The position numbers and the translations under genes were made by a program. Of a stretch of 64,000 nt of DNA, positions 1 through 64,000 are shown in pieces. The stretch is from Sphingomonadaceae bacterium. Lineage in GTDB: Bacteria > Pseudomonadota > Alphaproteobacteria > Sphingomonadales > Sphingomonadaceae. The notes beneath the pieces are model-generated. The model saw only the letters and a list, made by a program, of their open reading frames with translations. It did no database searches and was not told the DNA's origin. The stretch covers positions 1-64,000 of the forward strand of contig JAJTEF010000009.1 of assembly GCA_021300355.1 (NCBI GenBank), given 5' to 3'. Within the stretch, counting starts at the first letter, position 1. The number at the start of each line of letters is the position of its first letter.

Positions 1-995
1 AGGGGCTGACCCTGCCCTTGCTTTTCCTGTTTGCCGCATTGCACTGCGTTGCCCGCGTATTTGTCGGACCATCGATGTCGGCGATCGCGCCCAACATTGT
101 TCCACCGGCATCATTGCCGCGCGCCATCGCGCTGAGTTCAATCGCGTGGCAAGTCGGGTCGGTTTTTGGTCCAGCTGCAGGCGGGCTGATGTTCGCCGCA
201 AGTGCGTCGCTGCCTTATTGGGTTTCGGCAGGTTTGATGTTTGCCGCCACAATCAGCCTGAGCTGTGTAAAGCCAGTCCATCCACCCCGCATGGAAAGAA
301 AGATCCATCCCATAAGGCAAATGATCGATGGTCTGCGGTACACATGGTCCGAACGATTTCTGTTGGGTGCCATCACCCTCGACCTATTTGCCGTCCTGCT
401 TGCCGGTGCCACCGCAATGCTGCCCGTGTATGCGCGCGATATCCTGATGGTCGGACCGGATGGTCTTGGCCAGTTGCGTGCCGCGCCAGCGGTTGGGGCC
501 TCCGTCGTTGCGCTTATGCTCGCGATCAGGCCATTACGCCACAATGTAGGTGCCAAAATGCTTTGGGCGGTGGTGGTCTTTGGCGTCGCAACGATTGGAT
601 TTGGCTTAAGCCATGAAATTGGCAGTCATGTTTTTGGCGACGCGCGCATCGGGTTCCTGAACATGGGCGCTGGCATGGCGGTCGCGTTAATCTCCCTCAT
701 CATCCTTGGCGCGTCAGACATGCTTTCGGTCTATGTCCGATCATCGTTGGTTCAGCTGAACACACCAGATGAGATGCGCGGACGCGTCAGCTCGGTATCT
801 GGCCTCGCCATTTCTGCCTCCAATGAATTGGGCGAACTTCAGTCCGGTGTGGCGGCGGCGGCACTTGGCCCTGTTGGCGCGGTTGTATTTGGCGGCGTTG
901 GTGCCATATTGATCACTGGAATGTGGGCGCGGCTATTCCCCGAGCTTAAAAACGCCCGCACATTTGAACCGCAATATAGAGGAAGCAATCCATGA
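1..995 (+). CDS. MFS transporter, 5'-truncated at window edge
   Basis: Open frame through the window start; multiple hydrophobic helices, MFS-like segment '[21 protein letters not shown]'. Confidence 0.8.
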
Positions 996-1912
996 AAGCC
1001 CAATCGATCCTCGAAACCATCGGCAATACCCCACACATCCGGATGGGGCGCATGTTCCCCAATGCCGAAGTCTGGATCAAATCCGAACGATCAAACCCCG
1101 GTGGTTCAATCAAGGACCGCATTGGTCTTGCCATGATCGAGGCCGCCGAGAAAGATGGCAGCCTGAAACTCGGCGGCACGATCATTGAGCCGACGTCCGG
1201 AAATACCGGCGTTGGCCTTGCCATGGTCGCGGCGGTCAAGGGTTATAAGCTTATCCTCGTCATGCCAGAGTCCATGTCGCTGGAACGCCGGCGGCTTATG
1301 CTCGCTTATGGGGCCAGCTTCGACCTGACGCCGCGTGAAAAGGGTATGAAGGGTGCGATTGAACGCGCTTTGGAACTGGTGTCGCAGACGCCGGGTTCGT
1401 GGATGCCGCAGCAGTTTGAAAACCCGGCGAATATTGACGTGCATGAGCGCACGACATCGCAAGAAATTCTCGCAGACTTCGCCGACACGCCGATTGATGC
1501 CCTGATTACCGGTGTTGGCACAGGTGGGCACATCACTGGATGCGCAGAAGTATTGAAGAAGGTCTGGCCCAATTTGAAGGTCTTTGCGGTGGAACCCACT
1601 TTGTCGCCAGTGATCAGCGGTGGCCAACCCGGACCGCATGCCATTCAGGGGATTGGTGCTGGGTTCATTCCCGCCAACCTGCACACCGCATTGTTGGATG
1701 GCGTCATTCAGGTCGACCCTGAAGTTGCCAAGGAAACCGCACGTTGCGCCGCACGCGAAGAAGGCATGCTGGTTGGCATTTCATCCGGCGCAACACTCGC
1801 GGCCATCGCGCAGAAGCTGCCCGAATTGCCAGCCGGGGCACGTGTTCTTGGTTTCAGCTATGACACCGGTGAACGCTATTTATCGGTTCCCGACTTTTTG
1901 CCCGTCGACTAA
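992..1912 (+). CDS. cysK: Cysteine synthase A
   Basis: '[20 protein letters not shown]' PLP-lysine motif and '[13 protein letters not shown]'; full length. Confidence 0.95.
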
Positions 1913-1916
1913 ACGC

Positions 1917-1947
1917 AAAATGCCGGGACGTGATATCCCGGCATTTT
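1917..1947. terminator. Intrinsic terminator between convergent cysK and acyl-CoA dehydrogenase
   Basis: AAAATGCCGGGA-N7-TCCCGGCATTTT stem with T run. Confidence 0.8.
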
Positions 1948-1975
1948 TGTATCTGAGCATGAAACGACTGAGCGG

Positions 1976-3775
1976 TTACGCTGCGGCGAACATTTCCGGC
2001 GACAAGGCCATTAACGCTTCACTGCCCGCTTCAATCTTGCGCCGAAGCGCCCCGCAATCCGGCATATACCGCTCCGCAAAATAGCGGGCGGTCACCAATT
2101 TGGTTTCGTAAAACGCCGCATTGCCAGCGCCGGCATCAAGCGCACGTTGCGCCGATTCCGCCATGCGCAGCCATTGAAGGCCAAGCGCCACGATGCCCAT
2201 TATGTGCATGTAATGATGCGCACCAGCGCCGATGTTGTTCGGATTGGCCATGCCATTTTGCATGAACCACATGGTCGATGCCTTCAAATCGCCACTGGCT
2301 TTTTCAAGACGGGTTGCGAAATCCGCGAGTGCCCCGCCCTTTGCGGCCGCACATTCCTCGTCGACAATCTTGAAGAGCGCCTGAATTGCTCGGCCGCCAT
2401 TTTGCGCCAGCTTCCGCCCAACAAGGTCCATCGCCTGAACGCCGTTGGTGCCTTCGTAAATCATCGCGATACGGGCATCGCGCACATATTGCTCCATGCC
2501 CCATTCGGCGACGTAGCCATGGCCACCATAGACTTGCTGCGCATTGGTGGCGACTTCATAACCCTTGTCTGTGCCATAGCCTTTGATGACGGGCGTCAGC
2601 AGCGACAAAAGGTCGTCCGCCATCTGCCGTTCTTCCTCAGTTTGCGCATGGTGCAGCAAATCGGCTTGCAAGGCGCCCCACAGGCACAAGGCACGCATGC
2701 CTTCGGTAAATGCCTTGGCATCCATCAACATGCGGCGCACATCAGGGTGCACGAACAGGGTGTCGGCTTTTTGCTCCAGATCCTGCGGACCGGTCAGCGC
2801 GCGGCCCTGACGGCGATCTTGTGCATAATGCACGGCATTTTGGTACGCAACTTCGGCAATGCCAAGGCCTTGCTGGCCAACGCCCAGACGCGCGATGTTC
2901 ATCATGATAAACATGGCCGCGAGGCCCTTATGTTCTTCGCCGACCAGATAACCTGTCGCGCCGTCATAGTTCATCACGCAGGTCGCATTGCCGTGAATGC
3001 CCATTTTATGTTCGATCGAACCACAGGACAAACTGTTCCGCGTGCCGAGTGAGCCGTCATCATTGACCAGAAACTTGGGCACGATGAACAGCGAAATGCC
3101 TTTGACGCTGTCCGGTGCGCCCTGTGTTTTGGCCAAAACGAGGTGAATGATATTCTCGGTCAGGTCATGGTCGCCCGACGAAATGAAAATCTTCGTTCCG
3201 GAAACGGCATAGCTGCCATCATCATTGGGCACAGCCTTGGTGCGGATGAGACCTAGATCGGTTCCGCAATGCGGCTCAGTCAGGTTCATTGTCCCGCCCC
3301 ATTTGCCCGAAATCATATTCGGCGCATATTTGGCTTTCTGTTCGTCGCTGCCCTTCACCAAGATCGCCGATACCGCACCTTGGGTAAGCCCCGGATACAT
3401 CGCGAACGCCATGTTTGAACTTGCCATAAGCTCTTCAAACGCCATGGAGACGATGTGTGGCATACCTTGGCCGCCAAACTCCTCCGGCGCTGACAATGTG
3501 CCCCAGCCGCCTTCGCAGTACAGCTTATAGGCTTCTTTGAAGCCATCAGGCGTGGTGACGCTGCCGTCTTCATGGCGCGTGCAGCCTTGCAAGTCGCCGA
3601 CCTGATTCAACGGGAGCAGAACGCCCTCTACAAATTTGGCGCCTTCGGTCAGGATCGCGTCGACCATATCCGCGCTGGCATTTTCAAAGCCGGGTAGATT
3701 GGCGAAGCGTTCAACAGCCAATACTTCGTTGAGAATGAACTGCATATCGCGAACGGGGGCGGTGTAGCTTGGCAT
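1976..3775 (-). CDS. Acyl-CoA dehydrogenase (~600 aa type)
   Basis: '[19 protein letters not shown]', '[38 protein letters not shown]' motifs. Confidence 0.92.
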
Positions 3776-3806
3776 TTTCGATCCTTAATTGGCTGGAAAT
3801 ATCAAA

Positions 3807-4259
3807 TTAGGCGGTGGCAGATTTGTCTGCGGCCTCTGCCTTTTCGACGGTTGACACAAATTGGGTAAGTTCGTGAATTGCGCTTTCAATATCATCACGC
3901 TGCGCCTTTAACAGATTGATCCTGTCGCGGCATTTTTCAATGGTCACGCGGCGCTGAATATTGCGCCCATCATTCAGATCGTAAAGATCGATCATTTCCC
4001 GGATTTCAGCAAGGCTGAAACCAACGCGTTTGGCCCGCAATATCCACGCAAGCCGCGCGCGATCGCGCTTGGAATAAATGCGGGCAAGCCCCAAACGTTC
4101 GGGGGAAATCAAGCCTTGGTCTTCGTAAAAGCGCAAGGCCCGCGCGGTTACATCAAACTCGCTCGAAAGATCCGAGATTGTGAATGAATCGCGGTTAAAT
4201 GCGTCTGGCGTATCGATGGTCGCATCGGCCCGCCTTTCCTCGCGCGTAATTGATTCCAT
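3807..4259 (-). CDS. MerR-family transcriptional regulator
   Basis: 'FTISDLSSEFDVTARALRFYEDQGLISPERLGLARIYSKRDRARL' MerR winged HTH. Confidence 0.9.
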   Translation of the reverse strand: MESITREERRADATIDTPDAFNRDSFTISDLSSEFDVTARALRFYEDQGLISPERLGLARIYSKRDRARLAWILRAKRVGFSLAEIREMIDLYDLNDGRNIQRRVTIEKCRDRINLLKAQRDDIESAIHELTQFVSTVEKAEAADKSATA

Positions 4260-4290
4260 GGCGCCTTCCCTCTTGTGTGCACTAGCGTCA

Positions 4291-5004
4291 CTACTTTACG
4301 TTAGCGTAAACGTCAATTGGCGAAGTTACCGCTGCCGCGACGTAACATAGCCTGCGTTTACGTGCGCGTGTCGGGTTTTGGTGGCGAAGACGGCGGGGTG
4401 GCGGACGCGTCGGCCGACGCAATGACTTCGCAAATGCCAGTGGCAAGCGAATGCAGCCATGCGACGCAGGATAACCGGGCACATAGCCGCCGTGTATGGC
4501 AATCCCGTCCCATGTCAGCCGCTGCATATAGGGCATTGGGGCATTGCTATAGAGGTTGGATTTGTGATCGACATTTTTTTGCAGAATATTGAACGCACCA
4601 ATGGGCGTTTCTTTGCCTTTTTTACCTGAAGAAATCGTGCTGAAGCCAATTAGCTTGTCATTTTGGAATACATAGACCCGCTGCGTATCAAGCACGACGA
4701 CAATCTTCATCGGCCCCTCATAGCGGTCTTGCGGGATCCACACATATTGCCCGGGCTTAAGCGTATCGACTGGTCCTTTTTTGGGGACGGGCTTTGGCGC
4801 AGGCGCGACGACGGGTGGTTTAACTATAGGTGGAGCAACAACCGGCGCCGGCACCGCGCTTTCAGGCACGACAGCAGGGCTAGCAGGAATGTTCGTCGGC
4901 ACGGCTGGAACAGCGTTCTGCGCAACCACACCAACGGGCGCGCTCGCGAACAGCGCAAGCGCACACATGAGGTGCAATGTCCGGATGCCCGCGTTCAATT
5001 TCAT
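4291..5004 (-). CDS. L,D-transpeptidase (YkuD family); C-terminus looks altered or truncated
   Basis: Signal peptide, Pro-rich linker, 'IAIHGGYVPGYPASHGCIRLP' catalytic motif; tail after 'LAFAK' is atypical. Confidence 0.8.
   Translation of the reverse strand: MKLNAGIRTLHLMCALALFASAPVGVVAQNAVPAVPTNIPASPAVVPESAVPAPVVAPPIVKPPVVAPAPKPVPKKGPVDTLKPGQYVWIPQDRYEGPMKIVVVLDTQRVYVFQNDKLIGFSTISSGKKGKETPIGAFNILQKNVDHKSNLYSNAPMPYMQRLTWDGIAIHGGYVPGYPASHGCIRLPLAFAKSLRRPTRPPPRRLRHQNPTRARKRRLCYVAAAVTSPIDVYANVK
4295..4310. promoter_or_regulatory. Candidate MerR-family operator upstream of the MerR gene
   Basis: TTTACG-TTAG-CGTAAA dyad, 36 bp upstream of the MerR start. Confidence 0.55.
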
Positions 5005-5204
5005 GGAATTGGCTTTAAACCCTCAAGATACAGCAACACACTTCATTTCAGGCATCTTAGCAAACAACTCATATGAATTCGATGTGAATTTCGCTGCAAT
5101 CGGTAAAAACAACTTCGGTAGCAATGAGGTTAACTGTCCTAGTTTTGCGTCGAAACGCCTGTGGGCCACTGTCGCTTGCAAACGTTCGTCCCTATCTCAT
5201 AGCC

Positions 5205-5834
5205 ATGATCATTGGTCGCAGACATTTTATCCAATCCGCCATTGCCGGTGCCAGCTTGCTTGCTGCGCCCTCGACGGCGACAGATATCGTTTTTGCCCCG
5301 GGAACCGGTAATAACAGCGGCGGGTCTGTTCCACCTTTACTGCTCAGTCGCGCCAAAGCTGCGCTGGACACGCACAAAAGCCGCATTCGCAATCACGATC
5401 TCATCGCTATTGCCGATTTTTCGAAACCGTCACGCGACCCTCGTTTTTACGTGGTGGATTTGCGGAACGGTTCATCCGCGCACTATCTGGTGGCCCATGG
5501 AAAAGGGTCCGACCCTAGCCATAGCGGATGGGTCCAGAATTTCTCAAACGTTCATGGGTCCGAAGCGACATCAGCTGGCAGTTACCTCGTCAGCGATACT
5601 TATATCGGGCAATATGGCGAGTCTCGCCGCCTCATTGGTTTGGATCCGCAGAATGACCAAGCCGAAGCGCGCGCGATTGTTATTCATCCGGCATGGTATG
5701 TGAACAAATCTCTGATTCAAGATCAGGGCAAGATTGGCCGCAGCCAGGGTTGTTTTGCCTTCGCCAAAAATGACATCAACGTCATTTTGGAACGCGTGGC
5801 CCCCGGCTGCCTTCTATATGCGGATAAAGTTTAG
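5205..5834 (+). CDS. Murein L,D-transpeptidase catalytic domain family protein, probable Tat signal
   Basis: 'GRRHFIQSAIAGASLLAAP' N-terminus; 'VIHPAWYV...GRSQGCFAFA' catalytic Cys motif; start chosen at the internal ATG. Confidence 0.8.
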   Translation: MIIGRRHFIQSAIAGASLLAAPSTATDIVFAPGTGNNSGGSVPPLLLSRAKAALDTHKSRIRNHDLIAIADFSKPSRDPRFYVVDLRNGSSAHYLVAHGKGSDPSHSGWVQNFSNVHGSEATSAGSYLVSDTYIGQYGESRRLIGLDPQNDQAEARAIVIHPAWYVNKSLIQDQGKIGRSQGCFAFAKNDINVILERVAPGCLLYADKV

Positions 5835-6038
5835 GGTCAGGACCTATTAAATGCGCCTTCGCGGTTTGAGGCCATATTGTTCAGTGCAAGGCGGTAAGCG
5901 CCGGACTTAGTGGTTCTAAGTCCAAGCTTGCTAACGCAGCAATGGACAATGTGGGTCAAATCCGAAGGACGCCAAAATGGCTTCGATATCTTTGCCATTT
6001 TGACGCCGCGATGGTGCATTTAATAGGTCCTGGCCCTA
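5832..6038. repeat. ~207-bp MITE-like foldback element with 23-bp terminal inverted repeats
   Basis: TAGGGTCAGGACCTATTAAATGC (5832-5854) versus the reverse complement of 6016-6038 (22/23 identical); internal hairpins GGACTTAG/CTAAGTCC and CAAAATGGC/GCCATTTTG. Confidence 0.75.
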
Positions 6039-6686
6039 GGCCTGCGACGTGCGCACAAGTGCGCCGATGACGAGATGTTCGGCATCGGGCTCAGCGAGCT
6101 GGATCATCCCGCCACCCTGCAGCGCAAGCGTATGCGCCATCCAGGCCGCGGCGGTGCGGGAATCTATCATCGAGGCATCAAGCTTCCCCGTCAGCGCCTC
6201 ACGCACAGCGGAATCCATGACAATTTTGGGACCACTCGCCCGAATAACAATTTCCTGTTCGTTCAATCCTGCTTCAGCGCCCACAAATAATGTGCCGCCA
6301 CGTACCAGCGCTTCGTTCGCCAACAGCACGAGGTTCAAGAGGATTTTGACCGCCCTTTTTGGCATCATCTGAGCAGGAACAGCCCATTCCAACACCTTAC
6401 GATCGCTTGAGGTTATCAGCGGTTCAATCACCATCCGCGCTTCCTTAGGGTCGACTTCTGAACCAAAGCCGCCGGCAGCACCAAAGGCGAGACGGAAAAA
6501 TTTCAGCTTATCGGCCGCAGCCTTCGCGCTTTCCGCCAGCAAATCCATGCACCGTTGCCGCATTTCCGGATCATGCTCGTCCGCCAGCAACTCAAGGCCA
6601 TTATTCATGGCACCGACAGGGCTCAAAAGGTCATGACACAGGCGCGAGCAAAGCAGGCTGGCAAATTCGATTTCCGTGTCGGACAT
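6036..6686 (-). CDS. chpT: Histidine phosphotransferase ChpT
   Basis: 'FASLLCSRLCHDLLSPVGAMNNGLELL' H-box region; start chosen at MSDTEIEF. Confidence 0.88.
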   Translation of the reverse strand: MSDTEIEFASLLCSRLCHDLLSPVGAMNNGLELLADEHDPEMRQRCMDLLAESAKAAADKLKFFRLAFGAAGGFGSEVDPKEARMVIEPLITSSDRKVLEWAVPAQMMPKRAVKILLNLVLLANEALVRGGTLFVGAEAGLNEQEIVIRASGPKIVMDSAVREALTGKLDASMIDSRTAAAWMAHTLALQGGGMIQLAEPDAEHLVIGALVRTSQA

Positions 6687-6750
6687 TAAAAATGGTTCCT
6701 TGGGCTGACTTGCATATTGATGGCGGTCATGGACTGTGTTTTCAAGCGAT

Positions 6751-7158
6751 TCAACCCTCCACAATCAGCGGCACGGGGGTAAATCCTGTGACGTGAGCGC
6801 CAAGTGCGATGGGTTGCCATGCCGTGACCGCTCCCCCTGCAATGATGAGCCATATCAGGCCATCGGGTGCGGCCTGCGCGATGTCAGACGCCGAAGGACA
6901 CGCCAAGCCGTTCGGGTGCGAATGGAAATAGCCCAAAAGCGGCATACCGCCCGCTCTGGCATCCTTATGGACAGCGATGAGTGCGGCTGGGTCGATTTCA
7001 AAATTCCGTGACGGATCGGCGGCAACATTAGCGGCCCATTGCACGGCCATGACCTTCTGGTCCCTTCCACGCAGCACACCACAACATTCATTCTGGCCGG
7101 CGCCCGCCGCCCAATGCAGAAGTTGTTTCCGGTCATTGCTTGATAAATGCAGGGGCAT
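6751..7158 (-). CDS. M67 (JAB1/MPN/Mov34, JAMM) family metallopeptidase
   Basis: 'NECCGVLRG' and 'GYFHSHPNGLACPSASDIAQA' JAMM motif. Confidence 0.88.
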   Translation of the reverse strand: MPLHLSSNDRKQLLHWAAGAGQNECCGVLRGRDQKVMAVQWAANVAADPSRNFEIDPAALIAVHKDARAGGMPLLGYFHSHPNGLACPSASDIAQAAPDGLIWLIIAGGAVTAWQPIALGAHVTGFTPVPLIVEG

Positions 7159-7174
7159 AACCCATGTGTATGCG

Positions 7175-8116
7175 ATGGTTGGGGAAAATACCACATTTAC
7201 AGGTGTTTTGGGCGAAGGAAGGCTCGACAGCGCGCTTGCCGCAGCGCTGCCGCAATTTTCGCGCGCACGTATTCAGGCCCTGATCGCTGACGCTGCGTTG
7301 CGCGTCAACGGACAAAGCGTCGCTGATGCCGGAAGCAAGAAAATGTCCGGCCAGCATTTTGAATTACAAGTCCCTGCCCCCAAGCCGGACAAAGCTATCC
7401 CGCAAGATATTCAGCTCGACGTCGTTTACGAAGATGAACATCTCATCATCGTCAACAAACCCGCTGGATTGGTGGTGCACCCTGCCGCTGGGCATAGCGA
7501 CGGAACATTGGTCAATGCGCTGTTACACCATTGTCAGGGCAAGTTGTCCGGCATTGGCGGCGTTCAGCGTCCGGGCATTGTCCACCGAATTGATAAAGAC
7601 ACGTCCGGTCTGTTGGTCGTGGCAAAAAGCGACGTCGCGCATGAGGGCCTGGCAAAATTGTTCGCCGCACATGACATCGAACGCAAATATATCGCAATCG
7701 TCAGTGGCATCCCTGCCCCACCTGCGGGGACGGTGCGCACGCAAATTGGCCGATCAACGACCAACCGCAAAAAAATGGCGGTGCTGCCCGATTCCAAGGG
7801 TAAGTATGCGGTCACGCATTTTCGCATGACGGAGGCATTTTCCAAAACCGCGGTCGTCGAATGCACGTTGGAAACGGGGCGGACTCATCAGGTCCGCGTC
7901 CATATGGCCCACATCGGTCATCCACTAATCGGCGATAGCGTTTATTCTAATCGACAAAACCCCTACAGAATCGGACCAGATCAGGCTCCATTCGACCGAC
8001 AGGCATTGCATGCTGCCTCATTGGGGTTTATTCATCCGATATCCGGCGAAACTTTACGGTTCGAATGCGGTTTACCAGAGGATATGCAGCTTCTGTTAAG
8101 CCAATTGCGTATATAG
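7175..8116 (+). CDS. rluD: RluA/RluD-family 23S rRNA pseudouridine synthase
   Basis: S4-like N-terminus, 'RPGIVHRIDKDTSGLLVVAKSD' catalytic motif, 'LETGRTHQVRVHMAHIGHPLIGD'. Confidence 0.92.
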   Translation: MVGENTTFTGVLGEGRLDSALAAALPQFSRARIQALIADAALRVNGQSVADAGSKKMSGQHFELQVPAPKPDKAIPQDIQLDVVYEDEHLIIVNKPAGLVVHPAAGHSDGTLVNALLHHCQGKLSGIGGVQRPGIVHRIDKDTSGLLVVAKSDVAHEGLAKLFAAHDIERKYIAIVSGIPAPPAGTVRTQIGRSTTNRKKMAVLPDSKGKYAVTHFRMTEAFSKTAVVECTLETGRTHQVRVHMAHIGHPLIGDSVYSNRQNPYRIGPDQAPFDRQALHAASLGFIHPISGETLRFECGLPEDMQLLLSQLRI

Positions 8117-8173
8117 AGTTTCAAAGGGAACGCTTTGCTAGCGGGTGCTTGATGAGGCCCGGTGGGAAGCACA

Positions 8174-9094
8174 ATGAAAGAGGAAAACATGTCTGAGAAA
8201 AAGAATGTTCCGGCTACAATACCTGCCCTTGGGGGGGACGCGAGCCTAAACCGTTACCTAAGCGAAATCCGGAAGTTTCCGGTTTTGAAGCCTGAGCAAG
8301 AATATATGCTCGCCAAACGCTTCCAAGAACATGGCGATACCAAAGCTGCGGAGCAGCTCGTTACGTCACATCTTCGCCTCGTATCAAAAATTGCCATGGG
8401 CTATCGCGGCTACGGTCTGCCGGTGTCCGAGCTTATTTCCGAAGGAAACATCGGATTGATGCAAGGTGTGAAGAAATTCGATCCAGACCGCGGTTTCCGC
8501 CTCGCGACCTACGCGATGTGGTGGATTCGCGCGTCGATGCAGGAATTCATTCTGCGCAGCTGGAGCCTTGTCAAAATCGGCACAACTGCCGCGCAGAAAA
8601 AGCTATTCTTCAACCTGCGCCGGATGAAAAATAACCTTCAGGCATTTGAAGATGGCGATCTGAACCAAGAAGCCTTGCGTAAAATTGCCACCGACCTTGG
8701 CGTGTCCGAGGAAGAAGTGAACAATATGAACCGCCGCATGGCGATGGGCGGTGACACGTCACTGAACGTCCCAATGCGCGAAGATGGCGATGGCCAATGG
8801 CAGGATTGGTTGGTCGATGACACCCCATTGCAGGACGAGCGCGTTGCAGACGCACAGGAAGGCGACATGCGTCATGCCCTGCTCTCCGAAGCGATGGACA
8901 GCCTGAATGAGCGTGAGAAGCATATTCTGACACAGCGCAGGCTGATTGAAGAGCCGCAGACGCTCGAAGAGCTAAGCCAGACTTACAGCGTTAGCCGTGA
9001 GCGCGTGCGCCAGATTGAGGTGCGGGCATTTGAAAAGCTGCAAAAAGCGATGCTGCGGATTGCCGGCGAAAAGCGGTTACTGCTCACCATTTAA
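8174..9094 (+). CDS. rpoH: RNA polymerase sigma-32 factor
   Basis: 'LISEGNIGLMQGVKKFDPDRGFRLATYAMWWIRASMQEFILRSWSLVKIGTTAAQKKLFFNLR' (RpoH box) and a C-terminal HTH. Confidence 0.96.
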   Translation: MKEENMSEKKNVPATIPALGGDASLNRYLSEIRKFPVLKPEQEYMLAKRFQEHGDTKAAEQLVTSHLRLVSKIAMGYRGYGLPVSELISEGNIGLMQGVKKFDPDRGFRLATYAMWWIRASMQEFILRSWSLVKIGTTAAQKKLFFNLRRMKNNLQAFEDGDLNQEALRKIATDLGVSEEEVNNMNRRMAMGGDTSLNVPMREDGDGQWQDWLVDDTPLQDERVADAQEGDMRHALLSEAMDSLNEREKHILTQRRLIEEPQTLEELSQTYSVSRERVRQIEVRAFEKLQKAMLRIAGEKRLLLTI

Positions 9095-9139
9095 TCCCAT
9101 GTAAAAATAGATGACGGGCGGGGAACGCTGCGCTAGCTT

Positions 9140-9847
9140 TTGATAATGACAAAACCGAAGCGCTCGTTTTCCGCCCATATCTTTCGTTCCAGCCTGAAAA
9201 CGGCTATATATCTTACCGGCGGGACAGTCGCGTTGACGGCCATTTATGCCGTTGTTCCCGTGCCCACGACGCTGACCATGTTGTTCGACAGTCATGGTGC
9301 AAAGCGCGACTGGACGCCGCTTTCCGACATTTCACCAAATCTTGTCCGTGCCGTCATTGCCGCCGAGGATGGCAAATTTTGCAGCCATGATGGTTTTGAC
9401 CGTGAAGCAATCGAAAAGGCGCTTAAACGTAATCAACAGGGCGGAAAAATTCGCGGTGGTTCAACCATCAGCCAGCAAACCGCAAAGAACGTGTTTCTGT
9501 GGCAGGGGTCGGGTTGGACGCGTTACCTGCGCAAAGTGCCCGAAGTCTATTTCACTTTCCTGATCGAAAAAATCTGGGGCAAACGCCGGATTATGGAAGT
9601 GTATCTGAACGTCGCTGAAACGGGCATTGGCACTTATGGCGCCGAAGAAGGCGCGCAGCGTTACTTTAACAAATCTGCGAAAGATCTTACACGCACGGAA
9701 GCCGCACGATTGGCTGCCATTCTGCCATTACCCAAAAAGCGCGCGGTAAACGGCGTGGGCGGTTTCACGCGCCGTTACGGCAACAGCATCGCTGCGCGCA
9801 TCCGCGTCGTCAAACGCGACGGCCTCGACAGCTGCATTTACCCATAA
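9140..9847 (+). CDS. mtgA: Monofunctional biosynthetic peptidoglycan transglycosylase
   Basis: 'VIAAEDGKFCSHDGFD', 'GGSTISQQTAKNVFLW', GT51 motifs. Confidence 0.94.
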   Translation: MIMTKPKRSFSAHIFRSSLKTAIYLTGGTVALTAIYAVVPVPTTLTMLFDSHGAKRDWTPLSDISPNLVRAVIAAEDGKFCSHDGFDREAIEKALKRNQQGGKIRGGSTISQQTAKNVFLWQGSGWTRYLRKVPEVYFTFLIEKIWGKRRIMEVYLNVAETGIGTYGAEEGAQRYFNKSAKDLTRTEAARLAAILPLPKKRAVNGVGGFTRRYGNSIAARIRVVKRDGLDSCIYP

Positions 9848-9879
9848 AAAAAGGGCGAAGCCGCAGCCCCGCCCTTTTT
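9848..9879. terminator. Bidirectional intrinsic terminator
   Basis: AAAAAGGGCG...CGCCCTTTTT between convergent mtgA and the TonB receptor. Confidence 0.8.
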
Positions 9880-9898
9880 AATTTTCTAGTTCAATGGC

Positions 9899-12538
9899 TT
9901 AGAATACGAACGTAATCGTTCCGCTCACGGTGCGTGGTGCACCGATTTGAACGAAGCCTGGGCCACCATAAGTCGCAACGCCGGTGGTGCGGTTATATGA
10001 CGCGCTCTGCGCTAAGCCACCGCCAAAACCGCCGACATAGAATTGGTCGAACAGGTTGTAGACGTTGAGCTGGAAGCGAGTCTTGTCGCTCACGCCCAAG
10101 AAGCCAAGGTTGACGCTCGCATCAAGGTTGACCATCCAATATGCAGGCGCCGCTGTACCAAAGATTTCGGACCGCGATACTGTGCCCAAAGCGCCGCTTG
10201 GTAAAGCGCCAGTTGGAATGAACGAACCTGAATAGGTTGCTGCGCCCGTATCGAATATGTTCCGTGGGCCAGTGCGCTTTGCAGTAATGCCAAGTTCAAC
10301 TGGTCCAACGTCACCGCGTACAGTTCCACCGAACGAATATTTCGGCGAACCACCTTCACGCTGGCCAGCAGTCGCAGCAAAAACTGGCGTACCGTCGGCG
10401 TTTTCACCGATAGCAACGTTGTTCTTGATTTCCGACTTCATGTACGAACCGAATACATACAAGGCCAATTCTGGAATTGGCTGATATGAAATCGAACCAT
10501 CGATACCGTATTTGTCGACATTGCCGAGGTTACGATAAACGTTCTGGTCCAGTTCTGGATCATAAGCCGAAGCCAAACGGTTCTGGAACTTCGTCAACCA
10601 ACCCGAAAGCTGAGCCTGGATGTTACCTGAACGGTAACGAACGCCAAGGTCAACGCTGTCTGTCGTTTCTGGAGCAGGACGCGCACGTGCGGTCGTGATC
10701 GGGAAGAAGAACGCGTTGTACAAGCTGTCTGTACCTGGGACCGAAAGGCCCTGTGCAAAGCTTGCGAACATGCTGAATTCAGGCGTGAACTTGTAGTTGA
10801 GGCCTAGATTTGGCAAAATCTTGTCATATTTGAACACGCGATTTTGTGGACCAGCCTGGCTTAAGTTAAGCGTTGCGTTCAGGGTGTTCTGGTTCGCATC
10901 GCCGAAGCACTCAACAAAGCCACCAGCTGAGCTGGTGAAGCAATAGTTGGTCAGGTCGCGCTTGAAGAACGGTGCACGAACACCGGCTGTAACGACCAGA
11001 TTGCTGTCCAGATATTCACCGCGATATTCGCCCGAAACCTGCTGCAAAATTGCATAAGACAGACGGTTACGCTTTTGAAGCGTTACGCCGTTGGCAGCAA
11101 TTTGCGGGCGGTTCACTGGGAAAACGTCAAATGGCTCACCATTGACGTCCAACAAGCCAACTTCGCCTGTCTGACGGTGACGTGCACGGTCAAAGGTGTA
11201 GGCAAGACGAACCGAATGGGCATCGTTGATTTCATAACGCAGCGAGCTGATGACGCCATAACGATGCGTTTGGGTCTGGCTTGGTGCCATCATGGTAACC
11301 TGATCCAGGATGTCGCCATCGCCGTTCAGATCCTTACCAAAGAATGGCGAACCCGAGAGGTATCCAGCCTGGCAGTTAACGCCAGCGCCGCTTACCACGG
11401 TGGTGCAGTTTGCTGCGCCGCCGGTTGGATCGATGTCGCGACGTGCTTCACGTGCAGTAACGGTGCCACCGCCATTTGCCTTGACGTACTGATAGCTTGG
11501 ATCGACCGTCAACGTCAGCTTTTCACCGAAAGTGAATTTCGACGCACCACGGATGCTGCCCGTGTTTGACGGGTTAAAACGACGGTCGAATTCCGTACCG
11601 CACGTTGTTGCCGACTGTGCCGTACCCGCAACTGGGGTTACCGTCGTCGAGCAAGGGAAGTTAATCAGATATTCCCGCTCATCATTGTTCGCTGGGAAAC
11701 GGTTGGACGAAGCGGCACCAACAACACGGCCAGCGTCGTTGCGCAAAGGCAGCGAACCGAAGAAGTTGTTGCGGTTTTCGTTGTAGCTACCAGAAATCGC
11801 AATGAAGTCACCATCGCTGCCGATTGGCTGATAGATCTTCCCGTTATACTGTTGCTTGTCGACGACGCCGTAATTGTTAAACGGGTTATCGTTGGTCGCC
11901 TTTGAAGCCGAGAAGAACGCACGTGTACCGAACGACGTCAGGTTGCCGGTGTTGATCATGGCAAACAGGCGCTCGAAGTTAAAGTCGCCGAGCGAAGCCG
12001 AGACCTTAACGCCGAAATCTTCAGTCGGTGTCAGTGTGCGGTAGTTGACGGTGCCACCAACAGCCGATGCTGTAGGGCTGTCGACGTCAGTCGTACCAAG
12101 GTTAACATTGACCTGTTCAATCAATTCAGGGTCAAGCTGTTGGTTCGAATAGATGGCGTAGTTGCCGGAGTCATTCAACGGGATACCGTCAAACGTCAGC
12201 GAAATACGCGACGAGTCAAAACCACGGATGTTCAGAGTACCGCCCGACGAGCCATAAGCATCGTTGTTCTGGAAGCTTACACCTGGAATGACGTTGATGG
12301 TGTCGAGGATTGTCTGACCTGGGTTCTGACGTTCGATCAGCTCTTGCGTAAGAACCGCTTTTGCCTTGGTCGAGTCAGGTGCCTGAATGCCGGCAACGTC
12401 CTGCGAACGCGAACCGGAAACGACGATTACTTCTTCTTCGAACTCGACTGAACCAGTCGACTGCGCGAAGGCAGCGCTTGAAAAGCTGCAGATGGTAAGT
12501 GCAACCGCACTCGCCGCAAGCTGATAACGAATTTTCAT
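9899..12538 (-). CDS. TonB-dependent outer-membrane receptor
   Basis: Signal peptide, plug domain 'VIPGVSFQNNDAYGSSGGTLNIRGFDSSRISLTFDGIPLND', C-terminal aromatic 'TFVF'. Confidence 0.93.
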   Translation of the reverse strand: MKIRYQLAASAVALTICSFSSAAFAQSTGSVEFEEEVIVVSGSRSQDVAGIQAPDSTKAKAVLTQELIERQNPGQTILDTINVIPGVSFQNNDAYGSSGGTLNIRGFDSSRISLTFDGIPLNDSGNYAIYSNQQLDPELIEQVNVNLGTTDVDSPTASAVGGTVNYRTLTPTEDFGVKVSASLGDFNFERLFAMINTGNLTSFGTRAFFSASKATNDNPFNNYGVVDKQQYNGKIYQPIGSDGDFIAISGSYNENRNNFFGSLPLRNDAGRVVGAASSNRFPANNDEREYLINFPCSTTVTPVAGTAQSATTCGTEFDRRFNPSNTGSIRGASKFTFGEKLTLTVDPSYQYVKANGGGTVTAREARRDIDPTGGAANCTTVVSGAGVNCQAGYLSGSPFFGKDLNGDGDILDQVTMMAPSQTQTHRYGVISSLRYEINDAHSVRLAYTFDRARHRQTGEVGLLDVNGEPFDVFPVNRPQIAANGVTLQKRNRLSYAILQQVSGEYRGEYLDSNLVVTAGVRAPFFKRDLTNYCFTSSAGGFVECFGDANQNTLNATLNLSQAGPQNRVFKYDKILPNLGLNYKFTPEFSMFASFAQGLSVPGTDSLYNAFFFPITTARARPAPETTDSVDLGVRYRSGNIQAQLSGWLTKFQNRLASAYDPELDQNVYRNLGNVDKYGIDGSISYQPIPELALYVFGSYMKSEIKNNVAIGENADGTPVFAATAGQREGGSPKYSFGGTVRGDVGPVELGITAKRTGPRNIFDTGAATYSGSFIPTGALPSGALGTVSRSEIFGTAAPAYWMVNLDASVNLGFLGVSDKTRFQLNVYNLFDQFYVGGFGGGLAQSASYNRTTGVATYGGPGFVQIGAPRTVSGTITFVF

Positions 12539-12642
12539 TTCTAAAACCCCTTTGGTTTCCACATGCCAATTCACTGGCAACCAAGCATTTCGCTCGAATC
12601 ATCCATATGAATTGAACCGCGCCATCCCCTTGGGGCCGGAGA

Positions 12643-12660
12643 ATGACAGTAAAATGACAC
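12643..12660 (-). promoter_or_regulatory. Candidate PHO box (PhoB site) upstream of the TonB receptor
   Basis: Minus strand GTGTCAT-TTTA-CTGTCAT: two TGTCAT half-sites at 11-bp period. Confidence 0.5.
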
Positions 12661-12800
12661 CCCGCCCCGCAGATGATTCGCCCTTAACCGACAGCGTCGG
12701 ACAGGCAAAGTATTGCAGTGCAGCAACCTGTGTAAATTGGCCTATTTAAACATTTTGTTAAGACTTGTGGCGCGTTTGCCACAGTCAGTGGAAAATGCGC

Positions 12801-14072
12801 TTATGCGGCATCCTCTTTGGTCGATTTCGCCGATTTTGCGTAAACGAGGACAGGCGTCTTACGACCTTCGACCACATCCTTGTCCACGACCACCTCGTCG
12901 ACACCGTCAAAGGTTGGAAGATCAAACATCGTATCCAGCAAAATCGCTTCCAGGATCGAGCGCAGTCCACGGGCGCCCGTCTTGCGTTCAATCGCTTTCT
13001 TCGCGACCGCTTCCAACGCTTCATCGGTGAAGCTCAGGCCGACATCTTCCATCTCGAACAGCTTGCGATACTGCTTCACGAGCGCATTTTTCGGCTCCGA
13101 CAGGATCTTGACGAGCGCAGGGATATCGAGATCTTCCAGCGTCGCAGTGACCGGTAAACGACCCACAAATTCAGGAATCAAGCCGTATTTCAGCAAATCT
13201 TCCGGTTCAATTTGCTTGAGGATTTCACCCGTTCCGCGTTCATCGGGATCAGCAACATGAGCGCCGAACCCAATCGACTTACCTTCAAGACGATTGGCAA
13301 TGATCTTTTCCAGCCCAGCGAAGGCGCCGCCACAGATGAACAAGATATTCGTTGTATCGACCTGCAGGAATTCCTGTTGTGGATGCTTACGGCCACCCTG
13401 CGGAGGCACACTTGCGGTTGTACCTTCCATCAGCTTCAGCAACGCCTGCTGAACGCCCTCACCGCTGACATCGCGGGTGATGGAGGGATTTTCAGCCTTA
13501 CGGCTAATCTTGTCGATTTCATCGATATACACGATGCCGCGCTGCGCCTTTTCGACATTATAGTCGGACGCCTGCAGCAGCTTCAGGATGATGTTTTCAA
13601 CATCTTCACCGACATAACCTGCTTCGGTCAGGGTCGTCGCGTCGGCCATTGTGAATGGCACGTCAAACGTCTTTGCCAAAGTCTGGGCCAGCAAGGTCTT
13701 TCCGCAACCGGTTGGGCCAACGAGCAGGATGTTCGACTTGGCCAGCTCAACTTCGGCGCCTTTGGCACCATGGTTGAGCCGCTTATAATGGTTGTGCACA
13801 GCCACCGACAGGACACGCTTTGCCTGCGGTTGACCAATAACATAATCATCGAGAACTTCGCATATTTCACGTGGTGTAGGAACTTCACCTTCCTTGCGGC
13901 CGGTAAGCGCTCCCTTGGTTTCTTCACGAATGATGTCGTTGCAAAGCTCAACGCACTCATCACAGATGAAAACGGTCGGGCCAGCGATCAACTTGCGGAC
14001 TTCGTGCTGTGACTTTCCACAGAATGAGCAATATAAGGTGCTCTTAGTGTCGGATCCGCTTAACTTCGTCAT
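12801..14072 (-). CDS. clpX: ATP-dependent Clp protease ATP-binding subunit ClpX
   Basis: Zinc finger '[12 protein letters not shown]', Walker A 'GPTGCGKT', ClpX signature. Confidence 0.97.
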
Positions 14073-14206
14073 AATATGTCCTGCTACCACGCCGAAACGG
14101 GTCGTACTTTATTGAACCAACATCCTAAAGATGCGTTCCAATTTGGCAATAGCCCAAAATGGGCTGTGCCATCTTGGCAAAGGCCTGAACGCGATTGCTA
14201 ACGCAA

Positions 14207-14839
14207 TCAGTCTGCGCCTGCCTCAGAATTCAGCGGGCGCTTGTCAAAGACTTCATCCACCAGACCAAATGCCTTGGCCTCATCGGCTTCGAGGAACGTG
14301 TCGCGATCCATCGCTTTTTCAATGTCCTTCAACGGCTTGCCGGTATATTTGGCGTATAAATCGTTCATACGCTTGCGAATGCGCAGGATCTCATTCGCCT
14401 GAATTTGAATGTCCGATGCCATACCACGCGCACCGCCCGAAGGCTGGTGGACCATGATACGCGAATTGGTCAGCGCAACGCGCATGCCGGGCTCACCCGC
14501 AGCCAAAAGGAAGCTGCCCATCGATGCGGCTTGTCCGATGCACACTGTCCCGACCTTTGGACGGATATATTGCATGGTATCATGAATCGCCATGCCAGCG
14601 GTTACAACGCCGCCCGGCGAGTTGATGTACATCCAAATGTCTTTCTTTGGATTGTCCGACTCAAGGAACAACAGCTGCGCGGTGATCACCGACGCCATAT
14701 TGTCCTCGACTTCACCCGTCACAAAAATGATCCGTTCGCGCAAAAGACGCGAAAAGATGTCCCAGCTCCGCTCTCCGCGGTTCGATTGCTCGATAACGAC
14801 GGGAACTAGGGCTTGTACCGGATCAAATGGGACGTGCAT
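14207..14839 (-). CDS. clpP: ATP-dependent Clp protease proteolytic subunit ClpP
   Basis: '[14 protein letters not shown]' and '[13 protein letters not shown]' catalytic motifs. Confidence 0.97.
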
Positions 14840-14875
14840 GAAATACCTCTGGGCTGTTCTGTTTTTACGCTGATG

Positions 14876-14907
14876 CCTACATCGGCGCGGGCAGACAAAG
14901 TTTCAAG
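14876..14907 (-). promoter_or_regulatory. Candidate RpoH (sigma-32) promoter for clpP
   Basis: Minus strand CTTG-N18-CCGATGTAGG, close to alphaproteobacterial CTTG-N17/18-CYTATNTNNG; ~37 bp upstream of clpP. Confidence 0.55.
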
Positions 14908-15055
14908 CAGGAAAAGGTTAAACTGGCATGCAATCCACAGAGAGTTCACCAAAATTGCGCTGCGACTTGGCCAGAAAACTCGATTAGGTTTTAGATTCTG
15001 ACCGCTCTGGCCGATTAATAGCCAAATGTGATACACGCCAGCACGACCGAAACAA

Positions 15056-15083
15056 AAAAGGCCCCGGAATCCCGAGGCCTTTT
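15056..15083 (-). terminator. Terminator downstream of tig
   Basis: AAAAGGCC...GGCCTTTT inverted repeat just past the tig stop. Confidence 0.65.
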
Positions 15084-15104
15084 CGTTTATCCAAAACTGG
15101 ATGA

Positions 15105-16604
15105 TTATTTCTTAGGCGCAGCCTTTTTGGCAGGAGCCTTCTTGGCAGGCGCTTCTTCCGCGTCCTTCTTAGCAGCAGCTTTCTTTGCAGCAGGCTTAGC
15201 TTCCTTTGCAGGTGCCTCTTCCTTTGCTGCAGCCTTTTTCGCAGGGGCCTTTTTCTTGGCCGCTGGCTTTGCGTCTGGTTCAGCTTCAATCGCTGCTTCA
15301 AGAACGTCCTTAGTCACGGTCTTTTCCGTGATCGTCGCCTTGTCGAACAAGAAATCTACAACCTTGTCTTCAAACATTGGCGCACGTAGCTGGGCCGCTG
15401 CCATCGGGTTTTCCTGCAGATACTGCACGAAACGCTGACGGTCTTCAGGGCGATATTGCTGCGCAGCTTGCTGCACGAGCATGTTCATTTCCTGTTGGCT
15501 GACTTCAACGCCATTTGCCTGACCGATTTCCGAAAGCAACAGACCAAGGCGAACGCGGCGGACGGCGATATCGCGATACTCTTCGCGCTCGGCTTCCATT
15601 TCCTTCTTCGCAGCTTCGGCGTCTTCTTCGCGGGCAGCTTCCTGCTCCAACTGTGCCCAAATCTGTTCAAATTCTGCTTCGACCATCGATGGCGGCACGT
15701 CAAAGTCATGATCCGAAGCAAGCTGATCAAGCAACTGGCGCTTCATATACGTGCGGGTCAGGCCGTTATGTTCTTGCTCAACCTGAACCTTCATCAGTTC
15801 ACGCAGCTTGTCGATACCTTCAAGGCCGAACATCTTGGCAAGATTGTCATCTGCTTTCGCTTCGACAGGCTTGCGCACTTCGGTAACGACGATATCAAAA
15901 GTTGCGGCCTTGCCCTTCAGGTTTTCGGCATTGTAATCTTCGGGGAAGGTTACGTTCAGAACCTTCTCGTCATTGGCTTTGACGCCAACGAGCTGGTTTT
16001 CAAAACCGGGGATCAACTGACCTGAGCCAAGCTCAACCGCCATGCCTTCGCCCTTGCCGCCTTCAAATGGTACGCCGTCGACCTTGCCTTCAAAGTCGAT
16101 AACGACGCTGTCGCCCATCTTTGCGGCATATTTCTTGTCAGCCGCTTCAAAGCTCTTTTGACCTTCAGCAAGCTTCAGGATCGATTCGTCGACCTGTGCG
16201 TCGCTGACTTCAACCGTCAGGCGCTCAAGCGTGATGCCATCGATCGACGGAGCGGAAATGGCGGGCAGGACTTCGAGATGGAAATCAACAACCGCGTCTT
16301 TACCGGGCTCGTACCCATTGTCGAGATGCACGTGCGGCTGGGTCGCAGGGCGCAGCTTGTTATCCGAAATCGCCTTTTGGACGCCTTCTTGGATCGAACT
16401 GTTCAGCGCGTCCTGAAGCAGCGAGTCCTTATGCATTTTCTTGACCAGATTGGCTGGAACCTTTCCAGCGCGGAAACCGGGCATACGCACCTGAGGCGCG
16501 ATTTTCTTTACCTCGGCATCGATGCGTGATTCGACGTCTTTCGCGGTAATCGTCATACGATATGCGCGCTTCAGGCCTTCATTCTGTGTCTCGACGGTTT
16601 GCAT
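15105..16604 (-). CDS. tig: Trigger factor with long Lys/Ala/Pro-rich C-terminal tail
   Basis: 'MQTVETQNEGLKRAYRMTITAKDVESRIDAEVKKIAPQVRMPGFRAGKVP' ribosome-binding motif; start moved from the upstream ORF start. Confidence 0.94.
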   Translation of the reverse strand: MQTVETQNEGLKRAYRMTITAKDVESRIDAEVKKIAPQVRMPGFRAGKVPANLVKKMHKDSLLQDALNSSIQEGVQKAISDNKLRPATQPHVHLDNGYEPGKDAVVDFHLEVLPAISAPSIDGITLERLTVEVSDAQVDESILKLAEGQKSFEAADKKYAAKMGDSVVIDFEGKVDGVPFEGGKGEGMAVELGSGQLIPGFENQLVGVKANDEKVLNVTFPEDYNAENLKGKAATFDIVVTEVRKPVEAKADDNLAKMFGLEGIDKLRELMKVQVEQEHNGLTRTYMKRQLLDQLASDHDFDVPPSMVEAEFEQIWAQLEQEAAREEDAEAAKKEMEAEREEYRDIAVRRVRLGLLLSEIGQANGVEVSQQEMNMLVQQAAQQYRPEDRQRFVQYLQENPMAAAQLRAPMFEDKVVDFLFDKATITEKTVTKDVLEAAIEAEPDAKPAAKKKAPAKKAAAKEEAPAKEAKPAAKKAAAKKDAEEAPAKKAPAKKAAPKK

Positions 16605-16698
16605 AATATCTTCTCTATCTGCAGGCAAAGCGGCTCGCCTCACCTTAAACGTTAAATGGCTTTCGGGCTCAACGACAGCCGGGAACTTCCCTATTTCG

Positions 16699-16783
16699 TG
16701 GTGCGGGCGAAGGGACTCGAACCCCCACACCTTGCGATGCCAGAACCTAAATCTGGTGCGTCTACCAATTCCGCCACGCCCGC
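16699..16783 (-). tRNA. tRNA-Leu (anticodon TAG), CCA encoded
   Basis: Minus strand GCGGGCGTGGCGGAATTGGTAGACGCACCAGATTTAGGTTCTGGCATCGCAAGGTGTGGGGGTTCGAGTCCCTTCGCCCGCACCA; intact acceptor stem, anticodon arm and T-loop. Confidence 0.95.
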
Positions 16784-16887
16784 TTACGAAAAGCTGCCGT
16801 TTCACAAACGACGGGAGCCTCTAACGGGAAAGGCCCGCTAGGGCAAGGGCAGAAGCGGCAAAACCGCCGCTGCGCCCTTATCACCTG

Positions 16888-18354
16888 TTAACCAAGTGCC
16901 TTTTTAAGCAAGTCGTTGATGATTTGCGGATTGGCCTTGCCCTGCATCGCCTTCATCGTCTGGCCCACGAAAAAGCCAAACAATTTGTCTTTGCCCGAAC
17001 GATATTCGGTGACCTTATCTTCATTGGCGGCCATGATCTTGGCAATCTCTGCCTCAATTGCGCCTGTATCGTTTGTCTGCTTCAGGCCTTTTTCTTCGAC
17101 AATCGCAGATGCACCCTGCCCCGTCTCAAGCATGATTTCAAAGACCTGCTTGGCGATGCTGCCGCTGATCGTGCCATTGGCGACAAGGCCCAGAAGCTCG
17201 GCCGCTTGCTTTGGATTGACCGGGCTTTCGTCCAAGACCTTGCCCAGCTTGTTCAGCGCACCGAACAATTCGGACATCAACCAGTTCGACGCCTGCTTGG
17301 CATCGACGCCTTCGGCCAACAAATCTTCAAACCAAAACGCCGTTTCGGCTTCTGCCGTCAGAACCGCCGCATTGTATGCGGTAAGGCCCAATGCTTCATA
17401 ACGCGCACGTTTGGCGTCGGGAAGTTCTGGCAAGGACGCAAGGCATTCCTCCAGAAACGCGTCGTCGAGTTCGACTGGCAACAAATCGGGATCGGGGAAA
17501 TAACGATAGTCATGCGCGTCTTCTTTCGACCGCATCGACCGCGTTTCCATCTTGTTCGGGTCGAACAAGCGGGTTTCCTGAACCACTGCGCCGCCGCCTT
17601 CGATCAGATCCACCTGACGCTGCGCTTCATACTCAATCGCCTGCATCATAAAGCGGATGGAGTTGACGTTCTTGGTCTCTGTGCGCGTACCCAGTTCACC
17701 GCCGGGCTTGCGGACAGACACGTTAACGTCAGCGCGCATGGAGCCCTGCTCCATATTACCGTCGCATGATCCGACATAGCGCAGGATAGAGCGGAGTTTC
17801 TTAAGATACGCTCCAGCCTCTTGCGGGCTGCTAATGTCAGGACGCGACACGATTTCCATCAAAGCGACGCCCGAGCGGTTCAAATCGACAAAAGACATTG
17901 TCGGATGCTGATCATGCATCAACTTGCCTGCGTCTTGCTCGACGTGGATGCGCTCGATACCAATTTTCTTGGTCGGGCTATCGGGGTCTTTTTCGTTTAA
18001 CGTAACCTCGATTTCGCCCTCACCCACGATGGGGTGATATAGCTGCGAAATCTGGTAGCCCTGCGGCAAATCGGCATAAAAATAATTCTTGCGGTCAAAG
18101 CGCGACCAGCGGTTGATCTGCGCATTGATCGCCATGCCGGTGCGCACAGCCTGACGCAGACATTCGCGGTTTGGCACAGGCAACATGCCGGGCATCGCTG
18201 CGTCAACAAGGCTCACATGGCTATTGGGTTCGGCGCCAAAACCGGTGGATGAGCCCGAAAAGAGTTTAGACTCGCTGGTGATCTGCGCATGGACTTCAAG
18301 GCCAATCACGACCTCCCACTCGCCGGTGTTTCCCTGGATGCGGTACTCGCTCAT
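16888..18354 (-). CDS. gatB: Asp-tRNA(Asn)/Glu-tRNA(Gln) amidotransferase subunit B
   Basis: '[26 protein letters not shown]' N-terminus and full-length GatB family. Confidence 0.96.
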
Positions 18355-18355
18355 A

Positions 18356-19840
18356 TTACCACCACTCTCCGGCTTCCGCCGTAAATCCTGAACGCTGCTC
18401 GATTGCGAGGCCGGCGTTGAGCACAGCCTGTTCGTCAAGCGCCTTACCGATAATCTGCAGCCCCAAAGGCAGGCCTTGCTTGTCGAGGCCACCCGGAACC
18501 GACATCGCGGGCAAGCCAGCCAATGAGGCAGGCACCGCGAACACGTCGTTCAAATACATCGACAATGGGTCTGCATTCTTCTCACCCAAGCCAAAGGCCG
18601 CGCTTGGCGCGGTTGGCGCGAGGATGAGGTCACAGCTTGCCCACGCATTGTCGAAATCGCGTGCGATCAAGGCACGGACCTTTTGCGCCTGCGTGTAATA
18701 TGCGTCGTAGAAGCCAGCGCTGAGCACATAGGTGCCGATCATGATGCGGCGGCGCACTTCTTCGCCGAAACCGGCGGCGCGCGTTGCGGCATACATGTCC
18801 TGCAGGCCAGCGCCTTCCGGCAAGTCGCGCAAACCAAAGCGGACGCCGTCATAGCGCGCAAGGTTCGATGACGCTTCAGCGGGGGCGATGATGTAGTACG
18901 CAGGCAACGCATATTTTGTATGCGGCAGGCTGATGTCGACGATTTCCGCGCCTGCATCCTTCAGCCATGCGATGCCATTATCCCACATCTTGGTAATATC
19001 TTCGTCGATACCATCAAGGCGATATTCGCGGGGGATGCCGATGCGCTTGCCCTTCAGATCGCTGTTCAGGCCTGCTTCCCATGCGGGCACAGGCAAATCG
19101 AGCGAGGTCGAATCCTTCGGATCAAAGCCTGCCATGGCTTCCAACATGATCGCGCAATCGCGCACGTCGCGTGCCATTGGGCCAGCTTGGTCAAGCGAAC
19201 TGGCAAACGCCACAACGCCCCAACGCGAGCAGCGGCCATAGGTTGGCTTGATACCGCTAATGCCGACAAATGCCGCTGGTTGGCGGATCGAGCCGCCGGT
19301 GTCGGTACCCGTCGCAGCGGGGCACAACCGCGCCGCGATGGCAGAGGACGAACCGCCCGATGAACCACCCGGCGCAAGTGCGGCGTTGCCACCGTCATTG
19401 CGACGCCACGGCGAAATGACATTGCCGAAATAGCTGGTTTCGTTCGACGAACCCATGGCGAACTGGTCAAGGTTGAGCTTGCCCAGCATCCCTGCCCCAG
19501 CCTTCCAAAGATTGGCAGATACCGTCGACTCATAAGTCGGCACGAAGCCTTCCAACATATGGCTTGCGGCGGTCGTCTGCACGCCTTCGGTGCAGAACAA
19601 ATCCTTCATGCCAATCGGCACGCCTGCCATTTTGCCAAGCGGCTTGCCCGCCGCGCGGTCGGCATCAACCGCTTGCGCAGCCGCAACGGCCATTTCAGGC
19701 GTTTCCACGACAAAGGCGTTCAGCGCCTTTGCCGCAGCAACGCGCGTGTTCAGCGCTTCAGCAACCTCAACGGCTTTGAATTCGCCGCTGGCGACGCCAT
19801 CACGAATGGCAGCTACGCGCAGTCTCGAAAAATCAGTCAT
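18356..19840 (-). CDS. gatA: Asp-tRNA(Asn)/Glu-tRNA(Gln) amidotransferase subunit A
   Basis: Amidase signature '[36 protein letters not shown]'. Confidence 0.96.
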
Positions 19841-20127
19841 TATTCAATCACCTTGGGCACGCCAAAGAAGCTGCCTTCCTTCGCTGGCGCATTGGCAAGC
19901 ACCTTGTCGCGGACATCGCCATCGGTGACGACGTCGTCGCGCAGGCGCAGCTTATTGGAGATGACAGCCGTCATCGGCTCAACGCCAGTGACGTCGACCT
20001 CGCCCAATTGCTCCACCCAGGCAAGAATGCCATTGAGTTCGCCGACCATCTTGTCAGCCTCTGCATCGCTAATCGCGATGCGCGAAAGCCGTGCAATTTT
20101 GTTCACGGTATCTTTATCTACAGACAT
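19840..20127 (-). CDS. gatC: Asp-tRNA(Asn)/Glu-tRNA(Gln) amidotransferase subunit C
   Basis: '[45 protein letters not shown]'; operonic with gatA/gatB. Confidence 0.93.
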
Positions 20128-20254
20128 AAGCCAGCCGCTAGCATTGCGCCTGCCCCGCTTCAACGGAAAAGCTTAATCTTTCAGGCTGTATTCAATTTTC
20201 CGATGCTATTTTCGTCCAATCGGCTAAATCGCTTCAAAATTTCAGGACATAAAC

Positions 20255-21364
20255 TTGGCTCGCAAATTCATTTATATCGTCGCAGCGCTCATCGTCCTCG
20301 TCATTGCGGGCGGTTTCGTTATCCGCATTTACGAGGCCGAGCTTACCGAACTGGCATTCGTGCCAACGGCAAAGTTCGAAAAGCAGGCGGCGTTTGAACC
20401 GAACAAATATGCCAGCAACGATATGTGGTTTGCGCGGCCCGGTAAGGCGGAAAATCCAGCCGACTGGTTGCCTGTGGGCGCGGCTAAGCCAGAAGTTCGC
20501 GGATCAGCGGCAATATTTTTCGTTCACCCGACATCCTATATCGGCAGGGACCATTGGAATGCCCCGCTGGACGACTCAGAATCGCAGGATCGCGCCAAGT
20601 TGTTCCTGCGCGGCTTGGCCTCGCCATTTGCCAGCACCGGCGAAATGTGGGCGCCCCGCTATCGTCAGGCCGCCATTGGCTCGTTCCTAACCACCAAACC
20701 CGAGGGTCAACTGGCGTTGGACGCCGCGTATCAAGACGTTCTTTTGGCGTTCGATGAATTTGTAGCCAAAGTGCAAAAAGACCGGCCGATTATATTGGCT
20801 GGCCATAGCCAAGGCGCGCTGCACCTTACACATCTGTTGAAGGATCGCGTTGCAGGCAAACCAATCGCCAACCGAATCGTCGCCGCTTATGTTGTTGGCT
20901 GGCCAATTTCCGTGGACAATGATGTCGCTGCGATGGGGCTGCCCGCATGTTCGGGTCCGGATCAAACGGGATGCATCATGGCGTGGCAGAGCTTTGCCGA
21001 ACCGGCAGAATATGACCGCATATCAAAAGTCTACGACGCAACGACAGGTTTCAACCGGGAAACCCGCAAAGGCACTGCGATGTTGTGCACCAATCCTTTG
21101 AACGGTGGCGCAGCAGCTGCGGCAGACATGAAAGCCAATTTGGGCACGTTAAAACCAGATGCGTCGATGGAAGCCGGCGAGCTGGTTGTCGGTGCCGTAC
21201 CCGCACGATGCGACGCAAAGGGCTTTCTTTTGATCGGTGACCCGCCCGAAGTTGGTCCATATGTCCTGCCCGGCAACAATTACCATGTGTATGATTTCCC
21301 GCTGTTTTGGGCGAATGTGCGGGCGGATGCCACGTTGCGACTGTGGAAGTTTCTTCAGAAATGA
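20255..21364 (+). CDS. DUF3089 domain-containing protein (alpha/beta-hydrolase-like)
   Basis: '[22 protein letters not shown]' and '[16 protein letters not shown]'. Confidence 0.82.
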
Positions 21365-21822
21365 TTTTTGATGCCGTCGCCGATTTTCTGGAACAGCTGC
21401 CCGAAGGCGGCGTGTTGATAGGGCTGGATATCGGCACCAAAACGATTGGCACGGCGTTTTGCGACGCGGGCTGGGCATTCGCATCGCCCGCCGACCTGAT
21501 CCGCAGGAGCAAGTTTTCCAAAGACAAGGCGTTACTCAGCGCCGCGATTGCGACCCGCCCCACGCGCGGTATCGTCATTGGCTTGCCGCTCAACATGGAT
21601 GGCAGTGAAAGCCCCCGAAGCCAATCAAGCCGGGCTTTTGCGCGCAACATCGCTGATCTTGGCCTGCCGATTTTGTTGCGCGACGAACGTTGGTCGACCC
21701 AAGCGGTTGAGCGCGACATGATTGCCGCCGACATGAGCCGCGCAAAACGGGCCGAAAAAATCGACAGCGGCGCAGCGGCATTCATCCTACAAGGCGCAAT
21801 AGATGCGCTGACCATTGGGTGA
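21361..21822 (+). CDS. ruvX: Putative pre-16S rRNA nuclease / Holliday junction resolvase (YqgF)
   Basis: '[17 protein letters not shown]' RNase H-like fold; '[15 protein letters not shown]'. Confidence 0.9.
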
Positions 21823-21898
21823 CGGTTTTTGCCCGGCCAAGACATAGCCGACAAAATGATTGAGTATTGCCCCCCTTCCCTTTAAGAGCACCGCTTTA

Positions 21899-22894
21899 AT
21901 GACATGGACACAGCCTTTTGCAGCCGACAGCTTTCCAAGCGGGTCGGGCGCTTTTCCGCACAAGCATTTGCTTGGTATCGCTGGACTTCAGAAATGGGAA
22001 ATTCTCTACATCCTGAAAGAGGCTGAGCAATGGGTGGCCTTGAACCGCTCCGGCCCTGCAAAGCATGATGGCCGATTGTCCGGCCTTACGATTATCAATG
22101 CCTTTTTTGAAAATTCGACACGCACATTGCTGTCGTTCGAAATTGCCGGAAAACGGCTTGGCGCAGATGTCGTGAATATGCACGCGGCGCAATCGAGCGT
22201 CAAAAAAGGCGAAACGCTCATCGACACGGCAATGACGTTAAACGCTATGCGCGCCGATGCCATTGTCATCCGCCACGGCAGTTCCGGCGCGGTGCAGCTG
22301 ATTTCAAGCAAAGTCGATTGCCCTGTCATCAATGCAGGCGACGGAAGCCACGAACATCCCACGCAGGCGCTGCTCGATTCGCTGACCATCATGCGCCGCA
22401 AAGGACGGGTTGAGGGCCAAACCGTCGTCATCTGCGGCGATGTGCTGCACAGCCGCGTTGCGCGTTCAAACCTGTTTTGCCTCAAAACATTGGGCGCTGA
22501 AGTCCGCGTCGTTGCGCCACCTGCATTGATGCCGAGCGGTATCGAGGCCTTTGGTGCGCAGACATTTACCAATTTTGATGGGGCATTGGATGGCGCGGAT
22601 GTCGTCATGATGCTGCGGCTTCAGAATGAACGTATGCAGGGGGATTTCATCCCCTCGCCCCGCGAATATTTCCACCTATATGGCCTTGATGAACGCCGCC
22701 TAGCGTTGGCAAAGCCCGATGCGCTCGTCATGCACCCGGGTCCAATGAATCGCGGCGTAGAGATTGCAAGCAATGTCGCCGACCATGTTGAACGTTCCGC
22801 CATTACCGAACAGGTTGAAATGGGTGTCGCCGTTCGCATGGCGTGCCTCGATATACTCACCCGAAAAGCACGCGGTCAGGAGGGTTGGTCATGA
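21899..22894 (+). CDS. pyrB: Aspartate carbamoyltransferase catalytic subunit
   Basis: '[25 protein letters not shown]' and '[12 protein letters not shown]'. Confidence 0.95.
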
Positions 22895-24108
22895 CTGGAA
22901 TCAGCATCCTGAACGGCCACGCCATTTTGCCCGGCGCAGACAAGGCCGAGCCACTGAATGTGCATATCGAAAATGGCAAAATTGCCTCGGTTGGGAACGC
23001 TGCCCCGATAGCGAACCAGCTTGACGCCAGCGACCTCATCATCGCGCCGGGCATCATTGATCTGGGCGTGTTTAAGACCGACAAGCCCGCTTTCCGCTTT
23101 GGCGGCATCACGCGCGCCGCATTGATGCCTGACCAGTCGCCTGTGCACGACGACCCCGCAACGGTCCGCTTTGCCGCGCTCAAGGGAAAACCCGATCTGT
23201 GGGTGCACCCGCTCGCTGCGGCAACACAGGGCCTGAACGGGCTGCAGATGGCCGAAATCGCACTAATGAAAGAAGCAGGCGCAGTTGGCGTTGCCACAGG
23301 ACGCAAATGGATTGCCGATAGCGGCATATTGCTGCGCATCATGCGCTACTGCCATGCACTCGACCTGCCCGTCTTTGTACATAGCGAAGATGCAGGCCTA
23401 TCGGGCAACGCGGTTGCAACGGCCGGGGAAACCGCCACCTTGCTGGGCCTATCAAGCGCATCCCCCATCACCGAAGCACTTGCCGTCGCCCGCGACCTAT
23501 TACTTGCAGAAGAAAGCGGCGCCCATGTGCATTTCCGCCAAGTGACGACCGAGCGCGGGCTGGACCTTATTCGCGCAGCGAAGGCAAAGGGCTTACGCAT
23601 CACATGCGGCATTACGCCAGGGCATTTATTCCTATCCGACAATGCCGTTTCTGATTTCCGGACCTTCGCCCATCTGTCGCCGCCATTGCGTTCGGAAAGC
23701 GATCGACTGGCCTGTATCGCAGCCATTGCCGATGGTACGATTGACGTGATTGCATCGGGGCACGACCCACGCGGACCAGAGGACAAGCGCCTGCCTTATT
23801 CCGAAAGCGCGCCCGGCATGGCGGGGGCGGAAACGCTTCTCGCGCTGTCGCTCAACCTCGTGCGGGACAATGTGATTTCGACGGGCCGGTTGTTCGAACT
23901 GCTGGCATCAAATCCTGGGAAGATCTTGGGCCTGAATGCAGGTCACATAGCAGAAGGGTATGAAGCGGACCTCATCCTCGTCGACCCGGATGCGCCGTGG
24001 CAGGTCGATGGCGACCGCATGGCCGCACTTGCGGGCAATACGCCATTTGACCGGCTGCCGGTGCAGGGCCGCGTGCGCCATATGCTAAAGGGCGGCAAGG
24101 TCATTTAA
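22891..24108 (+). CDS. Dihydroorotase-like protein (PyrC'/PyrX type, probably non-catalytic)
   Basis: Amidohydrolase-like architecture directly after pyrB, but the HxH motif is replaced ('[11 protein letters not shown]') and later ligand motifs are altered. Confidence 0.82.
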
Positions 24109-24172
24109 ACCCGCCGCCCAATAACGTTTCACAGATATCAATTTACCGTGCGGCGATCTTTCGCCGTGCGAC

Positions 24173-24538
24173 TCAGACTGGCTCCAATCCATCCTTATTT
24201 ATGCTGCGATAAAAGCAGCTGCGCGCGCCCGTGTGGCAGGTCGGGCCTTGCGGCTTTGCGATAATCCAAATGGCGTCCTGATCACAGTCAATGCGCATAT
24301 CGACGATGTGCAGGACATTGCCGCTGCTTTCGCCCTTTTGCCAAAGCCGCTGACGGCTGCGCGAATAAAACACCGCGGTGCGGCTCTCTATGCTTTTGGC
24401 GAGTGCCTCCGCGTTCATATGCGCCACCATCAATACGGCGCCATCCGCCGCATCCGTGACGACTGCAGTCAACAATCCGTTGGCGTCAAATTTGGGTGTG
24501 AGGGCAAGCCCTGTCTCAATCTCGTCGGTCATTCCCAA
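24173..24538 (-). CDS. hisI: Phosphoribosyl-AMP cyclohydrolase
   Basis: '[46 protein letters not shown]'. Confidence 0.94.
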
Positions 24539-24660
24539 GGCCTAACGCAAGGGCAAGTGGCCCGCCAACATTTTCTTTGTTACATTGCTACGACAAGGGG
24601 GAGACAATCGATGACGCGTTGCCTATACGCCGGCCAGCGACGAGCAGCGGGATTCGAATT

Positions 24661-26118
24661 ATGCTGACCACCGACCCATTTGATGACGACAAACTTCGCG
24701 AGGAGTGCGGGATTTTTGGTGTCTATGACGCCGAAGGTGCTTCAGCGATGGTTGCGCTTGGCCTACATGCGCTTCAGCATCGTGGCCAGGAAGCCGCCGG
24801 CATCACCAGTTACGACGACCATGAATTTCACACGCACCGTGCCATGGGCCATGTTGCAGGCAATTTTGACCGCGATGAAATTATCAACGGCCTTGCCGGA
24901 AGCAGCGCCATTGGCCATGTCCGCTATTCAACGACGGGCGAAACATCGCTGCGTAATGTCCAGCCCCTATATGCTGACCTTGCCACCGGCGGATTTGCGG
25001 TCGCGCATAACGGCAATATTTCAAACGCGGTTGCATTGCGCCGTGACCTTGTCCGTCGCGGATCAATATTTCAGTCATCATCGGACACTGAAGTCATCAT
25101 TCATTTGGTGGCTACGTCGGGTTACCGCACGTTGCTGGACCGCCTGATTGATGCGCTGAAGCGTGTAGAAGGCGCCTATTCGCTTATCTGCCTGACCACA
25201 GAGGGCATGATCGCTTGCCGCGATCCGTTGGGTATTCGTCCATTGGTCATGGGTAAGCTTGGCGATACGATAATCTTTGCATCGGAAACCGTCGCGCTCG
25301 ATATTGTTGGCGCAGAATTCATCCGTTCGGTTGAACCGGGCGAATTGGTTGTGGTGCATGGCAGCGAAATTCATTCGCACAAGCCCTTCATCCCCGTTTC
25401 GCAACGCCCCTGCATTTTCGAGCATGTGTATTTCTCACGGCCCGATTCCATTGTTGAAGGGATCAGCGTCTATTCGGTCCGCAAGGCTATTGGCGCGGAA
25501 CTCGCGCGCGAAAATGGCGTCGATGTTGATTATGTCATTCCCGTGCCCGACAGCGGCACCCCTGCAGCCATTGGCTATGCCGAGGCGGCAAAGATCCCGT
25601 TTGAGCTGGGTATTATCCGGTCACATTATGTTGGCCGTACCTTCATTCAGCCGGGCGATGGCGTTCGCCACTTGGGCGTAAAGCTGAAGCATAATGCAAA
25701 CCGCAATCTGGTTGCGGGCAAAAAGATCGTTCTTATCGATGACTCGATCGTGCGTGGCACGACCTCGCTCAAGATCGTTCAGATGATGCGCGAAGCGGGC
25801 GCGGCCGAAGTGCATATGCGTATTGCAAGCCCGCCAACCATGAACAGCTGCTTTTATGGCGTCGACACGCCGGAACGCTCCAAATTGCTGGCAAGCCGTA
25901 TGGACGTAGAAGAAATGCGGCAGTTTATTCAAGCCGACAGCCTTGCGTTTCTCTCCATCGATGGGCTGTACCGCGCGTTGGGCGAAGATTCGCGCAACAA
26001 AAACCAACCGCAATATTGCGATGCGTGTTTTACCGGCGACTATCCCACCACCCTCACCGACCATGATGAGCATGAATCGGGTGACCTCATGATGCTGGGT
26101 GAACGGAAGTCTGCGTAA
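24661..26118 (+). CDS. purF: Amidophosphoribosyltransferase
   Basis: 'CGIFGVYDAEG' Ntn nucleophile Cys and 'VLIDDSIVRGTTS' PRPP motif. Confidence 0.96.
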   Translation: MLTTDPFDDDKLREECGIFGVYDAEGASAMVALGLHALQHRGQEAAGITSYDDHEFHTHRAMGHVAGNFDRDEIINGLAGSSAIGHVRYSTTGETSLRNVQPLYADLATGGFAVAHNGNISNAVALRRDLVRRGSIFQSSSDTEVIIHLVATSGYRTLLDRLIDALKRVEGAYSLICLTTEGMIACRDPLGIRPLVMGKLGDTIIFASETVALDIVGAEFIRSVEPGELVVVHGSEIHSHKPFIPVSQRPCIFEHVYFSRPDSIVEGISVYSVRKAIGAELARENGVDVDYVIPVPDSGTPAAIGYAEAAKIPFELGIIRSHYVGRTFIQPGDGVRHLGVKLKHNANRNLVAGKKIVLIDDSIVRGTTSLKIVQMMREAGAAEVHMRIASPPTMNSCFYGVDTPERSKLLASRMDVEEMRQFIQADSLAFLSIDGLYRALGEDSRNKNQPQYCDACFTGDYPTTLTDHDEHESGDLMMLGERKSA

Positions 26119-26121
26119 ATC

Positions 26122-26832
26122 ATGACGAAGCTATTTGAAGGCAAAGTGGCGCTGGTTACGGGCGCAAGCCGCGGGATTGGTGCGGCAACGGCGAAAGCAC
26201 TCGCGGCGCAAGGTGCACATGTCATCATCACAGCGCGCACTTCGAAAGACCTAGAAGCCGTTGAAGACGCGATATTCAACGCAGGTGGCAGTGCGACGAT
26301 TGCGCCTTTGGACTTCACCGACGGCGACAGCATTGCACGGCTCGCCACAGCAGTGACCGAACGTTGGGGTCAGCTCGACGTCTTGGTATTGAATGCCGCG
26401 ATGCTCGGCACACTCGCGCCCGTTCCAGCAATTGATGGCGCAGAATTCGCGCGTTTATTCACCCTAAACGTAACTGCGCAGCAGGTGCTGATTGCGTCAT
26501 TCGATGCGTTGTTGCGCAAATCAGATGCGGGTCGCCTCGTCGCGCTGACATCCTCGGTCGGTGCAACACCGCGCGCATTTTGGGGCGCCTATGGCGCATC
26601 AAAGGCGGCGCTCGAAACGCTCGTCGCCAGCTATGGCGAGGAAGTGAAGAACCTGTCCGCTGTGCGCACGGCCATTGTGGATCCGGGCCGTACACGCACC
26701 CAAATGCGCGCAAAGGCCTATCCAGGCGAAGACCCGGCGACGGTGAAGGAACCATCTGTCGTTGCGGATGCGATCGTCGCGATGCTGACGACCGAGTTTG
26801 AGACCGGGCACAGACTAGTCGTCGAGAGCTAG
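26122..26832 (+). CDS. SDR-family NAD(P)-dependent oxidoreductase
   Basis: 'ALVTGASRGIGAATAKALAAQG', 'YGASKAALE'. Confidence 0.9.
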   Translation: MTKLFEGKVALVTGASRGIGAATAKALAAQGAHVIITARTSKDLEAVEDAIFNAGGSATIAPLDFTDGDSIARLATAVTERWGQLDVLVLNAAMLGTLAPVPAIDGAEFARLFTLNVTAQQVLIASFDALLRKSDAGRLVALTSSVGATPRAFWGAYGASKAALETLVASYGEEVKNLSAVRTAIVDPGRTRTQMRAKAYPGEDPATVKEPSVVADAIVAMLTTEFETGHRLVVES

Positions 26833-26833
26833 A

Positions 26834-26925
26834 AATATTGCCGTCACCCTGAACTTGTTTCAGGGTCTTAATCAAAACAACCTTGAAAAAGTAAGATCCT
26901 GAAACAAGTTCAGGATGACGATATT
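26834..26925. repeat. REP-like paired inverted repeat between convergent genes
   Basis: AATATTGCCGTCACCCTGAACTTGTTTCAGGGTCTT and inverted copy AAGATCCTGAAACAAGTTCAGGATGACGATATT; each has its own CCTGAA-N5-TTCAGG hairpin. Confidence 0.8.
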
Positions 26926-26951
26926 GCTTGGATAACGGGCATCTTTTTGGT

Positions 26952-28349
26952 TTACCCTTTCACCACCTCATGCGCCTTTAACGCACGCTCACGCGCGGCT
27001 TTGTGGCCAATGATTTTGCGCGGATAGCTTTTTGGCCGTGCACCATATTCGTCGGGGTCATGAATATACGGCTCTTGCAAGCCCGCAAGTTCCGGCACCC
27101 ATTCGCGAATGTAACGGGCGGCGTCAAATTTCTCTGACTGCGACAATGGCGCCATGATGCGCACGAACATATTGCTGTCTACGCCCGTCCCCGCAGTCCA
27201 TTGCCAATTGACGCTGTTGCTGCCGTAATCGGCATCGACCAGCGTATCCCAGAACCATTTCTCTCCCTCACGCCAATCAATCAGAAGATGCTTGACCAGG
27301 AACGACGCCGCAATCATCCGCACGCGGTTGTGCATCCATCCGGTCGCCCATAATTGCCGCATCCCGGCATCGACGATTGGATAACCCGTCCGTCCCTTGG
27401 TCCATGCCACGAAATCAGCCTTTACCGCTGGATCGGATAGATCGCGCCACGGCAGCCTGTCGAACGCGTCGCGGGCGTTCTTCGCGCCATATTCGGGCAT
27501 CTGGACGATCACATTCTGCGCATAGTCCCGCCACACCAGTTCCTTAAGGAACACGTCAACCGACCCGCCCGCATGCATGGTCGCATGCCAGCACGCCGCC
27601 GGCGAAATCTCGCCAAAGTGCAGATGCGGTGACAGGAATGACGAACCCGCCACCGATGGCAGATTGCGTTTCTCGTCATAAAATTTGGCCTTATCGGCAA
27701 AATCCTTAAGCCGTTCGCGCGCACCAGCCTCACCCGGAGTCCACATATCGGCCATAGCGCCGGACCAATCGGGCTCGGTGGGCAACAGGGCCCAATAATC
27801 GATATTGTCGCTCTCTGGCCATGTCTGGGGTGCAGTGAACTGCGTAGGGGCTGCCAATGGCACGGGCGGCGGCATATGCTGCCAGAGCGCGCGCATGAAT
27901 GGCGTGTAGATCTTATATTGCCCGCCGCTGCCTGTGGTCACGCTTCCGGCGGGCAATAGATAGTTGCCGTCGTGGCAGACGAATGCGCACCCTGCCCCAA
28001 GTCCAGCTGCGACGGCCTTTTCAGCATTCCGCCACCATGGTTCGTAATGCCGCATGCAGTGAATGGCCGACGCACCGGTCTCTTCAGCGAGTGCGCATAA
28101 AACGTCATCGGATTTACCGGCGCGCAAAATCAGCCGCGAACCCAACGCCCGCAAATCTGCGTCGAGCGCCGTCAGACTATGGTGCAACCACCAACGCGAC
28201 GCCGCGCCCATCTTGCGATGCTTTGGCGTGTCGTCATCCAGGATGTAGATGGGAATAACCGGCGCGCCACTTGCCACTGCGGCTGCAATCGCAGCTTGGT
28301 CCGCGAGACGCAGGTCACGGCGCAGCCAAACGATAACCGGGGCCGTCAT
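26952..28349 (-). CDS. phrB: Deoxyribodipyrimidine photo-lyase
   Basis: 'IVWLRRDLRLADQAAI' and C-terminal 'WQWTAGTGVDSNMFVRIMAPLSQSEKFD'. Confidence 0.94.
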   Translation of the reverse strand: MTAPVIVWLRRDLRLADQAAIAAAVASGAPVIPIYILDDDTPKHRKMGAASRWWLHHSLTALDADLRALGSRLILRAGKSDDVLCALAEETGASAIHCMRHYEPWWRNAEKAVAAGLGAGCAFVCHDGNYLLPAGSVTTGSGGQYKIYTPFMRALWQHMPPPVPLAAPTQFTAPQTWPESDNIDYWALLPTEPDWSGAMADMWTPGEAGARERLKDFADKAKFYDEKRNLPSVAGSSFLSPHLHFGEISPAACWHATMHAGGSVDVFLKELVWRDYAQNVIVQMPEYGAKNARDAFDRLPWRDLSDPAVKADFVAWTKGRTGYPIVDAGMRQLWATGWMHNRVRMIAASFLVKHLLIDWREGEKWFWDTLVDADYGSNSVNWQWTAGTGVDSNMFVRIMAPLSQSEKFDAARYIREWVPELAGLQEPYIHDPDEYGARPKSYPRKIIGHKAARERALKAHEVVKG

Positions 28350-29308
28350 TTGCTTTCAACTCCAATGGGAAAGAACATACTGAATCGGTCGCCAACCAGC
28401 GGGTTAGAAAAGCGCTGGTCGGAAACCTTCAACGTCTTTTCCGTACCGTCGCCGACAATCTCGGCCACCGGCATGCGTGACCAAAACAACAGGGGCGAGC
28501 CGCGGACAATATGTGTCTCAAAAGCTTTGGCATCTTCACGTCCCATATAATGGGCGCGAATGTCGTCATCGATGCGCGCGCCATGAAACGGCGTGTAAGT
28601 GCCCTGCCCATAATATGTGTCGTCGCGCCAAAGCATTTCACGTTTCCAAAATTGCACTGGGACAGGGTTTGCTACAACCAGAGTCGGCACGATCTTATGC
28701 TGTTTCTGAACGGCTTGGGCGGTCAATTGCTCCGCCCTCCCCGTAATGAGCCCATTGGCTAAGATATAAGCGCAAATGGCGGCAAAACTCGTCAATGCCG
28801 GTGCGCGCCAGTTTGCGCGCCCCTTACGTTCGCGGCGAAGCGAAACCCAAACGCCGCATATCAGCGCAGCCCACAGCCAGATATCGATGATGAACAGCGT
28901 ATCGCCATAAAACCATTGGCTCGAAAATGGTTCAAGCAAACGGATCCCGTAGCTGTTGAACCAGTCGAAGAGCGGATGGCTTAAGCATCCAACATAGGCC
29001 AGCGCCAACAACCAGCCTTTATGTACCGGCAACCTTGTCTCAGGCCGCTTTCCGCGTCTTTCCTGCCAGCGATCGAACCACAGCATGATTCCCCAAAACA
29101 TCAGCGGCAGCACCAGCATCGCGATTGGGCCGTGCGTGAGGCCGCGTCGGATCGCCAAATGCTGCTGCCCGCCCAGCAAAGTCGCCACGGCGTCAATATC
29201 GGGGATATTCGCAGCAATAATTAGCGTCGGCATGGCAAGGCCAGTCCGACGCTTCAACCCCATCTGCCCGATGAGCGCGCCAACAAGGCTATGTGTGAGA
29301 TTATCCAT
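28346..29308 (-). CDS. Membrane-bound metal-dependent hydrolase (YdjM family)
   Basis: 'MDNLTHSLVGALIGQMGL...IAANIPDIDAVATL' and transmembrane segments. Confidence 0.88.
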   Translation of the reverse strand: MDNLTHSLVGALIGQMGLKRRTGLAMPTLIIAANIPDIDAVATLLGGQQHLAIRRGLTHGPIAMLVLPLMFWGIMLWFDRWQERRGKRPETRLPVHKGWLLALAYVGCLSHPLFDWFNSYGIRLLEPFSSQWFYGDTLFIIDIWLWAALICGVWVSLRRERKGRANWRAPALTSFAAICAYILANGLITGRAEQLTAQAVQKQHKIVPTLVVANPVPVQFWKREMLWRDDTYYGQGTYTPFHGARIDDDIRAHYMGREDAKAFETHIVRGSPLLFWSRMPVAEIVGDGTEKTLKVSDQRFSNPLVGDRFSMFFPIGVESK

Positions 29309-29438
29309 GCGGGTTAGCTGGCGTAGCCAAACCCAAATGGCAATACGGCGTTATCGCCATAAACTATTTTGTTCACCCAGAGGCGCCGAGCAGAAATTTG
29401 AAATCTCTGCGGACCCTGCGCCTCTGCGTGAAAATCAA

Positions 29439-30485
29439 TTAAATCTCGGGATGGCCTTCAGCTACGGTCCAAGTTTGTCCCTTTGCCAGCAGCTTGCCCA
29501 GGTCAGGTGCTTTACCTGCACTGGCCGATTCATTCTGCGCGATGACGGCGTCGTTAAAGGTCGGGCGTGGGTCGTCGTAGAGGACGCCGAGTGCCATGGG
29601 AAATTCGCCGAATGGCATTTCCACAAGCATGTGCGCGAGCGAGCGGTTGGTCACGTCATGGACGATAACGCCCGCGCGCTGCCAATCGCCATCGACCACA
29701 TCGACAACCTTCAGCGTCAGCCCAACATTGTCGAGCGCGATGCCTTTGGTACCGCCGGATTTTTCGCTGCCGAACAACATCGGTTCGCCATTACGCAGCC
29801 ACAATTGATGGCCGTCGGCACCCTTTGGCGCAGCGAAGTCTTCAAACACGTCCTTGTTATACACAATGCAGTTCTGGAAGATTTCAATGAACGCCGCGCC
29901 GCGATGGGCGTGCGCTGCATTCAGCACTTCCGGCAGGTTCTTTGAAACGTCAAAGCCACGCGCAACAAACCGTGCGCCTGAACCGAGCGCAAATGCACAT
30001 GGCGTGGCTGGACGGTCAACCGAGCCATAAGGCGTCGACGGGCTGTTGGTGCCAACGCGCGATGTTGGCGAATATTGGCCCTTGGTCAGGCCGTAAATTT
30101 CATTGTTGAACAGCATGATCTGGCAATCCAGATTGCGGCGCAGCAAATGCATCGTGTGGTTGCCGCCGATCGACAGCGCATCACCATCGCCCGTGATAAT
30201 CCACACATCAAGATCGGGATTGGCGAGCTTTACACCCGTCGCAACCGCAGGTGCGCGGCCGTGGATGGTGTGGAAGCCATAGGTTTCCATATAATATGGG
30301 AAACGCGAAGAGCAGCCGATGCCGCTGATGAACACGGTGTTTTCAGGCGTGCCGCCGATTTCAGGCATGGTGCGCTGCACAGCCTTCAAAATCGCATAGT
30401 CACCACAGCCGGGGCACCAGCGAACCTCTTGGTCGGTTTCCCAATCCTTGGGCGTTGTCGCTTTCACGGGGGTCATATCGTTCAT
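29439..30485 (-). CDS. korB: 2-oxoacid:ferredoxin oxidoreductase beta subunit
   Basis: 'RWCPGCGDYAILKAVQ', TPP-binding 'ITGDGDALSIGGNH'. Confidence 0.92.
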   Translation of the reverse strand: MNDMTPVKATTPKDWETDQEVRWCPGCGDYAILKAVQRTMPEIGGTPENTVFISGIGCSSRFPYYMETYGFHTIHGRAPAVATGVKLANPDLDVWIITGDGDALSIGGNHTMHLLRRNLDCQIMLFNNEIYGLTKGQYSPTSRVGTNSPSTPYGSVDRPATPCAFALGSGARFVARGFDVSKNLPEVLNAAHAHRGAAFIEIFQNCIVYNKDVFEDFAAPKGADGHQLWLRNGEPMLFGSEKSGGTKGIALDNVGLTLKVVDVVDGDWQRAGVIVHDVTNRSLAHMLVEMPFGEFPMALGVLYDDPRPTFNDAVIAQNESASAGKAPDLGKLLAKGQTWTVAEGHPEI

Positions 30486-32353
30486 TATAAAGCACTCCCA
30501 ATCGCGGCTTCAATTTCGGCGATAGTAAATGGCTGACCGGACACTTTGTTCACGGGCTGCGCATCCACAAGGAACTGGTCACGCAATATGGTCTTCAACT
30601 GGCCCGTGTTCATTTCAGGGACGATGATCTTGTCAAAGCTCTTCAACAACTCGGCCATGTTTTTGGGCATGGGCCAGATATGGCGAATGTGGACATGCGC
30701 GACATCGACGCCCTCTGCACGCTTGCGACGCACCGCTTGCTTGATGGGACCATAGGTTGATCCCCAGCCAACGACAGCAAGCTTTGCGCCCGCTGCGCCC
30801 TGCTCGACGATCTGGTCGGGAATGCTGTCGGCGACATTGTTTACCTTGGCCGAACGAATGTCGGTCATCGCTTGGTGGTTGGCGGGTGCATAGTTGATGT
30901 GGCCGGTATCGACTTCTTTTTCGATACCACCAATGCGGTGCAGCAATCCGGGCGTGCCGGGCTTCACCCATGGGCGCTTCAACTTATGGTCCCGCGAATA
31001 GGGCTTGAACCCATCTTCGGGCACGCTTTCCAGAAACTCGACGGGGAATGGCGTATACTCTTCGAGATCGGGCACCAGCCAAGGCTCAGCCGCGTTGGCG
31101 ATATAGCCATCGGTAAGCAGCATCACTGGCGTCATATACTCAACCGCAATCCGCACAGCTTCGACCGCGCAGTCAAAGCAATCAACCGGCGAGCGCGCTG
31201 CGATCACGGGCATCGGTGCATCACCGTTGCGGCCATACACCGCTTGATACAGATCGGACTGCTCGGTCTTGGTTGGCAGACCCGTCGAAGGGCCGCCACG
31301 CTGGCTGTTGACGATGACCAAGGGAAGCTCGGTCATGATAGCAAGGCCCATAGCCTCACCCTTCAACGCGATGCCGGGACCAGACGAGCTGGTAACGCCC
31401 AACTGCCCCGCGTAGCTTGCGCCAATGGCCGAACAAATCGCGGCAATTTCATCTTCAGCCTGGAAGGTGGTGATCCCATATTCTTTCAAGCGGCTAAGGT
31501 GATGCAAGATCGCGGATGCTGGTGTAATCGGGTATCCGCCGAAGAACATCTTGAGGCCAGCGAGTTGTGCGCCAGCGACCAAGCCATAAGAAATGGACTC
31601 AGCGCCCGTCACCGTCCGGTACAGACCCGCAGGCGCAGGCGCGGCATCGACATGATATTGCTTCAGCGGTCCAGCCAGTTCAGCAGTCTCACCATAAGCA
31701 TGGCCAGCATTCAGCGCCGCGATATTGGCGTCGGCCAAAACCTGATTCTTTGCAAATTTGGCGTTCAGCCAATCAATGATAGGCTGACGATCACGGTCAA
31801 ACATCCACAAAGCAAGACCAAGCGTCCACATATTCTTACAACGCAACGCGTCTTTGTTGCCCATGCCAAACGGCTTGACGGCTTCCAGCGTCAGCGCGCT
31901 GATGTCGAACGCCAGCACTTGCCATTTCGCAAGACTGCCATCTTCAAACGGGTTGGTGGTATATTTGGCCTTATCCAGGTTGCGCTGGTTAAACTCGCCT
32001 GTGTCCGCGATAATCAAACCGCCTTCGCGCAAAGACCCGACATTGGTTTTCAGTGCGGCGGGGTTCATCGCGATCAGCACATCTGGCTGATCACCAGCGG
32101 TGTCGATTGCGGACGAACCAAAGTTAATCTGAAACGCCGAAACACCGAAAAGCGTCCCGATTGGTGCACGGATTTCAGCAGGAAAATCAGGGAATGTGGC
32201 AAAGTCATTGCCCGCCAATGCCGACGACAGCGTAAACTGCCCCCCGGTCAACTGCATGCCGTCGCCGCTGTCCCCTGCAAAGCGCACAACGACAGCGTCG
32301 CTTTGCACTGGAGTATGTCCGCTCGTCTGTTCGTCTTTGAATGCCGTAGCCAT
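30485..32353 (-). CDS. korA: 2-oxoacid:acceptor oxidoreductase alpha subunit (gamma-alpha fusion)
   Basis: 'VVRFAGDSGDGMQLTGGQFTLSSA' gamma domain, 'GGYPITPASAILHHLSRL' alpha domain. Confidence 0.92.
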   Translation of the reverse strand: MATAFKDEQTSGHTPVQSDAVVVRFAGDSGDGMQLTGGQFTLSSALAGNDFATFPDFPAEIRAPIGTLFGVSAFQINFGSSAIDTAGDQPDVLIAMNPAALKTNVGSLREGGLIIADTGEFNQRNLDKAKYTTNPFEDGSLAKWQVLAFDISALTLEAVKPFGMGNKDALRCKNMWTLGLALWMFDRDRQPIIDWLNAKFAKNQVLADANIAALNAGHAYGETAELAGPLKQYHVDAAPAPAGLYRTVTGAESISYGLVAGAQLAGLKMFFGGYPITPASAILHHLSRLKEYGITTFQAEDEIAAICSAIGASYAGQLGVTSSSGPGIALKGEAMGLAIMTELPLVIVNSQRGGPSTGLPTKTEQSDLYQAVYGRNGDAPMPVIAARSPVDCFDCAVEAVRIAVEYMTPVMLLTDGYIANAAEPWLVPDLEEYTPFPVEFLESVPEDGFKPYSRDHKLKRPWVKPGTPGLLHRIGGIEKEVDTGHINYAPANHQAMTDIRSAKVNNVADSIPDQIVEQGAAGAKLAVVGWGSTYGPIKQAVRRKRAEGVDVAHVHIRHIWPMPKNMAELLKSFDKIIVPEMNTGQLKTILRDQFLVDAQPVNKVSGQPFTIAEIEAAIGSAL

Positions 32354-32487
32354 GCGTTCTAGCCCGTCTTTAATTGCAACTTTATTGCCTTTGCGCCTAA
32401 TCCCATTCGCGGCGCACTGCAATGTTAGAAAAACTATCGGTGGATATGCTGGACGCATTGGCCAAGCCACCCTAGGAAGCGACAGAA

Positions 32488-33459
32488 ATGGAGAACACGA
32501 TGACCGATACCCCACCTTATGTCCGTCCAGACGTGGCATTGTTTCTGCAATTTCTAAACGCGGTACCCGGCCCTAAATTTTGGCAAGTGCCCGTTGATGA
32601 CGCTCGCGCGATGACCGCTGCGATGCGCGACGTTGCGGATGCCCCCGTTGGCGAGCTTGCCGTTATTCGTGATTTATCGATTCCCGGCCCCGCCGGAGCC
32701 ATCCCCGCGCGATTATATGACAGCCGCGAACAGCGCGAAGCTGGCCCTGTCATGGTGTTTTACCATGGCGGCGGATTCGTTATCGGCAGCCTGTATACCT
32801 ATGAACCCTATTGCGCCGAAGTTGCGCGCCTCCTCGATTTGCCGGTCATCTCCATCGATTATCGACTGTCACCCGAACATCCATTCCCTGCCCCAGCCGA
32901 AGATTGTGAAGCCGCAACCCGCTGGATTGCGACGAGCCCTGCGGAACTTGGACGGCAAGTGACTGGGCTCATTCCCTCCGGCGACAGTGCTGGCGGGAAC
33001 CTAGCTATTGTCACCACCATGGCGCTCCGCGACCGTCCGGCGGCCGTGCCGGTGTTGGCGCAACATCCGATTTACCCCGTCGTCACACTCGATGCTGACT
33101 GGCCGAGCATGCGCGAATTTGCCAACGGCTATTTGCTCACCGAAGAAGCAATGGCCTATTTTGGCGAAGGCCACGCCGCAACGCCCGGAGACTATCGTTC
33201 CGAGCCATTGAATTTCAGCCAGCAGGGCATGCCGCCGAGCCTTGTTACCACCGCAAGCCTTGATCCGTTGCGCGACCAGGGCATCGCTTATGTTGAAAAG
33301 TTGAAGCAGGACGGCGTGCGGGTTGAACATCGCAGTGCCGAGGGCAATATTCACGGGCATATCAACATCCGTCAGGCTATCCCATCGGTCCAATCGGACA
33401 TCGAGGGCAATATCGCCGCGCTGAAAGACCTGCTTGCAGAAGTGGCGGCAACAGCATGA
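32488..33459 (+). CDS. Alpha/beta hydrolase (HSL-type esterase/lipase)
   Basis: 'YHGGGFVIGS' oxyanion motif, 'PSGDSAGGNLA' nucleophile. Confidence 0.92.
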   Translation: MENTMTDTPPYVRPDVALFLQFLNAVPGPKFWQVPVDDARAMTAAMRDVADAPVGELAVIRDLSIPGPAGAIPARLYDSREQREAGPVMVFYHGGGFVIGSLYTYEPYCAEVARLLDLPVISIDYRLSPEHPFPAPAEDCEAATRWIATSPAELGRQVTGLIPSGDSAGGNLAIVTTMALRDRPAAVPVLAQHPIYPVVTLDADWPSMREFANGYLLTEEAMAYFGEGHAATPGDYRSEPLNFSQQGMPPSLVTTASLDPLRDQGIAYVEKLKQDGVRVEHRSAEGNIHGHINIRQAIPSVQSDIEGNIAALKDLLAEVAATA

Positions 33460-33941
33460 GCATATCTTTGGAAGATTTACCGTACCGTCCCTGTGCGGGC
33501 ATCATGCTCGCCAATATGCAGGGGAAGATATTTGTCGGGCAACGCTTGGACAGCCCCGTCGGAACCGATGCATGGCAAATGCCGCAAGGTGGCATCGACG
33601 ATGGTGAGGATGCAGAGACTGCGGCGCTCCGCGAGTTATTCGAAGAAACCGGCGTGCGCGCCGATTTGGTCGATATTCTCGCGCGCAGCCGTGATGAACA
33701 TTTCTATGACTTACCCGATGATATGATTGGCCGCATTTGGAAGGGCAAATATCGCGGGCAACGCCAGCATTGGTTTTTGATGCGCTTCAAAGGCACCGAT
33801 GCCGATATCAACATCGCAACGTCGCATCAGGAATTTAGCAAGTGGCAGTGGATCGATGCACCGCAATTGCCGCAACTGATCGTGCCGTTCAAAAAGCGGC
33901 TGTACGAGAATATTCTCGCGGAGTTTGTAGACCTGATTTGA
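33456..33941 (+). CDS. rppH: RNA pyrophosphohydrolase (Nudix)
   Basis: 'GGIDDGEDAETAALRELFEETGVRA' Nudix box; 'WQMPQGG'. Confidence 0.93.
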   Translation: MSISLEDLPYRPCAGIMLANMQGKIFVGQRLDSPVGTDAWQMPQGGIDDGEDAETAALRELFEETGVRADLVDILARSRDEHFYDLPDDMIGRIWKGKYRGQRQHWFLMRFKGTDADINIATSHQEFSKWQWIDAPQLPQLIVPFKKRLYENILAEFVDLI

Positions 33942-33973
33942 CGCTGTTCAGTGTGCTGAACGCATCCGCGCTC

Positions 33974-34501
33974 TTAATTGGGTTGCGGAACCGGCACGCT
34001 AGCGACGCTTGGTTTCGTATCGGCGGCACTTGCCTGCATTTGCGGTTTTTCGCTCGCCTTGCTGGATGCAAGCGCAAGCCGGTCAACAGCGCTGCAGTCC
34101 GCGCGGCATAATGTTTTCAGCCGCGCGATATTTTTACCCGCTTGCTCAATTGCGCCTTTGGCAATCATGGCATCTGCCTGCTCGGCCAATGCAACCTGAT
34201 CATTGGGCTCAAGCTCCAACGCTTCTGTGTAAAAGCGGATCGCTTTACCATTCAATCCTTGGGCCTTCACCGCGCGGGCCATCGCAATATACGCAGGGCG
34301 ATTGCGCGGGTCGACCGCAAGTGCGGATTCATACCAGCTGATGGCATTGTCGAACCGTCCAGCGGCCGATTCCTGATCACCCGTCTGCATCAGGGCTATA
34401 GAGCGGGCGTCAATATCGTCATCCGCGCGTCCGCCAATGCTCGCGCTCGACATGACCGCTAAGGTGAGTGACAGGGCAATGGCCGCGGGAGAAAAGCGCA
34501 T
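33974..34501 (-). CDS. Secreted tetratricopeptide-repeat protein
   Basis: Signal peptide; 'AISWYESALAVDPRNRPAYIAMARAVKAQGLNGKAIRFYTEALELEPND' TPR. Confidence 0.78.
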   Translation of the reverse strand: MRFSPAAIALSLTLAVMSSASIGGRADDDIDARSIALMQTGDQESAAGRFDNAISWYESALAVDPRNRPAYIAMARAVKAQGLNGKAIRFYTEALELEPNDQVALAEQADAMIAKGAIEQAGKNIARLKTLCRADCSAVDRLALASSKASEKPQMQASAADTKPSVASVPVPQPN

Positions 34502-34536
34502 AAATAATATCCATATCCGTTTAGAGCATAACGCTA

Positions 34537-35718
34537 TCACAGCTTTTGGAGCCTCGCGAAGAAGAATCCATCACTGCCATCATGAAGCGGGGTCAACAAC
34601 ACGCCATCGCCGTCGGCACGGCCCATCGACACGCCCGTATCCGCAGCGCGCCAGCCCGAATGCGATTTTAAGAACGCAGCCACTTGGCCCTTGCCCTCAC
34701 TCTCGATGAGCGAGCACACGGCATAAACAAGATAACCGCCACGCACGACCATGTCGGCGCCAATGTCCAACAGCTTCGCCTGTTCATCAACAACGCGCTT
34801 CAACCGCGCCGCATCCAAGCGCCAGCGCGTCTCTGGATTGCGCCGCCATGTCCCGCTTCCCGAACAAGGTGCGTCAATGAGGACAAGGTCGCAGCCACCG
34901 ACAAATTCCGACAGCATTTCTTTTTCCTTGCCCGGATTGAGCAAGCGCGTTTCGATATTGATGGCACCAGACCGGTTGGCCCGTGGCTTCAATTGGTCCA
35001 GCCGGTTGCGGTTTGTGTCCGTTGCGATCAACCTCCCCTGATTTCGCATAGCTGCGGCAAGCGCGAGGGTTTTACCACCAGCGCCAGCGCACAGGTCAAG
35101 CACAGTGCCTAAACCCTTTGCCTGACATGCCTCTACAATCAACTGGCTTCCCAGATCCTGAATTTCCACCTGACCGTCTTCCACCGCAAGGTGGCTATCG
35201 ATCGCAGTCCCGCCCGGCAGGCGCAGCGCATATTCGAGATGCGGAAGGACTTCAGCGTCGGGAAACGTCGCCGACACTTCGGCGCGGCTTGCCTTCAACG
35301 CATTCACGCGCAAGTCCATAGGGGCACGGTCAAGCAGGCTTGCCTGCTCGGCCTCGTCAACATGGGCGGAAAACAAAGGTTTGATCCATTTGGGCAGCCC
35401 GCCACCTGTTGATCGCGCTTCGCCGGGTTCAATCGCCGCTGGACCATAATCGGTCCCGTCGAACAATGCCGCCAGCTCCGGATCGGCATCCGCCATTGCT
35501 ACAAAGGCAGACCGCGCCGTTACCGGCCTTTTGCCAAAGCGGCGGATCGCGCCCCACGCCAAATCGCGGACAGCACGGCGGTCTTTCGAACCGGCATAAC
35601 GCCGCTCGGCGAAAAAGCGCTTCGCAAGCTGGTCAGCAGAAGCGCCGCCATCACGTGCGGAAAGGATGATTTGGTCAACCAATTCAATGGCTGACTGCAG
35701 GCGAGCAGCAGGTCTCAT
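34537..35718 (-). CDS. RsmB/NOP-family class I SAM-dependent RNA methyltransferase
   Basis: 'VLDLCAGAGGKTLALAAAM', 'LVLIDAPCSGSGTWRRNPETRW'. Confidence 0.92.
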   Translation of the reverse strand: MRPAARLQSAIELVDQIILSARDGGASADQLAKRFFAERRYAGSKDRRAVRDLAWGAIRRFGKRPVTARSAFVAMADADPELAALFDGTDYGPAAIEPGEARSTGGGLPKWIKPLFSAHVDEAEQASLLDRAPMDLRVNALKASRAEVSATFPDAEVLPHLEYALRLPGGTAIDSHLAVEDGQVEIQDLGSQLIVEACQAKGLGTVLDLCAGAGGKTLALAAAMRNQGRLIATDTNRNRLDQLKPRANRSGAINIETRLLNPGKEKEMLSEFVGGCDLVLIDAPCSGSGTWRRNPETRWRLDAARLKRVVDEQAKLLDIGADMVVRGGYLVYAVCSLIESEGKGQVAAFLKSHSGWRAADTGVSMGRADGDGVLLTPLHDGSDGFFFARLQKL

Positions 35719-35721
35719 GCC

Positions 35722-37194
<1,473 letters not shown>

Positions 37195-37236
37195 TTAAGC
37201 TTTGATTCGTGGCGGCCCATGTAAACAGTAAGCGCC

Positions 37237-38721
37237 TTATTCGCCAGCCTTCTTGGATTTATATTTTCTGGCGTCCGCAAAATAGCGGCCAAGCGCAATG
37301 TGCAGGTCAGCGTCATCCGCCGCGCCGCCAAGCTCCGTCTTGTCCGTAAGCTCATCATCAGGGCCGTGATAAACGCTGCCCAGAAACTTTTGCATCAGTT
37401 CCAGATCGGCAAACGAACCGCCTACCATCAGTGCCGGCACGCCCTTTTGTGCGAGCGCCCAGCCGTCCTGCCGTTGGATAAAGGCATTTGCGTCAGTTGA
37501 ACTTTCAATCGCCCTGCCTGTCTTTTTTGCCACCGCCTCAACCGTGGCGTCCAATGAAGTGGTTCCGCGACCGATGATCGCAACTTTTGACCCGCGTGGC
37601 GCAATCGCGATTGTGTCAACGTTTAGCGAAATCACTATCTGGTCAACCGGCAAAGCTGGTTTTTCAGCAAAAGCATAAGCCCCCAATAGGCCGCTCTCTT
37701 CCGCAGTCGTCGCAACAAAATAAATATCGCGATCATGCTTTTTCTTCGCCAAGCTTTCCGCGATTTCGTTCAGCACGGCAATTCCGCTGGCATTGTCCAC
37801 GGCACCATTACAAATTCGGTCAGGCGCACCTTCTGGCGCGCAAATACCCAAATGGTCCCAATGTCCCATGAACAAAACAGCGCCGCTTCCCTTTTTACGA
37901 CCAGCAATTTTACCAACAACGTTTGAGCTGTTGAACCGGTAAATGTCCGTCGTGACTTTGAAATCTGCGTCAATACCCAGTGGCTCGCCCGCATAATCGC
38001 TGGCCTTGGCATGTGCGCGCAATTTATCCCAATCTTGCCCGGCGCCGGTTATCATCGCGACCGCAAACTCGGCGCTCATGGCCCCTTCCAGCGGCGCGCG
38101 CTTTTCGCGGCTCTCCAGCGCGACAGGGCGCGATAGCAACAAACGTCTTAGTGACGGCCAACTTCCCTGCCCGTCGCCAATGAAGATAACCGCCTCCGCC
38201 CCCGCAGCGATCAGCGCTTCGCGCCGCGCGCGGGGTGACTTCATATTGTTTGGCACATTTTCGGCGTCAAACAGCACAAGGGCAGCTTTGCCCGCAACAT
38301 CGGCCGCAACCGAACCATCGGCCTTGACCCCTGCACCGGTAAAGATAAGCGGCAAATCTGTCCGCGCATAATCGGCCTGCTTACCAATCAGGATGATTTC
38401 TTGGGAAGCAATGCGCAGTTTGCGGCCCTTGGCCGTAAATGCATATTCCGCACTGCCCTGCCCGCGCTGGATCAATGGAACGGCATCAAACCAACCGCCG
38501 TCGGTCGCCGCGGGCTTTAAACCTGATGTCGCCCATTGCTGCGCAATATACTGAACCGTTTTTGCCTCGCCTTCAGTGCCGGGTTTACGGCCTTCGAACG
38601 CATCGCTCGCCAAAATTTCGATATGTGCGCGCAGGTCCGCTTCGCTCACCGCTTTGGCGTGCACCGAACCCGCGGACATTGCTGCAAAACTGACAAAGAC
38701 TGCAAAATGGGCAAGACGCAT
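37237..38721 (-). CDS. M28-family metallopeptidase
   Basis: Signal peptide; 'LFMGHWDHLG...NGAVDNASGIAVLNEIAESL...TAEESGLLGAYAF'. Confidence 0.9.
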   Translation of the reverse strand: MRLAHFAVFVSFAAMSAGSVHAKAVSEADLRAHIEILASDAFEGRKPGTEGEAKTVQYIAQQWATSGLKPAATDGGWFDAVPLIQRGQGSAEYAFTAKGRKLRIASQEIILIGKQADYARTDLPLIFTGAGVKADGSVAADVAGKAALVLFDAENVPNNMKSPRARREALIAAGAEAVIFIGDGQGSWPSLRRLLLSRPVALESREKRAPLEGAMSAEFAVAMITGAGQDWDKLRAHAKASDYAGEPLGIDADFKVTTDIYRFNSSNVVGKIAGRKKGSGAVLFMGHWDHLGICAPEGAPDRICNGAVDNASGIAVLNEIAESLAKKKHDRDIYFVATTAEESGLLGAYAFAEKPALPVDQIVISLNVDTIAIAPRGSKVAIIGRGTTSLDATVEAVAKKTGRAIESSTDANAFIQRQDGWALAQKGVPALMVGGSFADLELMQKFLGSVYHGPDDELTDKTELGGAADDADLHIALGRYFADARKYKSKKAGE

Positions 38722-39515
38722 AAATGATCGCTCCGTACATGCATCGATTCAATCATGCGACCCTTAAACCGCTGCGCGCCCCCTCGGCTCGCCGCAATTA
38801 ATTCCTCCGCCTCGGCCACTGCAGCGGCATCGGCGCCAAAGGCCCGATTGGCTATAGCGATTTGATTGGGGTGAATAAGCGTTTTGCCCGTGAAACCGTA
38901 AGTTGCGCCTTGGCGGCATTCGGCATCGAAGCCGTCCATGTCATCCAGCCGGTTGCACACGCCGTCAAAACGCGGCTTGCCCGATGCGGATGCGGCGAGC
39001 ACGATGGTCTGCAGCGCAAGCTCCAGCCCTTCGCGCAATGGGCCGGGCCGAATACCGGTTTCCGCCGCAATGTCATTTGTGCCCGCAATCAATCCTGCAA
39101 CCATAGGATGCGCCGCAATCTCGCGCGCGGCATATAATCCCGTTGGCGTTTCGATCATCGCCAACATGGGCTTGCCAGCATCGGGTATGTCGTCTGGGCC
39201 TTCGACCTTAGGGACAACAATGAAGTTCGCGCGGCTTTGCGCCAAAGCGGCGATGTCGTCGACATGATATACGCTGTCGGCGCCGTTTGCCCGTATGGCG
39301 ATTATTTTGCCTGCGACCCCGTCTGCGGCATATTGCACAGCTGCCGCACGCGCATCCGCCTTTGACTCATGTGGGACGGCATCTTCCAAATCGATGATCA
39401 GCATATCTGCATCTAATGACCGCGCTTTTTCCAAAGCGCGTGCATTGGATGCCGGCATATAAAGCGCCGACCGCGTAAATTTCAGCTGCTGCAAGATATC
39501 CATGTTCGCTCCCAT
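38646..39515 (-). CDS. HpcH/HpaI (citrate lyase beta-like) CoA ester lyase; unusual C-terminal extension
   Basis: 'TRSALYMPASNARALEKARSLDADMLIIDLEDAVPHESKADAR'; 3' end overlaps the M28 gene by ~76 nt. Confidence 0.85.
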   Translation of the reverse strand: MGANMDILQQLKFTRSALYMPASNARALEKARSLDADMLIIDLEDAVPHESKADARAAAVQYAADGVAGKIIAIRANGADSVYHVDDIAALAQSRANFIVVPKVEGPDDIPDAGKPMLAMIETPTGLYAAREIAAHPMVAGLIAGTNDIAAETGIRPGPLREGLELALQTIVLAASASGKPRFDGVCNRLDDMDGFDAECRQGATYGFTGKTLIHPNQIAIANRAFGADAAAVAEAEELIAASRGGAQRFKGRMIESMHVRSDHLCVLPILQSLSVLQQCPRVRCTPKR

Positions 39516-39639
39516 ATTGTCGGCCTGCGCATGCTCCCTGCGTAACCGCGATGAAATGGTAAACCCCCTCGATCGTTTTCATGAAACTATTTGTTAAACC
39601 CACCGAATTACAGCTCACTATTAAAAGGGAGAGCGTTCT

Positions 39640-40554
39640 ATGGAATATTTTTTCGGTTTACTCGCGCTGATAGTCCTCATTTTTGTGATGATGGGCGTGA
39701 CCGTTGTGCAGCAAGGCTTTGTTTTCACAATTGAGCGGTTCGGGCGTTATACCTATTCCGCGCAACCCGGGTTGACCGCCATCATCCCGTTCTTTGATCG
39801 CGTTGGCCGCAAGGTAAACGTCATGGAGCAAGTTCTCGACATTCCAGGGCAAGAGATCATCACAAAGGATAACGCCATGGTCGGCGTTGATGCTGTGGTT
39901 TTCTTCCAAGTCCTCGACGCAGCCAAAGCCGCATATGAAGTGTCCGACCTATATATCGCCATCATGCAAATCACGACAACCAATTTGCGCACCGTGATGG
40001 GCAGCATGGACCTTGATGAAACCTTGTCGAAACGCGATAATATCAATGGCCGCCTGCTGTCGGTGGTGGACCACGCTACCAGCCCATGGGCTGTTAAAAT
40101 CACGCGTGTTGAGGTGAAAGATATTCGCCCGCCGGCCGATATCTCCAACGCAATGGCGCGGCAGATGAAGGCAGAGCGTGAAAAGCGCGCGCAAATCCTT
40201 GAAGCAGAGGGCATGCGCGCCGCAGAAATCCTGCGTGCTGAAGGTGAAAAGCAAGGCGCCATCCTTCAGGCCGAGGGCCGCAAGGAAGCGGCATTCCGTG
40301 ACGCCGAAGCCCGCGAACGCGAAGCAGAGGCCGAGGCGAAGGCAACAGTCATGGTTTCCGATTCCATCGCGACATCGGGCACGCAGGCGCTGAATTACTT
40401 CATCGCGCAGAAATACACCGAAGCCATCAGCAAGTTCGCAACATCACCCAATGCAAAAACCATTTTGTTCCCTGTAGAAGCCACACAGTTGATCGGGACG
40501 CTCGGCGGAATTGGCGAACTGGCCAAGGAAGCGCTCGCGACAAAAGAAAAGTGA
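39640..40554 (+). CDS. SPFH/Band 7 (stomatin/QmcA-like) membrane protein
   Basis: 'VTVVQQGFVFTIERFGRYT' and coiled-coil 'EAEGMRAAEILRAEGEKQGAILQAEGRKEAAFRDAEARE'. Confidence 0.93.
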   Translation: MEYFFGLLALIVLIFVMMGVTVVQQGFVFTIERFGRYTYSAQPGLTAIIPFFDRVGRKVNVMEQVLDIPGQEIITKDNAMVGVDAVVFFQVLDAAKAAYEVSDLYIAIMQITTTNLRTVMGSMDLDETLSKRDNINGRLLSVVDHATSPWAVKITRVEVKDIRPPADISNAMARQMKAEREKRAQILEAEGMRAAEILRAEGEKQGAILQAEGRKEAAFRDAEAREREAEAEAKATVMVSDSIATSGTQALNYFIAQKYTEAISKFATSPNAKTILFPVEATQLIGTLGGIGELAKEALATKEK

Positions 40555-40581
40555 AGCCTGTGGGACGGAGACAAAGCCCGT

Positions 40582-40704
40582 CGTCCTGAGCAACAATCGC
40601 AAGCCGATTGTGCCCGTCGAAGGACGCATGTAAGACAGACGCTGCGCTCCACCGACACGCGCCCTTCGACTTTCGTCAGCGCGGGCGCTCTGACGGCTCA
40701 GGGC
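40582..40704. repeat. Two tandem variable-core nested hairpin (REP-like) repeats
   Basis: CGTCCT-gagcaa-CAATCG-caagc-CGATTG-...-AGGACG (40582-40626) and GCCCT-...-CGTCAG-...-CTGACG-...-AGGGC (40661-40704). Confidence 0.65.
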
Positions 40705-40749
40705 TACGGTAAGATCTGCAGTTAAGACATCGAAATTACGGAGTAAGAC

Positions 40750-41202
40750 ATGGCAGAATGGCTCGACACAATTTCAACGCACTGGTTCTGGCTCTCGCTG
40801 GGGTTGGTGCTCGGCGTTGCCGAAATGGTTGCGCCCGGCTTCTTCCTGATGTGGCTTGGTCTTGCCGCGTTGATTGTCGGTGGGTTGGATTACTTCCTTC
40901 CCATCACCGTCGCCAATCAAGTCGCAATGTTTGCCATATTGTCGGTGTTAACGGTCTTTGCCGGCAAAAAGTTCCTGCGGGAAAACCCCATCGAAACTGA
41001 GGACGCAAAGTTGAACGACCGCGGCGCGCGGTTGACGGGTGAAATCGTGACCGTGGTCGAAGCGATCACAAACGGCCATGGCCGCGTTAAGGTGGGCGAC
41101 AGCGTCTGGTCCGCCCGCGGCGTCGATGCCGCAATAGGATCCCGTGTGCGCGTCACAGGCGCTGACGGCGCGGTGTTGTTGGTTGAAGGCGGCCTCGACT
41201 AA
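40750..41202 (+). CDS. NfeD-family protein
   Basis: Transmembrane N-terminus, C-terminal OB-like 'GRVKVGDSVWSARGVDAAIGSRVRVTGADGAVLLVE'; follows SPFH gene. Confidence 0.88.
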   Translation: MAEWLDTISTHWFWLSLGLVLGVAEMVAPGFFLMWLGLAALIVGGLDYFLPITVANQVAMFAILSVLTVFAGKKFLRENPIETEDAKLNDRGARLTGEIVTVVEAITNGHGRVKVGDSVWSARGVDAAIGSRVRVTGADGAVLLVEGGLD

Positions 41203-41245
41203 TCGAAGGACGCAATCGACCCACCTTTTTTGAACCCAACGCGCT

Positions 41246-41698
41246 CTAAATCAGGTCAAGGCTCGCGCGATCGGGCTCGATAAAGCCCCGCCGCGCGTTC
41301 ACCGAAAACAGCCGCTCCTTCGAATAAAATTGAAGCGGCAGGTCCCGGCGTCCCCGGTGGGAAAGCAGCAGAGCGTTCACGGCCTCGTGCAACGGCAGCT
41401 GCATCCCAACCTCTGCCAGATGTGCCTTCACGCCCGCGATATACACCTGCGTAATCGTCTCATGATAGCCTTGGGTATCGTCATTCACGCCGCCGACGGC
41501 CTCGTTATAGGCCGAAATAATGGCGGGCAGTGCACGCGCAATCGCGATATCCGGCCGATTGCGCACCAGCCACGTACACGCCGCCAGATGCGCTTCATGC
41601 GTCCAATCCGCGCGTGGTAAGCTACGCGCAAGCAAGCCTTCGCCGATCGCGATGACCGCAGCGTCATCTTCAAACAGGCGAATGGAATATTCAGACAT
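41246..41698 (-). CDS. Conserved hypothetical protein
   Basis: 150-aa ORF, tail-to-tail with NfeD, codon usage consistent with genes. Confidence 0.65.
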   Translation of the reverse strand: MSEYSIRLFEDDAAVIAIGEGLLARSLPRADWTHEAHLAACTWLVRNRPDIAIARALPAIISAYNEAVGGVNDDTQGYHETITQVYIAGVKAHLAEVGMQLPLHEAVNALLLSHRGRRDLPLQFYSKERLFSVNARRGFIEPDRASLDLI

Positions 41699-41737
41699 TA
41701 TCGGACCTTCTGCGTTGTCCGATGATGTTCGGACGGG

Positions 41738-43339
41738 TTAAGCGACCTTTGGTGCCGACTGCCTTACACCTTCGTCAACATGATCTGCAAATTGCGCGAA
41801 GTTGTCGACGAACTGCTGAGCAAGTCCGCGTGCCGTCACATCATATTCCGCCTTGTCCGCCCAAGCTTCGCGCGGATCAAGGATGCCGCTGTCGACGCCC
41901 GGAACTGCAACGGGGAATTCAAAACCAAAATTCTGATCCTTACGGAATTCTGCGTTATTCAGGCTTCCGTCCAGCGCAGCGTTGAGCAAGGCCCGTGTTG
42001 CCTTGATTGGCATACGGCTGATGCCGGGCATCGTTGCTTTGCCACCCGTCCAGCCGGTGTTGACCAACCAGCATTGTACCGCACCCTTGGCGATCCGTTC
42101 TTTCAACAAATTGCCATAAATGCTTGGGTGACGCGGCATGAATGGCGCGCCAAAGCAGGTGGAGAATGTGGCTTCGGGCTCAGTCACCCCGATTTCTGTG
42201 CCAGCGACACGCGCCGTGTAACCCGACAGGAAGTGGTACATGGCCTGATCCGGCGTGAGGCGCGCGATTGGAGGCAAAACGCCATAAGCGTCCGCGGTCA
42301 GAAAGATGATCGTCTTGGGAACTGGCCCCATATTCTTTTCAGATGTGTTCGGAATGAACTCAATTGGATAAGAACCACGGCTGTTTTCCGCGAGGCTATT
42401 GTCGTCGAAATCCAGTTCACGGGTTTCCGGGTCGATAACGACATTTTCAAGCACCGTTCCGAAACGCTTTGTCGTGGCAAAGATTTCCGGCTCGGCTTCT
42501 TCCGAGAGGCGGATCATTTTTGCGTAGCAACCGCCTTCAAAGTTAAACACCGCAGTGTCGGACCAACCATGTTCATCGTCACCAATCAGTGTGCGGCTTG
42601 CGTCTGCAGACAATGTCGTCTTGCCGGTGCCTGACAGCCCAAAGAATACCGCAGTGTCGCCATCCGCGCCGATATTGGCGGAGCAATGCATTGGCATCAC
42701 GCCCTTCACCGGCAACAGGTAATTGAGGATGCCGAAAACCGACTTCTTCATTTCGCCCGCATAAGCAGTGCCACCGATCAGAATGAGCTTTTCGGTGAAG
42801 TTCACAGCGATAACAGTCTCGCTGCGGCAACCATGACGCGCAGGGTCTGCACGGAAACTTGGCAAATCGATAATGGTATATTCCGGTACAAAGCTGGTCA
42901 GCTCTTCCTGCGTCGGGCGCACCAGCAAGGTGCGGATGAACAGATTGTGCCATGCAAATTCGTTAATTACGCGTACATTGACGCGGTGCTCTGGCTGCGA
43001 ACCACCGAACAGGTCCGCGACGTACAATTTGTCCTTGCCACCAAGCGCGGCAATGAAATCTTCTTTCAGCGCAGCAAAATGCGCAGGGTCCATCGGGACG
43101 TTGGTTTTACCCCACCAAATGCTGTTTTCGGTTTCGGCGTCACGCACGATAAACTTGTCTTTGGCAGAGCGCCCTGTATGCGCACCCGTTTTTACCACGA
43201 GCGGACCGTTTTTGGCCAAAATGCCTTCATCATTCGCCAGCGCGGCTTCCACCAAAGGCGCTGTGCCGAGGTTGCAATGCAGCTGCGCCTTTGTGTCAAA
43301 ACCTTGTTGCGAAAGCGAGATATTTAAAGGTGTCGACAT
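41738..43339 (-). CDS. pckA: Phosphoenolpyruvate carboxykinase (ATP)
   Basis: '[15 protein letters not shown]' kinase-1a motif, 'GDDEHGWSD'. Confidence 0.97.
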
Positions 43340-43530
43340 TGGCTACTCCGGCAAAAGTTGCGAATCTAGGGCATACGTATGCACTGTTCCGCTGGAGCCG
43401 GTATACGATGGAGGCAACGAGGTCAAATGTGGTTCATTATTTAGTGGCAAAAGAGCCTCAATAACCCGTCACATTGGCACCAAGAGAGCAAGTGATTGAA
43501 CCGAAGCCATTGCCCCCCTATAGTTGGCCT

Positions 43531-44238
43531 ATGAGTGCAACCATCGCCTTGGTCGACGACGACCGAAACATCCTGACGTCTGTGTCAATCGCTATGCAAG
43601 CAGAAGGCTATGTAACCCGGATATATTCCGATGGCGAAACCGCGTTGAAGGCCATGCTCGAAAACCCTGCAGATCTTGGCATTTTCGACATCAAAATGCC
43701 GCGCATGGACGGCCTCGAATTGCTGCGGCGGTTGCGCGAAAAAAGCGATATGCCGGTTATCTTTCTGACATCTAAAGATGAAGAGCTGGATGAAGCACTT
43801 GGCCTGGCCATGGGTGCCGACGATTATATCACCAAGCCTTTTTCCCAACGCTTGTTGGTGGCGCGCGTGAAAGCCATATTGCGCCGCGCCACTTATGACC
43901 GCGGCGTCAGCAGCGGCGACGCTGAGCCTGAGCTTGAACCAATGGTGCGGGGCAAGCTGCAAATGGATCCCGCGCGGCACCATGTAAAATGGGATGGGAA
44001 GTCGCTGACGCTAACGGTGACCGAGTTTATGATATTGGAAGCGCTCGCCAATCGGCCGGGCGTTGTGCGCACACGTGATCAGCTCATGGACGCCGCATAT
44101 CAGGATGACGTGTATGTCGACGACCGCACCATCGACAGCCATATCAAAAGGCTGCGGCGCAAGTTGCGTGAAGTCGATGCCGAATTTGCGGCCATAGATA
44201 CGCTTTACGGTGCAGGATATCGCTTTGCAGACAGCTGA
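43531..44238 (+). CDS. chvI: Response regulator ChvI (OmpR family)
   Basis: '[25 protein letters not shown]' receiver; winged-helix C-terminus; adjacent to chvG and hprK. Confidence 0.93.
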
Positions 44239-45787
44239 GCCCGCTGATCTTCAGCTGGGATGGAGCCGGGGGCTTTCGCTCACCGCCCGCATCCTTGCTG
44301 TAAATCTCTTCGTCTTGGCGCTGCTGGGCGCAGGGCTGTTTTTCCTCGACAGCTACCGCGTACGCCTGATTGCGGAACGCGGAGACGCTGCGCGGCGTCA
44401 GGCAACGTTCCTTGCCGAAAGCCTGTCTTTGGTCGCACCCGAAAAGCGCGCCGCGTATATCTACGAATTTGGCCAAGAGCATGAATCGCGGATTCGGGTC
44501 TATGCGCAAAATGGCGAAAAGATACTGGACAGCTTCGCCGGCCGTCCGCCGACATATGTCTTCCGCGATCCTGACAAGGAACCAATACCAAAAGTCATCG
44601 CGCGCGGCATTGATAAGATGTTCGACTTTTTGGTGGGTGCCGCTGTGCTGCAGCCATTTGCGGAACCGCGCGTCGATACGGCCGATGCTTGGCAACATGT
44701 ACTAAAGCCTAAGCCAGCGGACGCAGTGTCTACGGTCGCTTTTGCCCCTGACCTCACACATGTTATCAGCGCCGGCTCTCGGTCGCGCGATGGCCGCTTT
44801 GCGGTTCTGACAACATCCAATGAACGCGATATTCGCCTATTTGTCCGGGCTGAGCGGTTCAATGTCGGGATGTTTTTTGTCATCGCGCTTGGCATTGGCA
44901 TAATGCTCTCAATATTTCTCGCGCGAACCATCGTGCGTCCGCTTCGGCATCTGTCGCGCGCGGCGGTCAAGGTGCGGCTTGGCCGCGCTCAGGAAGTCAC
45001 CGTTCCGCGCCTGCCCTCGCGCCGTGATGAAATCGGCATGCTTGCACGCGCACTGTCCGACATGAGCATTGCGCTTAGGCAGCGTATTGACGCGACAGAA
45101 GCATTTGCAGCGGATGTCGCGCATGAGATTAAGAACCCGCTGGCGTCCTTACGGTCGGCACTGGATGGCGCAGAGCGCATTCAAGACCCGGCCCTGCGCA
45201 AACAGCTTATGGATGTCGCAAAAGCCGATGTGCAGCGCATGGACCGTTTGATCAGTGATATTTCAGACGCAAGCCGCGTGGATTCGCAACTGGCCAAGGC
45301 AAAGTTCGAACCCATCGACTTGGGCGATATGATTGAACAATTGCTTCAGGCGCGCGAAGACCGTGGCAGCGACAAGGATGTGAACATCGCCTTCGCACGG
45401 CCACGGCGGACAATCGCCACGGTCATGGGGGAAGATGTCCGCCTCGAACGCATGCTCACCAATCTCATCGACAACGCGGTGTCCTTTTCCCCACCGGGCG
45501 CAGTCGTGGAAATATCGGCTACGCTGGCCGACGAAGAAGTGATTATTCGCATCAGCGATGAAGGCCCCGGCGTTCCGCCGCAGGAACGAGAAGCCATCTT
45601 CCGCCGGTTCCACAGTGAACGCCCGCCAACGGAGAATTTCGGTAAACATAGCGGGCTGGGGCTGGCCATCGCGCGCACGATTGTTGAGGGCCACCATGGC
45701 CGCATCAATGTGCGCGACCGCGTGGATGGTAAAGGCGGGGCCTGCTTTGAAATCGCCCTTCCCTGCGCAGCGGTGGCGACCCGCTAA
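44210..45787 (+). CDS. chvG: Sensor histidine kinase ChvG
   Basis: '[19 protein letters not shown]' H-box, HAMP, HATPase_c. Confidence 0.93.
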
Positions 45788-46260
45788 TGCCACAGATGAT
45801 CCATGGCACCGCGATATCCATCGGTGGCCATGCTGTGCTGATTATGGGCGAATCGGGCAGCGGCAAGTCCGATCTCGCGCTCCGGCTGATCGATCGCGGC
45901 GCTATTTTGATCAGCGATGATGTCGTTTTTCTGAAAACCCGTGACAACACCCCAATACTTACCGTCGCCCCCAATATTGCCGGAAAGATCGAAGTGCGCG
46001 GCGTCGGCATCTTTGATGTCGATTTCATAGCGTCTGCGCCGCTTCGCCTCGTCGTGGAGTTCGTTGATGCACCAGACAGATTACCTGAAGACATTGCGCA
46101 CACCACCATTGGTGATTACGTCGTTGCCGTGTCCAAGCTAAATCCATTTGAACAAAGCAGCCCGATCAAGGTCGAATATGCGTTGCGGGCAGTTCTCGAT
46201 CGCGGCGCCTTGCCCGAATTTACATCCGCCGTTTCTGCAGAAGAAAGCTTGCCATCGTGA
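45787..46260 (+). CDS. hprK: HPr kinase/phosphorylase, short alphaproteobacterial form
   Basis: 'LIMGESGSGKSDLALRLIDRGAILISDDVV' Walker A; no N-terminal domain. Confidence 0.92.
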   Translation: MPQMIHGTAISIGGHAVLIMGESGSGKSDLALRLIDRGAILISDDVVFLKTRDNTPILTVAPNIAGKIEVRGVGIFDVDFIASAPLRLVVEFVDAPDRLPEDIAHTTIGDYVVAVSKLNPFEQSSPIKVEYALRAVLDRGALPEFTSAVSAEESLPS

Positions 46261-47222
46261 ACGCCAAAACAGCCTCTACCCCCCAAACAATATTGATTGT
46301 GACGGGCGTTTCTGGCGCAGGCAAAACCACCGTTTTGAAGGCGCTTGAAGATTTAGGTTGGGAGGCCGTCGACAATTTTCCGATCCGCCTTGCCAGCCAG
46401 TTACTTGAAATACCCGTTACCGGTCGTCAGGCGAGCCCAGATATCCCGATAGCCCTTGGCTTTGACAGCCGGACCCGCGGTTTTGACGCCGAAACGCTTA
46501 TTCAACAGATCAAACAGCTGCAGACCCAGCCCAACCTGACCATCAGGACGCTGTTTCTTGACTGCGCAGGCGTTGAAATTGAACGCCGTTATGCAGAAAC
46601 GCGTCGCCGTCACCCCGCGGCGCCGGACCGCCCGGCCATGGACGGCATCGCGATTGAACGCACGTTGATGGAGCCATTTCGGCGCTGGGCGGAAACGGTC
46701 ATCGATACCAGCAAGCTGTCTGCACATGACCTGCAACAGGCAATCCGCGAGCAGTTCAACAACGAAGCATCGCCACATTCCGTTATTACCATAACCAGCT
46801 TTGGCTATTCGCGGGGCATTCCGCACAATGCCGATCTGGTTTTTGACCTACGCTTTCTGCGCAATCCGCATTGGGACAATATACTTCGGCCGCTTACGGG
46901 TTTGGATGAAGGTGTATCGCGTTATGTCGAAGCTGACCCGGCCTATGATGCGGCGATGGAAAAGATACGCGACTTGCTCCGCTATCTTTTGCCGCTCTAT
47001 GACGCGCAAGGTAAGGCGTATGTAAACATTGCCTTTGGCTGCACCGGCGGACGTCACAGGTCCGTGCATGTGGCCGAACAATTCGGGCGTTGGTTACGTG
47101 AAGATGGCTTTGACCCAGCGGTTAACCACCGCAATCTGACCTCAAGGCCGATTGACGCAATTGAGGAGCCTGCTAACGGCGCAAATAAGAATAGCGCACC
47201 ACAGGGTAACGACATCACATGA
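46257..47222 (+). CDS. rapZ: RNase adapter protein RapZ
   Basis: 'GVSGAGKTTVLKALEDLGWEAVDNFP', 'AFGCTGGRHRSVHVAEQ'. Confidence 0.95.
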   Translation: MNAKTASTPQTILIVTGVSGAGKTTVLKALEDLGWEAVDNFPIRLASQLLEIPVTGRQASPDIPIALGFDSRTRGFDAETLIQQIKQLQTQPNLTIRTLFLDCAGVEIERRYAETRRRHPAAPDRPAMDGIAIERTLMEPFRRWAETVIDTSKLSAHDLQQAIREQFNNEASPHSVITITSFGYSRGIPHNADLVFDLRFLRNPHWDNILRPLTGLDEGVSRYVEADPAYDAAMEKIRDLLRYLLPLYDAQGKAYVNIAFGCTGGRHRSVHVAEQFGRWLREDGFDPAVNHRNLTSRPIDAIEEPANGANKNSAPQGNDIT

Positions 47223-47623
47223 TCGGTTTGATTTTAGTCACACATGGCAAGCTTGCCGCCGAGTTTCTCGTCGCGCTCGAGCATGTTGTTGGCCCCCAAA
47301 AAGACATCGCCACCATTTGCATTGGTCCGCATGACGACATGGAGGCCCGCCGCAATGAAATAGCTGCGGCCATTAAACAGGTTGATTCCGGCAAAGGCGC
47401 TATAATCCTCTCCGATCTTTTTGGCGGAACGCCCTCCAATCTGGCTATCTCGCTGCTCGAGACCGGCAGGGTCGAAGTCATCGCCGGCGTAAACCTGCCG
47501 ATGCTGATCCGCCTCGATAGCGCCCGCAAAAACCTGGATGTGAAAGAGGCTGTCGCCGCTGCGCGTGAAGCGGGCCGAAAATATATCAGCGTGGCGTCCG
47601 AAGTGCTTGAGGCATCGAAATGA
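47219..47623 (+). CDS. PTS mannose-type EIIA
   Basis: 'MIGLILVTHGKLAAEFL' active-site His; 'LSDLFGGTPSNLA'. Confidence 0.93.
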   Translation: MIGLILVTHGKLAAEFLVALEHVVGPQKDIATICIGPHDDMEARRNEIAAAIKQVDSGKGAIILSDLFGGTPSNLAISLLETGRVEVIAGVNLPMLIRLDSARKNLDVKEAVAAAREAGRKYISVASEVLEASK

Positions 47624-47898
47624 CCCGCATCAGCCGGTCAGCAACAATCGTGAATGTGAAAGGGCTGCACGCCCGCGCCAGTGCAAAATTTGTCACCTTT
47701 GTTAGCCGGTTGCCCGAGGGCATTAAGGTTGAAGTCGAAAAAGACGGCCAGCTTGTCACGGGCACGTCCATCATGGGCCTAATGATGCTCGGCGCAGCCA
47801 AGGGCAGTGAAATTACCATTCACGTCGAAGGCGACCAGGCCGAGCCCGCGATTGAAAAACTCATCGGGCTGGTCGTCGACGGCTTTGGCGAAGACTGA
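47620..47898 (+). CDS. HPr-family phosphocarrier protein
   Basis: 'VKGLHARASAKFV' His site; 'GTSIMGLMMLGAAKG'. Confidence 0.94.
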   Translation: MTRISRSATIVNVKGLHARASAKFVTFVSRLPEGIKVEVEKDGQLVTGTSIMGLMMLGAAKGSEITIHVEGDQAEPAIEKLIGLVVDGFGED

Positions 47899-48710
47899 TG
47901 CGCCGTGAGATTACCGGATTTTCCAATCCCCTTCTGAAGGAAATCCGCGGACTGCGGGAAAAGAAATTGCGGAAACGCGCCGGGCTGTTTCTTGCCGAAG
48001 GCCTCCGCATTATGACGGAAGCCCGCGAAGCTGGTTTTCTCCCCGAAATGCTGTTCCGGGTCAAAGATCGGCCCGTACACGCGCTGGAAATCGCGCTTGA
48101 GGACGAGGTTCTGCGCAACGGCGGGGACGTGATTGAAACCAGCGCCGAAATCATGGCAAAATTGTCCGGTAAAGATAACGCGCAGGCGGTCGTCGGTGTC
48201 TATCGTGACCATGGCACCGCGCTTGCCGATATAGAGCGCGCGACCGCGCCGATCTGGCTCGTGGCGCAAGCGATGCGCGACCCGGGCAATTTGGGGACAA
48301 TGTTGCGGACTGGCGACGCTGTCGGCGCCGGCGGGCTTATTCTGATAGATGACTGCACAGACCCATTTTCGGTTGAGGCTGTCCGCGCGAGCATGGGCGC
48401 TATTTTCACGCAAAAAATTGTTCAGTGTCGATGGGACGAGTTTATGACCTGGTTGCGCGCGGGCGATGGTCAGCTGGTCGGAACGAGCCTGCAAACCGAC
48501 ACAGACTATCAAGCTGCGCGCTACACCAGCCCGTGCTTCATCCTGACGGGCAACGAAGCGCAGGGTCTACCCGACGATTATGAAGGTCAATGCGACTTGC
48601 TCGTCAAAATGCCGATGCAGGGCAAAGCCGACAGCTTAAACGCGGCGGTCGCCACGGCGGTCATGGCATATGAAGTGCTGAACCAGTTTCGCCGTCCAGC
48701 GCGCGGCTGA
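47898..48710 (+). CDS. TrmH/SpoU-family RNA methyltransferase
   Basis: 'MRDPGNLGTMLRTGDAVGAGGLILID', 'LTGNEAQGLPDDYEGQCDLLVKMPMQGKADSLNAAVATAVMAYE'. Confidence 0.93.
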   Translation: MRREITGFSNPLLKEIRGLREKKLRKRAGLFLAEGLRIMTEAREAGFLPEMLFRVKDRPVHALEIALEDEVLRNGGDVIETSAEIMAKLSGKDNAQAVVGVYRDHGTALADIERATAPIWLVAQAMRDPGNLGTMLRTGDAVGAGGLILIDDCTDPFSVEAVRASMGAIFTQKIVQCRWDEFMTWLRAGDGQLVGTSLQTDTDYQAARYTSPCFILTGNEAQGLPDDYEGQCDLLVKMPMQGKADSLNAAVATAVMAYEVLNQFRRPARG

Positions 48711-48725
48711 CGTTCGCCGGAGCAA

Positions 48726-50069
48726 TCACTCCGCCGCTTCGCGTCCGTCGGCAATTTGCGCATTGCCTTCGTCATCGCCATAACGCGGCAGCGCTTCAAC
48801 CGACGGAATATCTTCCAATTCGCGCTTGCCGGTTTCGATATTGAGATCGGCAAATTTCCGACCCGTTGACATAACGTTGCGTTCAAAACTGCCCACGAAT
48901 TTGTTGTAATTATTCACCGCCGAGGACAGGCCACTGCCCACCGATTTCAGATGCTGCGCGGCCACGGCAATGCGGTCGTACATTTCCTTACCAAGCGCGC
49001 CAATCTGCTTGGCTTCGCGTGCGAGGCCCTCTTGCCGCCACACGCTGGCAACGGTGCGCGCAATTGCAACCAGATTGGTCGGCGTCGCCAACAACACCTT
49101 CTTATCAAAGGCAAAGTCCCACAATTGCGGTTCATGCTCGAGCGCAGCGGCCAGAAAATGTTCACCTGGGACAAACATAATCACATAATCGGGCGCGTCC
49201 TCAAACTGGTCCCAATAGGCTTTTCGCGAAAGACCATCGATATGGTTCTTCATCGACTGTGTGTGCCGCGTCATGGCGACGGCGCGGACTTCATCATCCA
49301 CGGAGGCAAATGCGTCTTGGTAATCGTTCAAAGACACCTTGGCGTCGATAACCAACGTCCGCCCGCCCGGGACATGAATGATCGCGTCGGGCCGCAAGCG
49401 AAGGCCATCGCCTGCATCAATGCTGGTTTCGAGGTCAAAATCGACATGTTCAGATAGGCCGCAGCTTTCCAAAACATTCTTCAACTGCTGCTCGCCCCAG
49501 CGGCCCCGCGCTTTAGGCGCATTGCGCAACGAGTTCATCAGGCCAGAGGCAACGTTGGAAACACGCTCCTGCCCGAGGCGCATTTCACCAATCAGCCCCT
49601 TCAGATCGCCATAGGCTTCCGTGCGGTCTTTCTCGATTTTGCCGACTTGCTCTTCATATGCTTTCAGCTTTTCGCCAACCGGTCCCAAAAGCTGCTTCAA
49701 CCGCTCTTCATTCTTTTCACCGGCCTGATGAAAACGTTCATCGGCGCGTTGAAGAAAGGCCGCTTGCGCTTCGCCCAACAGTTTTTGGCCAATCTCGCCA
49801 AACTGCGCCGACAAGGTTTCTTTAGCCTGACCCAGCGCAGCGATCTGCTCGTCAAAACCGCGCTCACGTTCTTCTAGGCTGGTTTCCAGACGCGCCAAAC
49901 GGTCCTTTGCACTGTCCCGCTCAACCACGACCTGATCAAGCATGGACCGCAGTTGCACGGTGGTTTCCTGCCCCGCCCGGCTTTCACGCCCGCCTGCAAA
50001 CCAGCCGAGGACAAGCCCGACCAACAAAGTAACCACAACGATGACAATGACAACTAACGGCTCCAACAC
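48726..50069 (-). CDS. rmuC: DNA recombination protein RmuC
   Basis: 'RGRWGEQQLKNVLESCGLSEHVDFD', 'VIDAKVSLNDYQDAFAS'. Confidence 0.93.
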   Translation of the reverse strand: MLEPLVVIVIVVVTLLVGLVLGWFAGGRESRAGQETTVQLRSMLDQVVVERDSAKDRLARLETSLEERERGFDEQIAALGQAKETLSAQFGEIGQKLLGEAQAAFLQRADERFHQAGEKNEERLKQLLGPVGEKLKAYEEQVGKIEKDRTEAYGDLKGLIGEMRLGQERVSNVASGLMNSLRNAPKARGRWGEQQLKNVLESCGLSEHVDFDLETSIDAGDGLRLRPDAIIHVPGGRTLVIDAKVSLNDYQDAFASVDDEVRAVAMTRHTQSMKNHIDGLSRKAYWDQFEDAPDYVIMFVPGEHFLAAALEHEPQLWDFAFDKKVLLATPTNLVAIARTVASVWRQEGLAREAKQIGALGKEMYDRIAVAAQHLKSVGSGLSSAVNNYNKFVGSFERNVMSTGRKFADLNIETGKRELEDIPSVEALPRYGDDEGNAQIADGREAAE

Positions 50070-50120
50070 AGCACTCCAAATATAGAACGAATGAGGAACA
50101 TAGCCTATGACAGGCTTAGG

Positions 50121-50888
50121 TCAAGCGGCTTCGGTTTGCGCCCGCCGTGCCTTTTTTACGCGCGCATAGCTTATGGCGCTAAACGGCAGCAGCCCTGCAT
50201 AAACTATTGTCGCCCCGATCATCGCAACCCAAGGGGCAGCAACCAAGGTCGCGGTAAACAAACCAACAAAGGCGAGAGCCATAAAGCGCAGGCTGCGGCG
50301 GACCTTAATCGACGACCAGCTGTAGGTGGCAACATTGGAAACCATCAAGACCGCGCACAGGAGCAACCATGGCCCAAGAAAGCGATAGTCACGCACCCAT
50401 TCTGCACCGGTTTCGAACCAAATCATCATCGGCAGCAAGGCCAAAGCCGCGCCGGGCGGCGATGGGACGCCGGTGTTAAATCCCGCCAATTTATGGGGCT
50501 GGTCTTCGGTGTCGATGCGCGCATTAAAACGCGCAAGCCGCAGCGCAGCGCACAGCACAAAGAATACGGAGATGGTCCAGCCGAAGCGCGGCATATCCTG
50601 CAGCACCCACATGTACATGACCAGCGCCGGGGTCGCGCCGAAAGCAATCACATCGGACAGCGAATCCAGTTCCGCACCAAAGCGGCTTTCGCCTTTCAAC
50701 ATCCGCGCGATGCGGCCATCCATGACGTCAAGCACGCCTGCAATAACCATTGCGGCGACAGCATTTTCCCAGCGGCCCTGCATCGCAAACCATGTCCCCG
50801 AGAGGCCAGTGCACAATGCCAACGCAGTGATCGCATTTGGCGCGAGCGCCCGCAACGGAATGCCAGGGCGAGAGGGAAAATCGTTCAT
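50121..50888 (-). CDS. pssA: CDP-diacylglycerol-serine O-phosphatidyltransferase
   Basis: CDP-alcohol phosphatidyltransferase motif 'VMDGRIARMLKGESRFGAELDSLSD'. Confidence 0.93.
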   Translation of the reverse strand: MNDFPSRPGIPLRALAPNAITALALCTGLSGTWFAMQGRWENAVAAMVIAGVLDVMDGRIARMLKGESRFGAELDSLSDVIAFGATPALVMYMWVLQDMPRFGWTISVFFVLCAALRLARFNARIDTEDQPHKLAGFNTGVPSPPGAALALLPMMIWFETGAEWVRDYRFLGPWLLLCAVLMVSNVATYSWSSIKVRRSLRFMALAFVGLFTATLVAAPWVAMIGATIVYAGLLPFSAISYARVKKARRAQTEAA

Positions 50889-51622
50889 TAGTGTGCGACG
50901 GCAATCAAATCTTGGTCAACACCCAAGTCCGCAATAACCGTTTCGCCAGCAACGCAACGCTGCCCCTTAATGACGCGCGACGATGTTCCGTGCGGCAAAT
51001 ATACATCCACGCGGCTGCCAAAGCGGATAAGGCCGATACGTTGGCCGTTGGCAACGCTGTCACCTTCTTTCACAAAGGCAACAATACGGCGGGCGACAAG
51101 ACCAGCGATTTGGGTAAAGCCGATACGCACGCCGTCGCTACGTTCCACAAGGAAGTGCTGACGCTCGTTTTCTTCGCTCGCTTTATCCAAGTCAGCGTTC
51201 AAAAACTTACCGGCGATGTACACAACGCGTTTGATCGTGCCGCGGATTGGCGTCCGGTTAATATGCACGTCAAACACGCTCATAAAGATGGAAACCCGGG
51301 TCATCGGCTGATCACCCAGACCGTCTGGCCCGCGCAATTCTGCTGGTGGCAGAACTTGTTCAATCAAGGTGACAAGGCCATCTGCTGGCGAAACCACAAA
51401 GCGGTCATCAATGGGTGTTGCACGGACTGGATCGCGAAAGAAAGCGAGTGTCCATATGGTCACTGCGCCCATGGGCCACGCGAGCGTCTCCCATGCCATA
51501 AATGCAAAGAACAGGGTGATACCAGCTGCGATCAGGCCAAATTTACGGCCTTCAGGGTGAACAGGTGGAAACGACCATTTCGCGACCCCCGTGCCCCGGT
51601 TTGTCAGTTCTTGTCTACTCAT
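50888..51622 (-). CDS. psd: Phosphatidylserine decarboxylase
   Basis: 'VSPADGLV', '[14 protein letters not shown]' (LGST-like GTS site). Confidence 0.93.
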
Positions 51623-51773
51623 AGACTTTAGCTAGGGGATGACGGTGCATATGACAACCTTTGATGCCGTTTCCGGCAATTTCCGACAATTACGGTAGCC
51701 AGTTGAACATATGGCAGACTTTGCTATGGCACCGTTCAATATCAAGTCTCCCCAATGGAAAGTGCTTTCTGAC

Positions 51774-52994
51774 ATGGCAAAAATTAAGGTCAAAAATCCG
51801 GTTGTAGAACTCGATGGCGACGAAATGACTCGCATCATCTGGGAATGGATCAGGGAACGTCTCATCCTGCCATATCTCGATATTGACCTGAAATATTACG
51901 ACCTTGGCATGGAATATCGCGACAAAACCAATGACAAGGTCACTGTTGATTCCGCCAACGCCATTCGCGAATTCGGCGTCGGCGTAAAATGCGCGACCAT
52001 CACACCAGATGAAGCACGTGTGGAAGAGTTCGGCCTGCAGAAAATGTGGAAGTCGCCAAACGGCACCATCCGCAATATTTTGGGCGGCGTTGTTTTCCGT
52101 GAACCCATCGTCATCGAAAATGTACCGCGCCTTATTCCGGGCTGGACGGACCCTATCGTGATCGGCCGCCATGCCTTTGGTGACCAGTATCGCGCGACCG
52201 ATTTCCTCGTTCCTGGACCCGGCACATTGCGTCTCGTGTGGGACGGCGACGATGGCCAAAAAATTGACGAAGAAGTTTTCCGTTATCCATCACCGGGCGT
52301 TGCGCTTGCGATGTACAATCTCGACGATTCGATTCGTGATTTTGCCCGCGCTTCACTGAACTATGGCGTAACCCGCGAATGGCCCGTGTATCTGTCGACC
52401 AAGAACACCATCCTGAAATATTATGATGGCCGCTTTAAGGACCTTTTCCAAGAAGTGTACGAAGCCGAATTTGCCGAAAAGTTCAAAGCGCTTGGTATTG
52501 TGTACGAGCATCGCTTGATCGATGACATGGTTGCATCGGCGCTGAAGTGGTCGGGCAAGTTCATCTGGGCCTGCAAAAACTATGATGGCGATGTGCAATC
52601 CGACCAAGTCGCTCAAGGATTCGGTTCGCTTGGATTGATGACGTCAATTCTGCTGACACCAGATGGCAAGACCGTTGAAGCCGAAGCCGCACATGGCACG
52701 GTAACGCGCCATTACCGCCAGCATCAGCAGGGCAAGGCAACATCGACCAACCCGATTGCGTCGATTTTTGCATGGACCGGCGGTCTGAAATTCCGTGGCA
52801 AGTTTGACGAAACACCTGAAGTGACGCGCTTTGCCGAAACGCTTGAAGAAGTGTGCATCCAGACCGTTGAAGATGGCCACATGACAAAGGATCTCGCGAT
52901 CCTCATTGGTCCAGACCAGGCATGGATGACGACCGAGCAGTTCTTTGAACAGGTTCGCGCCAACCTCGAAATCAAAATGGGCAGCTGGCAGTAA
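51774..52994 (+). CDS. icd: NADP-dependent isocitrate dehydrogenase
   Basis: '[45 protein letters not shown]'; full length; start chosen at MAKIKVK. Confidence 0.95.
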
Positions 52995-53015
52995 CAGCAA
53001 GCGCATAATTACAAC

Positions 53016-53046
53016 AAAGCGCGGGGGGCGACCTCCGCGCTTTTTT
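53016..53046 (+). terminator. Intrinsic terminator after icd
   Basis: AAAGCGCGG...CCGCGCTTTTTT. Confidence 0.8.
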
Positions 53047-53094
53047 ATTGTCTTGTCCTTCCCTTTTCATGCGGCATTGGCGTACAAAGTGCAC

Positions 53095-54855
53095 ATGGCA
53101 GGTGAACTACACAGCGAAAGCATAAGCGATCTGCTCGTCATTCTGGGCGCGGCTGGAATCGTCATCCCGGCCTTCGCCCGTTTTCGCATCACGCCGATTA
53201 TCGGTTTCATCTTGGTGGGGATAATGGTCGGCCCCATGGGCCTCGGCACTTTGGTCGAACGCTATCCATTGCTTGAATGGGTAACCATTACCAATCCAGA
53301 GGCCATTGGCCCCATTGGCGAATATGGCATTATCTTATTGCTGTTCACGATAGGGCTTGAACTGTCCTTTCGGCGATTGTGGAAGATGCGGCGTCTGGTT
53401 TTTGGCGTGGGCGCGGCGCAATTGTTCGGTGCGGGGCTCATCATTGCTGCGGGGCTTTTGCTATTTGGCTATAACCTGACGGCGGCGATTGGCATCGGCA
53501 TTGCGCTGGCGCTTTCATCGACTGCGCTGGTGCTGCCGATTTCGGGCACGCATTCTGCCGTTGGCAAATCGGCCCTTGGGATGTTGCTTTTCGAAGATCT
53601 TGCGATCGTCCCGATCATCTTCGTCCTGGGGGCGCTGGCTCCACAAGCGGGTTCGGATTCGTGGGAGGGCATTGTTACTGTTCTCTGGCAGGGCACATTG
53701 GTGATCGTCGGCATGCTTGTGCTTGGCCGCTTCTTCCTGCCCCGCTTGTTCGGACAGGCCGCGCGCACCAAAAGCCCTGAGCTATTTGTGTCGGTCAGCC
53801 TGCTGGTGGTGATCGTGGCAAGCCTCGCGACGGGTGCGGTTGGCCTTTCGCCCATCGTCGGCGCAATGATCGCGGGCCTGTTAATCGCCGAGACGGACTA
53901 TCACACCGAAGTCGCCGTCATGACCGCGCCGTTCAAGGGGTTGGCGCTGGGTGTGTTTCTGATCAGCATCGGCATGCAAGTCGATCTGCGCTTTGTCACG
54001 GCCAATTGGGCAGCGTTGGTCGGTGCCGTTGCCAGCGTCATTCTGATAAAGGCGGCGGTTACCGCAGGCCTGCTGAAGCTGAACGGCGCACGCACGGGGA
54101 CCGCGACCGAGACAGGCGTTCTTATGGGAAGCCCATCCGAAACCACGCTCATTGTGTTAGGCGCAGCCGGCGCGGCGCAGATTATTGACGCTGCGACCAT
54201 CAATTTCTGGCAAGTCGCAACCGCGATTGGCTTAACCATCACGCCGATATTGGCACGCATCGGCCACGACATGGCGCGCCGAATTGAACTGCGCGAGACC
54301 GACGACGAGATATATGAGCAAGACCCGGCACAGGAACCGCGTACGGTTGTCATTGGCTTTGGCCGGGTCGGTCATTTGGTGGCCGACATGCTGACGAAGC
54401 ATGGGCAGCCTTATGTTGCGGTTGAATCCAATGTGGATGCGGTCACAGCGGCGCGGCGCGGTGGGTATAAAGTTATCTTTGGCGACATCTCACGACCCGA
54501 AACATTGGACAAGCTAAGCCTTGGCCACGCAAAGGCGATTATTCTGACCATGGACCAACCGGTGCTGGCCGAACATATCGTCAAGCGCGTCCGCCAGTGG
54601 TTGCCGGATATTACCATCGTTACGCGCGCCCGCGATGCAGACCATGCCGCACGCCTGTATCAGGCCGGGGCAACCGACGCCGTTCCCGAAACGCTGGAAA
54701 GCTCGCTTCAGCTATCGGAAGCCGTGCTTGTCGACCTCGGCGTGGCCATGGGCCCCGTGATCGCATCGATCCACGAAAAGCGCGACGAATTCCGGCGGCA
54801 GATTAAAGAAGCCGGCGGCCTCGACGAGGCCCCCAAGCTCAAGCTTACGTCTTAA
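53095..54855 (+). CDS. CPA2-family monovalent cation:proton antiporter with RCK/TrkA-N domain (Kef-like)
   Basis: Na/H exchanger membrane domain plus '[17 protein letters not shown]' Rossmann domain. Confidence 0.92.
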
Positions 54856-57494
54856 CCCGCAATCTTTGCTTTAATGGCATCCAATGCCGCCTGCGCCAGC
54901 TCAGCACCAGCTGGACCGCCGCCTTGTGCCATGTCGGGACGTCCACCGCCACCTTGGGCGCCCATCGCCTCGGTCGCAGCGCGAACGAGGTCTGGAGCGG
55001 TCAACGTGGCGTGGAGCGCGGGTGAGACCGCGACAACGACGGTGTTGCTGTTCTCATTCGCCGCGATGATGGCGACGATGCCGCTGCCAATGGCTTTCAT
55101 CTGGTCATCGGCCAAACCGCGCAGGGCTTTTGGTTCAATACCATTGATGACTTGGCCCATGAATGTGACATCACCGATTGTTTCGGCTTCTGCCTTGGGA
55201 CCACTGCCACCGGACAATGCGAGCGCGGTTTTGGCTTCGGAGAGTTCTTTCTCCATCCGCTTGCGTTCGCTCATCAATGTTTCAATACGCACGCCGACTT
55301 CATCAGGCGCGGTTTTCAGCATTGCGGCGACATTCTTCAACTGTGTTTCGCGGCCAACAAGCCACAGGCGTGCGGCCTCTCCGGTCAATGCTTCGATACG
55401 GCGGATACCGCTTGCGACGGCGCCTTCGGACACGATCGTGAACAAGGCAATGTCACCCAATGCGTTGACATGCGTGCCACCGCACAGTTCGAGCGAATAA
55501 TGCGTGTCATCGGTCTTGCCCATCGTCAGCACGCGGACTTCCTCGCCATATTTCTCGCCAAACAAAGCAAGCGCACCCGCAGCGACCGCGTCATCGGGAG
55601 TCATCAAACGCGTGGTTACAGCCTGATTTCCACGGATTTGCGCGTTCACATCGGCTTCAATCATCGCAATTTCATCAGCCGTCACCGCCTGATTATGCGA
55701 AAAGTCGAACCGCAGACGATCCGGTGCAACAAGGCTGCCCTTTTGCGTCACATGGCTGCCCAGTCGTTCACGCAATGATGCGTGCAGCAAATGGGTTGCG
55801 CTATGGTTGGCGCGCAGCGAGTCACGGCGGATTGTATCGATTTTCAAGGTGACAAAGTCGCCGACCTTGATCTCGCCCGTTCCAATCGTCACCTGATGGG
55901 CATGCAAACGTCCAAGCGGCTTTGCGGTGTCAGTTACTTCACCGCGCATGTTGGTGCTTGAAATAACGCCAGCGTCGCCCATCTGGCCGCCGCTTTCGCC
56001 ATAAAATGGCGTTTGGTTGGTGATGACGGTCACGGTGTCATTTGCCACAGCAGACTGCACTTCAACGCCATCGTTGACGAGGGCAACGACTTGCCCCTCG
56101 CCTTCATTGGCTGCGTACCCGGTAAACTCGGTCGAACCAACGCGTTCGGCGATGTCGAACCAGACGTCGTCCGATGCCTTGGCGCCGGAACCCTTCCATG
56201 CGGCACGCGCCATGGCCTTTTGATTGTTCATCGCGGTTTCAAAACCGGCCTGATCAATGCCCAAGCCCTGCGCACGCAACGCATCTTCGGTTAGGTCATA
56301 TGGAAAGCCATATGTGTCATAAAGCTTGAACGCGGTATCGCCGGCAAGGATATCGCCGGGCTGCATACCCGTGGTCGCTTCATCAAGCAGCTTGATACCC
56401 TTGTCCAGCGTACGGCGGAACTGGGTTTCTTCCTGCTTCAACGTTGCTTCAATCATCGGTTGCGCGCGAAGCAATTCGGGATAGGCCGCGCCCATTTCAG
56501 CGGCGAGGCTGCCCACCAAACGGTGCATCAACGGCTCTTTTGCGCCAAGGATGTGCGCATGGCGCATGGCGCGGCGCATGATGCGGCGCAGAACATAGCC
56601 GCGACCTTCGTTCGACGGCATGACACCGTCGGCCAACAGGAAGCTGGTCGAGCGCAAATGGTCGGCAATCACGCGGTGGCTGGCCATTTGGTCGCCCTGC
56701 GCCTTGGTACCGGTCAGCTCTTCCGACGCATTGATCAGCGCCTTGAACGTGTCGGTGTCGTAATTGTCGTGCACGCCCTGCATGACCGCCGCGATGCGCT
56801 CAAGACCCATGCCGGTATCGATCGACGGCTTTGGCAACGGCACATCGGTGCCGTCATCCTGCCGCTCGAACTGCATGAACACGAGGTTCCAGATTTCGAC
56901 AAAACGGTCGCCATCTTCATCCGGGCTTCCGGGAGGGCCGCCAAAGATATGGTCGCCATGGTCATAGAAAATTTCGCTGCACGGACCGCATGGCCCCGTG
57001 TCGCCCATCGACCAGAAGTTATCGTTCGTCGCAATACGGATAATGCGTTCTTCAGGAAGGCCCGCAATCTTGCGCCACAGGTCGAACGCCTCGTCATCGG
57101 TATGGTAAACCGTCGTCGTTAGGCGCGATGGATCAAGACCCCATTCCTTGGTCAGCAATGTCCACGCATGGGTAATCGCCTGTTCTTTAAAGTAATCGCC
57201 GAACGAGAAGTTGCCGAGCATTTCAAAGAATGTGTGGTGGCGCGCCGTGTAGCCGACATTGTCCAAATCATTATGCTTGCCGCCCGCACGCACGCATTTC
57301 TGGCTTGAAGCTGCACGCGGCGTTTCGCGGCTTTCAAGGCCCGTAAATACGTTTTTAAACGGTACCATGCCGGCATTGACGAACATCAATGTCGGGTCAT
57401 TGTAAGGCACGAGTGGCGCGGACGAGACTATGTCGTGCTGAGCAGCACCGAAATAATCAAGGAACCCGCGGCGAATATCATTGGTCGATGTCAT
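54852..57494 (-). CDS. alaS: Alanyl-tRNA synthetase
   Basis: '[40 protein letters not shown]', '[14 protein letters not shown]'. Confidence 0.97.
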
Positions 57495-57557
57495 AACGAA
57501 AGCGACTTAGGGAACGACTCGCCGCCCTGCAAGCCGGATATGCACTTTGCCGCTCCA

Positions 57558-58184
57558 TCAGGCATAAGCGTAGGGTCCGCCCTTTTCGAGCGCGCGCTGA
57601 AATGCGGGCCGTGCGTGGATTGATTCCACAAATTTGGTGAGATTCGGGCGGTTGACGGCACGGCCCATTTTAACGGCGGCCTCCGCTGGAAAGCTCAACA
57701 TGATATCGGCGCCGCTCATCGTATCACCCACAAACCATCCGCTGGCGTTCAAGCCATCCTCCATGAACTGGAAATGGCTTTCCAATTGTTCGTTAATGCG
57801 CGGGTGCAGCGGCGCGGCGGCTTCGCCCAAACGGGCCGTGTACAGGTTGAGCAAAATCGGCGTCATCGCCGAACCTTCGGCAAAATGCAGCCACTCAAGG
57901 TAACGGATATGTTGATCTGTCCCACGTGGTGGCACCAGATGTGCGCCGTTATGACGTTCACACAGATATTCGACGATGGCCCCTGATTCAAAAACGACAT
58001 TGCCGGCGTCTTCTATCATCGGTGACTTACCCAAAGGATGTAATTTCAACAGCGCCTCGGGCGCAAGATTGGTCACGGCATCGCGTTGGTGGTGCACAAT
58101 TTCATACGGCACGTTCAATTCTTCGAGGAGCCACAAAATACGTTGCGACCGCGAATTGTTCAAATGGTGCACTGTGATGGTCAT
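57558..58184 (-). CDS. Glutathione S-transferase family protein
   Basis: 'HHLNNSRSQRILWLLEELNVPYEIV', 'VFESGAIVEYL'. Confidence 0.92.
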   Translation of the reverse strand: MTITVHHLNNSRSQRILWLLEELNVPYEIVHHQRDAVTNLAPEALLKLHPLGKSPMIEDAGNVVFESGAIVEYLCERHNGAHLVPPRGTDQHIRYLEWLHFAEGSAMTPILLNLYTARLGEAAAPLHPRINEQLESHFQFMEDGLNASGWFVGDTMSGADIMLSFPAEAAVKMGRAVNRPNLTKFVESIHARPAFQRALEKGGPYAYA

Positions 58185-58186
58185 GG

Positions 58187-59005
58187 TTATTCTCCTGAAT
58201 GATTTTGATAGATACGCGCGGCGATTTCCCGAACCAGCTTGGCCCCGACGATTGCCGTAACATCGTTGACGTCGCGGTCGGGATTAAGTTCCACGACATC
58301 CGCGCCGACAATTGCTGCATTCTGTCGGGCAAGTATCGAAAGGACTTCGCGCACCGTCAAGCCACCCGGCTCCGGATGTGCCACACCCGGCGCCTCCGAC
58401 GGATCAAGGCCATCGAGATCAAAGCTGATGTAGAGCGGCCCTTCAAGAACGGGAACATGCTCCGGCGAGAAGTTCAGCATCGGGAGTATTTCAACGCCAT
58501 AACGCTCCGCCTGTTCGCGGCAATGCCGGTTCAGCGTCCGAATACCGACTTGAACAATGCGCTTGGCATGGCCGGCTTCCAATATGCGGGCAAATGGCGA
58601 TGCATGGCTGCGCGGATTGCCTTCAAAATTGGCATAAATGTCGGGGTGCGCATCGAAATGCAAAATGTTGAGCGGACCATGACGCGCCGCCAGAGTCGCA
58701 ACCACCGGATATGTTACCGAATGATCGCCACCCATCAGCAGAGGAACCGCTCCCGCGTCCATCGCGTCAGCCACCGCCTTTACGATAAGCGCGTCATCAG
58801 CCGCGGCATCCACGTCCAAAAGCGGCACATCGCCGCGATCGATCAGCGCGATGTCGGTTCCTATTTCAAGGCCGCACTCGGTCAATAGGTTACCGCGATC
58901 GCTAAATATCGCATGGCGAATTGCCGCCGGTGCAGCCGCTGCGCCACGTTCGAAAGAACTGTTTTGATCTGTGGGCAAGCCAATCAGGTGAATCTGCAAA
59001 GTCAT
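58187..59005 (-). CDS. Agmatinase/arginase (ureohydrolase) family protein
   Basis: 'LMGGDHSVTYP', 'HFDAHPDIY', 'SFDLDGLDPSEAPG' metal ligand motifs. Confidence 0.92.
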   Translation of the reverse strand: MTLQIHLIGLPTDQNSSFERGAAAAPAAIRHAIFSDRGNLLTECGLEIGTDIALIDRGDVPLLDVDAAADDALIVKAVADAMDAGAVPLLMGGDHSVTYPVVATLAARHGPLNILHFDAHPDIYANFEGNPRSHASPFARILEAGHAKRIVQVGIRTLNRHCREQAERYGVEILPMLNFSPEHVPVLEGPLYISFDLDGLDPSEAPGVAHPEPGGLTVREVLSILARQNAAIVGADVVELNPDRDVNDVTAIVGAKLVREIAARIYQNHSGE

Positions 59006-59167
59006 TGATGCAGTTGTGCCGTAGTCACCCTGCCTGTCAAGAAGTCAGCGGCGCGCGCGACACTTCATATATCTGTGCACGGCAAAACAAAGTGACCCGC
59101 CCCGGGGTGGACCAGGACGGGTCGAAAGCAGCGGCCTCAGGCAAGGCCGCGCTTGTTCCTATATTTT

Positions 59168-60247
59168 TTAAACGTCGTCTTCCACGTCAGGCCCTGTCAT
59201 AAGGACTTCAGCGACTTCTTCGGTCTTACCGCGGATGGCGGCTTCCAACCGTGCCGCAACTTCAGGATTTTCCGTGAGATAGCTTTTTGAATTCTCACGA
59301 CCCTGCCCAATACGGATCGAGTCATAGCTGAACCAGCTACCGGACTTTTCGACAATTCCAGCCTTCAGGCCCAGATCCAAAAGCTCCCCGGTCTTGGAAA
59401 TACCTTCGCCATACATGATGTCGAATTCGACCTGCTTGAAAGGTGGAGCCACCTTGTTTTTCACAACCTTCACGCGGGTCGTGTTGCCCACAATATCTTC
59501 GCCAGACTTAATCTGACCCGTGCGACGAATATCCAAACGGACCGACGCATAGAATTTCAACGCATTACCGCCCGTGGTCGTTTCGGGCGAACCGTACATC
59601 ACACCGATTTTCATACGGATCTGGTTGATGAAAATCACCATGCAGTTCGACCGGCTGATTGAACCTGTAATTTTGCGAAGCGCCTGGCTCATCAAACGGG
59701 CTTGCAAACCGACATGGCTGTCGCCCATTTCACCTTCGATTTCGGCGCGCGGCACAAGTGCAGCAACCGAGTCGATAACCAAAATGTCGACTGCGTTAGA
59801 ACGCACCAGCGTATCTGCAATCTCAAGTGCTTGCTCACCCGTGTCGGGCTGCGACACGATGAGGTTATCAATATCGACACCCAATTTCTTCGCATAGCCC
59901 GGATCCAGCGCATGCTCTGCATCGATAAATGCCGCCGTACCGCCTGCCTTCTGCGCCTCTGCAATTGCATGCAGAGTCAGCGTGGTCTTACCCGAGCTTT
60001 CTGGTCCATAAATTTCAATGACCCGTCCCTTAGGTAGGCCGCCAATGCCAAGCGCAATATCCAGGCCAAGCGAGCCTGTAGACACTGCATCAATAGCAAT
60101 AGCCTCACGACTACCCAGCTTCATCGCCGAGCCTTTACCGAAGGCGCGATCAATCTGCGCGAGCGCCGCTTCCAACGCCTTTTCACGTTCCGAACTTTTC
60201 ATACCGTTTGCCTGATTCCCATCGACCATTTTAAGACTTGCTGCCAT
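59168..60247 (-). CDS. recA: Recombinase RecA
   Basis: '[39 protein letters not shown]'. Confidence 0.98.
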
Positions 60248-60324
60248 TTTTCCACTCCTTTAGCGTCATGCCTGTTCCGGAACATCATCCGGAATAACCA
60301 TTATGTACACCTTCTGTTCCAAAA

Positions 60325-60339
60325 GAACAAGAGCGGAAC
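60325..60339 (-). promoter_or_regulatory. Alphaproteobacterial LexA/SOS box upstream of recA
   Basis: GTTC-CGCTCTT-GTTC on the minus strand, 78 bp upstream of the recA start. Confidence 0.8.
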
Positions 60340-60373
60340 AAAATTATTTATGCGTTTATTTTCAATACCTAAA

Positions 60374-60699
60374 CTAATTAGCCTTCACGAGAGCATCGTG
60401 GACCGCTTCCGCAATTTGCTGAACTGAAAATGGCTTAGCAAGGAACGACACATTGTCGAGGCTGATCGTCTCGCGCAACTGCTCCTCTGCGTAACCGGAC
60501 ATGAACAACAGGCGGATGTCGCCATATGTCTCGCGCAAATTGCGTGCCATTGTCGGGCCATCCATATTGGGCATGACGACGTCCGAGACGATGAGGTTGC
60601 GAGCGCCAATACCGCCAGCTGACGCACATCCAGCTTGGCGGACTGGTCCATGTCCCCGCCAAATATCTGGAATTGGGTCGGCGGGGATATCTTGTTCAA
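60374..60699 (-). pseudogene. cckA: Remnant of CckA-type hybrid histidine kinase: possible N-terminal stub fused out of frame to the receiver C-terminus
   Basis: 'NLIVSDVVMPNMDGPTMARNLRETYGDIRLLFMSGYAEEQLRETISLDNVSFLAKPFSVQQIAEAVHDALVKAN' is a CckA-like receiver end; kinase domains absent; upstream 'MNKISPPTQFQIFGGDMDQSAKLDVRQLAVLALA' in another frame. Confidence 0.72.
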
Positions 60700-60708
60700 A
60701 GCGGCTCC

Positions 60709-60948
60709 TTACCAGATGCGAACGCGGTCCTCAGGCTTGAGGTACAATTGCCCGTCTGCTTTTGGCTGGAACGCATCGTACCATTTGTCAAGATTGCGCA
60801 CGACCCACGCGCGTTGTTCCGACGGGCTGTGCGGGTCGGTTATCAAGCGCTGACGCAAATTTGCCTCACGATAATTGCTGCGCCCTAGCTGCGCCCAGCC
60901 AAGGAAAAAGCGCTGATCGCCGGTCATTCCGTCAATCACCAACCCAGT
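60709..60948 (-). pseudogene. C-terminal remnant of an M13-family (neprilysin/PepO-like) metallopeptidase
   Basis: 'VIDGMTGDQRFFLGWAQLGRSNYREANLRQRLITDPHSPSEQRAWVVRNLDKWYDAFQPKADGQLYLKPEDRVRIW*'; no catalytic HExxH; stop just upstream. Confidence 0.78.
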
Positions 60949-61021
60949 TGCGGACCGTCTTTAGCGGGCTCTTGCGTGGCAGCTGTGCGCGAAAGCTGGT
61001 GTGGCAAAAGGCTAAAAAAGC

Positions 61022-61588
61022 TTATCCACGAGACGCAATTGACTTCGACCGGCGTCGCCACTTGGCGCTTATCCGCCAGCGCCAAAACCATGCCGAGAGC
61101 ACATAACCGATCAGCGCTGCTGCGATGGATATGATCGCAAGCCCTGCGACGCCTTGGACAAGCGCCAAAGGTGCTTCGTTCCAGACATAATCACCCCACG
61201 CGGAAAGCGGCGCCGATGTCTCGATAAGTTGATAAAAATGGCCGGAGCCATTGTTCAACCGCAGCACCGATTCACCGACATACACCGACCCAAGCAAAAT
61301 GAATGGCGTTGTGGCCGGCATGCTCAGGAACGTCATCGCCGCGCCGATGGGGATATTTGCCCGAAATGGCAGCGCCAGCAGCGCGACACCAGCGATCTGG
61401 ACACCCGGTATCAAAAGGAAAATCCCGACCAACAGGCCAAGAGCTACACCCCGGGGGACGGAGCGCCGTGTAAAGCGCCAGAGGGCGGGATGAAACACGC
61501 GCTGCGCAAACGGCCGCAGAAAGCGGCTGCGTTCAAAGCTGTCGCGCGTGGGGGCTTGCCTGTGCAACCAGGTATCAAACTTACTCAT
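61022..61588 (-). CDS. DUF2062 domain-containing membrane protein
   Basis: '[56 protein letters not shown]'. Confidence 0.88.
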
Positions 61589-62067
61589 CCACGGTCGCGC
61601 ATAATGCGTCCTTGCTCACGCTTCCAATCCCGTTCTTTCTCGGTAGCACGCTTATCAGGTGCTTTTTTGCCCTTTGCCAACGCCAATTCCACTTTCGCCC
61701 TGCCGCGTCCATTGAAATAAATCGACAGAGGCACAAGCGTCATGCCCTGCCGCATCACCGCGCCATGCAGCTTGTTTATTTCGCGCTCGTTCAACAGCAA
61801 TTTTCTGGGCCGCTTTGGTTCGTGGTTAAACCGGTTTCCATGGCTGAATTCGGGGATATTTGCGTTAATTAACCAAATCTGATCATCGCGAACTTCTGCA
61901 TAGCTTTCGGCGATGGACCCTTCACCAAAACGCAAAGATTTTACTTCCGTACCGGTCAGGACAATTCCGGCCTCATATTTGTCATCGATATGAAAATCAT
62001 AACGGGCGCGCCGGTTTTCGGCGACCGTTTTGACTTTGTTGAATGCTTCGGGCTTTGGACGCGTCAT
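61585..62067 (-). CDS. smpB: SsrA-binding protein SmpB
   Basis: '[59 protein letters not shown]'. Confidence 0.96.
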
Positions 62068-62839
62068 TAAATAAGCCCTGCATTCTCCAAGGCGGCATCA
62101 ACCTGACGACGGCTCGCCTCGCTTGGCGGGGTCATTGGCAAACGCAACTCGGTTGGGAAACCGTCGATGACGCGTGACAACGCATATTTAACTGGACCCG
62201 GCGATGCGTCAGAAAACAACGCTAAATGAAGTGGATACAGCTTATCATTCAGTTGACGTGCCAAGTTATAGTCACCCGATGCACATGCTGCCTGAAATTC
62301 TGCACATAATTTCGGCGCAACATTCGCAGTAACCGAAATGCACCCGCGCCCGCCAGCCGCATTGAACGCAAGCGACTGTTCGTCGACGCCCGAAAGCAAG
62401 CAGAAATCAGGTCCGCAAGCCAACCGATGGTCCGTGACGCGTGGCATGTCACCGCTTGCGTCCTTGATACCGATCACCGTCGGCAACTGCGCAAGGCGCG
62501 CAACCGTTTCTGGCTTAATGTCAGTCACGGTACGACAACCAGTCCGGCAGCCGCACCGCTTTTCTTTGAAAAGTTAAGATGGAGAATGGCGTTATTGGTG
62601 TCATTCGACCCACAGCCGGCAATAACGGGTACGCGCCCGGCGGCTTGCTCAATACACACTTCGATCACGCGATGATGCTCTGCGTTTGACAGCGTTGACG
62701 CCTCACCGGTCGTCCCGGCGGGCACCAGCGCGCTTGATCCTTGGTCGATTTGCCAATCGATCAACGCACGAAAATGCTTTTCGCTAAACGCTCCGTCGCA
62801 AAAAGGAGTCACTAGAGCCGGTATCGATCCCGAAAACAT
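62067..62839 (-). pseudogene. dapA: 4-hydroxy-tetrahydrodipicolinate synthase, disrupted by an internal out-of-frame deletion
   Basis: N-terminal part (62525-62839) stops at 'GLVVVP*'; C-terminal part (62067-62528) resumes at 'TDIKPETVARLAQLP'; the segment with the two catalytic Tyr is missing. Confidence 0.88.
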
Positions 62840-62926
62840 AGCATTACACTTTCAATCTGCGCCATATAGGCCGCTAAGGGCTATATAGTCGTTCGTTCAG
62901 CACCTGATAAGGATGGGGCACATAAT

Positions 62927-64000
62927 ATGTCCAGCATGGTAAAGCATCTCATTTCGGCATCTATGCTGATAATTCCGTTTTCGACCGCTGTGGCGGCCCA
63001 ACAAAGTGATGGCATAACGTGGCAGCGCGGTACGGGGGAAGCCCCTGCTGCTGCGCCCACTGCGCAAATGCCTCAGGCCCCGGCGGTGCAATATGACCCA
63101 AGCGAGGGCCAAGTCCCTGCCGCGTTGCAGCGCTGGAAAATGCTTAGCGCATCAGGCAATTTCAGCTTTGGCGAATATGCGTCATTTTTGATGCGCTATC
63201 CCGATTGGCCAAATAGCGATGAGATGCGCAAGAACGCAGAACAGGCGATCAATCCGCTGTCATTGTCGCCCAGTCAGGTTGTGGCCTTTTTTGACCGCTT
63301 ACCCCCCCTCACCAACGCGGGGCGCGCAAGGTTCGCAATTGCACTCGACGCATCGGGCGATAAATCGCGTGCGGAAGCACAAGCGCGCGCGGCATGGCGC
63401 GGCGGTGCCCTTAATGATGACGACGAAGCACGTATGTTCCGCATCGCCGGCAAGTATTTTACGTCCGCTGACCATGACGCCCGCGTTGACCGCTTGCTAT
63501 GGTCGGGCTCAACCCGTGGCGCAGAACGCTGGATAGCCTACACATCTCCGCAACGTCGCCCCGCCTTTATTGCCGCGCTTGCCACGCGCCTGAAGGCCGC
63601 TGATGCCAGTCAAAAGGTTCTGGACGCTGGATCATTGGCCAATAGTGAAGCAAGCTTAATCGCGGCCAGAGCAGACTTTATGCGGTCCTCCGGCAACAGC
63701 ATCGGTGCGCGCGAATTGCTGGCGAACCGCGCCAATCTTGCTGCGCCGGCACCTGTTCTGAAGGACTGGTATCAATTGCTGCTGACGCATGCGCAGGCAG
63801 CCGCGAAGGACGGCCAATATGACGTCGCGTACCGCATAGCGTCACGCGTTGACGACGCAACGCCGCGCGGACTTTTCATGATCGATCAAGATATCACCAC
63901 ACGCGATCGCTATACCAGCCTGACATGGCTTGCTGGCATGACGGCGATGGAAAGGCTTGGCCGCCCTGGTGATGCCGTTGCGATGTTCGAACGTTATGCG
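62927..64000 (+). CDS. Soluble lytic murein transglycosylase, N-terminal part (runs off window)
   Basis: Signal peptide 'MSSMVKHLISASMLIIPFSTAVAA' then alpha-helical superhelix region; open to the window end (not in the supplied ORF list); dapA-divergent position. Confidence 0.72.
   Translation, partial: MSSMVKHLISASMLIIPFSTAVAAQQSDGITWQRGTGEAPAAAPTAQMPQAPAVQYDPSEGQVPAALQRWKMLSASGNFSFGEYASFLMRYPDWPNSDEMRKNAEQAINPLSLSPSQVVAFFDRLPPLTNAGRARFAIALDASGDKSRAEAQARAAWRGGALNDDDEARMFRIAGKYFTSADHDARVDRLLWSGSTRGAERWIAYTSPQRRPAFIAALATRLKAADASQKVLDAGSLANSEASLIAARADFMRSSGNSIGARELLANRANLAAPAPVLKDWYQLLLTHAQAAAKDGQYDVAYRIASRVDDATPRGLFMIDQDITTRDRYTSLTWLAGMTAMERLGRPGDAVAMFERYA

Follow-up and report, generated by a model that had tools for sequence, protein, structure and literature searches.

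Probable loss of the kinase gene cckA during decay of the DivL-CckA-CtrA branch in a Sphingorhabdus lineage that retains ChpT

CtrA and its kinase CckA are regarded as the master cell-cycle switch of alphaproteobacteria, and they are essential in the best-studied species. CckA starts the relay, ChpT is the middle protein, CtrA is the target and DivL is a helper; flagellar and chemotaxis genes are typically controlled by such a relay. The phosphorelay of Caulobacter crescentus, CckA-ChpT-CtrA with DivL and CpdR, has orthologs of every part in the genus studied here: a full CckA, a CtrA above the NCBIfam cut-off, a DivL with its Tyr box, ChpT and CpdR.

CtrA is described as conserved in most alphaproteobacteria (PMC8116508), and the Sphingomonadales cluster has been described as conserving CckA-ChpT-CtrA (PMC2877005). 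In Sphingomonas melonis, of the same order as our organism, the CcsA/CckA-ChpT-CtrA relay is branched, CcsA being the second kinase according to a title cited in PMC8921679. PMC8116508 and PMC8921679 describe this relay as dispensable for viability, and the former, citing Francez-Charlot 2015, states that loss of ctrA harms neither growth nor viability. However, S. melonis possesses the parts, which were removed by laboratory deletion, whereas the loss that we describe occurred naturally; a hybrid kinase resembling CcsA was not detected in the genome studied here. Pelagibacter and Granulibacter are, like our organism, alphaproteobacteria without a ctrA ortholog, but in their group cckA is described as present and no chpT was found (PMC2877005), whereas here cckA is lost and ChpT remains; further, different stages of loss are seen here inside one genus. 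In the literature searched, no published report of relay loss in Sphingorhabdus was found.

The window analysed is a stretch of 64,000 nucleotides (contig JAJTEF010000009.1, assembly GCA_021300355.1) from the 2.18-Mb genome of a freshwater bacterium, reported to be 99.7% complete and here called G000. The nearest genome is MAG 39-57-19 (G008), whose corresponding locus (L011) has 95-96% DNA identity over its length. The features discussed are collected in Table 1.

Table 1. Positions of the cckA remnants, their neighbours and chpT in the window
Feature	Position	Strand	Remarks
chpT	6036-6686	minus	intact, 216 aa
recA	59168-60247	minus	intact flank, downstream of cckA
CckA receiver C-terminal remnant with stop	60374-60598	minus	97% identity; NCBIfam CckA models, Pfam Response_reg
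Deletion junction	60587-60597	minus	11-bp imperfect overlap, AGGT exact; blastn against G008
cckA N-terminal stub	60598-60699	minus	34 codons from a TTG start; full-length cckA N-terminus in G006, G004 and G008
M13 peptidase gene remnant	60709-60942	minus	77-aa C-terminal part; Pfam Peptidase_M13; gene precedes cckA in relatives
DUF2062 gene	61022-61588	minus	intact flank, upstream of cckA
dapA	62067-62839	minus	split: 103 bp are missing compared with G008 and the rest of the genus, which shifts the frame

Between recA and the DUF2062 gene, the position of cckA in relatives, two remnants are found. The first-pass annotation had described them at 60374-60699 as a stub and a receiver tail, and the minus-strand frames confirm this. 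The stub frame starts with the TTG at 60697-60699 and begins (L/M)NKISPPTQFQIFGGDMDQSAKLDVRQLAVLALA; G006 and G004 have the same TTG-started N-terminus, and the counterpart in G008 is the cckA start LNKISPPTQFQIFGGDMDQSAKLDVR*LAVLALATLLSLAILWF. A stub unrelated to CckA is thus ruled out by its match to the N-terminus of full-length orthologs in the genus. The other frame reads NLIVSDVVMPNMDGPTMARNLRE and closes with ALVKAN and a stop, ending at 60374; it comprises the last 74 receiver codons, matches residues 699-772 of G008 CckA at 97% identity, and has CckA models as its best NCBIfam matches (E 3e-24). By synteny and sequence, both remnants evidently derive from cckA. A functional CckA carries PAS, HisKA, HATPase_c and receiver domains; what is left here is the first 34 codons and the last 74 residues of the receiver, mutually out of frame.

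A blastn comparison with G008 shows that exactly 2,083 bp of cckA are missing: window positions 60374-60597 lie in a block that matches L011 up to 3553, and positions 60587-60891 correspond to L011 5626-5930. As 2083 mod 3 = 1, stub and tail are out of frame, with the change of frame near 60590-60598. The earlier claims of a kinase lost at its own locus, with about 2 kb gone and an out-of-frame joint, are therefore supported.

The cckA of G008 is almost complete, with an in-frame TAG at codon 27 and a TTG right after it (L011 5655-5660 region); it may be restarting or decaying. An M13 gene had been placed just upstream of cckA, and it is there, but only as a fragment. The full gene encodes 682 aa in G006; it is full-length in some members of the genus, degraded or absent in others, and degraded in the nearest relative. 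Elsewhere in the window, about 3.3 kb of G008 (549712-553045) are absent at 24163-24170, with an 8-bp overlap, and in an L,D-transpeptidase-like ORF (4291-5004, minus strand) the stretch RRPTRPPPRRLRHQNPTRARKRR near the C-terminus resembles a frame change.

The possibility that another CckA exists, raised in the first-pass annotation, was not borne out. When the 772-aa CckA of G008 is compared with the whole G000 genome, there is no match beyond the 74-aa remnant (E 7.5e-40) except to other kinases or single receivers. In a comparison of HATPase_c domains, pairing the two genomes by score and length and not by tree, every G000 match pairs with a G008 match of like score and length, and the CckA of G008 is left unpaired. 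None of the G000 kinases inspected carries a receiver; they resemble, among others, NtrB, NtrY, PhoR and a ChvG-like kinase. No CckA or CckA-like hybrid kinase was thus found elsewhere in the 2.18-Mb genome; this and the other absences reported here hinge on search thresholds and completeness.

Most of the remaining relay is gone as well. With Caulobacter CtrA as query (confirmed by its matches of 72-79% identity in the genus), G000 gives no match at E 1e-60, while the orthologs in most of the genus reach about 1e-120. At the syntenic ctrA locus, on contig C73, the gene is absent inside the contig and about 144 bp stand in place of 1,046 bp. DivL, identified by its Tyr-for-His box ANMSYEFRTPL, is reduced by a 2,058-bp in-frame deletion to a 109-aa remnant of a protein of about 786 aa, and G008 carries the same remnant. 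Of the Caulobacter set just ChpT and CpdR are intact, the latter as a CpdR-like receiver in a 128-aa ORF on C73 whose score lies at the 180-bit cut-off of NCBIfam CpdR. The ChpT of G000 contains Pfam HPTransfase and has NCBIfam ChpT as its best match, yet it lies below the cut-off of that model. Flagellar and chemotaxis genes are also missing: no FliF was found in G000, and although the nearest relatives have a cheA-cheW-cheY-cheB-like operon immediately after chpT (G008:C1:522000-531565), it is absent from the window, where homology with the nearest relative stops at the chpT stop codon (6036).

These results alter how the first-pass annotation should be read. Its intact chpT is borne out, and so is the loss of CckA at the locus, but the idea that chpT belongs to a relay in need of a donor is not: with ctrA deleted and divL a fragment, chpT has been left mostly alone. 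"Rewired", its second suggestion, is a less than ideal term: the output of the relay, CtrA, is lost along with CckA, and so is DivL.

The loss is not confined to the window. CckA is absent from six of the 45 genomes of the genus: G000, G042 (locus L018), G007 (L028), G046 (L031), and G044 and G049, which are assigned to L026 and L035 by elimination. The six losses represent five distinct deletions, all inside contigs and with junction overlaps of 0 to 11 bp. Measured against close relatives that keep the gene, the deletions span 2,083 bp in the window, 4,235 bp in L018, 4,339 bp in L026 and 4,100 bp in L031, while L028 and L035 have a 2,282-bp cckA deletion with a common junction. In addition to these six, the cckA of G030 is frameshifted by a 323-bp deletion. 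At least five changes are required to explain the losses on a tree built from recA, dapA, smpB and DUF2062. A single deletion inherited by all losers is ruled out, as the breakpoints differ and a sister relationship of the window and L018 is rejected (p-AU 0.001). For L028 and L035, the only pair with a common junction, a sister relationship is not rejected (p-AU 0.116), and their losses may count as one event. With this one kinase gene deleted in several close relatives, at breakpoints that differ, the loss of cckA looks real and recurrent.

Could the deletion in the window nevertheless be an assembly artefact, in which a chimeric read, a strain mixture or a consensus error has hidden a cckA that the organism still carries intact? 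The first-pass annotation allowed for a wrong assembly, and nearly all cckA losers are metagenome-assembled genomes. The receiver remnant is hardly degraded, cckA is almost complete in the nearest relative, and dapA, 1.9 kb away, is also broken, with a 2-bp overlap at its junction. dapA is normally essential, and a second copy that would excuse the broken one is ruled out, since this is the sole dapA in the genome; the break reflects either a mistake in the local assembly or a recent mutation that looks lethal. The stretch around cckA may therefore hold assembly errors. Against an artefact, the five other genomes, assembled by different groups, lack cckA through four other in-contig deletions; G000 also lacks ctrA and divL, whose loci lie on other contigs; four exact bases of overlap are far too short for a k-mer collapse by the assembler; and only four single-base frame-changing indels were listed over the 58 kb of aligned window on the same contig. 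Given the relatives, we consider an error at cckA improbable, although the broken dapA next door leaves some room for it, and we are largely confident that the loss in this genome is real.

Loss of cckA tends to go with loss of ctrA. The latter is deleted inside contigs in G000, G007, G044, G049 and G022, so that four of the six cckA losers are also without ctrA. In G046, G039 and G050, contig ends or low completeness obscure the state of ctrA. Among genomes with resolved status, ctrA is missing in 4/5 cckA losers against 1/35 keepers. On the tree this reduces to only three independent contrasts, all in the same direction (sign test p 0.25). G042, where cckA is lost and ctrA kept, and G022 (L030), where ctrA is lost and cckA and divL are kept, look like intermediate states. 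A DivL match is absent in G003, G004, G010, G041 and G052 despite the presence of CckA and CtrA, which suggests that DivL is often the first to go, though the DivL query is short, which weakens this for distant members. Loss of the flagellum is not a clean driver of this pattern: many genomes without FliF keep CckA and CtrA. Conversely, G007 retains fliF though CckA, CtrA, CpdR and a full DivL were not found, so that flagella may be expressed without the relay there.

Taken together, a single 2,083-bp deletion would have inactivated cckA in this Sphingorhabdus lineage, as part of a stepwise decay of the DivL-CckA-CtrA branch. DivL was probably lost first, by the in-frame deletion common to G008; the deletions of cckA and ctrA would have followed once the two lineages had separated. 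With CtrA gone, the kinase would have no master regulator to phosphorylate and would become dispensable, as reported for the loss of ctrA in S. melonis. That the whole branch has decayed, including a true inactivation of cckA, is in our view very probable, although G042 without cckA but with ctrA, and G022 with the reverse, count against it.

Alternatively, another kinase might feed ChpT, which would pass phosphate to CpdR or another receiver in a relay that works without CckA and CtrA. CpdR is retained in G000, G042, G044 and G046, ChpT is full-length in all losers and constrained, and a second kinase takes part in the branched relay of S. melonis, as the title cited in PMC8921679 has it. Further, G042 keeps a 521-aa hybrid kinase, which in G008 adjoins an H-NOX-like gene. 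However, a kinase with an attached CckA-like receiver was not detected in G000, and no CpdR match was obtained in G007 and G049. We regard such a rewired relay as rather unlikely.

Under decay of the branch, ChpT would serve, or until recently would have served, another partner, and CpdR also remains. The orphan ChpT is the unexplained part of the case. It is present in 43 of the 45 genomes and full-length in 6/6 cckA losers. G007 and G049 have a common cckA junction, matching ctrA deletions and no match to CpdR or a full DivL; between them ChpT shows a dN/dS of 0.08-0.11 at a dS of 0.39-0.54. A ratio of about 0.1 in two species without the known partners points to continued purifying selection on ChpT, but its timing is uncertain because the tree places L024 and L027, which keep cckA, between L028 and L035.

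It is quite possible, if somewhat short of an even chance, that ChpT is merely a small leftover, without function and not yet deleted. In the window lineage the losses of cckA and ctrA postdate the split from a 96%-identical relative, so there has been little time to remove it. The divergence of ChpT in G007 and G049 under such a low dN/dS speaks against a leftover, and so does the window itself, where the loss of the che operon reaches precisely to the stop codon of chpT. More tentatively still, the role of ChpT may be conserved and need neither CckA nor CtrA nor, in two species, CpdR. ChpT would then be an orphan histidine phosphotransferase with another donor and acceptor, uncovered by the natural deletions that have repeatedly removed the other parts of the relay.

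A free-living genus thus repeatedly dismantles the switch, and close relatives within it have lost cckA, ctrA, divL and cpdR in differing combinations. This makes it a natural experiment on the purpose of the relay and on the possible order of its loss. As every loser retains ChpT, the genus also points to a directly testable function of ChpT outside the textbook relay.
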